The translations under genes and the position numbers were made by a program. DNA of 64,000 bases from Sulfurovum lithotrophicum (GTDB lineage: Bacteria; Campylobacterota; Campylobacteria; Campylobacterales; Sulfurovaceae), in contig NZ_CP011308.1 in NCBI RefSeq assembly GCF_000987835.1, positions 682,001 to 746,000 of the forward strand. Reading direction: 5' to 3'. Below are positions 1 to 64,000 of the stretch, one piece after another; the stretch's first letter is position 1; each line of letters opens with the position of its first letter. The notes under the pieces were generated by a model that was not told the DNA's origin, searched no databases, and saw only the letters and a program-made list of their open reading frames with translations.

Positions 1-2
1 TC

Positions 3-230
3 GCGGATGACAATAACCTTCAAGTCATAGGAGACGAAGCCTGCCCTGCCATGCTGAAAGATGTGAAAATGCCGCATGCCAGAGCTTCAACAAAAGCATG
101 GCTGGCAGGACTTGAAGCTGAGAATAAAGACATTTTTAAAATGTTCAAAGCTTCGTTTAAACATATCCATGATGATACTTTTCTTGACCCAGAGCGTTGG
201 GATAGGAATGATATAGATAAAGAGGACTAA
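3..230 (+). CDS. C-terminal fragment of an unidentified protein
   Basis: An open frame enters from the left edge and stops at TAA (228-230), giving about 75 residues. The tail is charged, with one tryptophan-rich stretch (KAWLAGLEAENKDIFKMF) and it ends in Asp/Glu. The W-L-x-x-L...IF-x-x-x-K-A pattern faintly recalls the C-terminal tail of ArdC-like zincin antirestriction proteins, but this is too weak to name a function. The start and any catalytic part lie outside the window. It belongs to the AT-rich accessory stretch that ends at rluD. Confidence 0.5.
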   Translation, partial: ADDNNLQVIGDEACPAMLKDVKMPHARASTKAWLAGLEAENKDIFKMFKASFKHIHDDTFLDPERWDRNDIDKED

Positions 231-297
231 GCTCTTTACCTATGTTGCTCTCCGGAAGTGGAGACTTTCAGTCCCACTAAAAGTCCAAATTATTATC

Positions 298-552
298 TTG
301 TTCTACACAACTTCCAAAAATGATAAAAATAAATCAGCAGCTAAAATAGTTGAGATAATTTCTAAAGATTTTGATAAAGATTTTATAAAAGATGAATTTA
401 AGAAATTGACGAGCATAGGAAACGATTATCGTATTCGTCATCATGAACAAAACAAACTTGAATTAACTAGTAATCATACTAATTATTTCTTTTTTAGAAT
501 GTTGACTTTGATTGATTTATGTTTGGTGTATCTAAATGAAGAAAATGAATGA
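298..552 (+). CDS. Doubtful small hypothetical ORF, possibly a gene remnant
   Basis: 84 codons from a TTG start, Lys- and Asn-rich and very AT-rich. The frame stays open upstream to about position 217 with no ATG and no convincing Shine-Dalgarno sequence. It may therefore be the 3' end of a decayed gene rather than a complete one. No domain is recognised. It sits between a gene tail and the winged-helix/nucleotidyltransferase module, consistent with remodelled accessory DNA. A weak inverted repeat (GACTTT at 263-268, AAAGTC at 280-285) lies just upstream. Confidence 0.3.
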   Translation: MFYTTSKNDKNKSAAKIVEIISKDFDKDFIKDEFKKLTSIGNDYRIRHHEQNKLELTSNHTNYFFFRMLTLIDLCLVYLNEENE

Positions 553-609
553 AAGAAGCTATTTAAAACAATATACTTCTATAAATAACTTGACAAAAGA
601 ATATTAAAA

Positions 610-624
610 ACCTATAATATAGGT
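610..624. promoter_or_regulatory. Inverted repeat, candidate operator 1 of the wHTH/NTase module
   Basis: ACCTAT-AAT-ATAGGT, a perfect 6-bp inverted repeat overlapping AT-rich promoter-like sequence upstream of the winged-helix gene at 671. Its centre is about 31 bp (three helical turns) from a second repeat with related half-sites at 641-656. This fits autoregulation by the small DNA-binding protein encoded next, but that is inference. Confidence 0.5.
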
Positions 625-640
625 AATAAAATATAGTTAG

Positions 641-656
641 TAGGTTATAACACCTA
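641..656. promoter_or_regulatory. Inverted repeat, candidate operator 2 of the wHTH/NTase module
   Basis: TAGGT-TATAAC-ACCTA, a 5-bp inverted repeat 14 bp before the ATG at 671. Its half-sites share ACCTA/TAGGT with operator 1. Its position immediately before the start suggests a repressor site. Confidence 0.5.
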
Positions 657-670
657 TAAAGTAGGATAAA

Positions 671-1000
671 ATGTTAGAAGAACTTTTTGGTTCTAAGAAT
701 CGTGAGCGTGTGTTACAATATATCTTAGCTAGAGGTGAGGGGTATGCTAAAGAGATAGCAGATTTTTATGAGAGCAGTATAGACCCAATACAAAAACAAC
801 TTGAACGACTAGAACTGGGTGGTGTTTTGGTAAGTAAGACAGTGGGTAGAACAAGGTTGTTTATGATGAACCCACGTTATGCTTTTAAAGATGAACTCAT
901 TTCTCTGCTTGAAAAAGCAAGAGCATACTATGAGCCGAAAGAGCAAGAGAGACTTCTTATCTCACGTAAACGACCCAGGCGTACAGGCAAGCCTTTATGA
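671..1000 (+). CDS. Small winged-helix (ArsR-like) DNA-binding protein, putative antitoxin
   Basis: 109 residues. The N-terminal 75 residues fit a winged helix: helices around ELFGSKNRERVLQYILA and YAKEIADFY, a recognition helix around DPIQKQLERLELGGVL, and a wing around VSKTVGRTRLFMMNP. The C-terminus is basic (RKRPRRTGK). Small proteins of this kind encoded directly upstream of nucleotidyltransferases are known as partners in toxin-antitoxin-like pairs. Here TGA overlaps the ATG of the nucleotidyltransferase gene (ATGA at 997-1000), indicating translational coupling. Two inverted repeats upstream suggest self-regulation. The regulator role is well supported by the fold; the antitoxin role is inferred. 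Confidence 0.65.
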   Translation: MLEELFGSKNRERVLQYILARGEGYAKEIADFYESSIDPIQKQLERLELGGVLVSKTVGRTRLFMMNPRYAFKDELISLLEKARAYYEPKEQERLLISRKRPRRTGKPL

Positions 1001-1542
1001 AGTCTGTAAAAGAGATGAACATGGAAGAATTGGCAGCATATGTATGTACAGCTTTGGAAAATGAAGGGATAGATACAGTACTTTCCGGCGGTTGCTGTGT
1101 TGAACTCTATAGTCATGGACGATATACTTCTGATGATATTGATCTTATCGATAGATATAACGGGGGACATAGAAAAATAAAAGAAATTATGGAAAAATTA
1201 GGATTTAGAGAATATAGTATGAAGCGTTATTTTGTTCATGATGATACATCTTTTTTCATAGAATTCCCCAGAGGTCCTTTAGGGGTAGAGGATGCACCTG
1301 TTGAAAAGATTGCTACACGAAAAAGTGAAACGGGTATATTAAAATTATTGACACCGACTGATTGTATTAAAGATAGATTGGCAGCTTACTATCATTGGGG
1401 TGATACACAATCTTTAGAACAAGCAGTATGGGTGGCACAGGCAAATGATTTTGATATGGAGTCTATTAGAGTGTGGTCTTTGAATGAAGGTATGCATGAG
1501 AAATACACTATATTTGAAAATAATGCAAAAGAAGAAAAATGA
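997..1542 (+). CDS. Nucleotidyltransferase-fold protein, putative toxin-antitoxin partner
   Basis: 181 residues. A polymerase-beta-type signature is visible near residues 30-52: LSGGCCVELYSHGRYTSDD followed by IDLID, that is, the GG motif, a spacer, then the D-x-D metal-binding pair. Further conserved-looking elements are FIEFP and a C-terminal LTPTDCIKDRLAAYYHW segment, which resembles AbiEii/DUF6036-type nucleotidyltransferases. These enzymes transfer nucleotides to proteins or tRNA, and several act as toxins or antitoxins; the substrate here is unknown. Four-nt overlaps join it to the wHTH gene upstream and to rluD downstream (1539-1542). The module therefore abuts a core gene without a gap. 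Confidence 0.6.
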   Translation: MKSVKEMNMEELAAYVCTALENEGIDTVLSGGCCVELYSHGRYTSDDIDLIDRYNGGHRKIKEIMEKLGFREYSMKRYFVHDDTSFFIEFPRGPLGVEDAPVEKIATRKSETGILKLLTPTDCIKDRLAAYYHWGDTQSLEQAVWVAQANDFDMESIRVWSLNEGMHEKYTIFENNAKEEK

Positions 1543-2492
1543 ATTTATTTAAAATAAAAACCTCAGGTCGTATAGACAAAATACTAGCTACAGAATTAGA
1601 CGTAAGCCGCAACCAGGTTGAAAAACTTGTGAAAGATGGTTTGGTTTCAGTGAATGGAAAAGTTGTCACTAAAACCAGTTTCAAGGTTGTAGAGGGTAAT
1701 GAAATTTCATATAAATTCAAAGAGGCTGAGAAACGTGAGCCTGTTGAGATAGACTTTGACGTCGAGATACTGTATGAAGATGAGTATCTCATGGTGGTGA
1801 ACAAGCCCAGTGGACTGGTGGTGCATCCTGCTCCTTCAGTGAAAGAGCCTACACTGGTGGACTGGCTGGTGAAAAAGGGGATCTCGCTCTCTACTATTTC
1901 GGGGGAAGAGCGCCACGGTATCGTGCACCGCATTGACAAAGAGACGACGGGTGCGCTGGTGATTGCCAAGGACAATAAAGTGCACGAGATGCTCAGCGAG
2001 CAGCTGCAGGACAAGAGTATGGGGCGGTATTATCTGGCGCTGATAGACCATTTTCTCAAAGAGGATGTGGTCGTCGACAAGCCCATAGGACGCAACCCGC
2101 ATAACAGACTGAAAATGGATGTTGTACCGCATGGAAAACCGGCGAAAACGGCTTTTAAAAAACTGTTGACATCCATGCATGATGTTGAGTTGATCGCCGC
2201 AAAACTTTTTACGGGAAGAACCCATCAGATACGTGTTCACCTCAATACGCTGGGACGGCACATACTGGGCGATGATTTATACGGTTTTAAGAGCAAAAGA
2301 GATAAAATTCCAAGAGTTTATCTGCATGCATATCTGTTGTATCTTATCCACCCGGTCACCGGTAAAAGAATGGAGTTCGTTGCTCCGCTTTTTGACGATA
2401 TGAAACTGTATTTATCCAAATATTTTGATCAAAGTGATATAGATGAAAAAATCGATCCTCTTACTCTGGGCTCTCGCTTTACTGACCTTTAG
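1539..2492 (+). CDS. rluD: RluD-family 23S rRNA pseudouridine synthase
   Basis: 317 residues. An S4 RNA-binding domain occupies about residues 8-75 (RIDKILATELDVSRNQVEKLVKDG), followed by a pseudouridine synthase domain. The catalytic-Asp motif reads HRIDKETTGALVIAK at about residues 129-143, and the later GRTHQIRVH motif is also present. RluD-type enzymes isomerise uridines in helix 69 of 23S rRNA; RluC-like or tRNA specificity cannot be excluded from sequence alone. The ATG overlaps the TGA of the nucleotidyltransferase gene. The last 50 nt overlap the following lipoprotein gene in another frame. Confidence 0.88.
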   Translation: MNLFKIKTSGRIDKILATELDVSRNQVEKLVKDGLVSVNGKVVTKTSFKVVEGNEISYKFKEAEKREPVEIDFDVEILYEDEYLMVVNKPSGLVVHPAPSVKEPTLVDWLVKKGISLSTISGEERHGIVHRIDKETTGALVIAKDNKVHEMLSEQLQDKSMGRYYLALIDHFLKEDVVVDKPIGRNPHNRLKMDVVPHGKPAKTAFKKLLTSMHDVELIAAKLFTGRTHQIRVHLNTLGRHILGDDLYGFKSKRDKIPRVYLHAYLLYLIHPVTGKRMEFVAPLFDDMKLYLSKYFDQSDIDEKIDPLTLGSRFTDL

Positions 2493-3120
2493 CGGCTGCG
2501 GTTCCGCCATCAAGGGATTGATGGTCTACGGCAAAGACCCCAGCCTGCCCTCGCTCGGAACCGTACGGACGCTTCCGATGATGAGTTCCGTCGGTTTCGA
2601 ATGGGATACGATCAAAAATGACAAGGTACACGGCATCAATGTTTACAGAAAATCTCCCGACACCAAAGACCCCGAAGGAAGGGAGTTCAGGCGAGTCGGC
2701 AGCATAGGCAATCGGTATGCTACGCATTTTGTCGATACGCATGTAAAACCGGACAGACGATATGTCTACAAGTTCACTACCTTCTCTTTTGGAAAAGAAT
2801 CCACACCGGGGACAAGGGTTGAAGTGCGGACGAAACCCACTTTTGCACCGGTCTCGTTCCTGAAAGCATATAAGGCAGGACCGACAGCGGTCAAACTGCT
2901 TTGGCGACCGCACCCCAGTGACAAGATCAGCAGTTATATCATTGAAAGATCGGTCAATGGCGGAGAGTGGCGGTTCATGGCGCAGGTTGAAGGCGTGCTG
3001 ATGGCGGAGTATATCGATACACTGGTACGCGGAGGCAACACTTATGCCTACCGCATCATCGCCAAAAGCTATGAGGGTATCAAGTCCAGTCCGAGCCAGG
3101 TCGCCCGTATAACACTCTAA
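2443..3120 (+). CDS. Fibronectin type III-domain lipoprotein
   Basis: 225 residues with a lipoprotein signal peptide (KKSILLLWALALLTFSGC, lipobox LTFSGC, Cys19). Two fibronectin-III-like repeats follow, roughly residues 45-125 and 130-223. Each has an early Trp/Phe strand, a tyrosine-corner-like RRYVYKF or NTYAYRI, and a closing strand. It should be anchored in the periplasm or outer membrane and probably mediates protein contacts; no catalytic motif is visible. The gene starts inside rluD (50-nt overlap), implying co-transcription. The start is supported by the intact signal peptide directly after the ATG. Confidence 0.75.
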   Translation: MKKSILLLWALALLTFSGCGSAIKGLMVYGKDPSLPSLGTVRTLPMMSSVGFEWDTIKNDKVHGINVYRKSPDTKDPEGREFRRVGSIGNRYATHFVDTHVKPDRRYVYKFTTFSFGKESTPGTRVEVRTKPTFAPVSFLKAYKAGPTAVKLLWRPHPSDKISSYIIERSVNGGEWRFMAQVEGVLMAEYIDTLVRGGNTYAYRIIAKSYEGIKSSPSQVARITL

Positions 3121-3136
3121 AACATCAGGAAAAGCC

Positions 3137-4324
3137 ATGCCACATTTAAAAGTAAAACCTTTCGACAGTGCAGCAATAGAAGAAAAACTGCCCGACAGTT
3201 CCATCATGACCTTTCGTGCCAAGGCCTTGAAAGGGGACGATGAGATCATCGGCGTGGAGCATGGGGGAGAAGAATTTCTGCTTCAGATAAAACCTGACAA
3301 TAAAGCTACTTTGGTCAAATACGACAAAGTGACACGTCCTTTGAAGGTTAACCTTCTCAAAGAGGCTTTGGACAAAGTTTCAAAGGAACTTGGGCTGGAA
3401 ATTCTCAGCTCGAATATCGCACTCTCAAACGGGAAACCGCCTCTGGCATCGGAGTACTTCAAAAAGATCGAGGATTTTGAAACGATCGCATATCCCAAAG
3501 AGAAGATCTCCGTTGAGGTGGGTTTCGGTTCGGGGCGGCATCTGCTCTATCAGGCACAGAAAAACCCCGATACGCTCTTCATAGGGCTTGAGATACATAC
3601 CCCTTCCGCGCAGCAGGTACTGCGACAGATAGAACTGCAGGGACTGGAGAATATCTGGGTGGTCAATTATGATGCCAGGCTCTTTCTGGAAATGCTGCCA
3701 TCCAACAAATGTGAGCAGATCTTCGTCCACTTTCCCGTACCATGGGACAAAAAACCGCACAGACGTGTGATCTCTCCGAGTTTCCTTGCCGAGTCGATGC
3801 GGGTACTGCGCAGAGGCGGCAGACTGGAACTAAGGACTGACAGTGACAAGTATTTCTGGTATGCGCTTGAAACCTTTTTTGCCGTACCGAAGACCGAGGT
3901 GGAGATACGCAAGAATGAAGCCCTTGAAGTCACCAGCAAATATGAGGCGAGATGGCGGAAACAGGAGAAGGACATCTACGATGTCTATGTAAAATGCAGT
4001 GAAGATTCCGACGAGAGGGACCTGCGCATAGACTTTAATTTTACTAGTGTAAAATATACACCAAATCTGGAAGAATTCCTGCAAAAAAAAGCTTTGGTCT
4101 TCGATGGGTATTTCGTGCATTTCGAACGCAGCTACAAGGTGGGGAATAACGCATTGCTTGTCAAATGTGCCTTCGGCAGTTTCGACAGGCCTGAACACAA
4201 ATACATACTGGTCGAAGAGAATGACAGCAGATATTTTGCCTCCCAACCGGTAAAGACCACGGTCAATTATGCCGCACATCAGAAGATCATAGAACTCTTG
4301 ACACAAAAGGAAAACAATGTCTAA
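3137..4324 (+). CDS. trmB: tRNA (guanine-N7-)-methyltransferase, extended form
   Basis: 395 residues, much longer than the usual 210-240. The SAM-dependent core lies at about residues 120-270, with the SAM loop VEVGFGSGRHLLYQ and the TrmB signature HFPVPWDKKPHRR. Extensions of about 115 residues at each end are, as far as I know, typical of Campylobacterota TrmB. The enzyme makes m7G46 in the tRNA variable loop. It overlaps ftsE by 8 nt. Confidence 0.88.
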   Translation: MPHLKVKPFDSAAIEEKLPDSSIMTFRAKALKGDDEIIGVEHGGEEFLLQIKPDNKATLVKYDKVTRPLKVNLLKEALDKVSKELGLEILSSNIALSNGKPPLASEYFKKIEDFETIAYPKEKISVEVGFGSGRHLLYQAQKNPDTLFIGLEIHTPSAQQVLRQIELQGLENIWVVNYDARLFLEMLPSNKCEQIFVHFPVPWDKKPHRRVISPSFLAESMRVLRRGGRLELRTDSDKYFWYALETFFAVPKTEVEIRKNEALEVTSKYEARWRKQEKDIYDVYVKCSEDSDERDLRIDFNFTSVKYTPNLEEFLQKKALVFDGYFVHFERSYKVGNNALLVKCAFGSFDRPEHKYILVEENDSRYFASQPVKTTVNYAAHQKIIELLTQKENNV

Positions 4325-4991
4325 TGTCATCAATGCTTCCCATCTTACACTGGCGTATGACGACGGCAAAAAAGAGATCATTAAAAATGCCGGTTTCAGC
4401 ATTAAAAAGGGAGAGTTCGTTTTCATTACCGGTCCGAGCGGTTCCGGGAAATCGACACTGCTCAAAGCACTTTACGGTGCGCTGAAGCCTACAGAGGGAA
4501 ATCTCATTGTCGGAGGGCTTGACCTGGCCAATATCAGTACAGGGAAACTTCAGGAACTGCGCACTCACCTGGGGATCATCTTTCAGGACTATAAACTGGT
4601 CAACGAGTGGACGGTGGCGAAGAACGTGGTACTGCCCCTGATGATTGCGGGTTACTCTGTAGATGTACAGAATACTCAGGCGCAAAGGCTGCTCAAACAC
4701 GTCAAACTCTCCGAACATGCCGACAAGTTCCCCTTGGAGCTGAGCGGTGGTGAGCAGCAGCGTGTGGGGGTGGCAAGGGCACTGGCGAAGAACCCGGTCG
4801 TGATACTTGCCGATGAGCCTACCGGCAACCTTGACGACTACTCTTCCAACGTGATCTGGGACCTTATGGAGAATGCCTGCCAGCAGCTTGAGACGACCGT
4901 GCTGGTTGTGACACACAAAATTCCGACGATCTTCTCTCTGCCGTACAGACATTTCATCATCGAAAGCAAGGGTGTTTATGAAGTTCATTAA
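4317..4991 (+). CDS. ftsE: Cell-division ABC transporter ATPase FtsE
   Basis: 224 residues, a complete ABC ATPase. It has Walker [10 protein letters not shown] (residues 39-47), a Q-loop IFQDYKL, the signature [15 protein letters not shown] (142-156), Walker [11 protein letters not shown] (161-170) and a switch His in VVTHK. FtsE powers FtsX, which transmits ATP-driven conformational change across the inner membrane to a periplasmic amidase activator at the septum. Its identity is strengthened by the adjacent ftsX and the coiled-coil LytM gene. The start overlaps trmB by 8 nt and the end overlaps ftsX by 14 nt. Confidence 0.92.
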
Positions 4992-5793
4992 AAACCATCT
5001 CATGTTCATACTGCCGCTGATGGCGATTCTGCTCGGTATAGAGTTCTACCTTGTGTTTGACAGAACGACGGACTCCTATGAAAAAGGGCTCAAAGAAGGG
5101 TATACGATGTTCGTTGTCTCCAAAAAGCCTATGACTTTTAATGATTTCAAAGCGCTCAATGCGCATATCGCCAGTTCCGAGAAGATCAAGCGTGAAGCGG
5201 TGGTCAGTGACATTGTCAAGGGGATCAATAACAGTAACAAAAAAGAGATCCTCAAAGCCCTGCCGTATTTTTACAATATCGGGCTTGATTCCTACCTGCA
5301 CACATCCGAACTTGACAAGATCAAGAATGACCTTGAATCAAGCAACGATATTCAAAGGGTGGAGACATTCGGAAGCAGTTACAGTTCGGCATATCGTCTC
5401 TTCTCTTTCATCAAATTTACACTGAAGCTTTTTATCGGTTTCATGGGAGTGGTCAGTTTACTCCTGATCATCAAGCAGATGGAGATATGGAAATATGCAC
5501 ACAAACGCCGTATGCAGGTCATGGAGATCTTCGGTGCCCCGCTGATGCTGCGTTCGGGTGTGCTTTTTAAAGTAGCTATCGCCGATGCTATTGTGGCAAC
5601 ATTCATCACTGCAATGATCTTTTTGTATATCAAGTTTGAGTGGGCGGCAAAAAGCGGTATAGATATTATGATGAAGAACCAGGAAGATCTTTTCAGGTTG
5701 AGCGACCTTGCTGTCCTGCTGGGGTCTGCACTGATCATTGTACTGATATCAGTCTACTCTGTCGTATTCTCAAGTAGTGGAGTGGAGGAGTGA
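4978..5793 (+). CDS. ftsX: Cell-division protein FtsX
   Basis: 271 residues from ATG 4978. I prefer this to GTG 4972 because AAGGG lies 5-6 nt upstream. One transmembrane helix sits at the N-terminus (HLMFILPLMAILLGIEFYLVF). A periplasmic loop of about 120 residues follows, then three C-terminal helices, the FtsX/MacB permease topology. The large periplasmic loop is the expected docking site for the coiled-coil activator encoded next. TGA overlaps the GTG start of that gene (5790-5793). Confidence 0.87.
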   Translation: MKFIKNHLMFILPLMAILLGIEFYLVFDRTTDSYEKGLKEGYTMFVVSKKPMTFNDFKALNAHIASSEKIKREAVVSDIVKGINNSNKKEILKALPYFYNIGLDSYLHTSELDKIKNDLESSNDIQRVETFGSSYSSAYRLFSFIKFTLKLFIGFMGVVSLLLIIKQMEIWKYAHKRRMQVMEIFGAPLMLRSGVLFKVAIADAIVATFITAMIFLYIKFEWAAKSGIDIMMKNQEDLFRLSDLAVLLGSALIIVLISVYSVVFSSSGVEE

Positions 5794-7172
5794 GACTTCT
5801 ACTGCTCTCTTTTTTCGTTATCTCAGCACTGCTTTGGGGTGCTTCTACGACAACGAAGATTAAAAAATCCAAAAAAGACCTTACGACGATTGTCAAAAAT
5901 AAAAAAAAGACCAGCAGACGGCTTGGGAAAATTGCCCAGGATATCAAGGCGGCAGAAAAAGAGATCGCTGTACTGAGCAAAAAAATAGAGGAACTCGAAG
6001 TGGAGCAGAGTAAGAACGAGACACGCTATGAAGTACTCCAAAAAGAGCTTGTTTCATCGAAAAAAGCGCTTGAGAAGACCAGTAAAGAATTGGAAAAAAA
6101 ACACAAACAGTTCATTTCACTGCTTTCCGAACAGTTTTCCGTCATCTTTGCCATGAAGCAGGCCAAATATGAACCAACGCGTGATTCCATTATTTCGCAG
6201 GAGATATACAAAGCATACAAAAAGCTCAATGATCAGGAACTGGAAGTACTGAAAAAAGATATTTCGGTACTGCGCAAACGGAAAAAAGAAAAACTTGCTC
6301 TCCAAAAGAAGACACAGAGTGAGATAGCGCGCATCATCAAAAAACGCAAGTTGTATACGCAGAAAAAAAAGGCAAAAGAGAAGCTCTTGAAAAAGCTGGC
6401 AGCCGATGAAGAGAAATACAATGCCAGGCTCGCAAAGATTGAAGACAGGCAGAATAACCTGCGTGCGACGCTGGCCGAACTGAATATTTTGCATAAAAAA
6501 GAGGTGGAAGAGGCCCGCAGGCGTGCCGAAGCAAGAAAAGAGGCCATCCGTCTGGAAAAAGAGAGAAAAAGACGCATAAGAAAAGAGAAGGAGCTGGCAC
6601 GTGCCAAGGCCAGAAAAGCCAAAGCAGCGCTCAAAAGAGCTAAAACGGAAGAAGCGAAGAAGCAGGCACGCCTGGCTGCCAAAAATGCGGCAAAAGAGGT
6701 CAAAGAGGTTGAGCTGAAATCCAAAAAACAGAGTGAACGGGTACGTCAGGTAAACTCCTCCTACAAGCAGGAAAAAGTGGCGGCCTATCGTGGCGGGAAG
6801 ACAATCCCTCCCATTAGGGGTGCAAGGGTCATCAAGAAGTTCGGAACCTATGTCGATCCGGTTTACAAGATCAAGATCTTCAATGAAGGTATTACACTTC
6901 AGGCACCAGGTTCCTCAGCGAAGGTTCAGAATGTTCTTAACGGAAAAGTGGTGTTCGCCGGGAAGAGCAGTATGCTTGGGAAAGTGGTCGTTGTAGCACA
7001 CAGCGGCAAGATGCACACAGTCTATGCCGGGCTTTCGAAGATCGCACCCAACATCAAAGTGGGCCGTAAGATCAAAAAGGGATATGTGATCGGAAAAGTC
7101 AGTAAAAAACTGATGTTCCAGGCGACTAAGAATTCCAAACATATCAATCCTCTCAAGCTGATACGACTTTAA
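5790..7172 (+). CDS. EnvC-like coiled-coil LytM-domain amidase activator (catalytically degenerate)
   Basis: 460 residues from GTG. A signal peptide (RLLLLSFFVISALLWGA) is followed by long Lys/Glu-rich coiled coils at roughly residues 22-130 and 170-300. A LytM/M23 domain occupies about 340-460. The usual zinc ligands appear lost: the H-x-G-x-D region reads NEGITLQAP, the Y-x-H-L region reads VYAGLS, and the final H-x-E-like strand reads LMFQATKNSKHINPLK. EnvC of Escherichia coli likewise lacks catalytic residues and instead activates AmiA/AmiB under FtsEX control. Location directly after ftsX and the presence of two amidase genes at 12764 and 14064 support an activator role. Confidence 0.82.
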   Translation: MRLLLLSFFVISALLWGASTTTKIKKSKKDLTTIVKNKKKTSRRLGKIAQDIKAAEKEIAVLSKKIEELEVEQSKNETRYEVLQKELVSSKKALEKTSKELEKKHKQFISLLSEQFSVIFAMKQAKYEPTRDSIISQEIYKAYKKLNDQELEVLKKDISVLRKRKKEKLALQKKTQSEIARIIKKRKLYTQKKKAKEKLLKKLAADEEKYNARLAKIEDRQNNLRATLAELNILHKKEVEEARRRAEARKEAIRLEKERKRRIRKEKELARAKARKAKAALKRAKTEEAKKQARLAAKNAAKEVKEVELKSKKQSERVRQVNSSYKQEKVAAYRGGKTIPPIRGARVIKKFGTYVDPVYKIKIFNEGITLQAPGSSAKVQNVLNGKVVFAGKSSMLGKVVVVAHSGKMHTVYAGLSKIAPNIKVGRKIKKGYVIGKVSKKLMFQATKNSKHINPLKLIRL

Positions 7173-7183
7173 CCCCCTCCTAA

Positions 7184-7936
<753 letters not shown>

Positions 7937-8062
7937 CGCCAAATGGGAAAACCCCCATATTGACTATGCTGATGCTGTATCAACTTCAGTAGTTGACTTA
8001 TGCGACGTGTCACATTACACAGAAGACAGGAATTAAAACAAAATATTTTTTGAAGGATTAAA

Positions 8063-8269
8063 ATGAGAACAGAACAACTGACTGCGAAAGCACTGGAAAA
8101 AGTAAATTTCGACAAATATCTTTTGGCAAATGCCGTAGGTAAAAGAGCTGAGAAGATCGCCAACGGTGCCGAGGTGCTGTTGGATTACGATACAAGTGAT
8201 ATGAAATATACCGACATCGCACTCAGAGAGATTGCTGAAGGTAAGATCACTGTAAGTTTAGAAGGCTAA
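8063..8269 (+). CDS. rpoZ: DNA-directed RNA polymerase omega subunit
   Basis: 68 residues. It carries the omega pattern: an N-terminal R-x-E-x-L-T-x-K-A-L segment, FDKYLLANAVGKRAEKIANGA at about residues 15-35 and KYTDIALREIAEGKI near the end. A strong Shine-Dalgarno (GAAGGA) precedes the ATG. Omega helps assemble and stabilise the polymerase beta-prime subunit. It stands directly upstream of spoT, as in many bacteria. The preceding 126-bp gap holds only a weak hairpin (ATGGG...CCCAT near 7943-7961) after pyrH. Confidence 0.88.
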   Translation: MRTEQLTAKALEKVNFDKYLLANAVGKRAEKIANGAEVLLDYDTSDMKYTDIALREIAEGKITVSLEG

Positions 8270-8275
8270 AACACC

Positions 8276-10429
8276 TTGGACGCTTTTTTATCGAAAGCTA
8301 AGAACATACACAGCATAGAAGAAGCGAAAGCACTTCTGTGGGCACAGATTCCACATCCCCTCCCTTCCACAATCAAAGCCCTTGAGCTTGCAATGACGGC
8401 CCATGACGGACAGAAGCGAAAAAGCGGTGAGCCTTACATCGTACACCCCATTCTGGTCGCAGCTATCACTGCGGCTTTTTCCAATGATGAAACCATGGTA
8501 CAGGCGGCATTGCTGCATGACGTAGTGGAAGATACTCCATTTGACATCGAGGACATAAGAAAGCAGTTCGGAGACGATATTGCCCATATGGTCGGGGGAT
8601 TGACGAAGATCGTTGAAATACGTGATGAAGAGCTGGTACCGTTCGGATCCGATGAGCGGCTGATCAACTCTGCACTTACCTTCAGAAAGATGCTTATCGC
8701 TTCGATCAAAGATATACGGGTGCTGGTCATCAAACTCTGTGACCGTTTGCATAATATGCTAACCCTGGATGCCCTTCCTCCCGAAAAACAGAAACGTATT
8801 GCTGAAGAGACACTGGTGGTCTATGCACCTATTGCACACAGGTTGGGTATTTCGCGTCTGAAGAACAGTCTGGAAGACCTGAGCTTCTTTTACATCTACC
8901 CGGATGATTATAAAAAAATCGATACCTATATTCAAAACAATGCACAGAACCTGCAATTCAAACTTAATGCATTCATCCACAGAGTGAAAGACACCATGAA
9001 CAAAGACGGATTCTCCGACAAGGATTTCGAGATCATCGGCAGGGTCAAGCACTACTACTCTATCTACCTGAAGATGCATCGCAAGGGTGTGAGCATCGAT
9101 GAGGTACTTGATCTGCTGGCAATCCGCATTATTGTCAAAGAACCTATCGAGTGTTATCGGGTACTTGGGCTGATGCACCTGAACTTTACACCGCTGATCT
9201 CCCGTTTTAAAGATTATATCGCTATTCCAAAAGAGAACGGTTACAAAACGATACATACGACACTTTTCAACGAAGAGGGGATCGTAGAGGCACAAATACG
9301 TACCGTAGATATGCACAGACTGGCAGAGTACGGTGTCGCAGCACACTGGAAGTACAAGGACGGTGCGGACAGTGTGAACCTTGAATGGCTGGAGAGTCTG
9401 CATTTCCAGAATGAATCGATCGAAGAGTTCTATGAACTGGCCAAATCGGACCTTTTCTCCGAAGATATTACGGTCTTTTCTCCCAAAGGGGACTACTTCA
9501 CTCTTCCCAAAGGTTCCGTGGCACTTGATTTTGCCTATGCCATACACTCGGAAGTGGGGGCCAATGCGACCGGTGCTCTGGTTAACAAGCACAAGTCTTC
9601 GCTTCTGACGGTACTTAAGAATGGTGATATTGTCAAGATATTGAAAGATGATGAACCACACCTGCACTGCTCCTGGCTCGATACGGTCAAGACCTCCAAA
9701 GCCAAAGAGGGGATACGCAGTCACTGCAGGGCGCGGATCAAAGAGGTAGATACTCTCAGTGCTTATAATATATTGGGGACACTTTTCTCGCGGCATCCCG
9801 ATAAGATCAGACTGCTGATACAGCGTATGGGTCTGCAGGATTCGATACATAAACTTCCTTCGCACCTTTCATACTACAAAGATGTGATCCATAAGGTCGC
9901 TGACTATATGGGAGAAAAAGAGGTACGTTTCTGGGAGCTGCTGAAACGGGGCTACAAGGTACCGAAACTCAAAGAGATTGAGCATTTCAGGTTCTATACC
10001 AACAAGCCGCTGGACGGAGTAGAGTTCGATTACTGCTGCCATCCAAAAGTAGGGGACCAGATTGTTGCGTTTTATAAGGACAGTAAGGCTATTATACACC
10101 ATAAATTATGCAAGCATGCCTATGCCAAGATCAAGGCGGGCGAGGCGATGGTCCATGTGGACTGGCGTTTCTCCAAGATGTCGCGCTACAGGCTGATCAT
10201 CAGCCTGCAGAACCAGAAGGGCGCGCTTGCGGATATGCTGACGAAACTGACACGGCTGGACTTAAATGTCATCAGTATTGAACTGGGTATACAGAGTTCC
10301 GAGAGTGCCGAGTATTGCCAGCTCGAAGTGGAAAGCAGTGAAAGCAAACGCAGTGTTCTCAAAGAGAAACTGACACAGAAATTCAAACTCATCGACATCG
10401 TCAGTCTTGACGATGCGTACAATAAATAA
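8276..10429 (+). CDS. spoT: Bifunctional (p)ppGpp synthetase/hydrolase
   Basis: 717 residues from a TTG only 6 nt after rpoZ. The HD hydrolase domain (about residues 40-195) has HDGQKRKSGEPYIVHP and LLHDVVEDT intact. The synthetase domain (about 240-350) has RIIVKEPIECYRVLG, FKDYIAIPKENGYKTIHT and EAQIRT. A TGS domain starts at DITVFSPKG (about 394), a helical/Cys-containing region follows, and an ACT domain closes the protein (about 640-717). Campylobacterota usually carry a single such enzyme that both makes and degrades the stringent-response alarmone. Both active sites look complete. Confidence 0.92.
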   Translation: MDAFLSKAKNIHSIEEAKALLWAQIPHPLPSTIKALELAMTAHDGQKRKSGEPYIVHPILVAAITAAFSNDETMVQAALLHDVVEDTPFDIEDIRKQFGDDIAHMVGGLTKIVEIRDEELVPFGSDERLINSALTFRKMLIASIKDIRVLVIKLCDRLHNMLTLDALPPEKQKRIAEETLVVYAPIAHRLGISRLKNSLEDLSFFYIYPDDYKKIDTYIQNNAQNLQFKLNAFIHRVKDTMNKDGFSDKDFEIIGRVKHYYSIYLKMHRKGVSIDEVLDLLAIRIIVKEPIECYRVLGLMHLNFTPLISRFKDYIAIPKENGYKTIHTTLFNEEGIVEAQIRTVDMHRLAEYGVAAHWKYKDGADSVNLEWLESLHFQNESIEEFYELAKSDLFSEDITVFSPKGDYFTLPKGSVALDFAYAIHSEVGANATGALVNKHKSSLLTVLKNGDIVKILKDDEPHLHCSWLDTVKTSKAKEGIRSHCRARIKEVDTLSAYNILGTLFSRHPDKIRLLIQRMGLQDSIHKLPSHLSYYKDVIHKVADYMGEKEVRFWELLKRGYKVPKLKEIEHFRFYTNKPLDGVEFDYCCHPKVGDQIVAFYKDSKAIIHHKLCKHAYAKIKAGEAMVHVDWRFSKMSRYRLIISLQNQKGALADMLTKLTRLDLNVISIELGIQSSESAEYCQLEVESSESKRSVLKEKLTQKFKLIDIVSLDDAYNK

Positions 10430-10453
10430 AAGATCAAAAGAAGAAGGAAAGAA

Positions 10454-11653
10454 ATGGTAGAGCAGGCGTTGGAAGAGATAAGCAGAGGTACCGCGGAGAT
10501 TATCGATATGGAGCGTATCGAAAAGTTGGTCTCGAAGTATTATGAAGACGGTACAACGTATACGGTCAAAGCAGGCTTTGACCCTACCGGAGCCGATCTG
10601 CACCTTGGGCATACTGTCCTCCTGCAAAAGCTCAAAGCCTTCCAGAAGCACGGCGCACGTATACAGCTGCTCATTGGTGATTTTACTGCGATGATCGGTG
10701 ACCCGACAGGGAAGAGTGAAACAAGAAAGGTCCTTGACAGAACGACAATTCTTGAGAATGCACAGACCTACCAGGACCAGGTCTTCAACATACTTGATAA
10801 AAGTAAAACAGATGTGGTATTCAACTCGACCTGGCTTGAAGCGCTGGGCGCGGCGGGTATGGTTTCTTTGACAACGACTTTCAATGTGGCACGTATGCTT
10901 GAACGTGATGATTTTGAGAAACGCTATAAGAGCGGAAAAAGCATCTCTATCTCTGAATTCATCTATCCTCTGCTTCAGGGCTATGATTCTGTAGAGCTGC
11001 AAAGTGACATTGAGATCGGCGGAACGGACCAGAAATTTAACCTGCTGATGGGTAGATTCCTTCAGCGTGCCTATGAGATAGATAAAGAACAGGCTGTCCT
11101 GATGATGCCGATCCTCGAAGGGCTTGACGGTGTACAGAAGATGAGCAAGTCGCTTAACAATTACATCGGTATCACGGAAGAACCAAAAGATATCTATGCC
11201 AAGACGCTTTCTGTCTCCGATGAATTGATGTGGCGCTATTACGAGCTTCTGAGTGAGAGACCACTTGAAGAGATTGCACAGATGAAGCAGGATGTAGCTC
11301 AGGGGAAACTCCACCCTAAAACAGCGAAAGAGAATCTTGCACTCGAACTGGTCACAAGATTCTATAATAAAGAGTTGGCTACACTTGCCAAAGAAGAGTT
11401 TGACAATGTCTTCAAAGCCAACCAGCTGCCTTCTGATATAAACGAGATCGAGGCGGAAGAGGGGATCTGGATATGTAAAGCCCTGGTGGATGCGGGTATA
11501 GAACCTTCTACTTCCCAGGCAAGAAGAGATATTAAACAGGGTGCGGTACGGATAGATCAGGAGAAGATCTCCGATGAGAAGATGAACCTGGAAGCGGGAG
11601 AGTATATCCTCCAGGTAGGAAAAAGAAAATTTGCGAAAGTGAAGGTGAAGTAA
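10454..11653 (+). CDS. tyrS: Tyrosyl-tRNA synthetase
   Basis: 399 residues. The class I signature is HLGHT (HIGH variant, residues about 48-52) after AGFDPTGADL, and KMSKS occurs in GVQKMSKSLNNYIG. An S4 RNA-binding domain occupies the last 65 residues (SQARRDIKQGAVRID). The Shine-Dalgarno AAGGAA is 7 nt before the ATG. It charges tRNA-Tyr with tyrosine. It overlaps the next ORF by one nucleotide. Confidence 0.93.
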   Translation: MVEQALEEISRGTAEIIDMERIEKLVSKYYEDGTTYTVKAGFDPTGADLHLGHTVLLQKLKAFQKHGARIQLLIGDFTAMIGDPTGKSETRKVLDRTTILENAQTYQDQVFNILDKSKTDVVFNSTWLEALGAAGMVSLTTTFNVARMLERDDFEKRYKSGKSISISEFIYPLLQGYDSVELQSDIEIGGTDQKFNLLMGRFLQRAYEIDKEQAVLMMPILEGLDGVQKMSKSLNNYIGITEEPKDIYAKTLSVSDELMWRYYELLSERPLEEIAQMKQDVAQGKLHPKTAKENLALELVTRFYNKELATLAKEEFDNVFKANQLPSDINEIEAEEGIWICKALVDAGIEPSTSQARRDIKQGAVRIDQEKISDEKMNLEAGEYILQVGKRKFAKVKVK

Positions 11654-12762
11654 TGTTGTTCAAACCATTTAAGATCGGAAAGTATACGATCGAGAAACCG
11701 ATCATACAGGGTGGAATGGGTGTAGGTATCTCTTGGGACCAGTTGGCAGGGAACGTCTCCAGAGAGGGAGGACTCGGCGTGATCTCTGCTGTAGGAACAG
11801 GGGTATACAAGAACAGAAAGTATTTGCATGGAAATGAGATGGTTGGAAAAGATCACAGACCGCTTGAAGCGATCAATTTCTATTCATTCAATGCACTTAA
11901 ACATATTTTTGAGAATGCCAGAGAGATATGTGGTGATGCACCTTTGGCTGCAAATATATTGTACGCACAGAGCGAGTATGACCGTGTGGTACAGGATGCC
12001 TGCAAAGCCGGTGCCGATATTATTATCACCGGTGCGGGTCTGCCTTTGACCATGCCGGATGCAGCCAAAGATTACCCGGAGGTTGCACTTGTGCCCATTG
12101 TCTCTACAGCCAAGGCACTTCGTATTCTCTGCAGAAGATGGAAAAAGACACATAACAGGTTACCCGATGCGGTTATTGTAGAAGGGCCGCTCAGTGGTGG
12201 GCATCAGGGCTTTAAATACGAAGAGTGTTTTCTACCTGAGAACCAGCTTGAGGCGATCCTCCCTCCTGTAGTGGAAGAGGCGAAAGAGTGGGGTGATATT
12301 CCTGTAATCGCTGCCGGAGGTGTCTGGGATCATGATGATATCGTAAGAATGATGGAACTCGGTGCGTCTGCGGTGCAGATGGGGACACGTTTCATCGGTA
12401 CGGTAGAGTGTGATGCCAGTCAGGTCATGAAACAGGTTATTATAGACTCTACTGAAGATACGATCAAACTGTTCAAATCGCCTGTAGGCTACCCTGCGCG
12501 CGGTGTGAGAACGGAACTCCATAAGCGTATTGAAGAGGGAACGGCACCAAAAATTGCCTGTATTTCCAACTGTGTCACGCCTTGCCATCGTGGTGAGGAA
12601 GCGAAGATCGTGGGATACTGTATCGCCGACAGGCTTTCGGATGCTTACGATGGTATCGCAGAGACGGGACTTTTCTTTACCGGTGCCAACGGCTATAGAC
12701 TCAATGAGATCATCACTGTCAAAAAACTGATGGATAAACTGATGAACGGAGAAGAGAAATAG
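11653..12762 (+). CDS. Nitronate monooxygenase / 2-nitropropane dioxygenase-family flavoprotein
   Basis: 369 residues. The start IIQGGMGVGISWDQLAGNVSREGGLGVISA is the FMN TIM-barrel N-terminus. GGHQGFK (about residue 178) supplies the conserved catalytic-type His. IPVIAAGGVWDHDDI followed by GASAVQMGTRFIGTVE is the phosphate-binding end of the barrel. A C-terminal Cys-containing region (CISNCVTPCHR) is an additional element. Family members oxidise nitronates or act as FabK-like enoyl reductases; the substrate is not determinable here. It is coupled to tyrS by a one-base overlap and followed closely by the amidase gene. Confidence 0.75.
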   Translation: MLFKPFKIGKYTIEKPIIQGGMGVGISWDQLAGNVSREGGLGVISAVGTGVYKNRKYLHGNEMVGKDHRPLEAINFYSFNALKHIFENAREICGDAPLAANILYAQSEYDRVVQDACKAGADIIITGAGLPLTMPDAAKDYPEVALVPIVSTAKALRILCRRWKKTHNRLPDAVIVEGPLSGGHQGFKYEECFLPENQLEAILPPVVEEAKEWGDIPVIAAGGVWDHDDIVRMMELGASAVQMGTRFIGTVECDASQVMKQVIIDSTEDTIKLFKSPVGYPARGVRTELHKRIEEGTAPKIACISNCVTPCHRGEEAKIVGYCIADRLSDAYDGIAETGLFFTGANGYRLNEIITVKKLMDKLMNGEEK

Positions 12763-12763
12763 A

Positions 12764-13999
12764 GTGAAATTGCTTGGGATATTTTTTGCCGTTCTGCTTA
12801 GTCCCATTCTGCTTTTTTCGTCGCCGACACTGCTGAAAAAAGCGGAACTTCAAAAAGGCGAACTACACCTCTTCTTCAGCAAATCCTACAGTAAAAGCAA
12901 TATCAGACATTTTATGCTGAAAACACCCTATCGGGAAGTGTTCGATCTCAAAAATGTACGTTTGGCAAACCAAAGAGTAGGGAAGAACCTTTCCACGCCG
13001 CACTGCCAATCGATCAGGGTCTCACAGTACCGGAAAAAGATGGTCCGTATCGTGATTGAAACAGAGAAAAAGTATGTCTGCAATGCCTATCAGCCGCTGT
13101 TCAGTTTTAACAGTTATCACATACCCCTGCCGAAATTCACTGTAACACACCCTACACGTCTGAAAAATAAACATTATGTCAATAAGAAAAAAGAGGTATC
13201 CGGTACCAAAAACGTCAAAAAAGTATCTGTGGTCTATAATCGTCCTAAAAAAAGTGTCTTAGAAAAGTTTGACAAAAGAGCTTCATATGCATTGCACAGA
13301 AAAGAGCGTATCGTGATCGATGCGGGACATGGAGGACATGATACAGGGGCGATTGCAAGGGGGAAAAGAGAGAAGGATCTTGTGCTTCAGATCGCCAAAC
13401 GTCTGGAAAGGCAGTTAAAGAAAAGAGGCTATGCTGTCTCGATGACCCGGCGCAGTGACCGTTTTATAAAACTGAAACAGCGTACGAAGATCGCAGACAA
13501 AAAAGATGCAAAAGTCTTTGTCTCTATCCATGCCAACTCGGTACCAAAAAGAAAACAGAACAAGGTACATGGAATAGAGACTTTTTTTCTGCAGACGACA
13601 AGAGATGCCAAATCCCAGCGTATTGCAGCCCGTGAGAACAAGGCAGTCCTGAAAGGGGCTGGAGATAAACTCAGCAAACATGTGATCATTGACTCGGTAC
13701 TGAACGGTCCGAAGATCGTTCAGTCCAACAAACTGGCCATCGATGTACAGCGGCGTATCATGACCAACCTGCGTGCCAACTACAGGGGGGTGAAGGATGG
13801 TGGGGTACGCTACGCACCTTTTTGGGTACTCGTAGGGGCAAGCAGACCATCCATACTGGTCGAAGTGGGCTATATTTCCCATCCCCGAGAACGAAAAAGA
13901 CTCTTTACTCCAAAATACCAGGAGCTGATCGCCAAAGGTATTGCCGAAGGAATCAGCAATTACCTCGACAACCGAAGAAAAGAGATCGATTTTGACTAG
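12764..13999 (+). CDS. Periplasmic N-acetylmuramoyl-L-alanine amidase (AmiC-type) with AMIN-like N-domain
   Basis: 411 residues from GTG. A signal peptide (LGIFFAVLLSPILLFS) is followed by an AMIN-like beta domain (about residues 20-125), a basic linker, and an Amidase_3 domain (about 183-405). Zinc-site and catalytic elements are present: VIDAGHGGHDTGA, KREKDLVL, FVSIHANSV and ILVEVGYIS. The enzyme cleaves the amide between MurNAc and the stem peptide to split septal wall. FtsEX and the degenerate LytM protein earlier in the window are its likely control apparatus. A second, shorter paralogue follows 64 nt downstream. Confidence 0.88.
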   Translation: MKLLGIFFAVLLSPILLFSSPTLLKKAELQKGELHLFFSKSYSKSNIRHFMLKTPYREVFDLKNVRLANQRVGKNLSTPHCQSIRVSQYRKKMVRIVIETEKKYVCNAYQPLFSFNSYHIPLPKFTVTHPTRLKNKHYVNKKKEVSGTKNVKKVSVVYNRPKKSVLEKFDKRASYALHRKERIVIDAGHGGHDTGAIARGKREKDLVLQIAKRLERQLKKRGYAVSMTRRSDRFIKLKQRTKIADKKDAKVFVSIHANSVPKRKQNKVHGIETFFLQTTRDAKSQRIAARENKAVLKGAGDKLSKHVIIDSVLNGPKIVQSNKLAIDVQRRIMTNLRANYRGVKDGGVRYAPFWVLVGASRPSILVEVGYISHPRERKRLFTPKYQELIAKGIAEGISNYLDNRRKEIDFD

Positions 14000-14063
14000 T
14001 TTTTTACAAAATAGAATGGAAGATTTATATGAAGTTGAGTAAAACTATTATAGGAGAAGAACA

Positions 14064-14837
14064 ATGCGATATATAAAATATTTTTTACTGGGAATACTTT
14101 TAGTCCTGATAGTAACGGGATGTGTAGGCCCTGACAGATCGGATGATCTTGTAGTTATCGATGCGGGTCACGGCGGGCATGACTGCGGTGCTCTTTGTGC
14201 GGGGAAACAGGAAAAAGATCTTGTGCTGCAGATTACCAAAAAACTGGCAAAAGAGTTCAAAAGAAAAGGTTACAGAGTCTATTTGACCAGGGGTAAGGAC
14301 AAGTTCCTGAAACTGGGAGAGCGAACCCGCATTGCCGACAAGATGGATGCGAAGGTTTTTATCTCCATCCATGCCAATGCCATAGCGGACAAAAGCAGAT
14401 TTGAAGCGGTGGAGGGTATCGAGACCTACTTCCTGCAGAAAACACGGGATGCACGTTCCCAAAGGGTAGCAGCAAGAGAAAATGTCGCCGTGCTGCAGGG
14501 AGCGGATGCGCTCAGTAAAGATGTCATCATTGACTCGGTCCTGAACGGTCCGAAGATCGTTGAGTCCAACAAGCTGGCTATCGATGTGCAGAACGGTATC
14601 ATGAGACAGGTAAGGAGCAAATACAAAGATGCCAGAAGCGGCGGGGCGAAACCGGCACCTTTTTATGTTCTTGTAGGAGCCAGCCGTCCTTCAATTCTTG
14701 TCGAGGTAGGGTATATCACAAATTCCAAAGAAAGAGCAAGGCTTTTTAAAGCTGACTATCAGGAGCGTATCGCTCAAGGGATCGTAGCGGGGGTAGGCAG
14801 ATACCTGGATAACCGAAAAGCAGACAGCGGGGTTTAA
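14064..14837 (+). CDS. N-acetylmuramoyl-L-alanine amidase, lipoprotein paralogue without AMIN domain
   Basis: 257 residues. A lipoprotein signal (IKYFLLGILLVLIVTGC, Cys20) leads straight into an Amidase_3 domain (VVIDAGHGGHDCGALC, KQEKDLVL, FISIHANA, ILVEVGYIT). It is clearly a paralogue of the preceding gene, sharing long stretches such as DSVLNGPKIV-x-SNKLAIDVQ. The localisation module differs: lipid anchor here, AMIN domain there. The catalytic residues look intact. Tandem duplication followed by re-targeting is the simplest reading. Confidence 0.85.
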   Translation: MRYIKYFLLGILLVLIVTGCVGPDRSDDLVVIDAGHGGHDCGALCAGKQEKDLVLQITKKLAKEFKRKGYRVYLTRGKDKFLKLGERTRIADKMDAKVFISIHANAIADKSRFEAVEGIETYFLQKTRDARSQRVAARENVAVLQGADALSKDVIIDSVLNGPKIVESNKLAIDVQNGIMRQVRSKYKDARSGGAKPAPFYVLVGASRPSILVEVGYITNSKERARLFKADYQERIAQGIVAGVGRYLDNRKADSGV

Positions 14838-14847
14838 ATGAAGCAGG

Positions 14848-14867
14848 GTGCTGTCGCATGACAGCAC
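14848..14867. repeat. Palindrome of the GGGTGC family (CTGT core), possible terminator
   Basis: GTGCTGTC, loop GCAT, GACAGCAC: a perfect 8-bp stem directly after the second amidase gene. It is preceded by CAGG and so resembles one unit of the dispersed palindrome family, with the same CTGT core as the copy at 39821. Confidence 0.65.
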
Positions 14868-14971
14868 TATTGCCAATTATATTTTCCAATCGAATATTTT
14901 CTTTATATTTTGTCCCAGTTCATTTATTATTCATAAAAGCATGGTACTATTTATAAAAAGAAGGTGAGGCT

Positions 14972-15484
14972 ATGAAAAAGATCATTGTGGGAAGCCTGCT
15001 GACAGTGGGAAGCTGTATGGCTATTGAAGTAGGGGTAATACCGCCTAGTGTTACGTTGAGCGGAGTGAACGGCGGCAAGGTCGGTGGAGGCAGTTGGAGC
15101 TCTTCCATGCTGAAAGGAAAAGTGCACATTCTTTTTTATGTGGACCCTGACGAGCGTGACCTGAACAAAGCTTTGACACAGGCACTCAAGCAACGCCATT
15201 TCAACAGAAAGAAGTATGCCTCTGTTGCCATGATAAACCTGGCAGCGACCTGGCTGCCCAATGTTATTTTGGAGTCCAAACTCAAAGCCAAGCAGAAAGA
15301 ATTTCCCGATACGATCTATGTCAAAGACAAGAAAAAGGTTGTATTGAAAAAGTGGGATCTTGCAGATGACAATTCGGATATTCTGATTTTTGACAAAAAG
15401 GGTAGGCTGATCTATAAGAAATATGGAAAACTGTCGGATAAAGAGATAGGAAACGTACTTGCGTTGATCGAAAAGAATCTATAG
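14972..15484 (+). CDS. YtfJ-like periplasmic thioredoxin-fold protein
   Basis: 170 residues with a signal peptide (KKIIVGSLLTVGSCMA). The body fits the YtfJ family, a thioredoxin-like fold lacking a CxxC: SSSMLKGKVHILFYVDPDERD, a middle LAATWLPNVILESKLKAKQK, then FPDTIYVKDKKKVVLKKW and SDILIFDKKGRLIYKKYGKLS. The biochemical role of the family is unknown. The stop at 15482-15484 overlaps, tail to tail, the stop of the MFS gene on the other strand (6-nt overlap). Confidence 0.65.
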   Translation: MKKIIVGSLLTVGSCMAIEVGVIPPSVTLSGVNGGKVGGGSWSSSMLKGKVHILFYVDPDERDLNKALTQALKQRHFNRKKYASVAMINLAATWLPNVILESKLKAKQKEFPDTIYVKDKKKVVLKKWDLADDNSDILIFDKKGRLIYKKYGKLSDKEIGNVLALIEKNL

Positions 15485-16663
15485 ATATCTTTTTTTGAAC
15501 CATACGTAGTAAAGAGTGAAAAATATGAAACCTGTCCCCAAGACGGCAGTGATGCTCTCCAGGCTTAAATTCCATTTTGAAGCATACCCGATGAAAAGAG
15601 CCGTAGTGACGTTGGAGAGCATGAAAAACATGTCATTGTAGGAAATGACACGGCCCATGTATTTTTGTTCTGTTTCTTCCTGTATGAGCAGGTAGGTGTA
15701 GGACCAGAGTGTGGTAATGAAGAATCCTGTCACAAACAGGGAAAACAGCGCAAGGTAGAAGCTGTACTCAAGCTGTGACCAGAGGATGATGGAGGCACCC
15801 TGAAGCAGGAAGAACCAGTGTAGGTTCTCTCTGGAAATGACCTTTCCTATGAAAAAAGGGCCGATCATCAGTCCCAGGGCACGTGTGGCATTCATGAGCC
15901 CGATGGCAAGAGGCACGGCGATAAGTTCCTTGTACCGGAAGTCTGCCAGCAGGGTGATGAGCGCATCGAAACTGGTTAGACCGATGGCAGCATGGAAGAA
16001 GATGAGATGCAGCAGTTTTCTTTGTGACTTGAGGTAGAAAAAACCCTCTTTGAGCATCTGCCAATTGGAACCGACATGGATGGCCTGCTCCAGGTTGACC
16101 TGCAGGCCGAGCAGCAAGAGAAGAGCGGTTGCATAGAGGAGGGCATCCATCATAAAAGCAGCATCAAAACCGATATAGTAGGTTATAATGCCACCAACGG
16201 CCATACCTGCGGCGTAGGTGAAGGACCAGATAATGGAGTGGATCTCATTGGTATTTTTGAGCATTTTTCCTTTGAGCAGTTTGGGAAACAGTGCCATCTC
16301 AGCCGAAAAGAGTACGGATGCCGCGGCAGAACGCAGGAAGATAAGCAGCATCAGTACCCAGACATAGGCAAGCGAGTCGATGAAAATGAACCCGATGGTG
16401 GCGAAGATCTCCGTGCATAGAAGTACAAGCATCAGTTTCTTGAAGTCGATACGGTCAATGATAATGCCGATGATCGGTGCGAGTATGACGGCGGGAAGCA
16501 TTGCCATAGCAGCGGTGAGGGCAATGGTGACTTCGTCGGCGTCGAAAAAGACGAGCATGGAGAAAATGGCGACCTGTGAGAACCATGTGCCAAAATAGGA
16601 GATAAGCTGAATAGCGGAAAGCCTTGCTACAATAGGGTGTTTCAGGGTTTCTCTATAGGTCAT
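15479..16663 (-). CDS. Major facilitator superfamily transporter
   Basis: 394 residues, almost entirely hydrophobic, with about 10-12 predicted membrane helices. It begins MTYRETLKHPIVARLSAIQLISYFGTWFSQVAIF, the pattern of EntS/MFS_3-type exporters, which often move siderophores, drugs or lipids. An MFS cytoplasmic loop is visible as GIIIDRIDFKKLMLV (D-R-x-x-x-K/R). The substrate is unknown. It follows the CinA-like gene by 8 nt in the same direction, so the two are likely one operon. Confidence 0.75.
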   Translation of the reverse strand: MTYRETLKHPIVARLSAIQLISYFGTWFSQVAIFSMLVFFDADEVTIALTAAMAMLPAVILAPIIGIIIDRIDFKKLMLVLLCTEIFATIGFIFIDSLAYVWVLMLLIFLRSAAASVLFSAEMALFPKLLKGKMLKNTNEIHSIIWSFTYAAGMAVGGIITYYIGFDAAFMMDALLYATALLLLLGLQVNLEQAIHVGSNWQMLKEGFFYLKSQRKLLHLIFFHAAIGLTSFDALITLLADFRYKELIAVPLAIGLMNATRALGLMIGPFFIGKVISRENLHWFFLLQGASIILWSQLEYSFYLALFSLFVTGFFITTLWSYTYLLIQEETEQKYMGRVISYNDMFFMLSNVTTALFIGYASKWNLSLESITAVLGTGFIFFTLYYVWFKKRYL

Positions 16664-16671
16664 GGAGAGTA

Positions 16672-17424
16672 TCAGGCTTCGTCGTTCAGGCCGTAGCGGA
16701 TATGCTTTTTTTCAAGGAGGTCTATATACTTCTGGAAGGACTCTTTGGCTTTGGCTTTGTCATGTGAAGCGACAGAGATGGAAACACGCCATCCGTCAGA
16801 GTAGAGTTTGGGAAGCGAAGAGAACTCCACCTCTTTGGGCATCTGTTCCATCACTTCGATGAGTTCATTCTCTTTGCAGAGGGCCGTAAGAGTATAACGG
16901 TAATAAGTCTTGCTCTCTGGCAGCAGTTTTTTCATGATCTCTTCAAGCATCGGATGGCTCATTTCGGGAAAACCCGGCATGAAAAAATAGCGCTCGTCCA
17001 GAGAGAAGGCCGGCATTTTGTTGACGGGATTATCAAGCAGTTCTGCCCCTTTGGGAAGTTCCGCCATTTTAATGGGGTGTGGATAGGCGGCTTCACCCAG
17101 TTTCTCTTCTATGATCTGTTTGGCTTCTGGATGTTCATATAGTACGCCGTTGCGTAGTGCAATAGCCGCACATTTTCTGGTATGGTCATCGGGTGTGGAG
17201 CCGATGCCTCCGAAAGAAAAAAGTACAGGATTGGGTTGTGAAGCGATGAATCTAATGGTCTGTACAATGAGTGCCGGGTCATCTTCTATGATGAAAGAGC
17301 CGGTGAGTTTGGCACCTTTTTTTGCCAGTATCTTTGTAACAAAATCAAAGTGCTTGTCCTGACGTCTGCGATTGAGGATCTCGGTACCGATAATGAGAGT
17401 GAAGAAGTGCGGGGTGGACGACAT
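16672..17424 (-). CDS. CinA/MoaB-like molybdopterin-binding-domain protein
   Basis: About 250 residues. I choose ATG 17424 because CAAGGA lies 6-7 nt upstream on the coding strand, although the frame opens 16 codons earlier. It contains LIIGTEILNRRRQDKHFDFVTKILA and PVLFSFGGIGSTPDDHT, the MoCF-binding signature of the CinA N-terminal domain (GTELL and GG-x-GPT-x-DD variants). The C-terminal amidase domain of full CinA is missing. Such stand-alone proteins are often annotated competence/damage-inducible protein A or nicotinamide-nucleotide pyrophosphatase-like. The exact reaction is unproven. Confidence 0.7.
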   Translation of the reverse strand: MSSTPHFFTLIIGTEILNRRRQDKHFDFVTKILAKKGAKLTGSFIIEDDPALIVQTIRFIASQPNPVLFSFGGIGSTPDDHTRKCAAIALRNGVLYEHPEAKQIIEEKLGEAAYPHPIKMAELPKGAELLDNPVNKMPAFSLDERYFFMPGFPEMSHPMLEEIMKKLLPESKTYYRYTLTALCKENELIEVMEQMPKEVEFSSLPKLYSDGWRVSISVASHDKAKAKESFQKYIDLLEKKHIRYGLNDEA

Positions 17425-17688
17425 GCTGTATCCTTGTGGAATCTGTAGAGTGTTTAAAAGAGACTGCCCCATATTTTGTGTAAGTAAAATCCGTCACTTT
17501 TATATAAATGTATTTTATCTAATTTCACCTGACTTTGCAGCTATCCTTCTTATAGAAAAATGGATACCAAAAGACAATAACTGGAGCTATTGAATGAGTC
17601 AAATAGCCAGTGAGTATAGCTAAGAATTACTTTATCTCTTGCTAATATTAATGACAGACCCTTATACTTCTTATACTTTCAGGAGCGA

Positions 17689-19569
17689 CTATATATAGGC
17701 ATCGAGTTTTTTTGGCATACCAAGATGATAGCCCTGTATAAAGGTGATATCCAGTTTGCATACCTCATCATAGATCTTTTGGTTTGAAACATATTCGGCA
17801 ACAAGATCATAACCGAATTTTTCAGCAAGAATCTTGATGGAACCGATGACTTCACGTGCTTTCACGTTGTTCAATTCAAGTTCACGTATTAAACTGCCGT
17901 CTATTTTAAGTATGTCAACATTCAGACGAATAAGGTAACTGTAGTTGGCAAACCCGCTTCCAAAATCATCAATAGCGATCTTTGAACCATGCTCTTTTAG
18001 TTGGCTGAAAATAAAGTTCACCCTGTCATAATCACGTATTTCATTCTGTTCAAGAATTTCAAAAGTCAAGCGGTTGGCAAGCTCTTTATGGGTATAAAGG
18101 TACTCCATGATCATATGCATCATATCATGATTGTAAAGATCATCAAGATCGATATTTACCGAAAACTCTGTATTTTCATATTTCTCAAGCATCCTGAAAA
18201 CATCTCTGAGTACGAGTTTGCTCATCTTGATATAGTAATTTGTTCCTCTGATGATCGGGATGAAGTTATTGGGTACAATGAGAAAAGATTCATCCTCTTT
18301 ATCGACAAGACGCACCAAGGCTTCAAATTTTGCAATCTTTTTGCTTTGCGCATAATAGATAGGCTGATAGAGACACACCAGACGCTCTTCATCAAGTGCT
18401 TTCTTTATATCATCTACATCGCGATGCTTCATCTCACGATAGCTTTGAAGTTCCAATATCTTCAGATCATTCTTGCCTCTGCTCTTGATCTTAAACAGTT
18501 CTTCATCAAGCAGACGCAATACATGCTGTATATCGGCCGTTCCTTCAGGGATCTTAAGTGCACTCATTGAAAGCGTCATGCGAACGACTTCGTTCTCTAC
18601 AAGATAACGTTTTTCATTTATCGTATCAAAGATTCTTTGTGTAATCATATTCAGTGAATCACCCTTATTCATGATCACAAAAAATTCTGCCCCACCGATC
18701 CGAATAATCAATGCATCTTCAGGCAGAAGTGATGTAAGTGTCTGGACAAACTTTTTGAGTACTATATCACCCTTTTCATAACTTAGTGTTCTGTTGATCT
18801 CCTTGAATTCGTCAATATCGATCAATATAGCATTATACCGGTCAACAGGATTGCGGTTGAAGAACTCTTCCATGTAGAGTTTTGTTTTTGCAAAGGTCAA
18901 TGGGTCGATAAGGATTTGTTTTCTGAACATATAGTACTTATATGTGACAATAATTAAAAAGAGAAAACTGGCTCCAAGAAATACTTGTATTAAAATGATC
19001 ACACTGTGTAGAGGTGAATTGAAATCATCAATGTACTCTCCGTACCACTTAGAAAGATCAAGTACAAGTAGCGCTTCTGTTTTTCCATTCAGTACCACCG
19101 GATATAGTACAGAGAGCCAGACACCCTTGACATCATCTTTCTGCTTGATGATCTTTACTTGCTGTGTGCGGTAAACGTCATTAAAGAGCGTACTCCCCGG
19201 AAAGAAAGGGGTATTGTATTCCTCCTTATCCTTTTTTGAGCCGTCAAGTAAAAAACGGTAATGGTTTTTTTTGTCTTTTTTGAGTAAAAATATATATTGG
19301 TATTTTGGTATGATAAATGCCTCGAGCATCTCATTGAGCTCTTTTCTCAATGCGGGATCAGATGCAAGACGTTCTGAAAGATTCTTTCCGCCTCTTCGTA
19401 TGATCCACTCAGCAATATTTTTTGCATAGACTTCTGTTTTGTGTATCTCTTGTTGCCGCAGCTTTTTAGTACTTTCAGTGACCATATACTGCATATAGGC
19501 AGCGAATATGATCATCAAGGTCAATAAAAGTGCAGTAGCCCTTGTTGTAATGAGATGGTTGAGTCTCAT
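17689..19569 (-). CDS. Membrane sensor with degenerate GGDEF and intact-looking EAL domain
   Basis: 626 residues. Transmembrane helix 1 is at about 13-31, a periplasmic sensory region at about 32-185, and helix 2 at about 187-208. GGDEF (about 215-375) reads RIGGAEFFV, so the Asp of GGDEF is Ala and cyclase activity is doubtful. EAL (about 385-620) keeps KFEALVRL, FSVNIDL, FEILEQ, AIDDFGSGFANYSYL, DILKIDGSLI and VAEYV...QGYHLG, the usual catalytic set. It is therefore probably a c-di-GMP phosphodiesterase regulated by a periplasmic input. It is last in a three-gene operon, overlapping the periplasmic-protein gene by 4 nt. Confidence 0.87.
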   Translation of the reverse strand: MRLNHLITTRATALLLTLMIIFAAYMQYMVTESTKKLRQQEIHKTEVYAKNIAEWIIRRGGKNLSERLASDPALRKELNEMLEAFIIPKYQYIFLLKKDKKNHYRFLLDGSKKDKEEYNTPFFPGSTLFNDVYRTQQVKIIKQKDDVKGVWLSVLYPVVLNGKTEALLVLDLSKWYGEYIDDFNSPLHSVIILIQVFLGASFLFLIIVTYKYYMFRKQILIDPLTFAKTKLYMEEFFNRNPVDRYNAILIDIDEFKEINRTLSYEKGDIVLKKFVQTLTSLLPEDALIIRIGGAEFFVIMNKGDSLNMITQRIFDTINEKRYLVENEVVRMTLSMSALKIPEGTADIQHVLRLLDEELFKIKSRGKNDLKILELQSYREMKHRDVDDIKKALDEERLVCLYQPIYYAQSKKIAKFEALVRLVDKEDESFLIVPNNFIPIIRGTNYYIKMSKLVLRDVFRMLEKYENTEFSVNIDLDDLYNHDMMHMIMEYLYTHKELANRLTFEILEQNEIRDYDRVNFIFSQLKEHGSKIAIDDFGSGFANYSYLIRLNVDILKIDGSLIRELELNNVKAREVIGSIKILAEKFGYDLVAEYVSNQKIYDEVCKLDITFIQGYHLGMPKKLDAYI

Positions 19570-20009
19570 AAGCTCTCCACAATGAAAGGACGGTACTCTT
19601 GCGGCAGTTCAATATGATGTTCTTTCAATCTTGAATCAATGAAAAGAAGCTGCGAACGCCCTTTTTTCCAATATAGCGCTCCGATAATACCAGCGTGATC
19701 TTTCAGTAAATGATAGTCTGTAGCAAATACCAATATCTGCTTATTACGTTGCAATACATCATGAAGCCGTTCATATGCGTTTTCATTCGATACGATGATA
19801 ATATCCGATGCCTCAGGTACATTGACAATTTTAATCTCATGTGATCTTGCAAAGATAGAGTGAAGTTCCGGATCAGCCGTATATATTTTGACGGTATCAC
19901 TTCCTGCCAAACTTGTCAACAGCTCACGATACACTTGCAGTGTACTCTTCTTCTCCCAAGCATACAAATGACCATATAGCAAGCTTAAAAAGAGCAGTAT
20001 TCTAATCAA
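19566..20009 (-). CDS. Small periplasmic protein linking receptor and c-di-GMP enzyme
   Basis: 147 residues: a signal peptide (IRILLFLSLLYGHLYA) then a single alpha/beta domain with alternating strands (VKIYTADPEL, IKIVNVPEASDIIIVSN, KQILVFATDYHLL, IGALYWKKGRSQLLFID). The arrangement resembles YfiR-like or ligand-binding periplasmic domains, but I do not recognise a named family. Four-nt overlaps on both sides (TonB receptor upstream, GGDEF/EAL downstream) suggest that the three proteins act together, with this one carrying the signal across the periplasm. Confidence 0.65.
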   Translation of the reverse strand: MIRILLFLSLLYGHLYAWEKKSTLQVYRELLTSLAGSDTVKIYTADPELHSIFARSHEIKIVNVPEASDIIIVSNENAYERLHDVLQRNKQILVFATDYHLLKDHAGIIGALYWKKGRSQLLFIDSRLKEHHIELPQEYRPFIVESL

Positions 20010-21883
20010 AACAGGTACTCCAGTTCAATCGTAAAACGTCTGTCTATCGGTGTAACGGAGAGCGGTTCCATTATTGTAGGCGGCTGGGTGGTGACATCAA
20101 GCCGATATAGTTTTGTCTTTTTTGCCCTATTGAGTATATTGTCACCCTTTAACGTAATACTCAACTGTTCTGTCAGATTCCATGAAACAGTACTTGTCCA
20201 GTCAAGATAATTCTTCCAGTCCAAACTGTTTCTATGCCATACAAGTCCATTGTAAAAATCAAAATTTCCATAACTATTGAAGAAGCTGAAATATCCGCTG
20301 ATGTCATCCAGGTTGTCCAGGTTAAAAATATTATTGTACCGTGCATAGTAAAGCTGTAAATTTAATTTATTGTCTCTGTCGAATGCATAATCATAATTCA
20401 AAATGGCTGTATAGTACTCTGTTTCCCCCGTATTGGCAATAAGTGAGTTCTTCAAAAGCCCATTCTCATCTTTCATCATATGTAAAATGAGACGTATTTG
20501 CTGATTCTTAGTATGAAAGGAGACCTCCTGAGTGAAACCAAGTGTGGTTTGTGCTTCCGCCGTTAAAGTCTGCTCAGGGTAAAAATAGCGCATCAAAGGT
20601 TCAAGTGCGACCTGTGTTCGGTAAAGATACGCTTTGTAGCCCCATTCATCACCCGTAAAGATATACCCTAATCTCAACTGAAGCAAGGAGTCATTTGTCA
20701 CACCACCATTGCGTACAATATAGTTGTAGGAGAGCCCAGCACTCAACAATTGATCCTCGGTCAGCATATATTGGTCCTGAAAAAAGAGTGAACCGATTAT
20801 TTCATGTGAAAAGTCAAAAGCATCTGTTCCCATATTTTCACTTTTTAAGGAGTCAAAAGACTTGTACCGTCCTTTTACACCTGCTGTAATATGGTGATTT
20901 TTAAAAACATCGTTATAGGTAAGATCAGCTGTATAAGTACTGTTTTTACTTTCTCCGATGAAAGTATTGTTTTGATTTACACCATTCCACCAGGCGAAAG
21001 GTTTGTCATCAATATAGTTCATATCGGTTTTTAACCAATCATACGATATCTGAGCATGCAATACGGAAGAAAGATCAATACCGTAATCCATGTGTAGATT
21101 CAAATAATTCGTATTGGACTCAATCGGTGTAGCATCCCAGCTGGGTCCGGCAAATGAATCTGTACGTTTATCCATGATCTGAAGATGAAAAATCTGTGTA
21201 TCTGTTTTAATGTAGGAAAATATCTGTGTACGTTCAAAGTCACGACTCAAAGGGACCGGTGTACCGTTATCGACCTTCTCGCGTATCGCATTGGTATGCG
21301 AAAGATTGACCATGTATGAAAAGTTTTCTCTCTGCTCTCCATAACTGGCAGTCTGCATATTGTAGCCACGACTTCCCTGAATGAGACTTACTTTCCCGCC
21401 ACTGTCACGCTTGGGGTCTTTGGAGTAAAGATAAATTGTCAAAAAAGCCGGCTCGACCGATGTTTCAAAAGAGGGTGTCAAATAATAAAACTCGATATGG
21501 TCTACAAAATCTATATTGACATCTCCGTAAAGTACCAGTCCGCTCCCAAGCCATCCCTGCGTAATCTCTACTCCGTCAATAAAAAGTCTGATAAAGTTGC
21601 TTCTGTACGGTTCAAAGCTTCCAGACGTAAGCGGATCGGGTAAGGCATACCGGTTCTCATGATAGTAGATAACTGGGGTGGTCTTGAAAACATCTTTCAG
21701 TGTTTTTGCATGCATTCTTTCAAGTTTTTCCCTGGTAAAAAGAACAAGATGCCCTTTATTCGCATCGATCGTTTTCTGGCTCAATGCATTTTGTCTGTCA
21801 TACTCTTTAAGTAAGCTGTTGATATCCCCTGCCTCTGTAAATACAAAAAAAACAAAAGTTAACAGTATATATTTCAATGGCAT
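20006..21883 (-). CDS. TonB-dependent outer-membrane receptor
   Basis: About 625 residues from ATG 21883, chosen because GAAGGAAG lies about 7 nt upstream and a clean signal peptide (PLKYILLTFVFFVFTEAG) follows. The frame opens 20 codons earlier. A plug domain follows (ERMHAKTLKDVFKTTPVIYY, then FIRLFIDGVEI). The rest is a beta-barrel of amphipathic strands, with the terminal strand ending RFTIELEYLF (C-terminal Phe). The ligand is unknown. Because it heads an operon with a periplasmic protein and a c-di-GMP enzyme, it may serve as a signal receptor as well as, or instead of, a transporter. Confidence 0.82.
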   Translation of the reverse strand: MPLKYILLTFVFFVFTEAGDINSLLKEYDRQNALSQKTIDANKGHLVLFTREKLERMHAKTLKDVFKTTPVIYYHENRYALPDPLTSGSFEPYRSNFIRLFIDGVEITQGWLGSGLVLYGDVNIDFVDHIEFYYLTPSFETSVEPAFLTIYLYSKDPKRDSGGKVSLIQGSRGYNMQTASYGEQRENFSYMVNLSHTNAIREKVDNGTPVPLSRDFERTQIFSYIKTDTQIFHLQIMDKRTDSFAGPSWDATPIESNTNYLNLHMDYGIDLSSVLHAQISYDWLKTDMNYIDDKPFAWWNGVNQNNTFIGESKNSTYTADLTYNDVFKNHHITAGVKGRYKSFDSLKSENMGTDAFDFSHEIIGSLFFQDQYMLTEDQLLSAGLSYNYIVRNGGVTNDSLLQLRLGYIFTGDEWGYKAYLYRTQVALEPLMRYFYPEQTLTAEAQTTLGFTQEVSFHTKNQQIRLILHMMKDENGLLKNSLIANTGETEYYTAILNYDYAFDRDNKLNLQLYYARYNNIFNLDNLDDISGYFSFFNSYGNFDFYNGLVWHRNSLDWKNYLDWTSTVSWNLTEQLSITLKGDNILNRAKKTKLYRLDVTTQPPTIMEPLSVTPIDRRFTIELEYLF

Positions 21884-22041
21884 TGTATTTCTTCCTTCAA
21901 TATTCAACCTCCTTAAATACATGCATTTATTATATCCTTTCACTCATAAAATTTCCTTTTCAAAAGATTATAATATTTATTATTCTATACTAATACTTAC
22001 TATTACACTTTGGAATATATCTTGATTTAACAGAGAGCAGC

Positions 22042-22845
22042 ATGACGGAACCTTCTATTTTTCACCTTTTGACAGAAGTGTACTCGCTTCATCTTGCTGT
22101 GACCGAACAAGATATTGAGTCAGTAAAACAGGTACGTAAAGAAGCACTTTTGCCGGCATATCAGACCTATGCGGATATTGAAGATGAATCTGCTTTTCTC
22201 TATAACCGGGATGATGAACAGTCTTTTATCTATCTGCTTCAGCATAACGCTACCCAAAAATATGTGGGTACCATACGGGTTTTTTTTGTTAATGACGCCA
22301 CACCCATCCAGAAGATCCCCATGCAGATATACGGTCATGTTAAAGAGATAGAGTCCTACGTAGCCGAACATCCCGTCTGTGAAGTTTCAAGACTTGCACT
22401 TTCCGGTTCTATCGAACCGTATGAAGGGCTTTCGGGATTGCGCTTGCGTACATACCTGACCGTAGGATTGATGTCGGCCATTGGTATTAATGCATTTCTC
22501 TACCCGTGCAATTCTATTTTTGCCATTATGGAGCCTGCACTGTACCGTATTTTAAAACGACAGGGGATTGATTTCGAACCGGTTGGTCCGGCAGTTGAGT
22601 ATTATGGGAAGCGTATTCCTCACATGATCGGGAGAAAAGATTTGATCTTCGGGTCAAAAGAGATCCTCGGAGAGATCACTCTCCACTATCTTTCCAAACT
22701 TTGCCAAGATCCGGACAGGTTTTGGGCATTTGTTGACAGACATCCCTATCTCGACCGTTCCAACATGCATCTTTCAAAAATCTGTCAATGTTTTGAGAAA
22801 GCGACACAACCGGTCAGTATACCGTCACTCTATATAGGTACATAA
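22042..22845 (+). CDS. GNAT-type acyltransferase resembling exosortase-associated / N-acyl amino acid synthases
   Basis: 267 residues. It has the pattern of PEP-CTERM/exosortase-associated acyltransferases, related in fold to LuxI and FeeM. Visible parts are an N-terminal VRKEALLPAYQTY, DDEQSFIYLL, KYVGTIRVF, the EVSRLALSG strand, and the C-terminal block AIMEPALYRILKRQGIDFEPVGPAVEYYGKRIPH. Such enzymes acylate small molecules such as amino acids or homoserine lactone; the product here is unknown. No exosortase or PEP-CTERM protein is seen nearby. It is divergent from the TonB receptor operon, sharing a 158-bp AT-rich intergenic region. Confidence 0.7.
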   Translation: MTEPSIFHLLTEVYSLHLAVTEQDIESVKQVRKEALLPAYQTYADIEDESAFLYNRDDEQSFIYLLQHNATQKYVGTIRVFFVNDATPIQKIPMQIYGHVKEIESYVAEHPVCEVSRLALSGSIEPYEGLSGLRLRTYLTVGLMSAIGINAFLYPCNSIFAIMEPALYRILKRQGIDFEPVGPAVEYYGKRIPHMIGRKDLIFGSKEILGEITLHYLSKLCQDPDRFWAFVDRHPYLDRSNMHLSKICQCFEKATQPVSIPSLYIGT

Positions 22846-22985
22846 TTGCTTTATTTTCTGTCAACATGATCAAGGTTGGATTTGGGGTCTATGAAACATA
22901 ATATCTGTGCAGATGTCTACAGTTGAGAGTTTCGGTACCAATGATACAAGTGATGAGTTATAGGGCGGAGATTGAAAACATGAAA

Positions 22986-23003
22986 GGTGCGTGAAATGCA
23001 CCC
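22986..23003. repeat. Palindrome unit GGTGC/GCACC at the end of rpoD
   Basis: GGTGC, loop GTGAAAT, GCACC followed by CTGCG. A short divergent unit of the dispersed palindrome family, in the convergent gap between the acyltransferase gene and rpoD. It could help end transcription from either side. Confidence 0.55.
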
Positions 23004-23009
23004 TGCGAA

Positions 23010-24848
23010 TCACTCTTCGATATAATTCTTGAGCTTTCTGCCCACTTTAGGGTGTTTGAGCTTTTTGATGGCTGAAGATTCAATCTGTCTGACACGTTCA
23101 CGGGTGACATTGAGCTCTTTCCCGATCTCTTCAAGTGTTCTGTCGCTTTCATCCTCAAGCAGTCCGAAACGCATCCGGATGACGGCTTTTTCTCTTTCGT
23201 TAAGCTGATCGAGTACCTCGTCTATCTGGTTGTTCAGGTCATCTTTGAGTACGGAATCTGTCGGTGACAATGTTGTTTTATCCTCGATGAAGTCACCGAA
23301 TCTTCCGTCATCCTCGTCCCCTACAGGTGTTTCAAGTGAAACAGGTTCTTTGGTGATTTTGATGACGTTCTTGACCTTGTCCACGGTCAGGCCAACTTCT
23401 TTGGCGATCGTTTCAAGATCGGGCTCTTTTCCTGTCTCCTGAAGATGCTTTCTGATGATCTTGTTAATGCGGTTGATCGTTTCAATCATATGGATAGGAA
23501 TACGGATGGTCCTTGCCTGGTCAGCGATGGCACGGCTGATTGCCTGACGGATCCACCAGGTTGCATAGGTGGAGAATTTGTACCCTTTTTCATATTCGAA
23601 CTTATCGACGGCTTTCATCAGGCCGATATTTCCCTCCTGAATGAGGTCGAGGAAAGGCAGACCTCTGTTCGTGTAGCGTTTAGCGATGGAGACGACCAGT
23701 CTGAGGTTTGATTTTGCCATACGTGTCTTGGCTACTTCGCTTTTGGCCTTACCCTGACGGATCTGCTCAAGAATGGCCTTGAGTTTCTCTTCACTCAGGT
23801 CGAATCCGCCTTTACTTGCCTCTCTGGTCTCAAAAAGTTTCTTGATCTCCACATAGGTACTGACCATAGTGGTCTCCGGTACGGCATCGATGATATCTTC
23901 TTTGTCCATATTGATAATATTGTCGAGTATTTTCTGGTGGTTTTCTCTGAGCGTATCGTTGAAGAGAGGGAGTTTGTACTCCAGACGTTTAAGCTCTTTG
24001 TCAAAACTGTCGTCACTTTTGAGTGCTGTCTCCATCGCCTTGACCAGTTCGTTGATCAGTTTGGATGTCGGCCCGAGATCAAGCAGTGCTCTTTTAAGCT
24101 GCTCTTTTTTAAAGGCAATCTTGAGTCTTTCGTGGGTGATCTTGACAGGATCGGTCTCTGTTTCCATGAATTTCTCAAGATCCTCGCGTGCTTTCATCCA
24201 CTCTTTTTTGGCCTTTTCGAGTTTTTTGAAGCTCTCTACGACCTGCTTGACCCTTTTGTCATTCTTGGGTGCACCTGCTTCTCCGCTTTCACCTTCTGCA
24301 GCTTCGTCGTCTGCATCCCCTTTGTCATCTTCGAAACTTTTGAAAAGCTCTTTGACGCGTCTTTCCCGGTTGAGCAGGGGCTCTTTGTAGTTGAGGATAT
24401 AGCCGATGAGGTAGGGTACGGAACAGATAGCATCGATGATGATGTCCTCTCCCTCCTCAATACGCTTGGAAAGGTCGACCTCTTCTTCTTTGGTCAGAAG
24501 AGGGATCTTGCCCATTTCACGCAGGTACATTCTGACCGGAGAGTCGGAGCGGCTCCATTCGAGAAGCTCTTTCTCTTTGTGCAGATCAAATTCATCTTCC
24601 TCTGATGAGCCTTTTTTACGGGCATCTTCTCTTCGTTTTTTCTCTTTTTCTATGAGGTAACTGGCATATTCGGAAGCGGAAATGATCTTGATCTTGTTCT
24701 CTTCGGCAAGCTTATAGATCTTCTTTGCCTGGGCAGCGGTAATCTGCTTGTTGAACTCTTTGGCGATATTCTCAAAAGTGACTACATCCCCTTTCTTTTT
24801 GGACTTTAATAATGTTTCCACGTTTTTCATACTGTCTTTTGCTGCCAT
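23010..24848 (-). CDS. rpoD: Housekeeping sigma factor RpoD (sigma-70)
   Basis: 612 residues; the start is supported by AAGGA 7-8 nt before the ATG. It contains region 1.1-like N-terminal helices and region 1.2 ([21 protein letters not shown]). A non-conserved insert carries an acidic patch ([15 protein letters not shown]). Region 2 has [25 protein letters not shown] and [13 protein letters not shown]. Region 3 and region 4.2 ([21 protein letters not shown]) follow. It directs core RNA polymerase to -35/-10 promoters, and the TATAAT-type elements noted in this window are its expected targets. Confidence 0.95.
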
Positions 24849-24898
24849 GTTTGTCCTTGATTTTTCAGAAGATGAGGTTTAAAAATTAATTAAGGTGG

Positions 24899-24904
24899 AT
24901 TATA
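24899..24904 (-). promoter_or_regulatory. -10 hexamer TATAAT of rpoD
   Basis: Minus-strand TATAAT (plus strand ATTATA) about 50 bp upstream of the rpoD start. It is back-to-back with the leuD promoter in the same 159-bp intergenic region. Confidence 0.6.
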
Positions 24905-24957
24905 CCGAAATTTTCTTCATTTTTACCGTTAAATTTGTTAAATTTCAGTTTTTTGGC

Positions 24958-24963
24958 TATAAT
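24958..24963 (+). promoter_or_regulatory. -10 hexamer TATAAT of the leuD-leuB operon
   Basis: GGC-TATAAT-CGCG, 45 bp before the TTG start of leuD, the same core seen upstream of pyrH and bpt. Confidence 0.65.
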
Positions 24964-25007
24964 CGCGAAAATTTTTATGGAATTCAATTCCAGTTAAAGG
25001 ATGAACT

Positions 25008-25502
25008 TTGCAAGGTAAAGTTTGGAAATTTGGTGACAATATCGATACGGATCTGATCATCGCAGCAAGATACTTGAATACGAGTGAGCCTGCAGAACTG
25101 GCTAAACACGTTATGGAAGATGCGGACCCTGAGTTCGTTTCCAAAATGCATGAAGGCGACATCATTGTAGCGGGTGAGAACTTCGGATGCGGTTCGAGCC
25201 GTGAACATGCGCCTATCGCGCTTAAAGCAGCTGGGATCAATGCCATCATCGCACCTACTTTCGCGCGTATCTTTTACAGAAACGCCTTCAATATGGGATT
25301 GCCTATCTTTGAACTTCCCGAAGCCGAAGAGATCAATGAAGGTGATGTGGTCAGGGTCGATATGGATGCAGGCGAGATCATCAATGTGACACAGGCAAAG
25401 ACATATAAGTTCACCCCGATCCCCGACTTCATGCAGGAGTTGGTCAATGCCGGAGGGCTGATAGAATTTGCAAAACAGGAAATCCAGGAAGGAGCAAAGT
25501 AA
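25008..25502 (+). CDS. leuD: 3-isopropylmalate dehydratase small subunit
   Basis: 164 residues from TTG; the nearby upstream ATG is out of frame, and AAAGGA precedes the TTG. It shows the LeuD/aconitase swivel pattern: [39 protein letters not shown] and [14 protein letters not shown]. With LeuC (not in this window) it isomerises 2- to 3-isopropylmalate in leucine synthesis. It overlaps leuB by 1 nt. Confidence 0.92.
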
Positions 25503-26569
25503 TGAAAACATATAAAATAGGTGTGATCAAAGGTGACGGGATCGGTCCGGAAATTGTAGATGAAGCGATCAAAGTACTCGACGCGGTCTCTGTAGCACAG
25601 GGATTCAACCTTAAATATGATGAAATGCTGCTTGGTGGTTCAGCCATTGATGAGACAGGCGTACCTCTTCCGGAAGAGACCATCCAGGGGGTCAAAAAAT
25701 GCGACGCCGTACTTTTCGGTGCGATCGGCGGGCCAAAGTGGGACAATCTCGAGCGTCATTTGAGACCTGAAACAGGCCTTCTGGGACTCAGAAAAGAGAT
25801 GGGAACCTTCGCCAACCTCAGGCCGGCAATGGTCTATGACGAACTGGTTAATGCTTCAAGCCTCAAGCCTGCCGTGATCCAGGGTGTGGACATCATGGTG
25901 GTACGTGAGCTTACAGGCGGTATCTACTTCGGGCAGCCAAGAGAGCTGCATGAGGACGAAGCGTTCAATACCATGATCTATACGAAAGAAGAGGTCAGAC
26001 GTATCGCGGTCGTGGCATTTGATATCGCTATGAAGCGGGACAAACGTATCTGTTCCGTTGACAAAGCCAATGTGCTTGAAGTCAGCCAGTTCTGGAGAGA
26101 GATCGTCGAAGAAGTAGCCAAAGACTACCCAGAAGTGGAACTTTCCCATATGTATGTGGACAATGCCGCTATGCAGCTCATCCGTGACCCCAAACAGTTC
26201 GATGTGATTCTGACAGGAAATATCTTCGGTGACATCCTTTCTGATGCAGCCTCCATGCTTTCAGGTTCCATCGGGCTGCTTCCGAGCGCGAGTACCGGTA
26301 AAGGAGTAGGCTTGTTCGAGCCGATACATGGTTCTGCACCCGATATCGCAGGCCAGGGGATCGCAAACCCGCTTGCAACGATCTCGAGTGCCAGTATGAT
26401 GCTGCGATATGCCCTGAATGAAACAGTTGCAGCAGACAGGATAGATGAGGCGATCAGAAAAGCACTTGCGGAAGGCTATAGAACAGGTGATATCGGTGAC
26501 TACGATGCCAAAGAGATTTGTACATGTACAGAAATGGGTGATATTATCGCCGATTATGCGAGCCGATAA
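25502..26569 (+). CDS. leuB: 3-isopropylmalate dehydrogenase
   Basis: 355 residues. The N-terminus is [18 protein letters not shown]. Substrate-binding Arg residues lie in [27 protein letters not shown] carries the active-site Tyr, and [29 protein letters not shown] supplies the metal ligands. [21 protein letters not shown] is the NAD-site signature. It oxidatively decarboxylates 3-isopropylmalate to 2-oxoisocaproate with NAD+. It is translated in a coupled fashion from leuD. Confidence 0.94.
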
Positions 26570-26575
26570 GATCTG

Positions 26576-27412
26576 ATGGAAACTAAAGCACGCGTACTCA
26601 TTGACTGTCACGATGCCAAAGGTCTGGTTTACAAGATCTCCAAAATCTTCTATGAGCGGGATCTGAATATTGACTCCAACCGCGAGTTCGTCGACAAAGA
26701 GAAAGAAAGATTCTTCATGCGTACCGTTGTCTCCGGGACGTTCGAGATAGATGAACTCGATGTGGCGCTCAGGGAAGTGGCACCCATAGATGCACATATT
26801 CGGGTGATCGCTCCCAAAGACAAGAAAGTAGTGCTTCTTGCAACGAAAGAATCCCATGCTCTGGGAGACATTCTTATTCGTAATGCAGCAGGCGAACTGG
26901 GTGCGAGTATCGAATGTGTCATTGCCAACCATGAGACACTTCGTGAGCTGGTAGAGCGCTTCAACATTCCTTTCTTCCATGTGCCTGCCGAAGGCCTGGT
27001 CAGGGAAGAGCATGAAGCCAGAATTATGGAAAAGATCGATGAGCATGACTTTGACTTCATTGTACTTGCCAAATACATGCGTATATTGACCCCTTCTTTC
27101 GTCGCGGCCTATCCGAAGCAGATCATCAACATCCACCATTCGTTCCTTCCTGCATTCATTGGGGCAAATCCCTACAAACAGGCGTATGAGCGAGGGGTGA
27201 AGATCATCGGTGCGACGGCACACTTTGTTACGAACGACCTGGATGAAGGACCGATCATCGCACAGGATGTTATTCCGGTGAACCACCGTTTTGACTGGAA
27301 AGAGATGCAGCGTGCCGGACGCGATGTGGAAAAAGTGGTCCTCTCCCGTGCACTCAACCTTGTGCTGCATGACCGTGTTTTCGTCAACGGAAACAAAACG
27401 ATCATATTTTAA
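26576..27412 (+). CDS. purU: Formyltetrahydrofolate deformylase
   Basis: 278 residues: an N-terminal ACT domain (about 5-85, ARVLIDCHDAKGLVYKISKIFYE) and a formyltransferase-fold domain. Catalytic elements are INIHHSFLPAFIGANPYKQAYERGVKIIGATAHFVTNDLDEGPIIAQ. PurU hydrolyses 10-formyl-THF to formate and THF, balancing the one-carbon pool. It follows leuB by 6 nt and precedes trmL by 3 nt, so leuDB-purU-trmL appears to be one transcript. Confidence 0.92.
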   Translation: METKARVLIDCHDAKGLVYKISKIFYERDLNIDSNREFVDKEKERFFMRTVVSGTFEIDELDVALREVAPIDAHIRVIAPKDKKVVLLATKESHALGDILIRNAAGELGASIECVIANHETLRELVERFNIPFFHVPAEGLVREEHEARIMEKIDEHDFDFIVLAKYMRILTPSFVAAYPKQIINIHHSFLPAFIGANPYKQAYERGVKIIGATAHFVTNDLDEGPIIAQDVIPVNHRFDWKEMQRAGRDVEKVVLSRALNLVLHDRVFVNGNKTIIF

Positions 27413-27415
27413 ACC

Positions 27416-27910
27416 ATGTTCAATATAGTACTGGTCGAACCCCAGATACCGCAGAATACCGGGACAATCGGACGTCTCTGTGTCAATCTTGGTGCAACAC
27501 TGCATCTCATCAAACCTCTTGGGTTTGATATCGATGACAAAGCAGTCAAGCGTGCCGGTCTGGACTACTGGAAACATCTTGACCTGGTGGTCTGGGAGAG
27601 TTTCGAGGCATTCCTGAAAGAACATCCCATTGATGAACACAGCTACATGGCAACGACGAAAACGGACAATCTCTACTTCAATGCTCCGTTTAAAAAAGGG
27701 GATTACATCCTTTTCGGTTCCGAGACCAAAGGGATCGATGAAAAAGTGCTTCTGGCCCATCCTGAGCAGTGCATTACCATTCCCATGGGCGGTAAAGGAA
27801 GAAGTCTCAACCTCGGTGTGAGTGTGGGGGTGGTCATCTATGACGCACTGCGCCAGAACTATGAGGGATTCGAGAAAATCACGATCCCCAATACCCTCAA
27901 GGAATCCTGA
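27416..27910 (+). CDS. trmL: tRNA (cytidine/uridine-34-2'-O)-methyltransferase
   Basis: 164 residues, a minimal SPOUT methyltransferase. It starts FNIVLVEPQIPQNTGTIGRLCVNLGATLHLIKPLGF. The trefoil-knot SAM site is FGSETKGIDE...CITIPM and GRSLNLGVSVGVVIYDALRQ. TrmL methylates the ribose of the wobble base in certain leucine tRNAs. Length and motifs match the family closely. Confidence 0.88.
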   Translation: MFNIVLVEPQIPQNTGTIGRLCVNLGATLHLIKPLGFDIDDKAVKRAGLDYWKHLDLVVWESFEAFLKEHPIDEHSYMATTKTDNLYFNAPFKKGDYILFGSETKGIDEKVLLAHPEQCITIPMGGKGRSLNLGVSVGVVIYDALRQNYEGFEKITIPNTLKES

Positions 27911-27911
27911 T

Positions 27912-28073
27912 ATGTCTTTTGGAGATATTCTGTATATTGTTGTTGCTATCCTCTTTGCTTACATGACCTTTGTCATCATCAGAAACAATTTCCGTTCCAA
28001 ATTCGATGAAGAGCAGAGACGGAAAGACCTTGTAGATGAGTATGAAGATGACTATACTGAGGACAAGGACTAA
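27912..28073 (+). CDS. Small single-pass membrane protein
   Basis: 53 residues: one membrane helix (ILYIVVAILFAYMTFVII, about residues 6-23), a short basic stretch (RNNFRSKF) and a strongly acidic C-terminal tail (VDEYEDDYTEDKD). The ATG begins 1 nt after the trmL stop, so it is translated from the same message. Conserved function is unknown; the inside-positive topology puts the charged tail in the cytoplasm. Confidence 0.6.
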   Translation: MSFGDILYIVVAILFAYMTFVIIRNNFRSKFDEEQRRKDLVDEYEDDYTEDKD

Positions 28074-28135
28074 ACCCCTATTTACCAACATTTGGATAAA
28101 ATAAGTGCTATTATTATTCGCACAGGATTATCCAT

Positions 28136-30184
28136 ATGACACAACCACTACTTATAGAGATCGGCGTAGAAGAACTGCCTGCCATCCCACTGCTCAAGAT
28201 CGTATCCAACATTGAAAGATCATGGAAAGATATCCTAAAGAATTACAAACTCGACAATGAATTTGAATTTATCTATACTCCCAGACGCCTGGTACTCAAA
28301 CATGCAGCCATGCCTGAAAAACAGGAGGACCAGACCATTGAACTGATGGGCCCTCCGGTTGCAGCTGCCATCAAAGACGGTGTGCCGACCAAAGCGGCAG
28401 AAGGTTTTGCCAGAAAATGCGGTGTGCCTTTTGAAGAACTCGGACGTGCCGACAACAACGGCAGGGAAGTGCTCTATTTCAAAAAGGAAGAGAAGGGTGC
28501 ACAGACGGCTGCTTTGCTTCAGGAGATGCTGGAGAAGTGGATCGCATCTATGTCCTTTGGGAAAATGATGCGCTGGGGAAACAGAAGCGATGAATTTATC
28601 CGGCCGATCAGGTGGCTGCAGGCAAGAATGGGCGATGAGTCCATTTCTGTAGAACTTTTTGGCGTGCAGTCCGGTACAAAGACCTATGTACACAGAATGG
28701 TCAGTTACGATCCAGTCGAAGTACCAGTCATCGATGCGTATGAAAAGATATTGGCTGAGGGGGCGGTACTCTTGCATCCCAAAGAGAGAGAAGCACTCAT
28801 CCTGGCAGAATTCGATGCTTTGGAAGCGGAACACAATATTATCATCGAAAGAGACAGGGCATTGCTTGCAGAGGTTGTTGCCATTACGGAAAACCCCAAA
28901 GCACTGGTGGGAAGTTTCGATGAACTTTTCCTTGAACTCCCGCCGGAAGTGATCATCACGTCAATGAAAGAGCATCAGCGCTATTTCCCGGTGTTTGAAC
29001 ATGGGAAGATCACCAACAGGTTCGTAGTGGTCAGCAATGCCTATACCAATGACTACTCAAAAGTGATCGCAGGGAACGAGAGGGTACTCAAACCCCGCCT
29101 TGCTGACGGACTCTTCTTCTATAAAAACGACCTCAGGAATGGACTTTCCACAGATGGCCTGGAAAAAGTTCAGTTCATTGACGGACTTGGTTCTCTTGCA
29201 GACAAGATCAAAAGGGAAAAGAGTATCGCTGTCAGATTGCTTGCACTCTATATGGATAGACTCGAAGCAGGAACGGGTAAAAGTTCAGCAGAGCTTGAAA
29301 GGCTGATGGACAGGGCAGTGGAGCTTGCCAAGGCGGACCTCATGAGCGAAATGGTCTACGAGTTCACCGAGCTTCAGGGACTGATGGGATACTACTATGC
29401 CAAAGCTCTGGGAGAAGACCCCCTGGTCTACAATGCGATCAAAGAGCAGTATATGCCGGTAGGTGAGGGTGCGGAGCTTCCGTCGTCACTCTTCTCTTCC
29501 ATCGTGGCAATGAGCATCAAACTCGATACCCTCTTCGGGCTTTTTTCTGTCGGCAAGATCCCGACCGGTTCAAAAGACCCGTTCGCACTGAGACGTGCAG
29601 TGAACGGTATCGTCCGTATCGTTACCGATAACGATATCCCTTTCAATATCGACGATATCATCGAGCTGCTCAAAGCAGAATATACAGAGTTCAATACGGA
29701 TGAACTCAAAAACTTCATCATCGAGCGTATCAACAAATCACTTGATGCCAATCCGTCAGTCATCGCCGCAGTACTGGCAAGCGGTGAACGTGACATCAAC
29801 GAGATCGCCAAGAAAGTGACGGCACTCAATGAGATCGTTTCTGCCGATACATTTAAAGAGCAGTTCTCCACTTTCAAACGTGTAGCGAACATCTCCAAAG
29901 ACGTGGATCTTGACGGTGACCTGAGCATCGATATCTCTCTTTTCAATGAAGAGGCGGAAGTTGCTCTCTACACAGCCTATGAAAAAGTGATCCACCAGGA
30001 TTTTCCTGACTATAAAACACGCCTTGAAGCACTTTTCGGCCTGAAACGTGAGTTGGATGCCTATTTTGACGATGTCATGGTCAATACGGAGGATGAAGCA
30101 CTGAAGACAAACAGACTACATACGATCGGGTCTGTCTATAAGACTTTCAAGGATATTGCAGATATTAAAGAGATTTCAGTTTAA
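28136..30184 (+). CDS. glyS: Glycyl-tRNA synthetase beta subunit
   Basis: 682 residues, the usual size for a bacterial GlyS. The N-terminal PLLIEIGVEELPAIPL, the PRRLVL element and the FGKMMRWG motif are typical, as are VIITSMKEHQRYFPV and PTGSKDPFALRRAVNGIVRI. With the alpha subunit GlyQ (not in this window) it forms the alpha2-beta2 enzyme that charges tRNA-Gly; the beta subunit supplies tRNA recognition. A TATTAT-type -10 lies upstream. Confidence 0.93.
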   Translation: MTQPLLIEIGVEELPAIPLLKIVSNIERSWKDILKNYKLDNEFEFIYTPRRLVLKHAAMPEKQEDQTIELMGPPVAAAIKDGVPTKAAEGFARKCGVPFEELGRADNNGREVLYFKKEEKGAQTAALLQEMLEKWIASMSFGKMMRWGNRSDEFIRPIRWLQARMGDESISVELFGVQSGTKTYVHRMVSYDPVEVPVIDAYEKILAEGAVLLHPKEREALILAEFDALEAEHNIIIERDRALLAEVVAITENPKALVGSFDELFLELPPEVIITSMKEHQRYFPVFEHGKITNRFVVVSNAYTNDYSKVIAGNERVLKPRLADGLFFYKNDLRNGLSTDGLEKVQFIDGLGSLADKIKREKSIAVRLLALYMDRLEAGTGKSSAELERLMDRAVELAKADLMSEMVYEFTELQGLMGYYYAKALGEDPLVYNAIKEQYMPVGEGAELPSSLFSSIVAMSIKLDTLFGLFSVGKIPTGSKDPFALRRAVNGIVRIVTDNDIPFNIDDIIELLKAEYTEFNTDELKNFIIERINKSLDANPSVIAAVLASGERDINEIAKKVTALNEIVSADTFKEQFSTFKRVANISKDVDLDGDLSIDISLFNEEAEVALYTAYEKVIHQDFPDYKTRLEALFGLKRELDAYFDDVMVNTEDEALKTNRLHTIGSVYKTFKDIADIKEISV

Positions 30185-30190
30185 TTTTTT

Positions 30191-31312
30191 ATGTCGAATA
30201 CCTATGATAGCATTGTAATAGGTGCAGGGATAGCAGGATGTTGTGCTGCCTACGCTTTACAGTCAAAAGGGCAAAAAGTACTTTTGATTGACAGGAGTTC
30301 TGTAGCTGCAAGCGGCGGTTCTGGTGCGGCCGGAGCTTTTGTCTCTCCCAAGATCGGTAAAGGTTCCCCGCTTCAGAAACTGACAAACGAAGCCTTTCAC
30401 TTCTCCAAAGATTTCTACCTTGATAATTTTCCGGACTATTTTCACCAGACAGGGGTGATACGCATACCAAAAGATGCAGAGGATGCCGAGAAGTTTCATC
30501 TGTATGAAGCATTCAATGAAGCACACTATAGGCGGGTAAGCAAAGAAGAGCTGGAAAGGCTCGGTATTCATAACTGTGAAGAGAGTTTTCTTTTTGAAGA
30601 AGCAGGGGTGTGTGATGCACCGGAACTTTGCAATGCTATGATGAAACAGGTACCTTTTCAACAGTTCGATGTTGAACAACTCATATACAATGGCAACCAC
30701 TGGACGCTTCTTAACACGAAACACGAAACACTCAGCGCCCAAAACATTGTTTTGTCTACCGGCTACCAAAACAGCCTATTTGATATGCGCTATATGGGGG
30801 TCAGAGGTACGTGGGGATCACGTGGAGACTATGAGAGCAGGTTGGATTTGAAAGTGAGTATGCACAAAAGTATCTCTGTCTCTGCCAACATCAACGGTAT
30901 TGTCAAGCTGGGAGCGACGCATGTCAAATCCAAAGAGCCTTGTATGGTCTGTAACGGAAAGCCGCTTCAGACACTGGAGGAGAAAGCGGCACAAATGGTC
31001 GATACCGTTGACTTCAAACTTAAAGAGACCTTCTGCGGTATGCGTTCGGGCTCGAAGGATTATTTTCCGCTGGTTGGCAGGGTGATAGACGTACCGTTCA
31101 TGTTTGAGGCGTACCCTAATATTGTCCGTGGTGCAAAACCGCCCTTGAAATATCTGGAAAACCTCTATATCTGCAACGGCCTGGGTGGACGCGGATTTGT
31201 CTTTGCCCCGCTGATGGCTGAGTGGCTGGCTGGTTTCATTATGACAGGAAAAGAGATGGATTCAAGGGTAGATCCGGACAGGCTTTTCCTAAAATGGTGT
31301 CGCAAACTGTAG
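30191..31312 (+). CDS. FAD-dependent oxidoreductase resembling the MnmC oxidase domain
   Basis: 373 residues. The FAD-binding start is SIVIGAGIAGCCAAYALQSKGQKVLLIDR. GGSGAAGAFVSPKIGKGSPLQ, GMRSGSKDYFPLVG and NGLGGRGFVFAPLMAEWLA closely follow the pattern of the C-terminal oxidase domain of MnmC. That domain converts cmnm5s2U34 to nm5s2U34 in tRNA. The methyltransferase half of MnmC is absent, so this would be a split version; another D-amino-acid-oxidase-family role is possible. Its TAG stop (31310-31312) is the TAG of the adjoining repeat. Confidence 0.7.
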   Translation: MSNTYDSIVIGAGIAGCCAAYALQSKGQKVLLIDRSSVAASGGSGAAGAFVSPKIGKGSPLQKLTNEAFHFSKDFYLDNFPDYFHQTGVIRIPKDAEDAEKFHLYEAFNEAHYRRVSKEELERLGIHNCEESFLFEEAGVCDAPELCNAMMKQVPFQQFDVEQLIYNGNHWTLLNTKHETLSAQNIVLSTGYQNSLFDMRYMGVRGTWGSRGDYESRLDLKVSMHKSISVSANINGIVKLGATHVKSKEPCMVCNGKPLQTLEEKAAQMVDTVDFKLKETFCGMRSGSKDYFPLVGRVIDVPFMFEAYPNIVRGAKPPLKYLENLYICNGLGGRGFVFAPLMAEWLAGFIMTGKEMDSRVDPDRLFLKWCRKL

Positions 31313-31451
31313 GGTGCGTACCACGCACCGCATGGGGTAACATATAATATGATCACACTATTGCCGAAAGGCTTAATTAAATTTGGATAATTCTTTCGGT
31401 AAAAATTTTATATCGTGCCAATTTTGTTATATGATGCGTGGTGCATCCTAC
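31311..31451. repeat. Composite palindromic element between convergent genes
   Basis: The left unit is TAGGGTGCGT, ACC, ACGCACC (31311-31329). The right unit is its inverted relative GATGC...GCATCCTAC (31433-31451). Between them lies an inner imperfect stem, TTGCCGAAAG with CTTTCGGTAA. Both flanking genes, the FAD oxidoreductase and bpt on the opposite strand, take their TAG stop from the element. It could act as a bidirectional terminator. It belongs to the same family as 35556, 38790, 39821 and 42512. Confidence 0.7.
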
Positions 31452-32203
31452 GGATTGCCCCATGGCTCCCACTTGGGCATCTGCGAGATATGCGGAAAAC
31501 TGTCTAAAATCTCCTGCGGTTGAAAATTCGGTTTATAGGCGAATGCTTTGCAGCCTTCTACCCAGTAACCAAGGTAGATCCAGCGGAGTTCGAGAATTTT
31601 TGCCAGTTTGATCTGGTAGAGCAGGGAGAATGTCCCCAGTGAAAGGTGGGCATAGTCCGGGTCATAATAGAAATAAATCGAAGAAATACCATCATCGAGG
31701 ATATCGATGAGGTCGACACCGACAAGTTTACCGTCGACGATGTAGAGTACCTCTTTCCCAAAATCATGCGCTCCTTCCACAAAGTTCTCACTGTATTCTC
31801 TCTGGGAGATGTTACGGTGGCTCCAGCCGTCTTTCTGGTGCTTGAAAGCATGGTATTTGTTGTAAAGTTCAATATGCGAAGCGGTCAGGGAGGGCTTCTG
31901 GACCAGTATCTGTGTCTCTTTGTTCCGCTTGATAGCACGTCTTTGTGACTTGCTGTAGTGGTAGTTTTCGGCATCGATACGGATGCTTTTACACTCATTG
32001 CAGCCGTTGCAGATGGGGTGGAAGTAGTACTTCCCGAAACGTCTCCATCCCCTGGCGATCACGGCAGTGGCGAACTGCTTATTTGCCTTCTCGATATATT
32101 TGTAATGCATGCGGACCTTGTGGCCGGGAAGATAGGCACAGTCGTAGTCCAGCATGGAAAAATCTGTCGATGGCGGGTTAAGTAGGTCGAGTTCTTCGTT
32201 CAT
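31448..32203 (-). CDS. bpt: Aspartate/glutamate leucyltransferase (Bpt), N-degron tagging enzyme
   Basis: About 251 residues from ATG 32203; the frame stays open 12 codons further. The N-terminal AYLPGHKVRMHYKYI and GWRRFGKYYFHPICNGCNECKSIRID (Cys cluster) are ATE/Bpt family signatures. So are RAIKRNKE, DGWSH and the C-terminal YLGYWVEGCKAFAYKPNFQP. Bpt adds Leu from Leu-tRNA to proteins with N-terminal Asp or Glu, marking them for ClpS/ClpAP. A TATAAT on the coding strand ends only 7 nt before this ATG, suggesting a leaderless mRNA. The stop codon TAG lies within the downstream repeat. Confidence 0.87.
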   Translation of the reverse strand: MNEELDLLNPPSTDFSMLDYDCAYLPGHKVRMHYKYIEKANKQFATAVIARGWRRFGKYYFHPICNGCNECKSIRIDAENYHYSKSQRRAIKRNKETQILVQKPSLTASHIELYNKYHAFKHQKDGWSHRNISQREYSENFVEGAHDFGKEVLYIVDGKLVGVDLIDILDDGISSIYFYYDPDYAHLSLGTFSLLYQIKLAKILELRWIYLGYWVEGCKAFAYKPNFQPQEILDSFPHISQMPKWEPWGNP

Positions 32204-32215
32204 AATCGCGATTAT
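32202..32215. promoter_or_regulatory. 14-bp perfect palindrome ATAATCGCGATTAT at a divergent promoter
   Basis: ATAATCGCGATTAT reads identically on both strands. Together with the next base it contains the bpt -10 (TATAAT on the minus strand, 32211-32216), and it overlaps the bpt ATG. A TATACT (32213-32218) serves as a possible -10 for the plus-strand methyltransferase gene at 32234. The two promoters therefore overlap face to face. Confidence 0.6.
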
Positions 32216-32233
32216 ACTCAAATTGTTGTAAAA

Positions 32234-33016
32234 TTGCATAATTTCAATTCCACCAAGGCTTCTATTTTGTTCCTCTATCAGCCGATATCAGGTTACTGTT
32301 ACAACAGTGACTCAATCTTTTTGTATGACTTTATCGCTTCATTCAAGCCCAGAGGCTCACTTCTTGATGTCGGCTGCGGTGTGGGAATCATCTCTCTGCT
32401 TTTAACACGGGATTTCAATGTCGAGACAAGTATCATCGACAAGCAGGAAAAGATGCTGAAGTATGCCAGACACAATTTCTTGCTCAACGGATTGACGGCA
32501 AAAAGCTATCTGGGAGACTTTACCGAACTGATAACAGAAGAGCGTTTCGACTATATTGTCTCTAATCCTCCGTTTTATGATCCGAGGGTCACACAGAGTA
32601 AGGACAGTCATCTGAATATTGCCCGCTATGCGCACCATCTCCCCATCGAAGCTTTTGTCAGGAGGGTCAAGACCTTTCTCAAACCAAAAGGGTGGTTCAT
32701 CTTCTGTTATGATGCCAAGCAGATTGACCTTCTCTTGCATCATTTGAAAAATAATGGTATAAACCCTGAAAAGGTACAGTTCGTTCATTCCAAGGTGGAC
32801 AGGGAATCCAAACTGGTATTTATCGCGGCCAGGAACAATTCGAAGTCGATGACACAGGTGCTGCCGCCTTTGATCGTATTCGATGAGGAAAATCGCTATA
32901 CCCCCAAAGCGATGCAGGCCTTTGAAAAGGCCAATACACACAGCATCAAAGGGGAGTTTGAGAGCGATAGGAATGAGAAGGTGGCTAAACCCGCCCTACG
33001 TGAACCTATAGAATAA
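32234..33016 (+). CDS. TrmN6/YfiC-like adenine-N6 methyltransferase
   Basis: 260 residues from TTG. The N-terminal YQPISGYCYNSDSIFLYDFI is typical of the family. The SAM loop is LLDVGCGVGIISLLL (about residues 44-58), and the N6-adenine catalytic motif is SNPPFYDP (NPPF/Y). By family it probably methylates A37 of tRNA-Val, but rRNA methyltransferases share this layout. The start codon lies within the longest possible reading frame of the divergent bpt gene. It is followed by a short degenerate repeat and the YkgJ-like gene. Confidence 0.75.
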   Translation: MHNFNSTKASILFLYQPISGYCYNSDSIFLYDFIASFKPRGSLLDVGCGVGIISLLLTRDFNVETSIIDKQEKMLKYARHNFLLNGLTAKSYLGDFTELITEERFDYIVSNPPFYDPRVTQSKDSHLNIARYAHHLPIEAFVRRVKTFLKPKGWFIFCYDAKQIDLLLHHLKNNGINPEKVQFVHSKVDRESKLVFIAARNNSKSMTQVLPPLIVFDEENRYTPKAMQAFEKANTHSIKGEFESDRNEKVAKPALREPIE

Positions 33017-33018
33017 AT

Positions 33019-33040
33019 GTAGGGTGGATTGCCCAACGGA
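33019..33040. repeat. Degenerate half-unit of the GTAGGG palindrome family
   Basis: GTAGGGTGGATTGCCCAACGG, an imperfect GGGT...GCCCAA stem directly after the methyltransferase gene. It shares the GTAGGGTG start with the other copies but not their core. Confidence 0.45.
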
Positions 33041-33077
33041 AATGCCCTTGGGTGTATCTACTGATAAGGTTATGTAA

Positions 33078-33458
33078 ATGGACAATGAATTAATGGAAAA
33101 AGAAGGATACAACTACAAGTTCGCCCCTTCAGCCTGTGAAGAATGCGGCGGACATTGCTGTACAGGAGAGAGCGGATATATTTGGGCAAAATATGATGAG
33201 ATCGTCAAGATGGCGGAGTTCGTTAACCTTAGTGTAGAAGATTTTGCTACAATGTATCTGAAAAAAGTGAAACACCGGTATTCACTCATTGAGAAGAAAC
33301 TTGCGGAAGACAATTACGCCTGCATCTTCTTTGATGAAACGATGAAGCGGTGTACAATATATCCTGTGCGGCCTTTGCAGTGCCGTACCTTTCCCTTTTG
33401 GGAGCAGTTCAAAAATAATGAAGATGAGGTAAGAAAAGAGTGTCCTGGAATCATATAA
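33078..33458 (+). CDS. YkgJ-family (UPF0153) cysteine-cluster protein
   Basis: 126 residues. Clustered cysteines CEECGGHCC (about residues 14-22) and later YACIFFDE...CTIYPVRPLQCRTFPFW are the signature of the family, thought to bind zinc or an Fe-S cluster. The function is unknown. Its 3' end overlaps the GTG start of the TPR gene by 19 nt. Confidence 0.75.
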   Translation: MDNELMEKEGYNYKFAPSACEECGGHCCTGESGYIWAKYDEIVKMAEFVNLSVEDFATMYLKKVKHRYSLIEKKLAEDNYACIFFDETMKRCTIYPVRPLQCRTFPFWEQFKNNEDEVRKECPGII

Positions 33459-34708
33459 TCCAATCCATTGTTCTCTCGCTTATGTTGCTGACGGGTGTCA
33501 TAGCGGCGAAAGAGCAGCCAAAGGAATTGAAGGTCGTCAGTGACGATACTCTCATCATACAGGGGCTTCTGTTCGAAGAGTACAGGGCCTATGATTTGAG
33601 CAGAGAGGTTTTCAAAACACTGTATGACAGAACGGGTGAAAAGGCGTATCTTTTCAGGGAAGTGGCTTCTTCTCTGATGGGGAAGATCTATATTGACGAG
33701 AGTATCAAAAGACTGAAGAGATGGGATGAGGCGCATCCGGATACATTGGAAGCCAGACGTCTGTTCATTCCCCTCTATCTGACTGCCAATAGGGCCAAAG
33801 AGGCCAAACAGGAAGCGGATATTCTGCTTGAACACTCCACAAAGCCGGCGGATCTTGATCTTGCGGCCAATCCCTATCTCTATACTGGTAATTTTAAAAA
33901 GGCAGTATCGCTTCTTGAGAAAGTGTACAAAGAGACTTCCAATGAAAATGTATTGCTGCGTATGAGCAGTATTATGGATGCGTATACAGGGGAGAGAGAA
34001 AAAGCGATCCAGCTTCTTGAAACGCACCGACGTATGAATATACTTACTTCTAACAAAGTCTATTTTAAACTTCTGGATCTCTATGTCAAAGACAATGATG
34101 TTAATGGGATTATCAGTACCTACAAAGCACTGTATGAAAAAGACAAAGAGGACAAATATCTCAAGAAAGTGATCGATGCCTATGCCTACAAAGGAGATAT
34201 TGACGGTGCGATAGCCTATCTTGAAAAAGTGAAGGATGGAGACTATATACTGTATGAACTCTACAAGCAGAAAAAACTTTTTGACAAAGCTTTTTTGCTG
34301 ACGGACAAACTTTACAAAGAACAGAAAGATCCCAAATGGCTTGCAGAGAAAGGGATACTGCTTTTTGAGAAGTCCAAAAACAAAAATGACAAAAAAATGA
34401 TCAATGATGTGGTTGGTTATTTTGAAAAAGCAATAGATATGGGTGTGGATGACAGTATCTATCTCAACTATTACGGCTATACTCTTATCGATAAAGATAT
34501 TGATGTGAAAAAGGGGATCAAGATCATTGAAGATGCCCTGCTACAACAGCCTGACAATACGTATTACCTGGATTCTCTGGCATGGGGCTATTACAAGGAG
34601 CACAGATGCAGCGAAGCATATGACCTTATGAAAAAAGTGGTCGACAAGGAAGGTTTGAAAGAGACTGAGATCGCCGAACACTGGAATACGATACAGAAGT
34701 GTCAATAA
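33440..34708 (+). CDS. Periplasmic tetratricopeptide-repeat protein
   Basis: 422 residues from GTG. A signal peptide (IIQSIVLSLMLLTGVIAA) leads into a helical-repeat body. Recognisable TPR-like units occur along most of the length, for example around PYLYTGNFKKAVSLLEKVYKE, AYAYKGDIDGAIAYLEKV and LNYYGYTLIDKDIDVKKGIKII. The last is close to the bacterial pattern DSLAWGYYKEHRCSEAYDLMKK. TPRs are scaffolds, so partners rather than chemistry define its job, and these are unknown. Confidence 0.7.
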   Translation: MSWNHIIQSIVLSLMLLTGVIAAKEQPKELKVVSDDTLIIQGLLFEEYRAYDLSREVFKTLYDRTGEKAYLFREVASSLMGKIYIDESIKRLKRWDEAHPDTLEARRLFIPLYLTANRAKEAKQEADILLEHSTKPADLDLAANPYLYTGNFKKAVSLLEKVYKETSNENVLLRMSSIMDAYTGEREKAIQLLETHRRMNILTSNKVYFKLLDLYVKDNDVNGIISTYKALYEKDKEDKYLKKVIDAYAYKGDIDGAIAYLEKVKDGDYILYELYKQKKLFDKAFLLTDKLYKEQKDPKWLAEKGILLFEKSKNKNDKKMINDVVGYFEKAIDMGVDDSIYLNYYGYTLIDKDIDVKKGIKIIEDALLQQPDNTYYLDSLAWGYYKEHRCSEAYDLMKKVVDKEGLKETEIAEHWNTIQKCQ

Positions 34709-34720
34709 GTAGTGTTCAGG

Positions 34721-34726
34721 TATAAT
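34721..34726 (+). promoter_or_regulatory. -10 hexamer TATAAT upstream of trpC
   Basis: TATAAT-GCGG in the 46-bp gap between the TPR gene and trpC, 28 bp before the ATG. Single-gene transcription of trpC is therefore likely, separate from any trp operon. Confidence 0.6.
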
Positions 34727-34754
34727 GCGGTAAAAATTTTAAAGAGAAGAGTCT

Positions 34755-35549
34755 ATGGCACAGATTTTAGATGAGATCATCAAAAAAACCAGAGAAGATC
34801 TGGAAAAAAGAAAAGTGGATTACCCCGTAGAGTGGTTGGGGCGTTCACTGGCATTCAATCCTTTTGTACCTAAAGATGTACAGTCGGCACTTCGTGCTAC
34901 GGAAGAGAACCCCTACCGTATTATTGCAGAGGTGAAAAAGGCAAGTCCGAGCAAAGGCATCATCCGTGAAGACTTCGACCCTGTGGTCATTGCCCAGGCC
35001 TATGAAAAAGGCGGTGCGGACTCACTTTCCATTCTAACTGAACCGCACTTCTTCAAAGGTGACAAAGAATATCTCGGTATGGTACGCCGTTATGTGAGTA
35101 TTCCCCTGCTTCGAAAAGATTTCATTGTAGACAAATACCAGATTGTGGAGGCGCTGGCATTTGGTGCGGACTATATTCTTCTGATCGCCAAGGCGCTTTC
35201 ACGCAAAGAGCTCAAAGAACTTTATGACTATGCATTGCATCTGGGGCTGGACGTCCTGGTAGAAGTACACGACAAGACGGATCTGGTCAAGGCGATGTTT
35301 GCCGGTGCGAATATCATCGGTATCAATCACCGAAACCTTGAAACGTTTGAGATGGATATGAAGCTGACCGAGAAGCTGATCCCTCTCATTCCAAATGGAA
35401 AGATCATTGTGGCGGAAAGTGGTATCAATGATCATGAAACTGTGGTCGAACTTTCCAAAATGGGTGCGGATGCATTCCTTGTCGGGGAACATTTTATGAG
35501 ACAGGACGATATTACAGCGGCGATCAAAGCGGTGAAATACGGTGAATGA
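34755..35549 (+). CDS. trpC: Indole-3-glycerol-phosphate synthase
   Basis: 264 residues, a full TIM barrel. [15 protein letters not shown] carries the catalytic Lys/Ser pattern. [62 protein letters not shown] and IVAESGIN follow in order. It converts carboxyphenylaminodeoxyribulose phosphate to indole-glycerol phosphate in tryptophan synthesis. No other trp gene is in the window. It ends 6 nt before the composite palindromic element. Confidence 0.94.
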
Positions 35550-35555
35550 TCTCCT

Positions 35556-35637
35556 GTAGGGTGTATCACACGCATCTTTGTAGGGCCTTTCGGCATACAT
35601 TTTATGTATGAGAGGGTGCGTGTTACGCACCCTACGC
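35556..35637. repeat. Composite palindromic element between trpC and yqeY
   Basis: The left end is GTAGGGTGTATCACACGC. The right unit is GGGTGCGT, GTT, ACGCACCC then TACGC (35614-35637). The spacer contains ATACAT/ATGTAT. It fills almost the whole convergent gap between trpC and yqeY, so it may end transcription from both. Confidence 0.75.
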
Positions 35638-35639
35638 AT

Positions 35640-36083
35640 TTAACCCAATAATCTTTTCACAATCTGATTGATCCTTCCGCCATCCGCACGGCTTCCCACT
35701 TCTGCTTTGGCTGCACCCATTACTTTACCCATATCTTTCATATTCTGGGCACCTGTCTTGACAATGATCTCTTTCAGAATATTTTCCAGCTCCTCATCAC
35801 TCATCGGCTCGGGCAGATAGCTCTTGACAAGGGTGATCTCCGCTTCCTCTTTTTCAACGAGATCGTTACGGCCGGCATCGGCAAACTGTCCTTTGGCATC
35901 TTCTCTCTGTTTGAGGTATTTCATCAGGATCGCTTCGACATCGGCATCACTCAATTCTCTTCTTTCATCGACCTCGATCTGCTTTATGGCTGCCTGGATG
36001 TTTCTGAGTGTATCTCTTTTAGCTGTCTCTTTGGCACGCATTGCTTCTTTGATATCATTCTTTATCTGTTCTTTTAAACTCAT
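35640..36083 (-). CDS. GatB/YqeY-domain protein
   Basis: 147 residues, entirely the YqeY fold. The start is SLKEQIKNDIKEAMRAKETAKRDTLRNI, followed by EVDERRELSDADVEAILMKYLKQREDA and a C-terminal GKVMGAAKAEVGSRADGGRINQIVKRLL. The last part matches the tRNA-binding tail domain of amidotransferase GatB. The function of stand-alone YqeY proteins is not settled. It shares a bidirectional AT-rich promoter region with the gene at 36130. Confidence 0.82.
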   Translation of the reverse strand: MSLKEQIKNDIKEAMRAKETAKRDTLRNIQAAIKQIEVDERRELSDADVEAILMKYLKQREDAKGQFADAGRNDLVEKEEAEITLVKSYLPEPMSDEELENILKEIIVKTGAQNMKDMGKVMGAAKAEVGSRADGGRINQIVKRLLG

Positions 36084-36117
36084 AGGTTTTCTCCAATATA
36101 TTTTTATCTGATTATAC

Positions 36118-36123
36118 TATAAT
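36118..36123 (+). promoter_or_regulatory. -10 hexamer TATAAT very close to a start codon
   Basis: TATAAT followed by GAACGT and then ATG at 36130, a 6-nt gap and no Shine-Dalgarno, implying leaderless transcription of the small gene. A minus-strand TATAAT at 36111-36116 probably serves yqeY. Confidence 0.5.
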
Positions 36124-36129
36124 GAACGT

Positions 36130-36396
36130 ATGATTATTACAATACAAGACAAAGAATTCGATACGAAAGAGATAACCCAGCTTTATCCGGCAGGGGTGAT
36201 CAAAACGGGATATGAAGATGAAACGACACAGGTCAGTCTCGAGTGGCTGGATGTGGAAGCGCAGGGAAAGGTTGAGGTGGTCGGATTTGGTATCTTCATC
36301 CATTTGGGTGAGAATGAAAAGCATACGTTCATGTTCGATACCAGAGATGAGATGGATGAAGAGATAGGCAGAATCGCCTCTCAGTTACAGGCATAG
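36130..36396 (+). CDS. Small hypothetical cytoplasmic protein
   Basis: 88 residues with no signal peptide. It is beta-rich at the start (IITIQDKEFDTKEI), with a central VSLEWLDVEAQGKVEVVGFGIFI and an acidic C-terminal helix (RDEMDEEIGRIASQLQ). No family is recognised. The most likely promoter hexamer ends 6 nt before the ATG, so the message may be leaderless. A gene for a secreted repeat protein follows after 15 nt in the same direction. Confidence 0.55.
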   Translation: MIITIQDKEFDTKEITQLYPAGVIKTGYEDETTQVSLEWLDVEAQGKVEVVGFGIFIHLGENEKHTFMFDTRDEMDEEIGRIASQLQA

Positions 36397-36411
36397 AATG
36401 AGGAGAACAGA

Positions 36412-37218
36412 ATGAGAATGACAATGCAGGTGATTGCTTTGGTAATGCTACTGATGACAGGAGTGCTACAGGCAAAAAGTGTAAAATATGCCGCTTCAAA
36501 CTACAAATACATTGGGGTATTCGAAAAAACCAGAACACACCAGAAAATGCGTACAACCATGGATCTTAATGCTATGCGAAAGATCATCAGAGAAGAGTGG
36601 GACAGGGGATATGATGTGGCAGATATCAAGTATGGTAACGGACACTGGATCACTCTTTTTAAAAAAGCTTCCCCCGATAGTCATCAGACCTATTTGGTAT
36701 CGGATCGATGGGAAGCGATAAGCAATGAACTCGACAGTTATTGGCAGAAAGGGTACTATATGACCAATGCGGAGCATGGCCTCTCAAAATGGATCGTATT
36801 TTTTGAAAAAAATACCCCATTCACCTCTCAGGCATACGAGAGAAGAAAGAGCCTGGATGACTTTACTGCGGTGGTGAACAAACGATGGAAAACAGGGTAC
36901 GACCTGATAGATATTGAGTATGGTGAAGGGAATTACTGCGGTATTTTTGTAAAAGGAAGCTCCTATAAAGGCCAGGCATTGACCGTACGTTCCCGATGGT
37001 ACGATATGGCAAAAGTGATAGCATCAAAATGGAAAAAGGGATATGTCATAAGCAATATAGAGTTCACGCTGGGAAGATGGATGACTCTTTTTTCAAAAGT
37101 TGACAATGCGAAAAATCAGGGGTTTGAAACAGCGGAGAATATTGAAGCATTCAAAAAAATCTTCGAGAAACGTCGGGAAGCAGGCTATGAAATGGTTGAT
37201 ATGGCGGAAGGATGGTGA
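36412..37218 (+). CDS. Secreted five-repeat protein resembling DUF7477-type repeats
   Basis: 268 residues: a signal peptide (MQVIALVMLLMTGVLQA) then five tandem units of about 48 residues. Each runs W-x-x-x-F-x-K ... Q-x-Y/x ... W/R-x-x-GY-x-(V/I/M)-x-(D/N). Examples are HWITLFKK...YWQKGYYMTNAEHG, KWIVFFEK...RWKTGYDLIDIEYG and RWMTLFSK...RREAGYEMVDMAEG. The pattern resembles repeats I recall as DUF7477, best known from plant kinase-like proteins; that link is from memory. It is likely a periplasmic beta-propeller-like binding protein. No catalytic residues are obvious. Confidence 0.6.
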   Translation: MRMTMQVIALVMLLMTGVLQAKSVKYAASNYKYIGVFEKTRTHQKMRTTMDLNAMRKIIREEWDRGYDVADIKYGNGHWITLFKKASPDSHQTYLVSDRWEAISNELDSYWQKGYYMTNAEHGLSKWIVFFEKNTPFTSQAYERRKSLDDFTAVVNKRWKTGYDLIDIEYGEGNYCGIFVKGSSYKGQALTVRSRWYDMAKVIASKWKKGYVISNIEFTLGRWMTLFSKVDNAKNQGFETAENIEAFKKIFEKRREAGYEMVDMAEGW

Positions 37219-37415
37219 GAACCGTTAAGCAAATGTGAACTGCTTCACGTTTGTAGGTTCGAAACCATGAGGAGTGTAAAGATAAGAGCAACTGCTTGCT
37301 CTTATTAGCGACGGAACCGTAGGTGATGTGCGTTTAACGCACCACCACAGGCAAAGTCGGAGCAAAGCGTAGCCGTGGAGGCTGGATTCATCCACTCTCC
37401 CTTCGAGATTCATAT
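37219..37415. other. Structured intergenic region with three hairpins
   Basis: The convergent gap between the repeat protein and msrB holds three stems in a row. These are GTGAA-CTGC-TTCAC (near 37240), ATAAGAGCAA-CTGC-TTGCTCTTAT (37282-37305, perfect 10-bp stem) and GTGCGT-TTA-ACGCAC (37328-37342). The first two share the loop CTGC. The third is a unit of the dispersed palindrome family. A 62-codon minus-strand frame here reads through the repeats and is not credible as a gene. Confidence 0.55.
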
Positions 37416-37811
37416 CTATTTCTCTTCGAAATCCAGTGAAGCCGAATTAATACAGTACCGTAAGTAGGTCGGTGCCGGTCCGTCGGGGAAAACATGCCCC
37501 AGATGTGAGCCGCAGTTCGCACAGCGTACTTCGACCCTTACCATTCCCAAAGAGGCATCTTCTATCTCTTCAATGACATCATCACTTAGCGGTTTGAAAT
37601 AGCTGGGCCACCCGGTACCGGAATCGAACTTAGTATCGGAAGAGAAAAGAGGTGTATGGCAGCATTTGCAGCTGTAGATACCTTCAGCTTTGTTGTTCCA
37701 AAAAGCATTTTGGAATGGTGGTTCAGTCCCGTGGTTTAGGCAGACATTGTATTCCAACGGTGTCAGTTCTTCTTTCATTCTTTCTCTATCCAGTTTTATT
37801 TTATAAGACAT
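37416..37811 (-). CDS. msrB: Peptide-methionine (R)-S-oxide reductase
   Basis: 131 residues. Two CxxC zinc pairs (CKCCHTP and CANCG), substrate-site [10 protein letters not shown] and the catalytic Cys in RYCINSASL are all present, with GHVFPDGP between. MsrB reduces the R form of methionine sulfoxide in oxidised proteins. There is no signal peptide, so it acts in the cytoplasm. It is not fused to MsrA and no msrA is seen. Confidence 0.93.
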
Positions 37812-37907
37812 AAGGTATTCCTTTTTTGATTTGAAAATATCATAGCCAAATTTCTTTGGATTTAAGTTAGATTATCCTATCATTCCCCATAAATATTTGG
37901 AGATTTC

Positions 37908-38549
37908 ATGACAACGTTTCAACTTTTTTTACTCATAGTGGCAGGAAGTGTTTTTTACCTTTTTTTCAAGCAGCTTTTTTCGGGTTCATATCCCAAAAGA
38001 GGAGTGGACTTCGAAGCCAAACTTCCCGATGAGCAGATAGGGGGTGTCAACCGTCCGGACAAGACCTTTTCCAAACCTGCAATCAAACCCCACAGGATCG
38101 ATGAACTTCTGGAAATGGCGGATCAAGCCGTGGAAAAAGGTGATATGCTGGAAGCGAGAAAGGCGGTTGAAAGTGCGCTGATCCTTGATGAGAACAATAT
38201 TGATGCTCTCAGACGCAACGGATACCTGAAGATCGAGTTTGAAGACTATGATGAAGCGAAAGAGAGTTACGAAAAGATCCTCTCTCTTGATAAGAATGAT
38301 GACGTGGCACACGACTCGCTGGCAAATGTCCTGCACAAACTCGGAGAGGATGAAAAAGCCATCATGCATCACAAGCGTGCGATAGAGCTCGACCCGGAAT
38401 ATGCACCGCATTATTACAATTATGCCAATACACTGTACGACCTTGGCAGAAAAGAAGAAGCGCTGGAGAATTACAAAAAAGCCTTTGAACTTGACAGTAG
38501 TTTGGAAGAGGCAAAAAAGATGATCGAAGAGTTGGGAGGAGAATCATGA
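37908..38549 (+). CDS. Membrane-anchored TPR protein
   Basis: 213 residues. One N-terminal membrane helix (FQLFLLIVAGSVFYLFFKQLF) is followed by a linker and at least four TPR units. These lie around DELLEMADQAVEKGDMLEARKAV, ALRRNGYLKIEFEDYDEAKESYEKIL, HDSLANVLHKLGEDEKAIMHHKRAI and HYYNYANTLYDLGRKEEALENYKKAF. It probably scaffolds a complex on the inner membrane. It overlaps the next small gene by 4 nt. Confidence 0.75.
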   Translation: MTTFQLFLLIVAGSVFYLFFKQLFSGSYPKRGVDFEAKLPDEQIGGVNRPDKTFSKPAIKPHRIDELLEMADQAVEKGDMLEARKAVESALILDENNIDALRRNGYLKIEFEDYDEAKESYEKILSLDKNDDVAHDSLANVLHKLGEDEKAIMHHKRAIELDPEYAPHYYNYANTLYDLGRKEEALENYKKAFELDSSLEEAKKMIEELGGES

Positions 38550-38773
38550 GCAGTATCTGTTTTGTCACGCAGGAGGCTACGAAGGAGATACTCCTGCGTG
38601 TCACAAATGTATGCGGGGAATGCTATGCTGACCTGCATGAAGGCGATACGATCCATTACGATACACAGAATTACCGATTCTTGTGTAACTGCTGCCAGGA
38701 AAAGCTCTGCACCATGATGAATGAGGAATGTGAGATCGTGTATGATGAGGCGGAACCGAGTCTGTTCTGCTGA
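38546..38773 (+). CDS. Small cysteine-rich protein, probable zinc-binding
   Basis: 75 residues with ten Cys/His-type ligands. NVCGECYADLHEGDTIHYD and FLCNCCQEKLC form two CxxC-like pairs about 25 residues apart, as in zinc ribbons. The C-terminus is acidic. It is translationally coupled to the TPR gene (ATGA overlap at 38546-38549), suggesting a shared role. No named family is recognised. A composite palindromic element begins 17 nt after the stop. Confidence 0.6.
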   Translation: MSSICFVTQEATKEILLRVTNVCGECYADLHEGDTIHYDTQNYRFLCNCCQEKLCTMMNEECEIVYDEAEPSLFC

Positions 38774-38789
38774 CCATCTGTCTTTTCGT

Positions 38790-38883
38790 GTAGGATGCGT
38801 AACACACACCTTTTCTAGGTCATTTCGGAACAACTTTAATGGTATACAGCTTTGATTTTGGTGCGTATTACGCACCCTACGCG
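38790..38883. repeat. Composite palindromic element providing the pdxA stop codon
   Basis: The left end is GTAGGATGCGTAACACACACC. The right unit is GGTGCGT, ATT, ACGCACC then CTACGCG (38860-38883). The spacer is about 50 nt. On the minus strand the pdxA stop TAG (38877-38879) is the TAG of GTAGGG. Confidence 0.75.
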
Positions 38884-39809
38884 TTATCCACAATATATTT
38901 TATTGCATTCAGGTAACTAAGACTGTCCAGTTTCACCCCTTTATAGGCAATGTCAAATGCTGTTCCGTGGTCTACGGAAGTACGCAGGATCGGTAGGTTC
39001 AGTGAAACGTTGATCCCTTCATCAAAATGGAGTGCTTTGAGCGGTGCCAATCCCTGGTCATGGTACATGGCGACATAATAAGTGTAGTGCTTACGCACAT
39101 TTGGTGTAAAGGCAACATCGGGCACCAAAGGTCCTTCGTAGGGTGCTGTGCCCTCACCGCACCATGATACGAATGCATTTGCATTCTCTATAGCTTTGCT
39201 GATGATTTTTTCTTCATCTCCAAGAACACCGTTGTCTCCAGCATGAGGATTCAGACCCAGAACGGCAACGGTTCTGTCCGGTTTTGCCGTTTTGTAGAAA
39301 TCCAGTAAAAAACGGGTCAATTCTTTTTCTTTAATGCTGGGCGCTACTTCTTTAAGCGGTATGTGTTCGGTAAAGAGTGCGACATACATCTCGGGACAGC
39401 CTAGCATCATGATGGCTTCGGCATCAAAGAAATCCCTCAATGCATCGGTATGGCCTTTGTATTGTATGCCTGCAAGTTCCCAGGATTTTTTATGGATAGG
39501 CAGGGTACAGATGGCATCGACTTTTTTGAGGTCAGCCATGATGACAGCTTTATTAAAAGACTCATAGGCATATCTGCCACTCTCCTTACTGATTGTGCCT
39601 GCTTCGATCTGGAAGGAGGGTGCAACGTTTTCAATGGTTTGGAAATTGTCAGGTATACCGATATTGAGCAGTTTGGCCGCCTGGGTCAGCATTGTTTTGT
39701 CTATGCAGTAGATAGGGTCGATCAGTTTGGCAACTTTGCCATGGTTCTCAAGTGCGAGTTGAATACCGATGCCGTTGAGATCGCCGATGGATATTGCAAC
39801 TTTTTTCAT
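38877..39809 (-). CDS. pdxA: 4-hydroxythreonine-4-phosphate dehydrogenase
   Basis: 310 residues. Metal-binding histidines occur in YKGHTDALRDFF, YHDQGLAPLKAL and TSVDHGTAFDIAYKG; the start SIGDLNGIGIQLAL and LGLNPHAGDNG are typical. PdxA oxidises 4-phosphohydroxy-threonine in the DXP-dependent vitamin B6 pathway, and PdxJ, encoded just upstream, uses the product. The gene is bracketed by two palindromic elements. One lies 11 bp before its ATG, with the AAGG ribosome site between them. The other supplies its TAG stop. Confidence 0.92.
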   Translation of the reverse strand: MKKVAISIGDLNGIGIQLALENHGKVAKLIDPIYCIDKTMLTQAAKLLNIGIPDNFQTIENVAPSFQIEAGTISKESGRYAYESFNKAVIMADLKKVDAICTLPIHKKSWELAGIQYKGHTDALRDFFDAEAIMMLGCPEMYVALFTEHIPLKEVAPSIKEKELTRFLLDFYKTAKPDRTVAVLGLNPHAGDNGVLGDEEKIISKAIENANAFVSWCGEGTAPYEGPLVPDVAFTPNVRKHYTYYVAMYHDQGLAPLKALHFDEGINVSLNLPILRTSVDHGTAFDIAYKGVKLDSLSYLNAIKYIVDNA

Positions 39810-39820
39810 CTGTTTGCCTT

Positions 39821-39896
39821 GTAGGGTGCTGTGCCCTCACAGCACCATTATTCTATTGCGCATCAAAGGTGCCGTCAGGGGACAGCACCCTACGCG
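39821..39896. repeat. Composite palindromic element inside the pdxJ-pdxA operon
   Basis: The left unit has perfect 9-bp arms: GGTGCTGTG, CCCT, CACAGCACC. The right unit is GGTGCCGTC, AGGG, GACAGCACC then CTACGCG. The outer ends are GTAGGG and CCCTACGCG. The core is CTGT instead of the CGT of other copies, and both stem sides change together, so pairing is kept. Confidence 0.75.
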
Positions 39897-39901
39897 ATAT
39901 A

Positions 39902-40684
39902 TTACTTTATTAGTGCAGCTTTCATATCCAAAATCGCCTGCTCAAGGCCTGTATAGACCGAACGTGCAATGATGCTTTGCCCGATGTTGAGTTCTTCGAT
40001 CTCTTCTATTTTGGCTACTGCCTGAACGTTGTGGTAGTTGAGTCCGTGTCCTGCTGCCACTTTGAGCCCAAGTACCCTTGCTTCGGCAGAGAGAGCACTC
40101 AGGCTTTCAAGTTCTTCTTCGAGCATTTTTTTGAGTACACTTCTGGGAAGTTTCAGTTCGGGGATGCTGTGATGTGTTTTAGTGAGATTGCTGTAGAGCA
40201 TGGCGTAGATGTTGGCATATTTGCCAGTATGGAACTCGATCCACTCCACGCCAAGATCTGCAGAGGCCTGTACGGCATTGGAGGCTGGGTCGATGAATAG
40301 TGATACTTCTATCTCTTCCTTTTGCAGCCGGCTGATCGCCTCTTTGAGTCTTGACTGTTCTCCCGTGACTGCCAAGCCGCCTTCGGTGGTCACCTCTTCA
40401 CGTTTTTCAGGAACCAGTGTGACACGGTGGGGTCTGAGGCCGCAGGTAATGTCTATCATCGAAGGTTCCGTGGCACATTCCAGGTTGACCGGTAAGGCAG
40501 AGAGTTCTATGATGTTCTTCGCATCGATGTCATGCATATGTCTGCGATCTTCACGCAGGTGGATGGTGATCTGGTCTGCTCCTGCACGTCTGCAGATGCC
40601 CAGTGCATCCAGCGGGTCAGGGTCGGCTACTTTGCGAGCTTCTCTCAGAACGGCGATATGGTCGATATTGACACCCAGTAACAT
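39902..40684 (-). CDS. pdxJ: Pyridoxine 5'-phosphate synthase
   Basis: 260 residues, a TIM barrel. It begins LLGVNIDHIAVLREARKVADPDPLDA. ITIHLREDRRHMHDID, NLECATEPSMIDI, VTLVPEKREEVTTEGGL and EFHTGKYANIY follow, then AGHGLNYHNV. Active-site His and Glu residues are in place. It condenses deoxyxylulose phosphate with the PdxA product to form pyridoxine phosphate. It is upstream of pdxA on the same strand, with a 92-bp gap mostly filled by a palindromic element. Confidence 0.94.
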   Translation of the reverse strand: MLLGVNIDHIAVLREARKVADPDPLDALGICRRAGADQITIHLREDRRHMHDIDAKNIIELSALPVNLECATEPSMIDITCGLRPHRVTLVPEKREEVTTEGGLAVTGEQSRLKEAISRLQKEEIEVSLFIDPASNAVQASADLGVEWIEFHTGKYANIYAMLYSNLTKTHHSIPELKLPRSVLKKMLEEELESLSALSAEARVLGLKVAAGHGLNYHNVQAVAKIEEIEELNIGQSIIARSVYTGLEQAILDMKAALIK

Positions 40685-40713
40685 AGAAGATCCTTCGGTT
40701 TTGTCTTGAAACG

Positions 40714-40719
40714 ATTATA
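40714..40719 (-). promoter_or_regulatory. -10 hexamer TATAAT of pdxJ
   Basis: Minus-strand GC-TATAAT-CGTTT about 30 bp before the pdxJ ATG, back-to-back with the promoter of the thioredoxin-like gene. Confidence 0.6.
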
Positions 40720-40744
40720 GCAAAAGTTTTTAAGATAGGATTTG

Positions 40745-40750
40745 TATAAT
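40745..40750 (+). promoter_or_regulatory. -10 hexamer TATAAT of the thioredoxin-like gene
   Basis: TTTG-TATAAT-CG, 28 bp before the ATG at 40779. It forms a divergent pair with the pdxJ hexamer. Confidence 0.6.
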
Positions 40751-40778
40751 CGTTAAAATTTTCCTGTACGGAGTACTT

Positions 40779-41117
40779 ATGTCAGAAAAAAAACCGCTTC
40801 CTGTCAGTCTGTATGCCGATATCAAACACAACATCGGTAACGGCAGGCCGACGATTCTGGCATTTGGTATGGCCCACTGTTACAGCTGTATAGCGATGTC
40901 AAAGGTATTTGCCCAGGTACTGCAGGAGCATCCTGAATTTCAGATTTATACCATAGACGGACAGAAAGAGCGCATTATCAGCCGTGATGTCTACCGGCTC
41001 AAAGAGATGCCGACACAGCTCTTTTTCGATGCAGCAGGCAATGAAGTGTTCCGACATACGGGAGCCTATAAAAAGCCGGTGCTTGATATCATTCTGAAAA
41101 AGTACGGTTTTGTGTAG
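40779..41117 (+). CDS. Thioredoxin-fold protein with CxxC
   Basis: 112 residues with no signal peptide. The thioredoxin-like strand TILAFGMAHCYSCIAMSKVF carries a CYSC redox motif (about residues 37-40), and the cis-Pro loop is KEMPTQLFFDAAGNEVFRHTGAY. It is likely a cytoplasmic disulfide reductase or electron carrier; its substrate is unknown. It is shorter than YbbN-type proteins and unlike classical TrxA (WCGPC) at the active site. It has its own promoter and is divergent from pdxJ. Confidence 0.75.
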   Translation: MSEKKPLPVSLYADIKHNIGNGRPTILAFGMAHCYSCIAMSKVFAQVLQEHPEFQIYTIDGQKERIISRDVYRLKEMPTQLFFDAAGNEVFRHTGAYKKPVLDIILKKYGFV

Positions 41118-41135
41118 TATTAACCAAAATTACGC

Positions 41136-41141
41136 TAAAAT
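41136..41141 (+). promoter_or_regulatory. -10 hexamer TAAAAT-CGCG of argG
   Basis: GC-TAAAAT-CGCGGC, 30 bp before the argG ATG; the same CGCG tail as the pyrH, leuD and bpt promoters. Confidence 0.55.
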
Positions 41142-41171
41142 CGCGGCAATATTATTTTAAAGGCTATCATT

Positions 41172-42515
41172 ATGGCAAAAAGAAAGATCAGTAAAGCGGT
41201 ATTGGCGTATTCCGGCGGATTGGATACAAGTATCATTCTCAAATGGCTTCAGGATGAGTATGAGTGTGAAGTGGTCACTTTCACGGCAGACCTCGGACAG
41301 GGTGAAGAAGTGGAACCTGCGCGTCAGAAAGCACTTGATATGGGTATAAAACCGGAGAACATTTTCATTTTAGATCTCAGAGAAGAGTTCGTCAAGGATT
41401 TTGTTTTTCCGATGTTCAGAGCGAATGCCATTTATGAGGGTGAGTATCTGCTTGGTACCTCTATTGCAAGACCGCTTATCTCCAAAAAGCAGATCGAGAT
41501 CGCACATCAGACGGGTGCCGATGCCGTATCACACGGTGCGACAGGCAAAGGGAATGATCAGGTACGTTTTGAATTGGGTTATCTAGCACTCGATCCCGAT
41601 ATTGCCGTGATCGCACCATGGAGAGAATGGGACCTTAACTCCCGTACCAAGCTGCTTGCCTATGCACAGGAACACGGTATCAATATTGACAATAAGGGGA
41701 AACCGAAACCATACTCCATGGATGCGAACCTGCTTCACATCTCTTATGAAGGTGAACACCTTGAGAATCCGTATGCCGAACCGGAAGAAGATATGTGGCT
41801 CTGGTCTGTCAGCCCGGAGAATGCACCCGATGAGCCGGAGTATATTACCATCTCCTACAAGAATGGTGACCCGATCGCCATTAACCGTGAAGAGATGAGT
41901 CCGGCAACGATTCTTGAGACGCTGAATACTTACGGGAAAAAGCATGGTATCGGCCGTATCGATATCGTCGAGAACCGTATGGTGGGAATGAAAGCCAGAG
42001 GGTGTTATGAAACACCGGGTGGAACGATCATGCTCAAAGCGCACCGTGCTATCGAGTCTATCACGCTTGACAGGGAAGAGGCGCATATGAAAGATGAGCT
42101 GATGCCGAAATACGCAAAGCTTATCTATAACGGGTTATGGTGGTCTCCCGAGCGTAAAATGCTTCAGGCAGCCATTGATGCAACCCAGGAGAATGTAGAA
42201 GGTACTGTCAAGCTGAAACTCTACAAAGGTAATGTCATTGTTGTCGGAAGAAAATCGGATGTGTCTCTCTATTCTGAAGAGCACTCTACTTTTGAAGCGG
42301 ATGATGTCTATAACCAGAAAGATGCAGAAGGGTTCATTAGACTCAATGCACTCAGATTCATCATCGAAGGCAAAAAACAGCCGGAGCGCATCAAGTCATT
42401 GGTTGCTGACTATGAAGAGACAGAAGTATGCCGCATAGAAACAGGGTCCGTCACGATCTGTGAGCGTATCAAACGTTTCTTCGGGTTTGGGAAGAAAACT
42501 GACAAGAACGTGTAG
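41172..42515 (+). CDS. argG: Argininosuccinate synthase with C-terminal extension
   Basis: 447 residues, about 40 longer than the usual 400-405. The core is complete: ATP-pyrophosphatase loop [53 protein letters not shown] and the citrulline/aspartate-site [18 protein letters not shown]. It joins citrulline and aspartate with ATP in arginine synthesis. The extra tail ([21 protein letters not shown]) is amphipathic and basic. It ends at the TAG contained in the palindrome at 42512, so the tail may owe its present length to that insertion. Confidence 0.92.
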
Positions 42516-42537
42516 GGTGCGTGGTTACGCACCCTAC
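42512..42537. repeat. Perfect single palindrome ending two convergent genes
   Basis: Arms GTAGGGTGCGT and ACGCACCCTAC with loop GGTT, a perfect 11-bp stem. The plus-strand TAG at 42513-42515 stops argG and the minus-strand TAG at 42534-42536 stops the membrane-protein gene. It probably also works as a bidirectional hairpin terminator. Confidence 0.85.
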
Positions 42538-43055
42538 CTTTCAGGCAATATCTCCTTCATCTCTTCCAAAACTTTGGGGGGTGAGAACTTCAGAAAACTT
42601 TCTCTGTATAAAATACTTGGTATCCATTCCAAAAATACAGAAGCAATCCACAACATTGGGTAGAAGGCATAATATTCATATTTAAATGATTTGAACGTGT
42701 ATCGTTGTTTGAACCATTCATGGGCGCTTTTAAGACCGTTGTAAAAAAGTAGCACTTCCATAGCGAAGATGGATCCCCATACGAAATAACTCATCCCTAC
42801 AACAATCACTGCCCCCTCGATACCGTACATCTGCATCACAATGACCAGGAACACGGCCATATAGAGGGTAAAAGAGCCAAAGCCGATGGTAGCGAAGATT
42901 ACCAGAACGGAGAAAATGAAAAGCAGTGCACCCATAAGGATGAAAAGTTCCAAGTAGGTTTTCTGCTCTTCAAAAGTTGGACTGAACCAGGCGCCCGCAA
43001 GCAAAATAACAAAAATAGCAATAATAATCAGTGCAAGTGAACGGTATTCTTTCAT
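42534..43055 (-). CDS. Multi-pass inner-membrane protein of unknown function
   Basis: 173 residues with about four membrane helices. They are an N-terminal RSLALIIIAIFVILLAGAW, a long hydrophobic stretch from LFILMGALLFIFSVL through MQMYGIEGAVIVVGMSYFVWGSIFAME, and AFYPMLWIASVFLEWIPSIL. Charged loops are short. No family is recognised. The last residues (MKEILPER) run into the palindrome, which supplies the stop. It is the neighbour of the M3 peptidase gene on the same strand. Confidence 0.6.
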   Translation of the reverse strand: MKEYRSLALIIIAIFVILLAGAWFSPTFEEQKTYLELFILMGALLFIFSVLVIFATIGFGSFTLYMAVFLVIVMQMYGIEGAVIVVGMSYFVWGSIFAMEVLLFYNGLKSAHEWFKQRYTFKSFKYEYYAFYPMLWIASVFLEWIPSILYRESFLKFSPPKVLEEMKEILPER

Positions 43056-43090
43056 ATCAATTCTCCATTATATGTCGTACAAATACAGAT

Positions 43091-45052
43091 TTATGCGATT
43101 TCATAGAGTTTAATGAGACTATTGACTTCAGGTTTGCGTCCCAGCCACTCTTTGTAAAGTTCACTCATCTCTTTGGCGCCACCATTGGCGAGGATGATCT
43201 CTTTGTATCCTTTGGCACGCTCTTTGTTAAACCCCTCTTTCTCGTCGAGACATTCAAAGAAAGCATCGGCCGAGAGGACTTCCGCCCATTTGTAGCTGTA
43301 GTAGCCTGCTGCATATCCTCCGGCAAAGATGTGGGCAAAACCGTGTTGGAACTTGTTGTAGCTTGGTGGTCTGAGCAGGGAGGTCCTATCTCTGATGCTG
43401 TCAAGCAGCGCCTGTACTTTTTCTCCCTGGTAGAGCTTCTGGTGCAGTTTGAAATCGAAGAGAGAGAACTCGACCTGTCTGAGGATACCTAGTGCCGCTT
43501 GAAAGTTTTTGGTTTCTTTGATTTTTCGCATCAGTTCCCCTGAAATGGGTTCCCCCGTTTCATAATGGAATCCAAAACGCTTGAGTATTGCTGCTTCATA
43601 GGCAAAGTTCTCCAGGAATTGCGAGGGGAATTCTACCACATCCCAGGCAACCCCGTTGATGCCTGAGACAGCACGCTCATGGCACTTTCCGAAGAGATGG
43701 TGAATAGCATGTCCCATTTCATGGAAAAGAGTGACGACATCGTCGTGCCTGAGCAGAGAAGGCGCATTTTCTATTTTGGGAGAGAAATTACATACGACAA
43801 AGGCCGAAGCGAGGTGGGGCATGCCTTTGCTGTCTGTAAAATGGGTCTCCCAGTCATTCATCCATGCGCCGCCGCGTTTCTCTTTGCGTGCTTCCAGATC
43901 AAAGTAAATGCGTCCCGACAGCTCACCGTTCTCATAGATATCAAAGGGTTTGACACAGGCATGCCAGGTTGGAACATTGGCAGTTTTGAAGGTCACGTCA
44001 AAGAGCTCTGAAACGATGTCAAGCATACCGTTGAGGACTTTTTCCTGTTCGAAATAGGGTTTGGTCATCGTGTCGTCAAAATCGAATTTTTCTTTTTTGA
44101 GCTTTTCACTGTAATACCCTACATCATAGGAGGCAAGATCGTCAATGCCATCTGTTTTTTTCGCGTAGGCTTTCAGCTCTTCAAGTTCTTCTTTTGCCTG
44201 AGGCAGTGCAGCATCGGCCAGAGTATCGAGAAAACCGAGAACCTCTTCTTCTGTATTGGCATCACGTGTCTCGAGTGCATACTTGGCATAGTTCTCAAAG
44301 CCGAGCAGTCGGGCCTTCTCCTGCTTGAGTGCAAGGATCTGGTCGATCACTTCGGCATTTTCAGGTGCCCGTGTATTGTAGGCTTTGTAAAGCTCCTTTC
44401 TGTACTCACGGTTTGGCCCGTAAGTCATGTAAGCCATGTAGCTCGGGATCTGCAGAGTGAATTTGTAGATGGTCTTTCCCTCTAGCTTCTCTGTGGCAGC
44501 ATCGATATCGGTCTGCGGCATTCCTTGCACATCTTTTGGATCTTCTATAATAAGCTCATAGACATTGGTGGCATTGAGAAGGTTCTGTGAAAAGCTGTTG
44601 GAGAGTTCAGAGAGGTGCAGGTTTATCTCTTCCATTCTTTTCTTTTTGTCTTTGGGAAGTTTGGCACCGGAAAGTACAAAATCTCTTACTTCGTTCCTGA
44701 CAACGGTCTTGGCCTCTTCATCTTCGGCTCTGATCTTTTCAAGTTTATGAAAAAGTGCTTCGTTCTGTGCGATCTCGGAAGAGAATTTGGAGAGCAGGGG
44801 GATGGAGGATTCATAGGCTTTCTGTGTCTCGTCAGAGTTCATAACTGAGTTGAGGTGTGAGAGCGGGGTAAAAAAGAGTCCGAGTTCCTCATCCATATCC
44901 TGCATGGGTTTAAGAATTTTTTCATAACTCGTCTCGCTGTTTTTTGTGATCTCGTCTATTTTGGCTCTCTGTCTGTCAAGCAGTGTCTCCAGTTTCTGGG
45001 GAAAGGTATCCAAATGGTCTATTTTAAATTCTTTAAACATAACGGTTTTCAT
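43091..45052 (-). CDS. M3-family oligopeptidase (oligopeptidase A-like)
   Basis: About 653 residues from ATG 45052. Upstream in-frame codons overlap a likely -10 (TACAAT), so an earlier start is unlikely, while ATG 45040 is also possible. The zinc site is VTLFHEMGHAIHHLFGKCHE (HExxH), with the third ligand expected in VEFPSQFLENFAYE. Typical M3 segments are VCNFSP, GFAHIFAGGYAAGYYSYKW and GRIYFDLEARKEKRGGAW. It degrades short peptides in the cytoplasm, including signal-peptide fragments. Confidence 0.9.
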   Translation of the reverse strand: MKTVMFKEFKIDHLDTFPQKLETLLDRQRAKIDEITKNSETSYEKILKPMQDMDEELGLFFTPLSHLNSVMNSDETQKAYESSIPLLSKFSSEIAQNEALFHKLEKIRAEDEEAKTVVRNEVRDFVLSGAKLPKDKKKRMEEINLHLSELSNSFSQNLLNATNVYELIIEDPKDVQGMPQTDIDAATEKLEGKTIYKFTLQIPSYMAYMTYGPNREYRKELYKAYNTRAPENAEVIDQILALKQEKARLLGFENYAKYALETRDANTEEEVLGFLDTLADAALPQAKEELEELKAYAKKTDGIDDLASYDVGYYSEKLKKEKFDFDDTMTKPYFEQEKVLNGMLDIVSELFDVTFKTANVPTWHACVKPFDIYENGELSGRIYFDLEARKEKRGGAWMNDWETHFTDSKGMPHLASAFVVCNFSPKIENAPSLLRHDDVVTLFHEMGHAIHHLFGKCHERAVSGINGVAWDVVEFPSQFLENFAYEAAILKRFGFHYETGEPISGELMRKIKETKNFQAALGILRQVEFSLFDFKLHQKLYQGEKVQALLDSIRDRTSLLRPPSYNKFQHGFAHIFAGGYAAGYYSYKWAEVLSADAFFECLDEKEGFNKERAKGYKEIILANGGAKEMSELYKEWLGRKPEVNSLIKLYEIA

Positions 45053-45152
45053 ATCCAATTTATTATTTTCGTGATTGTAGCACATCGCGTGTTAGTATTA
45101 ACAAACTTTGGATAAAATAATAGGATTATTACGCTACTTAAGGATAAAAAGA

Positions 45153-45596
45153 ATGAAAGTATTATTGATAAAAGATGTAAAGTCACTAGGCAAAGCTGGA
45201 GAGATCAAAGAAGTAAAAGACGGATACGGACAGAACTTCCTTATTAACAAAGGTCTTGCAAAACTGGCAACACCGGATGTAGTAGAGAACTGGAAAGCGG
45301 AACAGGCCCGAAAGGAAAAAGAACTTAAAGAGGAGATCGCCCGTTTTGAAGCGGAAAAGAAAAAACTCGAAGCGCATACGATCCGCATTGAAAAACAGTC
45401 CGCTCCGGTAGGGATTAAAGGGTCGGTCGGGAATTCCGATATCTCCGCAGCGATTAAAGAACAGCTGGACATCGATCTTGACAAGAAGCATATCAATCTG
45501 AAAAAAGCATTGAAATCCACAGGAGTCCATGAAGTGGATGCCAAACTCGGACACGGTATTCATGCCACGCTGAAAGTGGAAGTGGTAGGTGTCTAA
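45153..45596 (+). CDS. rplI: Ribosomal protein bL9
   Basis: 147 residues from ATG 45153, preceded by AAGGA at good spacing; the frame opens 15 codons earlier without support. The N-terminal domain [26 protein letters not shown] followed by NFLINKGLA is the L9 signature. A long connecting helix and the C-terminal domain ([13 protein letters not shown]) follow. L9 binds 23S rRNA and reaches along the ribosome surface. It heads the rplI-hslV-hslU cluster, 2 nt before hslV. Confidence 0.93.
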
Positions 45597-45598
45597 AC

Positions 45599-46129
45599 AT
45601 GTTTGACGCTACTACGATACTGGGGTACAAGGCGGACGGCAAAGCGGTCATAGGCGGTGACGGACAGGTGACTTTCGGCGATACGGTACTCAAAAGCAAT
45701 GCCACGAAGATACGTACTCTTTACGAGGGAAAGATCCTGGCAGGGTTTGCCGGAAGTACGGCGGATGCTTTCAACCTCTTCGATATGTTCGAAGGGATAC
45801 TGGCAGAGAAGAGAGGGGATCTTTTCAAATCGGTGATCGGTTTTTCCAAAATGTGGCGGAAAGACAAACATTTGCGCCAGCTCGAAGCGATGATGATCGT
45901 ATTGGACAGGGAGCATATCTTCATTCTTTCGGGAACCGGTGATGTGGTCGAACCCCAGGACGGGAAGATCGCGGCGATAGGGTCGGGAGGAAATTATGCC
46001 ATTTCAGCTGCAAGAGCACTGGACAAACATGCAAATCTGGAACCGAGGGAACTTGTGCAGGAATCACTTGAAGTAGCTGGTGACCTTTGTATCTATACAA
46101 ATAAAAATATAAAGATATTGGAACTGTAA
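45599..46129 (+). CDS. hslV: ATP-dependent protease peptidase subunit HslV
   Basis: 176 residues. It starts [31 protein letters not shown]; the catalytic N-terminal Thr is probably one of the two Thr residues at positions 5-6 after processing of a short propeptide. [10 protein letters not shown] and [15 protein letters not shown] are standard family elements. HslV forms a proteasome-like double hexamer driven by HslU, encoded 11 nt downstream. Confidence 0.92.
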
Positions 46130-46140
46130 GGAATTTTGAA

Positions 46141-47469
46141 TTGGAGAATTTGACACCAAAAGAGATCGTAGCACATCTTGACAACTATGTCATAGGACAG
46201 GATGATGCCAAGAGGACCATTGCTGTAGCATTGAGAAACCGTTACCGACGTATGCAGCTCGACCATGAGATGCAGCAGGATGTCACGCCGAAGAATATTT
46301 TGATGATCGGCAGTACCGGTGTGGGTAAAACGGAGATTGCCAGAAGACTGGCGAAAATGATGAACCTGCCTTTCATCAAAGTAGAAGCGAGCAAATATAC
46401 CGAAGTGGGCTTTGTAGGGAGAGACGTTGAGTCGATGATACGTGATCTTGCAGCAACGGCGATGACGATCGTGCGTGAGAGCGAGAATGAGAAGAATGCG
46501 GAGAAGATCGAGAATTATATAGAGAACAAGATCATCGAGAAACTGCTTCCGCCGCTTCCTGCAGGAGCCAGCGAGCAGAAGCAGGCCGAGTATGATGCCT
46601 CCTTTGCCAGAATGCAGGAGAAGTTCGCCAAAGGGGAACTGGACCATCTTAAGATCAAAGTGACCATGCCGAACAATCCGCAAATGCCTGAAGAGGGACT
46701 GCCGCCGCAAATGATACAGGTACAGGAGTCCATCGTCAAAGTACTTGGCGGGATGGGAAAAAAAGGGCCGGAAAAAGAAGTGACGGTCAAAGAGGCCAGG
46801 AAGATACTGGCACAGGAAGCGAGTGAAACGCTGCTGGATGAAGAGCAGCTGAAAGAACTGGCACTGGAGAAAGTGGAGAAGGGCGGTATCGTTTTTCTTG
46901 ACGAGGTTGACAAGATCGCTGTCCCTTCAAATTCACAGGGACGACAGGACCCGAGCAAGGAAGGGGTGCAGAGAGACCTGCTTCCTATTGTAGAAGGTTC
47001 AACTGTAGCAACCAAACTGGGGCAGGTCAAAACCGACCATATCCTTTTCATCGCGGCGGGAGCATTTCATTTGAGTAAACCAAGTGATCTCATTCCGGAA
47101 CTACAGGGACGTTTCCCCTTAAGGGTAGAGCTCAACTCATTGAACGAGGAGGCGCTTTACCGCATATTGACCGAACCGAAGCATTCGCTGGTCAAACAAT
47201 ATCAGGCATTGATGGCGGTTGAAGGTGTGGAACTGGAATTTGAGGAGAGTGCACTGCATGCCATTGCACACTACTCTCTGATGGCGAATGAGAAAACGGA
47301 AGATATCGGCGCAAGACGTCTACATACAGTCATGGAGAAGATCATCGAAGAGATTAGCTTTACGGCGGATGAACACAGTGGAGAGAAAGTAGTTATCGAC
47401 AGATTATTGGTCAAAGATAAGATAGGCCAGGTTGTGGAAGATGAGGATACGACGAGATACATTCTTTAA
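46141..47469 (+). CDS. hslU: HslUV unfoldase ATPase HslU
   Basis: 442 residues from TTG. An AAA+ ATPase with Walker A MIGSTGVGKTEIARRLA, VEASKYTEVGFVGRDVESMIRDL (pore and sensor region), I-domain insertion (about 110-240), Walker B IVFLDEVDKIA, and sensor/arginine-finger ELQGRFPLRVEL. The C-terminus ends in TTRYIL, the tail that inserts into HslV. It unfolds substrates and feeds them to the HslV chamber. A member of the dispersed palindrome family follows. Confidence 0.93.
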   Translation: MENLTPKEIVAHLDNYVIGQDDAKRTIAVALRNRYRRMQLDHEMQQDVTPKNILMIGSTGVGKTEIARRLAKMMNLPFIKVEASKYTEVGFVGRDVESMIRDLAATAMTIVRESENEKNAEKIENYIENKIIEKLLPPLPAGASEQKQAEYDASFARMQEKFAKGELDHLKIKVTMPNNPQMPEEGLPPQMIQVQESIVKVLGGMGKKGPEKEVTVKEARKILAQEASETLLDEEQLKELALEKVEKGGIVFLDEVDKIAVPSNSQGRQDPSKEGVQRDLLPIVEGSTVATKLGQVKTDHILFIAAGAFHLSKPSDLIPELQGRFPLRVELNSLNEEALYRILTEPKHSLVKQYQALMAVEGVELEFEESALHAIAHYSLMANEKTEDIGARRLHTVMEKIIEEISFTADEHSGEKVVIDRLLVKDKIGQVVEDEDTTRYIL

Positions 47470-47495
47470 TTTTGAATGTTGAGAGTTGAGCGGAG

Positions 47496-47513
47496 GGTGC
47501 GTATTCATGCACC
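47496..47513. repeat. Palindrome unit between hslU and era
   Basis: GGTGC, GTATTCAT, GCACC preceded by GGAG: a divergent unit of the dispersed family, 29 nt before the era start. Confidence 0.5.
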
Positions 47514-47541
47514 ATGAAAGAAACAGAATAAATGGAGCAAA

Positions 47542-48444
47542 ATGTTTAATAAAGGAAAAAAAGATACCAAAGCGGGATTTGTTGCAGTAGTGGGAAGACC
47601 CAATGCAGGGAAGAGTACCCTTCTCAATTATCTGGTGGGTGAAAAACTGGCAATGGTTTCCAAGAAAGCGCAAGCAACACGTAAACGTATGAACATCATA
47701 GTGATGCATGAGAATGCCCAGATTATCTTTGTGGATACTCCCGGGATACATGAAAAAGAGAGATTGCTCAACAAATTTATGCTTGATGAAGCACTCAAAG
47801 CAATGGGGGATGCGGACCTGATCGTTTTCCTGGCCCCGGTAACGGACAAACTTACGGAATATGAAAAATTTCTATCGCTGAATGAATCCAAAAACACCAA
47901 ACATATCGTAGTACTTACAAAAATGGACCATGTCAAACAGGGAGATATTCTTAAAAAACTGGGTGAGTACCAGAAATATCAGGACCGTTTTGAAGCAATC
48001 ATTCCTTTTTCAGTTAATAAAAAGGTAGGCAGGAAACAGTTGCTTGACGAGATCGTGAAATATTTGCCCCAATCTCCTTTCCTTTATGATACAGAGATAC
48101 TGACGACAGAGAATATTCGTGATATCTATAAAGAACTGATACGTGAATCCATATTTGAGAACCTGAGTGACGAGATACCTTATGAGAGCGATGTAACGAT
48201 TGAAAAGATAGAAGAGGATGATACCATGGACAGGGTGTATGCAACGATAGTTGTGGAAAAAGAGACCCAGAAGGGGATGATTGTCGGACAGAAAGGTTCG
48301 GGTATCAAGCGTGTGGGAAAACTTGCACGCGAACAGATGGAATTCTTTTCGGGAAAGAGGATCTTTTTGGATCTGCATGTGGCAGTGAAAAAAGGGTGGA
48401 GCAAGAATAGAGAGAGTCTCGAAGAGTTTGGCTATATTTCCTAA
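47542..48444 (+). CDS. era: GTPase Era
   Basis: 300 residues. G1 VVGRPNAGKSTLLNYL, G3 IIFVDTPGIHE and G4 VVLTKMDHV define the GTPase domain. The C-terminal KH domain shows KGMIVGQKGSGIKRVGKLAREQMEFF and ends LHVAVKKGWSKNRESLEEFGY. Era binds the 3' end of 16S rRNA and assists 30S assembly. It is the last gene before the secretin locus, which has a separate promoter region. Confidence 0.94.
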   Translation: MFNKGKKDTKAGFVAVVGRPNAGKSTLLNYLVGEKLAMVSKKAQATRKRMNIIVMHENAQIIFVDTPGIHEKERLLNKFMLDEALKAMGDADLIVFLAPVTDKLTEYEKFLSLNESKNTKHIVVLTKMDHVKQGDILKKLGEYQKYQDRFEAIIPFSVNKKVGRKQLLDEIVKYLPQSPFLYDTEILTTENIRDIYKELIRESIFENLSDEIPYESDVTIEKIEEDDTMDRVYATIVVEKETQKGMIVGQKGSGIKRVGKLAREQMEFFSGKRIFLDLHVAVKKGWSKNRESLEEFGYIS

Positions 48445-48499
48445 GAAAGACACTTTCTTACTACTTTCCTATGGCCATTAAAATAACATATAATTAAAA

Positions 48500-48531
48500 A
48501 AAGTTATCTTTTTCCTTAGAAATATAACTTT
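48500..48531. promoter_or_regulatory. Inverted repeat in the promoter region of the secretin operon
   Basis: AAAGTTAT at 48500-48507 and ATAACTTT at 48524-48531, arms 8 bp, loop 16 nt, 59 bp before the start at 48590. ACATATAATT, a possible -10, is just upstream. It could be an operator for control of this operon, or a stem in the leader. Confidence 0.4.
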
Positions 48532-48589
48532 GTAAGATTATTTTAATATTATAACATATATAATTGGTTAACAAACAAGGAAGTGGAAA

Positions 48590-50131
48590 ATGTTTTTGGA
48601 AAAAAATTCATCAAATAAGTCAAGATCGGATATAAGAAATATTGTAACACTTGATGCATATACTGATAAAAAGTATATATTCAAAGGTGATAAGTTTGAA
48701 TCTTTGAAAAAGCTCAGTTACAATAAGTCTAACTTTATTGCTTCTTATGTAAGTAATAAAGATATCATCACGGCAAAAGTACACCTGAGCCGAAGTATTC
48801 CCGAGGAGGATGTTCAGGATATTCTGGATATCAAAGCTTATGAAGAGCTTGGGCTTGATCAGGCCACTGACTATGCAATCTCCCATGAGGAAGTAAATAC
48901 TACAGCAGAGGAGAGAGAGTTTCATATTTTCGTTGCACAGCCTGAAGTGCTGGAATCTCTTTTTCTTCCTGCAAAGGAAGAGACCAAATATCTTGACCTG
49001 ATCGTACCTGCACCTCTTTTATATAAAACCATATACAAAAGAGATATTCTGCAGGATAGCGGTATCCACTGTTTTCTTTACTTCAACACATTTGATGCAT
49101 CGGTCACGTTCTATAATAATGGTGAGTATCTTTATTCCAAGTCTATCGATTTTTCACTGGAGCATATATATGACAAATATTGTGAACTGGTCGGAGAAAA
49201 AATAGATGAGGAAGAGTTCTTTACTATTTTGGAGTCTGAAGGCTTAAAGGCCACAGACAGTGCTTATCAGCAAAATCTCATGAAGATTTTCGGTGAAGTT
49301 TTCATTACGATCAACGATATCATTATTTATATCAAACGGGCATTCAAGCTTGAAACAATAGATAATATGTATATCGGGAGTGTCCAGGGACCGATAATCG
49401 GCCTGGATGATTACAGCGAGAATTATCTGGGATTGCAGTCAGGAGATTTTAACTTCGATTACCATATTAGCAGTGATGAATGGTATACGGACCAGCTTCA
49501 GTATTTGATGCTGCTTTCTTCCCTGGATTATCTGGAAGATGAAGCTTCTGTCGTAAACCTGACGATGTTCCCTCGCCCGCCATCTTTTCTGAACCGTGCG
49601 AGCGGGCAGTTCATTATTGCAACTGTTGCGGCTATTTCAGTGGGGTTAGCCTATCCATTGGTTTATCTCGTCGGTTCCTATGCCAACGAGGCAAAGATAT
49701 ATGCGCTGAAGATACAGAATGACCAGCTTACGGCAGAAGCGAACAAGTATAAAAAGATTTTAGGTGAAAAGAAAAAGATCATTACCGGACTTGACAAACG
49801 GATTGCAACACTCTCCAAAACCTATAACAATAAAGCAAAAACGCTGACTTCAATTTATGACAAGAAAGTGAATTATCGTCTCAAATCTGAAATATTCTAT
49901 AGTATTGCAGAAGACCTGGAAAAAAATAACGTCAATGTAGATAGGGTCTATAGTAAAGAGAATACTATATGGCTTTCACTGGTAAGTTCAGATGACAGAA
50001 AGCTGACAGAACTTATCAAGTACATCTCTGACAAGCATTTTGACGAGATAAACTCCATTGATATTGAATTGATTAAAAAAGATCCTGATAGTGCATACTA
50101 TAAAGGTCTGTTAAAGGTGGATTTAAGATGA
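48590..50131 (+). CDS. PilM-PilN-type fusion (MshI-like) assembly protein
   Basis: 513 residues; AAGGAA precedes the ATG. Residues 1-330 look like an actin-fold PilM/MshI domain (LDLIVPAPLLYKTIY, HCFLYFNTFDASVTFYNNGEYLYSKSID). A membrane helix (341-363) and a coiled coil (about 366-415) then lead into a small alpha/beta periplasmic domain, the layout of PilN. The cytoplasmic PilM and the membrane PilN, usually two proteins, would thus be one chain. It should link the ATPase side to the periplasmic alignment complex. It overlaps the PilO-like gene by 4 nt. Confidence 0.72.
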   Translation: MFLEKNSSNKSRSDIRNIVTLDAYTDKKYIFKGDKFESLKKLSYNKSNFIASYVSNKDIITAKVHLSRSIPEEDVQDILDIKAYEELGLDQATDYAISHEEVNTTAEEREFHIFVAQPEVLESLFLPAKEETKYLDLIVPAPLLYKTIYKRDILQDSGIHCFLYFNTFDASVTFYNNGEYLYSKSIDFSLEHIYDKYCELVGEKIDEEEFFTILESEGLKATDSAYQQNLMKIFGEVFITINDIIIYIKRAFKLETIDNMYIGSVQGPIIGLDDYSENYLGLQSGDFNFDYHISSDEWYTDQLQYLMLLSSLDYLEDEASVVNLTMFPRPPSFLNRASGQFIIATVAAISVGLAYPLVYLVGSYANEAKIYALKIQNDQLTAEANKYKKILGEKKKIITGLDKRIATLSKTYNNKAKTLTSIYDKKVNYRLKSEIFYSIAEDLEKNNVNVDRVYSKENTIWLSLVSSDDRKLTELIKYISDKHFDEINSIDIELIKKDPDSAYYKGLLKVDLR

Positions 50132-50781
50132 AATTTATAGAGGACAAACTTGAAGAGCTGGACAATTATTTTGCTCCTAAGAAGGAGAGTGAAAAATGGT
50201 TGATCATTCTGGGGGTCGCCGGGATCATTGCTTATCTTGCTTATGCTTACCTCCTTCCTTATGCGGAAGAGAGATATAAAAAGAGTGAGATCACCAAGAA
50301 AAACATTCAAAAAAGTATTGCAGATAATAATACCTATTTGAATTCAATCACAGTCCGCGGTGACAGAAACTATTATGTCAAGAAATATGACAATGATATT
50401 GCCAGAAAGAAACAGAATATCGTGGCGTTGGATAAGAAAATACAGTTTATTGACAGTAGTCTCCAAAAACTTTCTGATATGCTATTCAACCAGAAAAGCT
50501 GGTCACGATTTTTGAACTCCATTACAGACAGGGCTGAAGTACAGAATGTGGATATCAATTATATCTCCAATGACTATATTGATAACAAGGGAAGCTTCGG
50601 GCATGTACTTGAAATAGGGGTTGGATGCAAAGGAAATTACAAAAATATTGTAAAGTTCATGAATGAGTTGGAGCAAAATACGCTCGTGACCGATATTTAT
50701 GGTACAAATATGTCGGTGGATGCCAATGGTTCACAGATCGTAGCAGATATCAATATTTCGGTATGGGGGATAAACCACTAA
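50128..50781 (+). CDS. PilO/MshJ-like alignment-complex protein
   Basis: 217 residues: a short cytoplasmic N-terminus, one membrane helix (WLIILGVAGIIAYLAYAYLL, about 24-43), a coiled-coil segment (residues 50-115) and a C-terminal ferredoxin-like domain (HVLEIGVGCKGNYKNIVKFMNELEQNTLVTDI). This is the PilO pattern. In type IV pili and related systems PilO pairs with PilN between the inner-membrane platform and the secretin. Gene order supports the call. Confidence 0.7.
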   Translation: MKFIEDKLEELDNYFAPKKESEKWLIILGVAGIIAYLAYAYLLPYAEERYKKSEITKKNIQKSIADNNTYLNSITVRGDRNYYVKKYDNDIARKKQNIVALDKKIQFIDSSLQKLSDMLFNQKSWSRFLNSITDRAEVQNVDINYISNDYIDNKGSFGHVLEIGVGCKGNYKNIVKFMNELEQNTLVTDIYGTNMSVDANGSQIVADINISVWGINH

Positions 50782-51194
50782 TGAAAAAATTACTATTAAT
50801 TCCTGGACTTGTTGTGCTTTCATTGAATGCAGACCTTTCTGTCAAGCAGATAGGAAATATGGTTATCAAGATCCATGAAAAGAGACAAGGAACCGACCTT
50901 ACTACGCTTGAAAAGACCAAAGAACCATTTGTGGTCAGGCAGAAAGAGGAAAAAGAGACTGTCTATATACCACCTGCAATAGTGAAAGTAGAAGCCAAAA
51001 TGTCACTGCATGCTATTATGAACGACAAGGCATTTATCAATGATGCATGGAAAAGTGTCGGTGATAAGATTTTAGGTTATACAGTGGAGTACATTGGTAA
51101 AAGAGGAGTCGTACTTAAGAATGGCAACCAAATCAAAAAATTGTTTCTTCATGAAAACAAAAATGATTTCATCAAGATAGCAGAAGGGGAATAA
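50763..51194 (+). CDS. PilP/MshK-like or CtsR-like periplasmic protein
   Basis: 143 residues. A cleavable signal (KKLLLIPGLVVLSLNA), a charged linker and a C-terminal beta domain (VGDKILGYTVEYIGKRGVVLKNGNQIKKLFLHE) recall PilP/GspC homology-region domains. These connect the inner-membrane complex to the secretin. Its place directly before the secretin gene matches mshK and, from memory, Campylobacter ctsR. The frame opens at 50763, giving a 19-nt overlap with the PilO-like gene; ATG 50781 (MKKLLL) starts right at the end of that gene and may be the true start. Confidence 0.6.
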   Translation: MGDKPLMKKLLLIPGLVVLSLNADLSVKQIGNMVIKIHEKRQGTDLTTLEKTKEPFVVRQKEEKETVYIPPAIVKVEAKMSLHAIMNDKAFINDAWKSVGDKILGYTVEYIGKRGVVLKNGNQIKKLFLHENKNDFIKIAEGE

Positions 51195-51195
51195 A

Positions 51196-52791
51196 ATGAA
51201 AACAATACGAAACAGGGGAATGAAATTCATTGTCGCATGTGCAATATTCATTGGATTGACACAAGCATCAACGGCAGGAAGCTGTTCTACAAAACTTTTT
51301 AGTGTTACCATTGACAGTAAACTCAGCATTGGTGATGTCATAGAGAATCTGGCGGATACATGTGACCTGACGGTAAATGTCAAAGATGATGCTGCCAAAA
51401 AAAGAATGAACAAAAAACTCTATTACGTAAAGCTGAAAAACAGTACTTTGAAAGGATTTTTGAATACAATCCTGAAAGACAATGACCTGTACTATACGCT
51501 AAAAGGGAACAAGCTGACGATCTCCTATCTGATCACCAGAACATTCAAGATACACTATATTTCCGGAAAAAGAATAGGAAAAAGTAATGCGAATATTACC
51601 ATTGCAGGTTCTGCAGATTCTTCCGTTGGTGCCCAGGGCGGTGGCGGTGGCGGTGGCGCTAAAAGCGCAAGCAGTATCACAAAAACAGGTGTTTCCATTG
51701 AAAGTAATGATGAATTTAGATTCTGGCAGACGGTGCAGAAAGAGATTCAACGTATCCTGATCGGTGCGGGTGATGGAAGTACACACTATTCAAGAACAGG
51801 AGACAGCTGGACAGGACCTGATGGCCAGGTATGGGAATATAATCCGCTTGAGCCGATTGTCAATCCGGAAGCAGGTATGGTAACGGTAACCGGTACGGCA
51901 AGACAGATCAACAGAGTAGCGAGATACATTAACGCATTGAGCAGACAGATCAAAACACAGGTACTTATCGATGTGCGTATCCTGGCTGTCAAATTTGATG
52001 ACAGTAGGACGACAGGTGTCGACTGGTCACAGCTTTATGGTCTGGAAAACTTTGCTGTCAATTCTTTGATGATGGCACAAAAAAATGTTGCATCCTATAC
52101 TTTCGACGCTCTCCAGGGTATCACTGATACAGAATTTGCCCCTGGGACACAACCAAGAAATGGAAACATTGTTCAGCTGACGGGGAAGGCAGATCTCAAT
52201 GAAGTCGTGAAGTTTCTTGCTACACAGGGAGATGTCAAAGCGATCTCAAGCCCAAGGGTCATGACCCTTAACAATCAGCCGGCAATGATCTCAGTGGGTA
52301 GAGAGCTTTTCTATAAGATCAAGTCTACCAGCGCACTTGGTACCGGAAATAATGCTAATACAGCTCAGGGTGAAGTTGTTGATTCTGTTTTTGCAGGTAT
52401 TTTGCTGGATATCACTCCGGAAATAGGAAATAATGGTATTATCACATTGAAGATCAATCCATCAATTTCGGAACCGGTAGATGAGGTATCTACTGGAATA
52501 GGAACAAGAAATATTCCACCTGACCTTATTAGAAGACAAATTGCTTCTGTAGTGAAAGTCAAAGACGGTGAGCATGCGATCCTTGGTGGTTTGATCACGT
52601 CCAGTACTGGTACAAAGGTTAATAAAATACCACTGTTAGGCGATATACCTCTATTGAAGTATGTCTTCTCACATGAAGAGAAGATCAACAAGGTAGAAGA
52701 GTTGGTCCTCATCCTTACACCGCATATCATAAGATCTTCCAAGTCTGTCACACTGAAAGACCTTGGATATACAAAACTCAATGAAAAGTAG
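51196..52791 (+). CDS. Outer-membrane secretin (MshL/CtsD-like)
   Basis: 531 residues. The signal peptide is KFIVACAIFIGLTQAST; ATG 51220 is an alternative start. An N-terminal STN-like domain (SVTIDSKLSIGDVIENLADTCDLTV) is followed by a Gly-rich linker (about residues 145-155), an N1-type domain (MVTVTGTARQINRVARYINALSRQIKTQVLIDVRI) and the secretin core. The core contains LATQGDVKAISSPRVMTLNNQPA, GILLDITPEIGNNGIITLKI, VKDGEHAILGGLI and KIPLLGDIPLLKYVFS. It forms the gated outer-membrane ring for pilus or DNA passage. Confidence 0.9.
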   Translation: MKTIRNRGMKFIVACAIFIGLTQASTAGSCSTKLFSVTIDSKLSIGDVIENLADTCDLTVNVKDDAAKKRMNKKLYYVKLKNSTLKGFLNTILKDNDLYYTLKGNKLTISYLITRTFKIHYISGKRIGKSNANITIAGSADSSVGAQGGGGGGGAKSASSITKTGVSIESNDEFRFWQTVQKEIQRILIGAGDGSTHYSRTGDSWTGPDGQVWEYNPLEPIVNPEAGMVTVTGTARQINRVARYINALSRQIKTQVLIDVRILAVKFDDSRTTGVDWSQLYGLENFAVNSLMMAQKNVASYTFDALQGITDTEFAPGTQPRNGNIVQLTGKADLNEVVKFLATQGDVKAISSPRVMTLNNQPAMISVGRELFYKIKSTSALGTGNNANTAQGEVVDSVFAGILLDITPEIGNNGIITLKINPSISEPVDEVSTGIGTRNIPPDLIRRQIASVVKVKDGEHAILGGLITSSTGTKVNKIPLLGDIPLLKYVFSHEEKINKVEELVLILTPHIIRSSKSVTLKDLGYTKLNEK

Positions 52792-53593
52792 ATACGAATC
52801 TGCCAAAAATGTATTCATCGATTCAATTGATATCGATGATTACATTGAACTAAGTACTTCTGTTAATGCCTATAAACAGTTGGAACACAGCATTGACAAA
52901 CCTTTAAAAATGATTCTTCTTTTTGGACGTCCTGGTACGGGGAAGAGTATTCTGCTCAACCGTATCCAGAAAAAACTGAAATATCAAAAAGAGATCCACT
53001 ACTTTGATACACCTTCTCTTAGTGAAAAAGAATTTTTTCATAAATTATTTAAAGTATTGACAGGAAAAGAATTGCCCCGGAATACAGAGGTGAATTTTTC
53101 TGCTTTGGTTGATTTTTGCAAGAATTTAAGAGGTGAAAGAGAGATCATCATCCTGCTGGATGAAGCACAGATGTATGGTCCGGATATGATGGAGAAGATA
53201 CGTCTTCTCTCTGACAGCAGAGCCGTAAAATTCGTTGTGTCTCTGCACAAAACAGAGAATGAAGACCTGATCGCAAAAGAGCATTTTCAATCCCGTATTT
53301 GGGAAGTGATTGAGCTGAAAAATGCCAACCATGAAGATCTGACAAACTATATACACAAAAAACTGCTTAAAAAGAATCTTTTCGAGATTGCAAACAGTAT
53401 TAAAGCAAGAGATATGAAAATGATCCATACATTTACCAAAGGGAATTTTCGCGAATGCAACAAACTTCTGTTTACGATATTTGAAATCTGTGAATATTAT
53501 GATATGAATGAGCCTGCAAAGATCAATTATGACAAAGTGCCAAAACGGATTATTGAAATGGCTGCGCTCAAACTAGGATATATAAATGTATGA
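52781..53593 (+). CDS. ExeA/MshM-like AAA ATPase (CtsP position)
   Basis: About 270 residues from ATG 52781, which overlaps the secretin end; a TTG 18 nt earlier is also in frame. Walker A is LLFGRPGTGKSILLNRI, Walker B-like IIILLDEAQMYG, and the sensor region is VKFVVSLHKTENEDLI. There is a C-terminal helical part. This is the AAA_22 layout of ExeA and MshM, which in other systems help place the secretin through peptidoglycan. No peptidoglycan-binding domain is fused here. It overlaps the next gene by 8 nt. Confidence 0.78.
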   Translation: MKSRYESAKNVFIDSIDIDDYIELSTSVNAYKQLEHSIDKPLKMILLFGRPGTGKSILLNRIQKKLKYQKEIHYFDTPSLSEKEFFHKLFKVLTGKELPRNTEVNFSALVDFCKNLRGEREIIILLDEAQMYGPDMMEKIRLLSDSRAVKFVVSLHKTENEDLIAKEHFQSRIWEVIELKNANHEDLTNYIHKKLLKKNLFEIANSIKARDMKMIHTFTKGNFRECNKLLFTIFEICEYYDMNEPAKINYDKVPKRIIEMAALKLGYINV

Positions 53594-54332
53594 TATTAAA
53601 CCTCTGGAAGAGGAGTGGGAAAGGTACCGAAGAAAAAAACGAAAACCTTTCTTCATATTGCTGCTTACTATTATTGTGCTTGGGGCCGGCGGAGTGTTCC
53701 TGTATTATATGAAAGAGAGAGGTTTGCTTGTGATCGATGAGAATGCGACACAGAAAACCAAAGTAGGACCAATCAATTTTCTTGAAAATAAACCCATAAG
53801 CAATTTGGAAGTGGAACAAGTTCCTCAACGAACACAAATACCGACTGATGAAATAACTGAAGATTCTTCAGAAATAGTGGAAAACCTCCCTATTTCCGAA
53901 GAGAGGCAGAAACGAAAACGGCCAAAAGTAAAAATGAATATTGTTACTACAGAAATGCCTACGGTCAAGAGTCAGAGTTTCAAAGAAGACAAGCAGCATA
54001 AAAAAGTACATCTTACGATTACAGAGTCATCGGGCAGAAATGCATTTAAAGAGGTGGCAAAGCGTTTCAAGGAGACACAGGATCCGGATGATTCACTTTT
54101 TTTAGCCAAAGCATATTATAATCAGGGACAGTATAAAAAAGCTGCCTATTGGGCGTTTCAGACCAATAATGTCAATAACAGTATCGAAGAGAGTGTTCTG
54201 ATATTTGCCAAAGCAAAAATGAAACTGGGCAAAAAACATGAAGCTATTCGTATTTTATCTAAGTACATCAAGCAGACAGATTCATTAGAAGCAAAAATAT
54301 TGCTGGGGCAAATAAGAAAAGGCAAATTATAA
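53586..54332 (+). CDS. MshN-like single-pass TPR protein
   Basis: 248 residues. A basic cytoplasmic start (EERYRR-like EEEWERYRRKKRK), one membrane helix (PFFILLLTIIVLGAGGVFLYY, about 21-41), a low-complexity periplasmic linker, and C-terminal TPR helices (FLAKAYYNQGQYKKAAYWAFQTNN, AKAKMKLGKKHEAIRILSKYI). Its position between the ExeA-like and GspE-like genes is that of mshN and, from memory, of Cj1472 in Campylobacter jejuni. It is a probable scaffold within the trans-envelope machine. Confidence 0.68.
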   Translation: MYDIKPLEEEWERYRRKKRKPFFILLLTIIVLGAGGVFLYYMKERGLLVIDENATQKTKVGPINFLENKPISNLEVEQVPQRTQIPTDEITEDSSEIVENLPISEERQKRKRPKVKMNIVTTEMPTVKSQSFKEDKQHKKVHLTITESSGRNAFKEVAKRFKETQDPDDSLFLAKAYYNQGQYKKAAYWAFQTNNVNNSIEESVLIFAKAKMKLGKKHEAIRILSKYIKQTDSLEAKILLGQIRKGKL

Positions 54333-54395
54333 CTATATATTATATTTATAATTTTTATATTATAATAAACGAATAAAAAGGGGCGGTGTCATCAA

Positions 54396-56135
54396 ATGGT
54401 TAAATTGATAGAAATAATGTTGGATGAAGGATTGATAACGAAGGAGGCTATCTCCGCTTTGGTAAAGAGCAGACCTCCCAAAAAGATATCTTTTGCCAAT
54501 CTTGTAGCAGAAAAAATGATAGATCTGCATACAGTAGAGATCTTTCTTGCCAAGAAGATCAGACAGGGGGTTATCACTCTTTCCCATCTTGAGAAGATAG
54601 AGGGTATAGATATAACACCTATCCTTGAAGAGGTTGCAAAGCAGCTGAATGTCGAATATGTGGATTTGGATTCTGTTGAGATCGATATGAAGCTCTTTTC
54701 CAAAGTTCCCTATAAGCAGCTTTTGAAGTATAACGTCATTCCTATAGAAGAGAATGACCTGAATGTTCTTGTTGTCTTTGATGACCCCCTCGATATGGCT
54801 GCACAGGATGCCGTACAAAGACTTTTCCCGAAAAAACCGATTAAGATCGCTATGGCAAAGCCCAGTCAGATACGTCAACATTTACACAGACTTGAAATCA
54901 ATGAGAGTATCAAGAGTCTTGTAGCTGAGATCCGTCAGGACCTGAGCCAGGAAGGCAGTCTTGAAGAGAACAGTGAAGAGTCACCGGCTGTTTTAAAACT
55001 GATAGATATCATTCTAAAATCAGCAATTTTTATACGTGCGAGTGATATTCATATAGAAGCAACGGAAAAAAGCTGTATCGTAAGAGAACGTGTTGACGGT
55101 ATGCTGCGACAGAGTTTTATTTTTGACAAAGATATTTTTAACCCTCTGGCCTCACGTATGAAACTGCTTTCAAATTTGGATATAGCAGAGAGGAGAAAAC
55201 CTCAGGATGGACGTTTTTCCGCAACGGTATCCAAACGAGATTTTGATTTCAGGGTTTCGACATTGCCGACTATTTATGGAGAATCCATTGTCTTAAGGAT
55301 TTTGGATAAAACAAAAGCAATGATCAGGCTTGAAGAGGCTGGTATGAGCAAGTTCTGTTATGACAGGTTCTCAGAAGCAATCAAGGTACCTTACGGGATC
55401 GTGCTAGTCACGGGACCTACCGGTTCCGGTAAAACAACTACGCTTTATGGTGCCTTGAATGCGATCAAAGATGTCAAAGACAAGATCATTACGGTTGAAG
55501 ACCCGGTGGAATATCAGATGACGGGACTACAGCAGGTACAAGTACATCCGAACGTAGGTTTAACATTTGCAACAGCACTGAAGTCTATTTTAAGACAGGA
55601 TCCTGACAAGATCATGATCGGAGAGATCCGGGATCAGGAAACATTGCGTATTGCTATTCAGGCAGCACTTACCGGACACCTGGTACTTTCAACGCTGCAT
55701 ACCAATGATGCGATCTCAGCAGTAACGAGAATTCTGGATATGGGTATAGAAGAGTATCTTGTCTCTGGTGCGCTGGTTGCCATACAGGCACAAAGACTTG
55801 TTCGAAAGATCTGTACCCATTGTAAAAGAGAGACGGTACTGCCGGTTAATCTTTTGAAAGATATAGAACAGTATTTGCCGGAAAATCCGAAATTTTATGT
55901 AGGCGAGGGATGTAAAGAGTGTGATTACAGCGGATATCTTGGACGGGAAATGATTTCGGAAGTTCTACCGATCAGCGAGACGTTTACCAGAATGATCGCC
56001 AGAAATGCGTCAAAAGAGGAAATGACCAGACAGGCAATGGAAGAGGGCTTTGTCAGTATGTTCGAAGATGGTATTCATAAAGCACTTGAAGGAAAAACAA
56101 CGATTGAAGAAATTTACAGGGTGGCAAGATTATGA
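54396..56135 (+). CDS. GspE/PilB-type assembly ATPase (MshE/CtsE-like)
   Basis: 579 residues. N-terminal MshEN-type domains (about 1-160) precede the motor: Walker A VTGPTGSGKTTTLYGAL, Asp-box EDPVEYQMTGLQQVQVHP, Walker B ILRQDPDKIMIGEIRDQET and His-box GHLVLSTLHTNDA. A tetracysteine zinc motif follows (CTHC ... CKECDYSGYLGR). The hexameric ATPase drives polymerisation or secretion from the cytoplasmic face. MshE N-terminal domains in some bacteria bind c-di-GMP; I did not verify the binding motif here. It overlaps the GspF gene by 4 nt. Confidence 0.9.
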   Translation: MVKLIEIMLDEGLITKEAISALVKSRPPKKISFANLVAEKMIDLHTVEIFLAKKIRQGVITLSHLEKIEGIDITPILEEVAKQLNVEYVDLDSVEIDMKLFSKVPYKQLLKYNVIPIEENDLNVLVVFDDPLDMAAQDAVQRLFPKKPIKIAMAKPSQIRQHLHRLEINESIKSLVAEIRQDLSQEGSLEENSEESPAVLKLIDIILKSAIFIRASDIHIEATEKSCIVRERVDGMLRQSFIFDKDIFNPLASRMKLLSNLDIAERRKPQDGRFSATVSKRDFDFRVSTLPTIYGESIVLRILDKTKAMIRLEEAGMSKFCYDRFSEAIKVPYGIVLVTGPTGSGKTTTLYGALNAIKDVKDKIITVEDPVEYQMTGLQQVQVHPNVGLTFATALKSILRQDPDKIMIGEIRDQETLRIAIQAALTGHLVLSTLHTNDAISAVTRILDMGIEEYLVSGALVAIQAQRLVRKICTHCKRETVLPVNLLKDIEQYLPENPKFYVGEGCKECDYSGYLGREMISEVLPISETFTRMIARNASKEEMTRQAMEEGFVSMFEDGIHKALEGKTTIEEIYRVARL

Positions 56136-57382
56136 TGAAGTATTTTAATGTAACAGTAATGGAACGTGGGCAGAAAAGATCTGAATTGATTAAAGCAAAG
56201 AGTAAAATGAATGCAGTAAGGATTGCAAAGAATAAATTCCCTGCAGCTATCATATCCAGAGCTGTAGAGACTGCTGCACCTGTTGGAGAGACTCTTTCAG
56301 GTATTCTTGGTAGGATCAAAAAAACTTTTAAAACAAAAATTCCCATCAATGATAAAATATCCACCATCAGACAGATTGCCGTTATGACAGATGCAGGTAT
56401 TCCTATTACCGATACCCTGGAAGATGTGGCAGAAAATACGGACAATCCGAGACTCAAAGAAATCTATTATAAAATGAACAGTGATATCAATGCGGGTAAC
56501 AGTATGTCGGATGCTATTGAGCCTTATGTAGAGGAGTTTGGACAGGTTGCATTGGCTATGACCAAGCTGGGTGAGAGAACGGGTAACATTTCGGAATCGT
56601 ACTTTAAACTGGCAAAGATTCTTGAGAGTATCCGGGACAATACCAGAAAATTCAAAAAAGCGATCCGTACACCGCTGATCACTCTGGCTGCAATGGCTAT
56701 AGCATTTACTATTCTTATTATGGTAGTTGTTCCTAAATTCAAGGATATTTTCGATAAGTTCAAAACAGATCTTCCTATCCCAACTCAGATACTACTGAAA
56801 CTGGAGTGGGCACTCAATAACTATGGCTTACTGATCCTTGCTATTTTAGTTGGTGGTATTTTTGCCATCAAGTATTTTTATCAGAATAATATGGATTTCA
56901 AATATAAGATGGATAAGCTGATGATCCATCCCAAATTCTATCTGATCAATAAAGCGATCTTTCTTTCGACAATGCATAGATATAATCTGGTATTCGGTGA
57001 GCTGGTGCGGTCAGGTATCCCCGTTTCTGAAGCTTTGGAGACTGCAGTAGGAATGGTGGACAACCTTGCGATCAAAGAGAAACTGCTGACAGTCAATGCC
57101 AACATCGGCCGTGGTATGAACCTGGCCGAAGCCTTTGCTCTGACAGGGCTCTACCAGAATATGCTTCTTCAAATGATCAAAGCGGGAGAGGCCGGTGGTC
57201 AGCTAGATGCCATGCTGGAGAAAGTAACAGATTATTACGATATGGAGTTTCAGGATCTTATTGACAACCTTGCAGCCTATATTGAGCCAGTACTGCTCTT
57301 TTTCATTGCGGGGTTGGTACTTTTGATGGCACTGGGGATATTCATGCCGATGTGGGATCTTGGTAAGGCGGTTAAAGGGTAG
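56132..57382 (+). CDS. GspF/PilC-type inner-membrane platform protein (MshG/CtsF-like)
   Basis: 416 residues. Two repeated T2SSF domains are visible: KISTIRQIAVMTDAGIPITDTLEDVAENTDN...ALAMTKLGERTGNISESYFKLA, and STMHRYNLVFGELVRSGIPVSEALETA...MLLQMIKAGEAGGQLDAMLEKVTDYYD. Membrane helices follow each domain, the last being LFFIAGLVLLMALGIFMPMW. It is the rotor on which pilins are assembled. No pilin, minor pilin or prepilin peptidase gene follows; the operon ends here at a hairpin. Confidence 0.9.
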   Translation: MMKYFNVTVMERGQKRSELIKAKSKMNAVRIAKNKFPAAIISRAVETAAPVGETLSGILGRIKKTFKTKIPINDKISTIRQIAVMTDAGIPITDTLEDVAENTDNPRLKEIYYKMNSDINAGNSMSDAIEPYVEEFGQVALAMTKLGERTGNISESYFKLAKILESIRDNTRKFKKAIRTPLITLAAMAIAFTILIMVVVPKFKDIFDKFKTDLPIPTQILLKLEWALNNYGLLILAILVGGIFAIKYFYQNNMDFKYKMDKLMIHPKFYLINKAIFLSTMHRYNLVFGELVRSGIPVSEALETAVGMVDNLAIKEKLLTVNANIGRGMNLAEAFALTGLYQNMLLQMIKAGEAGGQLDAMLEKVTDYYDMEFQDLIDNLAAYIEPVLLFFIAGLVLLMALGIFMPMWDLGKAVKG

Positions 57383-57399
57383 GGCTTAAGCATAGCCCT
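57381..57399. terminator. Hairpin after the secretin operon
   Basis: AGGGCT, loop TAAGCAT, AGCCCT, starting at the GspF stop codon, in the convergent gap to kdsB. No long T-run follows, so a factor-independent terminator is only probable. Confidence 0.5.
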
Positions 57400-57434
57400 C
57401 TCTGCGTGACAGGCATATATTTCTGTCCTACTTT

Positions 57435-58154
57435 CTAAAGCCGGTGGAACTTCACGGCTTTTTCCAGATCCTCCTGGGTATCGATACCAAAACTTTTTGT
57501 ATCCACTTCTACCATGGCGACGGCATAACCGTGATGTAAGACACGCAGTTGTTCGAGCTTCTCTATATCTTCCAGCGGTGCCGGTGTCAATATGCAGAAC
57601 TGTCGCAGTGCACGTACGGTAAATCCGTAAATCCCCAGGTGGCCTTTGTAGCTGTCGAAATGATGGTCTCTCGGGTAGGGGATCTTGGCTCGTGAGAAGT
57701 AAAGTGCCATATTGTCGGTATCGGTAACCACTTTGACGATATTTGGGTCATCTGCTTCTGGATTGGTAATGCGTTTATAACAGGAGTTCATCATGATCCT
57801 GTCATTGCGGGCATTCTTTTTGCTCAGGTCGTAGATAGCCTGTACCACTTCATGTTCGATAAAGGGTTCATCTCCCTGCACATTGATCACGATCTCATCA
57901 TCGGAAAGGCCGAGTTTCTGTGCCGCTTCGTAAATACGGTCTGTACCGCTTTTATGGGTATCGGATGTCATTACGGCATCAATACCGTGGTCTCTGGCTA
58001 TATCGATCACTTCCTGTGCATCGGTAGCGATGACCGCGGTATCGATATTCTGTACGGCCATGGCTGTTCTGACCACCATGGGTATGCCACCTATATCGGC
58101 AAGTACTTTGTTTGGAAAACGGCTGGAACCTATACGTGCGGGAATGATGATCAT
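57435..58154 (-). CDS. kdsB: 3-deoxy-manno-octulosonate (KDO) cytidylyltransferase
   Basis: 239 residues. The nucleotide-binding start is IIIPARIGSSRFPNKVLADIGGIPMVVRT. ATDAQEV, MTSDTHKSGTDRIYEAA, VINVQGDEPFIE and SRAKIPYPRD are CMP-KDO synthetase motifs. It activates KDO with CTP for attachment to lipid A, so the cell makes lipopolysaccharide or lipooligosaccharide. It is divergent from hemH, with the 267-bp inverted-repeat element between them. Confidence 0.93.
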   Translation of the reverse strand: MIIIPARIGSSRFPNKVLADIGGIPMVVRTAMAVQNIDTAVIATDAQEVIDIARDHGIDAVMTSDTHKSGTDRIYEAAQKLGLSDDEIVINVQGDEPFIEHEVVQAIYDLSKKNARNDRIMMNSCYKRITNPEADDPNIVKVVTDTDNMALYFSRAKIPYPRDHHFDSYKGHLGIYGFTVRALRQFCILTPAPLEDIEKLEQLRVLHHGYAVAMVEVDTKSFGIDTQEDLEKAVKFHRL

Positions 58155-58202
58155 GGTAAAACCTTTTGTATGTATTTATGTATGATTTTACACTCTCTAT
58201 GC

Positions 58203-58208
58203 TAAAAT
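58203..58208 (+). promoter_or_regulatory. Probable -10 hexamer TAAAAT, ancestral hemH promoter
   Basis: GC-TAAAAT-ACGGG lies 18 bp before the left inverted repeat. A TTTACA about 17 bp upstream could be its -35. If real, the hemH transcript begins just before the element and carries all of it as a 5' leader. Confidence 0.45.
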
Positions 58209-58226
58209 ACGGGACTTTATTACTAT

Positions 58227-58493
58227 AAGGCACCCCTAATAATAGGTGACACTCACAATGGGTTTTACAAATGTGAGATTGTGCAAGAGATTTTTGAGTC
58301 CTAGCCATAGCTAAGACAATGAAATATCTTGTGCAAGATTGCGTTTATAAAGCTCACCCTTCGGGCATCATCAGCTTTCGCCTATGCGTTGTTACTCTTT
58401 TTCGACTTAGCTAAGGCTAGGCCGTCAAAAGAGTGCCTAGCCTAGACAAAAGCTGAAGATGTTGTGAGTGTCACCTATTATTAGGGGTGCCTT
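58227..58493. mobile_element. 267-bp MITE-like element with 32-bp perfect terminal inverted repeats
   Basis: The left arm (58227-58258) begins AAGGCACCCCTAATAATAGG and is matched 32 of 32 by the reverse complement at 58462-58493. Internal sub-stems include CCTAGCCATAGCTAAG (near 58301) with CTTAGCTAAGGCTAGG (near 58409), and ACTCTTTT...GTCAAAAGAGT around the latter. No ORF of useful length lies inside, and no clear target-site duplication is visible. The element fills most of the 342-bp kdsB-hemH gap and ends 3 nt before the first hemH ATG. Confidence 0.7.
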
Positions 58494-58496
58494 GGA

Positions 58497-59447
58497 ATGG
58501 AAAAAATGAAACAGGCACTGTTGCTTCTCAATATGGGCGGCCCTAACAATATTGAAGAGGTAGAACTCTTTTTGCGTAATATGTTTGCGGACAAGAACAT
58601 CCTTACGATGAATCCTTACATGAGAAAATTCATCGCCAATATCATTATCTCCAAGCGACTGGAGGACGTCAAAGAGAATTATCGTTTGCTTGGCGGAAAG
58701 TCTCCTCTGCCGGAGCTGACGGAAAAGCTCATTGCAAAGCTGAAAACCCGCCTGGACCTTCCTGTCTACCCGGCAATGCGCTATGTGCCTCCTTTTGCAG
58801 ACAAAGCACTCTATGCCTGTCAGAAAGATGGAGTGGAAGAACTGATACTCTTTCCAATGTATCCCCAGTATTCTACAACCACGACACTCTCTTCGATTGA
58901 AGATATAGAAGAACGCTGTGAAGCAATGGGGTATACACCGAAGATCACGTTGATCGATCCCTACTATGATGACTACACCTATATCGAAGCCTGCTGTGAG
59001 AAGATCTTTGAGGCGGCGGAAGGCAAAGAGACCAAAGAATATGATCTTCTGCTTTCGGCACATGGGCTGCCTATGAGTATTATCAAGGCGGGAGACCCTT
59101 ATCAGAATCAGGTGGAGGGGAATGCTTCGGCGATCAAAACCTACCTGGCCTGTAAAGGGGTTGAATTCCACGATATCAAACTGGTCTATCAGTCAAAAGT
59201 AGGTTCCTCAGCATGGTTGGAGCCGAATCTGGTGGATGTATTGCGTAATCCGACACATAGAAAAGTGCTGATCTACCCGCTGGCATTTACGCTTGACAAC
59301 TCTGAAACCGTGTTCGAGCTTGATATAGAACACAGAGAGATCGCGGAGAAGATAAAATATGAAGACTATATCGTCGCTTCGTGTATGAATGACAGCGACA
59401 GATTTGTGGAGATGATCGTTGATAAAGTCAGAACTTTACGAAGATAG
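58497..59447 (+). CDS. hemH: Ferrochelatase
   Basis: 316 residues (or 313 from ATG 58506, which has a better-placed ATGGAA upstream). The start is ALLLLNMGGPNNIEEVELFLRNMF. LILFPMYPQYSTTTTLSS, LLLSAHGLPMSIIKAGDPYQNQ (catalytic His), YQSKVGSSAWLEPNL and a C-terminal NDSDRFVEMI complete the family pattern. It inserts Fe2+ into protoporphyrin IX, the last step of protoheme synthesis. Its 5' side is occupied by the inverted-repeat element. It overlaps the VanZ-like gene by 29 nt. Confidence 0.92.
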   Translation: MEKMKQALLLLNMGGPNNIEEVELFLRNMFADKNILTMNPYMRKFIANIIISKRLEDVKENYRLLGGKSPLPELTEKLIAKLKTRLDLPVYPAMRYVPPFADKALYACQKDGVEELILFPMYPQYSTTTTLSSIEDIEERCEAMGYTPKITLIDPYYDDYTYIEACCEKIFEAAEGKETKEYDLLLSAHGLPMSIIKAGDPYQNQVEGNASAIKTYLACKGVEFHDIKLVYQSKVGSSAWLEPNLVDVLRNPTHRKVLIYPLAFTLDNSETVFELDIEHREIAEKIKYEDYIVASCMNDSDRFVEMIVDKVRTLRR

Positions 59448-59787
59448 ACTTCATTTGAAGATCCTCTTCTGGATCGCACTTTTCGGTTCCTATATCGCTG
59501 CAATTGTGCCGCAGGAGATTGCGCCGACACTGGGTCCTCTTTCGGACAAATGGACCCACTTTCTGGCATTTGCCGTGTTGACGCTGCTGCTGCGTCTCTC
59601 CTATCGTACAAAAGTCTTATCGACAGTAGCGATGATGCTCTTTTATGGTGTATTCATCGAGATCTCTCAGTATTTCACACCCAATCGCAGTACAGAATTT
59701 CTTGATGTGGCCGCGGATGCCATCGGTATCGCCATTGGACTTCTGCTCTACGCCGGATTGGAGCGGGTATGTGATGCAGACCGTTAG
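59419..59787 (+). CDS. VanZ-like membrane protein
   Basis: 122 residues with four predicted membrane helices: KILFWIALFGSYIAAIVP, KWTHFLAFAVLTLLLRLSY, VLSTVAMMLFYGVFIEISQYF and DAIGIAIGLLLYAGL. The VanZ-family pattern D-K-x-x-H-F-x-A-F and E-x-x-Q-x-F-x-P-x-R-x-x-x-x-x-D is present. The function of the family in non-resistant bacteria is unknown. Overlaps on both sides (29 nt with hemH, 14 nt with the IMPACT gene) indicate one transcript. Confidence 0.78.
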   Translation: MIKSELYEDRLHLKILFWIALFGSYIAAIVPQEIAPTLGPLSDKWTHFLAFAVLTLLLRLSYRTKVLSTVAMMLFYGVFIEISQYFTPNRSTEFLDVAADAIGIAIGLLLYAGLERVCDADR

Positions 59788-60325
59788 GCAGAGTTGCATC
59801 CATCCTACTGAAGTGAACCGTTCAAAGTTCATTGCCTACCTCGTGCCTATTGACGAGTATGACGGTTTGCAGGAACAGCTGAAGAAGGAGCATCCTAAAG
59901 CCAATCATATTGTATATGCACTGCGGTATCTGAATGAATACGATCAGGTCATTGAGAACAGTTCAGATGACGGAGAGCCGAAGGGATGCGCGGGTGTACC
60001 GGCTTTGAATGTATTGCGTGGTGAAGAACTCATCAATTGTGCCGTTTTGATCGTGCGCTATTTCGGCGGTATCAAACTTGGTACCGGTGGGATGGCCAGA
60101 GCGTATGCTCTCACAGTTAAGAATGTAGTAAAAAATGCTGAAGTTGCAGTGTATGAGAAAGAGACCTCATACGAATTTGAGACCGTTTACAGTCAGATAG
60201 ATAAAACGCTTTATGTATTAAAACAGTATGGTATTGTGCGGATCGAGCGTGATTATGGTGTTGATAGTGTGAAGTGGAAAATTTACGGAAGTGAAGAGAA
60301 GATCAAAGGATTCACCCAACGCTAA
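59774..60325 (+). CDS. YigZ/IMPACT-family protein
   Basis: 183 residues from ATG 59774. The IMPACT core is VNRSKFIAYLVPI, HPKANHIVYALRY, SSDDGEPKGCAGVPALNVLRG and VLIVRYFGGIKLGTGGMARAY. A C-terminal ferredoxin-like domain follows (YEFETVYSQIDKTLYVLKQYG). Bacterial members are thought to regulate translation or bind nucleic acid; the precise role is unknown. Last in the hemH operon. Confidence 0.85.
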   Translation: MQTVRQSCIHPTEVNRSKFIAYLVPIDEYDGLQEQLKKEHPKANHIVYALRYLNEYDQVIENSSDDGEPKGCAGVPALNVLRGEELINCAVLIVRYFGGIKLGTGGMARAYALTVKNVVKNAEVAVYEKETSYEFETVYSQIDKTLYVLKQYGIVRIERDYGVDSVKWKIYGSEEKIKGFTQR

Positions 60326-60333
60326 GGGTTGGG
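60315..60333. terminator. Hairpin between yigZ-type gene and glnB
   Basis: CCCAAC, loop GCTAAGG, GTTGGG followed by CAAAAAG, overlapping the end of the plus-strand gene in a convergent gap. It is usable from both directions. Confidence 0.55.
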
Positions 60334-60370
60334 CAAAAAGATGAGAGTGCCTCCTGAAAACATTTAGTCA

Positions 60371-60712
<342 letters not shown>

Positions 60713-60724
60713 TTAATATACTCC

Positions 60725-61897
60725 TTATATACTGCGTTTAAATTCTGGGTAGGCTTCCATACCGCATTCGATGGCATCGATACCTTCGAGTTGTTCATCA
60801 TCTTCAGCACGTAGCTGGAAGACCTTGTTGATACTGTAGATTATAGCAAATGATAGTGGAAAAACAATAGCACCTACAACCACTACGCCCTTGAGTTGGG
60901 TTAAAAAGCTGACTTCAGTGAAGATGCCCACGGCAAGTGTTCCCCAGATACCGTTGACCAGGTGGACAGATAGTGCACCCACGGGGTCGTCCATTTTGAG
61001 TCTGTCAAAGATCGGTACGAAGAGTACGACCAGTGCCGCACCGATGGCTCCGATGAGAATAGGAGTGTAAATGTTATAAAGGTCTGGGCCAGCTGTAATG
61101 GCAACCAGGCCGCCAAGCGCACCGTTGAGGATCATTGTGATATCGAACTTCTTGTAACGGAAGTAGGTGAGCAGCCACGCTGTAATGGCACCGGAGAGGC
61201 CGGCTGTATTGGTATTCATGATGGTCAGTGCTACAGCATCGGCATTCTCTTTTGTAGAGATGGCTCCCACGGAACCGCCGTTGAATCCGAACCATCCTAT
61301 CCAAAGCAAAAAGGCCCCCAGTACGACCAGTGGAATGTTGGAAGCGGGGATGACCTGAATGGCACCACTCTTTTTGTAACGTCCGCGTCTTGGACCCATA
61401 ATAAGAATGGCCGCTACCAGTGCCCATCCGCCCGTAGAGTGAATAACGGTCGATCCTGCAAGATCGTGCATACTCGAAATATCAAGGAAAGTGCCGGAAA
61501 GAAAATTGGCTCCCCAGGTGATGTTGACGATGGTGGGGTAGAGGAAGGCGCCTATAATGACCGTAAAAATCACTAGTGGAATAATGCGTGAACGTTCACT
61601 TACCCCGCCGCTCATAATATTGATGACCTTTCCGACAAAGGCCATCTGGAACAGAAAGAAGGCATATTTGTTAATGCTGTCCTGGTGGTCCCAGCTCCCA
61701 AAGGCATACTGGTAGCCGATAAGTAGAAAGGACATTGAGGCAACAGCATAGATCATTGTATTGACCGTGAGTACAGAAGTGACGTTCTTGGTTCGAACCA
61801 GTCCCGCTTCGAGCATGGCAAAGCCGGGTACCATCAAAATGATGAGTGTCATGGCAAAGAGTGAAAAAAATGTATCTATTACATAATGCATATCCAT
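60725..61897 (-). CDS. amt: Ammonium transporter (copy 1, no signal peptide)
   Basis: About 390 residues from ATG 61897, preceded by AAGGAG 7-8 nt away; the frame opens 15 codons earlier. About 11 membrane helices. Pore elements are MLEAGLVRTKN, SSMHDLAGSTVIHSTGG (first pore His), LLWIGWFGFNGGS and LSVHLVNGIWGTLAVG (second pore His). It conducts ammonium into the cell and is paired with the P-II gene behind it. It differs markedly from copy 2, so it is an old duplication or a separate acquisition. Confidence 0.92.
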   Translation of the reverse strand: MDMHYVIDTFFSLFAMTLIILMVPGFAMLEAGLVRTKNVTSVLTVNTMIYAVASMSFLLIGYQYAFGSWDHQDSINKYAFFLFQMAFVGKVINIMSGGVSERSRIIPLVIFTVIIGAFLYPTIVNITWGANFLSGTFLDISSMHDLAGSTVIHSTGGWALVAAILIMGPRRGRYKKSGAIQVIPASNIPLVVLGAFLLWIGWFGFNGGSVGAISTKENADAVALTIMNTNTAGLSGAITAWLLTYFRYKKFDITMILNGALGGLVAITAGPDLYNIYTPILIGAIGAALVVLFVPIFDRLKMDDPVGALSVHLVNGIWGTLAVGIFTEVSFLTQLKGVVVVGAIVFPLSFAIIYSINKVFQLRAEDDEQLEGIDAIECGMEAYPEFKRSI

Positions 61898-62017
61898 AGA
61901 AATCTCCTTGAAACTTGAAAATGGTGTGAGTAAGTGTATCAAGTAATAAAATGAAAAGATAGGGAAAAGTGATTAATAAGTAGTCATATTGTAGAAAAAT
62001 ATTTTAATTTTTTAGGG

Positions 62018-62044
62018 ATTACTGATTAAATTTTAATCAGTAAT
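62018..62044. promoter_or_regulatory. Perfect 13-bp inverted repeat between glnB copy 2 and amt copy 1
   Basis: ATTACTGATTAAA, one T, TTTAATCAGTAAT. TGATTAA recurs at about 61970 and 63905 upstream of the two amt genes. It could be a regulator site or a weak terminator of glnB copy 2; no strong T-run follows on the minus strand. Confidence 0.5.
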
Positions 62045-62082
62045 ATAAATAACACAGGGGAAAGATCCCTGCAGAAAAGAGA

Positions 62083-62448
<366 letters not shown>

Positions 62449-62490
62449 TCATATACAAATGTATTCACTGTTCGCTTCAAAGCAGGTGTG

Positions 62491-62518
62491 ATGACGCAGT
62501 GCTTAAGCCCTGCGTCAT
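62491..62518. terminator. Strong hairpin between amt copy 2 and glnB copy 2
   Basis: ATGACGCAG and CTGCGTCAT, perfect 9-bp arms, with an inner GC-TTAA-GC. It begins 8 nt after the amt stop on the minus strand. No T-run follows, so it may instead stabilise or process the amt mRNA and lower P-II expression. Confidence 0.55.
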
Positions 62519-62525
62519 ATTCTGC

Positions 62526-63833
62526 TTACACGTTCATCCCTCTTTCACCGTGTACGGATTCATCAAGACCCATCTCTTCGTCCTCGGCAGTGACTCTTGC
62601 ACCACCAGTAAGTGCACTTGCAATGTAGTAGACCACGACCGTACCGATCAGTGTCCAGAGACCAACAACCACAACAGACTCGACCTGCACCATGAACTGT
62701 CCCATTCTGTCTCCACTTTCTTTCATCGGTCCGTCCCAGAGAAGTGCTTTGTCGTTCAGTGCGAGAAGTCCAGTCATCAATGCACCCCAGAGACCAGCAA
62801 GGAAGTGGATACCGAATGCATCAAGAGAGTCATCGTATCCGAACATTTTTTTAAGTTTGACAACACCGAAAAATCCGATGAGCGAACCACCGATACCGAT
62901 GATGAATGCGCCGCCGACACTTACAAAACCTGCTGCCGGTGTGATGGCAACCAGGCCTGCAACGATACCTGATGCGATACCAAGAAGTGTCGGCTTCTTA
63001 TAGACAACCCACTCGATGAGCAACCATGTGAGACCGGCAGCGGCAGTTGCAACAGTCGTAGTAAGCAATGCTACACCTGCAATAGCATTCGCACCGAATG
63101 CAGAACCGGCGTTGAATCCATACCATCCGAACCACAGGATAGCTGCACCCGCTGCAGTGAAGATGATGCTGAATGGCTTCATAGCGACTTTTGGATATCC
63201 GGCTCTTTTACCTACAAGGATAGCAAGTACAAGTCCTGCCAGACCACCGTTCATGTGTACAACAGTACCACCGGCAAAGTCAAGTGCACCTGCATCAAAA
63301 AGAAGGGCACCGTTTCCACCCCATACCATGTGTGTGATAGGTGCATAAACTACGAGTCCCCAAAGGGCTACAACAATCATCCATGTAGAGAACTTCATAC
63401 GTCCGATGACCGAACCTGAAGCAATTGCTACTGTAATAGCGGCAAAGGTACCCTGGAATGCGATAAATACGAAAGTCGGATAGGTACCGCTCAGGTCTGT
63501 CCATTTTGTTTCACTGAGAAGAATGTTCCCAAGACCACCGATGAATTTCTGAATGCCTGCGCTTTCAGCTGTACCGAATGCAATGGAATATCCTGCAACG
63601 ATCCATACAACAAATGCGAGTACGAAAGCACCCATGACCATTGCGTAAGTGTTCAGTGCATTCTTGCTTCTTGTCATACCAGCGTAAAAGAGTGCGAGTC
63701 CTGCTGGTGTCATAAGAAGTACAAGCGCGGTGGAGATCATCATCCATGCTGTATCACCCGAATCGAGTTTGTCTGCTGCCGAAGCGGCAATAGGCATCAA
63801 TGATGCCAAGAGAGCGAAAAGTTTTAACTTCAT
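62526..63833 (-). CDS. amt: Ammonium transporter (copy 2, with signal peptide)
   Basis: 435 residues. A cleavable-looking signal (KLKLFALLASLMPIAASAA) precedes 11 helices. LALFYAGMTRSKN, GALDFAGGTVVHMNGG (first pore His), AAILWFGWYGFNAGS and FGIHFLAGLWGAL (second pore His) match the AmtB pore. It heads the minus-strand run amt2-glnB2-amt1-glnB1. Its upstream region has no recognisable sigma-54 promoter. Confidence 0.93.
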   Translation of the reverse strand: MKLKLFALLASLMPIAASAADKLDSGDTAWMMISTALVLLMTPAGLALFYAGMTRSKNALNTYAMVMGAFVLAFVVWIVAGYSIAFGTAESAGIQKFIGGLGNILLSETKWTDLSGTYPTFVFIAFQGTFAAITVAIASGSVIGRMKFSTWMIVVALWGLVVYAPITHMVWGGNGALLFDAGALDFAGGTVVHMNGGLAGLVLAILVGKRAGYPKVAMKPFSIIFTAAGAAILWFGWYGFNAGSAFGANAIAGVALLTTTVATAAAGLTWLLIEWVVYKKPTLLGIASGIVAGLVAITPAAGFVSVGGAFIIGIGGSLIGFFGVVKLKKMFGYDDSLDAFGIHFLAGLWGALMTGLLALNDKALLWDGPMKESGDRMGQFMVQVESVVVVGLWTLIGTVVVYYIASALTGGARVTAEDEEMGLDESVHGERGMNV

Positions 63834-63938
63834 CCTGTTTCCTTTTAATTTGAATTACAGGAGCAATGATAACATGGCCATATCATTCTGAGGTCCGGTT
63901 TAGTGATTAATTTTTAGGCAATGAGCGTTAATGCCGGT

Positions 63939-64000
63939 TTATTGGATGAGAGGAATCTCCAGTTTGATATTATGCTCATTGAGGAGTACGGAGATATGTA
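63939..64000 (-). CDS. C-terminal tail of a gene cut by the window edge (MscS-like)
   Basis: Nineteen codons on the minus strand ending at TAA (63939-63941), reading ...ISVLLNEHNIKLEIPLIQ. The helix plus I-x-I-P-x-x-Q ending is typical of the C-terminus of small-conductance mechanosensitive channels. Only this tail is visible, so the call is tentative. It lies just upstream of amt copy 2 on the same strand. Confidence 0.35.
   Translation of the reverse strand, partial: HISVLLNEHNIKLEIPLIQ

Follow-up and report, generated by a model that had tools for sequence, protein, structure and literature searches.

YfiR-YfiN is a known relay from the periplasm to c-di-GMP, which Malone et al. (2012, PMC3375315) presented as a modular core whose outputs are GGDEF-EAL, HPT or kinase; YfiB is mostly missing from the YfiR-YfiN systems of distant species (PMC3375315). 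Signalling by TonB-dependent receptors is known to run through anti-sigma/ECF pairs. NspS, the partner of MbaA in Vibrio cholerae, binds polyamines and has the classical two-lobed build. The locus described here lies in a window of 64,000 nucleotides (the whole stretch of DNA analysed) from Sulfurovum lithotrophicum, and comprises a TonB-dependent-receptor-like gene, a gene for a secreted 147-aa protein (P147) and a gene for an inner-membrane GGDEF-EAL protein. On balance, we favour the view that this trio is a conserved Yfi-like transenvelope signalling module with the receptor in YfiB's place, although the contacts, the direction of control and the ligand are inferred. Gene organisation and the fold of the partner protein tie a conserved receptor lineage to c-di-GMP turnover via a YfiR-like relay, offering an outer-membrane sensor for Yfi-like systems that have no YfiB.

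The features of the locus are collected in Table 1. The first-pass annotation had described three genes overlapping by 4 nt each and encoding a TonB-dependent receptor, a small periplasmic protein and a membrane GGDEF/EAL protein. Positions and overlaps were confirmed, and both 4-nt junctions were found again in most relatives, so the overlaps are more than chance. The receptor assignment held at the family level, the window member alone being weak; the small periplasmic protein held as a secreted protein with the YfiR fold, and the membrane protein held with the refinement that its GGDEF motif is degenerate and its EAL residues are intact. What had been overlooked is the divergent acyltransferase gene, which is part of the conserved unit. 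For the receptor gene the ATG start was adopted; a GTG at 21943 is a possible alternative, but the alignments of relatives begin at about the ATG.

Table 1. Features of the trio and its divergent neighbour (positions in the window).
Feature	Position	Strand	Remarks
Periplasmic single-Cache/PAS-like sensor domain	19012..19464	minus	about residues 36-186
Degenerate GGDEF domain	18457..18918	minus	GGAEF at residues 292-296
EAL domain	17713..18411	minus	catalytic motifs intact (EAL, NxD, EILE, DDFG, KID, AEYV, QG)
TM-Cache-TM-GGDEF(degenerate)-EAL inner-membrane protein	17689..19569	minus	626 aa
ATGA stop/start overlap, YfiR-like gene to GGDEF-EAL gene	19566..19569	minus	spacing kept in most relatives
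Secreted YfiR-like protein (P147)	19566..20009	minus	147 aa; TTG start; signal peptide about residues 1-17
TTGA stop/start overlap, receptor gene to YfiR-like gene	20006..20009	minus	arrangement common to most clade relatives
TonB-dependent-receptor-like outer-membrane protein	20006..21883	minus	625 aa; plug + barrel; C-terminal Phe
AT-rich intergenic region common to acyltransferase and receptor operon	21884..22041		
LuxI/FeeM/TIGR03694-superfamily acyltransferase	22042..22845	plus	267 aa; divergent from receptor

The assignment as a TonB-dependent receptor is weak on the single window sequence and firm for the family. Alone, the window protein matched only Plug in Pfam, at E 0.045 and below the cut-off (hits at E<=1 were considered), whereas in its family Plug was recognised in 32 of 37 members (best 7e-6) and the TonB-dependent barrel in seven (best 2e-7). 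The top match of the family profile in the PDB was the plug of BtuB (E 0.005), and the N-terminus carries a conserved peptide, LSxKT...FTR. TonB is encoded in the genome, where TonB_C was found twice, and a canonical TonB box was not recognised by eye in the receptor N-terminus. That the usual anti-sigma/ECF pair is missing, as had been noted at the outset, also held: no STN signalling domain was found in the window receptor (Pfam, E<=1), and no FecR anti-sigma factor was found genome-wide. The sigma factor near the locus has regions 1.2 to 4, as in primary sigma factors, and together with the missing FecR this led us to reject an ECF/anti-sigma route. Two relatives (L084:5099-6992; L073:842-2717) have the receptor gene broken into two overlapping frames, possibly through sequencing error or decay.

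No Pfam family matched P147, and none matched more than one of its relatives. DUF4154 (PF13689) in particular was matched neither by P147 nor by any of the 58 aligned members, and no DUF4154 protein was found in its own genome; a profile search of the PDB by sequence also gave no meaningful match. An AlphaFold2 model built from 58 sequences (pLDDT 90.3) nevertheless placed YfiR (4yn7; Z 9.6 over 129 residues, 3.4 A) among its top structural matches. Also in this set were two substrate-binding domains, 3lkv at Z 10.3 and 3lft at Z 10.0, and 5z6v, a single-domain binding protein from R. marinus (Z 8.9); other folds started at Z 6.6. Comparison of the P147 profile with that of Campylobacterota DUF4154 gave a probability of 88 (P 2.9e-6, 133 columns), against 0.3 for an unrelated control. 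Based on the fold match and the profile match, P147 is probably a remote YfiR-like protein lying outside DUF4154 as defined by the curated model, a reading that rests on prediction. Since the fold is about equally common to substrate-binding-protein domains, P147 could instead bind a small ligand. The best conserved motif of the protein is GAxYWxKGRxQLxF.

For residues 1-240 of the GGDEF-EAL protein, AlphaFold2 predicted a TM-Cache-TM arrangement (pLDDT 90.6), with the extracellular domain of WalK as the structure closest to the Cache domain (Z 15). No HAMP domain was found by Pfam. Members of the window clade carry a degenerate GGDEF motif (GG[ATSG]EF and similar) together with intact EAL residues, which makes the window protein likely to be a c-di-GMP phosphodiesterase, as inferred from sequence alone. 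The GGDEF-only members of other clades carry GGEEF and, on the same kind of evidence, should be cyclases.

P147 relatives were found in 53 of the 150 genomes of the window's family, and the close ones preserve the trio, usually with identical overlaps. Searching genome contigs with the P147 sequence by itself gave no matches, whereas an alignment query recovered 60 named loci, most with a receptor directly upstream, from Sulfurovum, Sulfurimonas, Sulfurospirillum, Nautiliaceae, Persephonella, Aquificaceae and Hydrogenothermaceae amongst others. The pair of receptor and YfiR-like protein thus spans Campylobacterota and is also present in Aquificota. Within the phylum, 56 of 298 genomes, belonging to 21 of 58 genera, have a member of the YfiR-like family; amongst loci sampled from these 56 genomes, the receptor lay upstream in 20 of 20 and a protein with the same sensor domain downstream in 18 of 20. 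Across all tabulated loci the receptor is adjacent in 69 of 81, a few places being counted twice because the collections overlap. Of the 12 remaining loci, one is at a contig edge and 11 form a single sister group.

It was also observed that the receptor, the YfiR-like protein and the sensor are retained while the output domain changes, which the computation shows directly. Where receptor and YfiR-like gene are kept, the third protein, with classes verified by Pfam scans, is GGDEF-EAL at 42 loci, GGDEF alone at five (one cut by a contig end was left out), a histidine kinase at seven, and a histidine kinase followed by a REC-PAS-EAL protein at nine. At least six changes among these four output classes are required on the receptor tree. 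Three of the four classes are expected to act on c-di-GMP, the kinase class doing so via its REC-PAS-EAL partner, although this is likewise read from domain content only.

Some side observations on these loci deserve recording. In the receptor-less sister group (L100, L106, L108-L111, L115, L116, L123, L127 and L128) the YfiR-like and GGDEF-EAL genes are about 100-220 bp apart, and the group is often divergent from a 320-321-aa gene resembling trpS. At L102 (8862-11753) a kinase-type module has as its neighbour a histidine kinase of 963 aa that contains NMT1/THI5-like and SBP_bac_3 domains; the kinase parts of this protein and of the kinase within the module are 70% identical.

Canonical DUF4154 genes were found in 21 of the 298 phylum genomes. 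Most of the 19 such loci inspected adjoin a receptor-sized gene, often with a GGDEF or kinase gene, and all ten of the receptor-sized neighbours scanned were genuine TonB-dependent receptors. A receptor in YfiB's place would fit the gap left in distant Yfi systems without YfiB. The term 'TonB' does not appear in the text of PMC3375315, and no description of YfiR/DUF4154 and TonB-dependent receptors as one system was found in the open-access literature; this is weak evidence, since only openly licensed papers were searched. The DUF4154 loci of other Campylobacterota with TonB-dependent receptor neighbours are L203-L216, and in L213, L214 and L215 a single long reading frame joins the DUF4154 domain to a further output region.

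Of the flanking genes, only that of the acyltransferase is conserved in relatives, lying next to the receptor and divergent from it at 18 loci of the clade. It is present as a single copy in the genome. The family matched Autoind_synth in 11 of 18 members (best 7e-5) and FeeM in eight (best 5e-6), and TIGR03694 was matched at E 9.5e-22, yet below the cut-off of that model. The window protein alone matched no Pfam model at E<=0.1, and a profile search of the PDB gave no meaningful match, so its identity rests on Pfam and NCBIfam. An invariant Glu (residue 114), followed by Ile/Val-Ser-Arg, characterises the family; a Glu is catalytic in Nas354 and has been proposed as catalytic in FeeM (PMC4897644). 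Among the N-acyl amino acid synthases, which are similar to autoinducer synthases, one is known to carry a c-di-GMP-binding domain (PMC4897644).

Of the 21 genomes in the genus that have the window-type trio, 18 carry the acyltransferase, against none of at least 23 others (Fisher P 1e-9, a value that overstates independence because the genomes are related). In two of the three trio genomes without it, the contig breaks off immediately upstream of the receptor. The acyltransferase without the trio was seen in one genome, from another genus, and a phylum-wide sample gave only two weak matches besides the window's own, the gene being almost confined to the genus. At two more distant loci, L089 and L090, the receptor has no acyltransferase beside it. 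As the sole conserved neighbour, co-occurring with the trio, it raises the possibility that the ligand in the window clade is a self-made acyl signal, both the ligand and the product of the enzyme being inferred; given its restricted distribution and its absence at distant loci, such a ligand is plausible for the clade only and cannot serve the whole family. If so, it would be a candidate acyl signal in vent-type bacteria, in which biofilm control is poorly known. A bolder, tentative reading is that the four genes form a self-contained circuit for cell-to-cell signalling, in which the enzyme may make an N-acyl amino acid or similar, the receptor may sense it at the cell surface, and the signal may be relayed through the YfiR-like protein to the c-di-GMP phosphodiesterase. 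In effect, a TonB-dependent-type receptor would perform quorum sensing straight into c-di-GMP, with neither a sigma factor nor LuxR involved. The CinA-like, MFS and RpoD neighbours were rejected as members of the unit, none being conserved beside the trio. A weak exosortase match with an in-frame stop (G000:C1:21444-21926, L232) lies far from the locus.

In the mechanism proposed, the receptor-like protein would sense an external ligand via its barrel and plug and pass its state to the secreted YfiR-like protein, which would in turn bind or release the periplasmic Cache domain of the inner-membrane protein. The binding state of the Cache domain would set the activity of the EAL phosphodiesterase, with the degenerate GGDEF acting as a regulatory domain at most. 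Gene order and its conservation, the YfiR fold, the Cache sensor and the intact EAL residues are shown by computation; the protein contacts, the sign of regulation, any TonB dependence and the ligand are all inferred. Counting against the relay are the lack of a Pfam match for P147, the receptor-less sister group, the missing HAMP domain and the failure to recognise a canonical TonB box. The signal path from outer membrane through periplasm to phosphodiesterase suggested by the first-pass annotation is thus supported as a route, whereas its remark that it knew of no described system with this composition held only in part, YfiBNR being a close functional parallel. Its suggestion would have been refuted if the three genes did not co-occur in relatives, or if the receptor matched a well-known transporter of unrelated function. 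The proposed conservation check was run and held, the trio co-occurring in relatives across the two phyla, and the receptor matched no known transporter, the BtuB plug being the best PDB match of its profile, so that the second outcome did not arise either.

The receptor might alternatively be an ordinary nutrient transporter, with P147 as a single-domain substrate-binding protein that shows the imported ligand to the Cache sensor; a periplasmic substrate would then tune c-di-GMP in the manner of NspS-MbaA, and the receptor would merely supply it. The resemblance of P147 to ABC substrate-binding domains (3lkv and 3lft) and to 5z6v supports this reading, as do the precedent of a periplasmic binding protein paired with a GGDEF-EAL enzyme in NspS-MbaA and the receptor-less sister group, which needs the periplasmic part only. 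However, neither an ABC permease nor any other importer is conserved next to the trio, the single-domain P147 is without the second lobe of a classical binding protein, and bona fide YfiR genes have the same receptor partnership. We regard this explanation as unlikely. Less likely still, and by a clear margin, is that the genes are merely co-regulated: joint use, in biofilm dispersal or surfactant production for instance, would explain the operon, and the receptor would not signal to the phosphodiesterase. Operon membership by itself is indeed no proof of signalling, but the receptor and YfiR-like protein persist while GGDEF-EAL gives way to GGDEF or to a kinase with REC-PAS-EAL as the output, which co-expression alone does not predict, and the arrangement is conserved in two phyla.

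Returning to the favoured relay, its parts may be set against described systems. The acyltransferase shares the GNAT superfamily and the invariant Glu with the N-acyl amino acid synthases (FeeM, Nas354; TIGR03694), but falls below the TIGR03694 cut-off and has no exosortase gene adjoining it. FecA-FecR-FecI likewise uses an outer-membrane TonB-dependent receptor as a sensor across the envelope; the trio differs in that its receptor shows no STN domain, FecR was not found in its genome, and the output is c-di-GMP, not an ECF sigma factor. In NspS-MbaA a periplasmic protein also controls an inner-membrane GGDEF-EAL enzyme, but that system has no outer-membrane receptor. The closest likeness is to YfiBNR/TpbB of Pseudomonas aeruginosa (HmsCDE in Yersinia), which has the same tripartite layout of outer membrane, periplasm and inner membrane, a periplasmic protein of YfiR fold and a periplasmic Cache/PAS-type sensor on the c-di-GMP enzyme; the swapping of output domains known for Yfi (PMC3375315) is also seen in the trio family. 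Where YfiBNR has the Pal-like lipoprotein YfiB, the trio has a receptor-like barrel with no Pal-like gene in the operon; its YfiR-like protein lies outside DUF4154 by Pfam, and in place of HAMP and an active GGDEF there is an EAL enzyme with a degenerate GGDEF and no HAMP found. Unlike YfiBNR, the trio adjoins an acyl-synthase-like gene. By analogy, the module probably works like YfiBNR, but it is not YfiBNR, since the outer-membrane part, the periplasmic sequence family and the output all differ.
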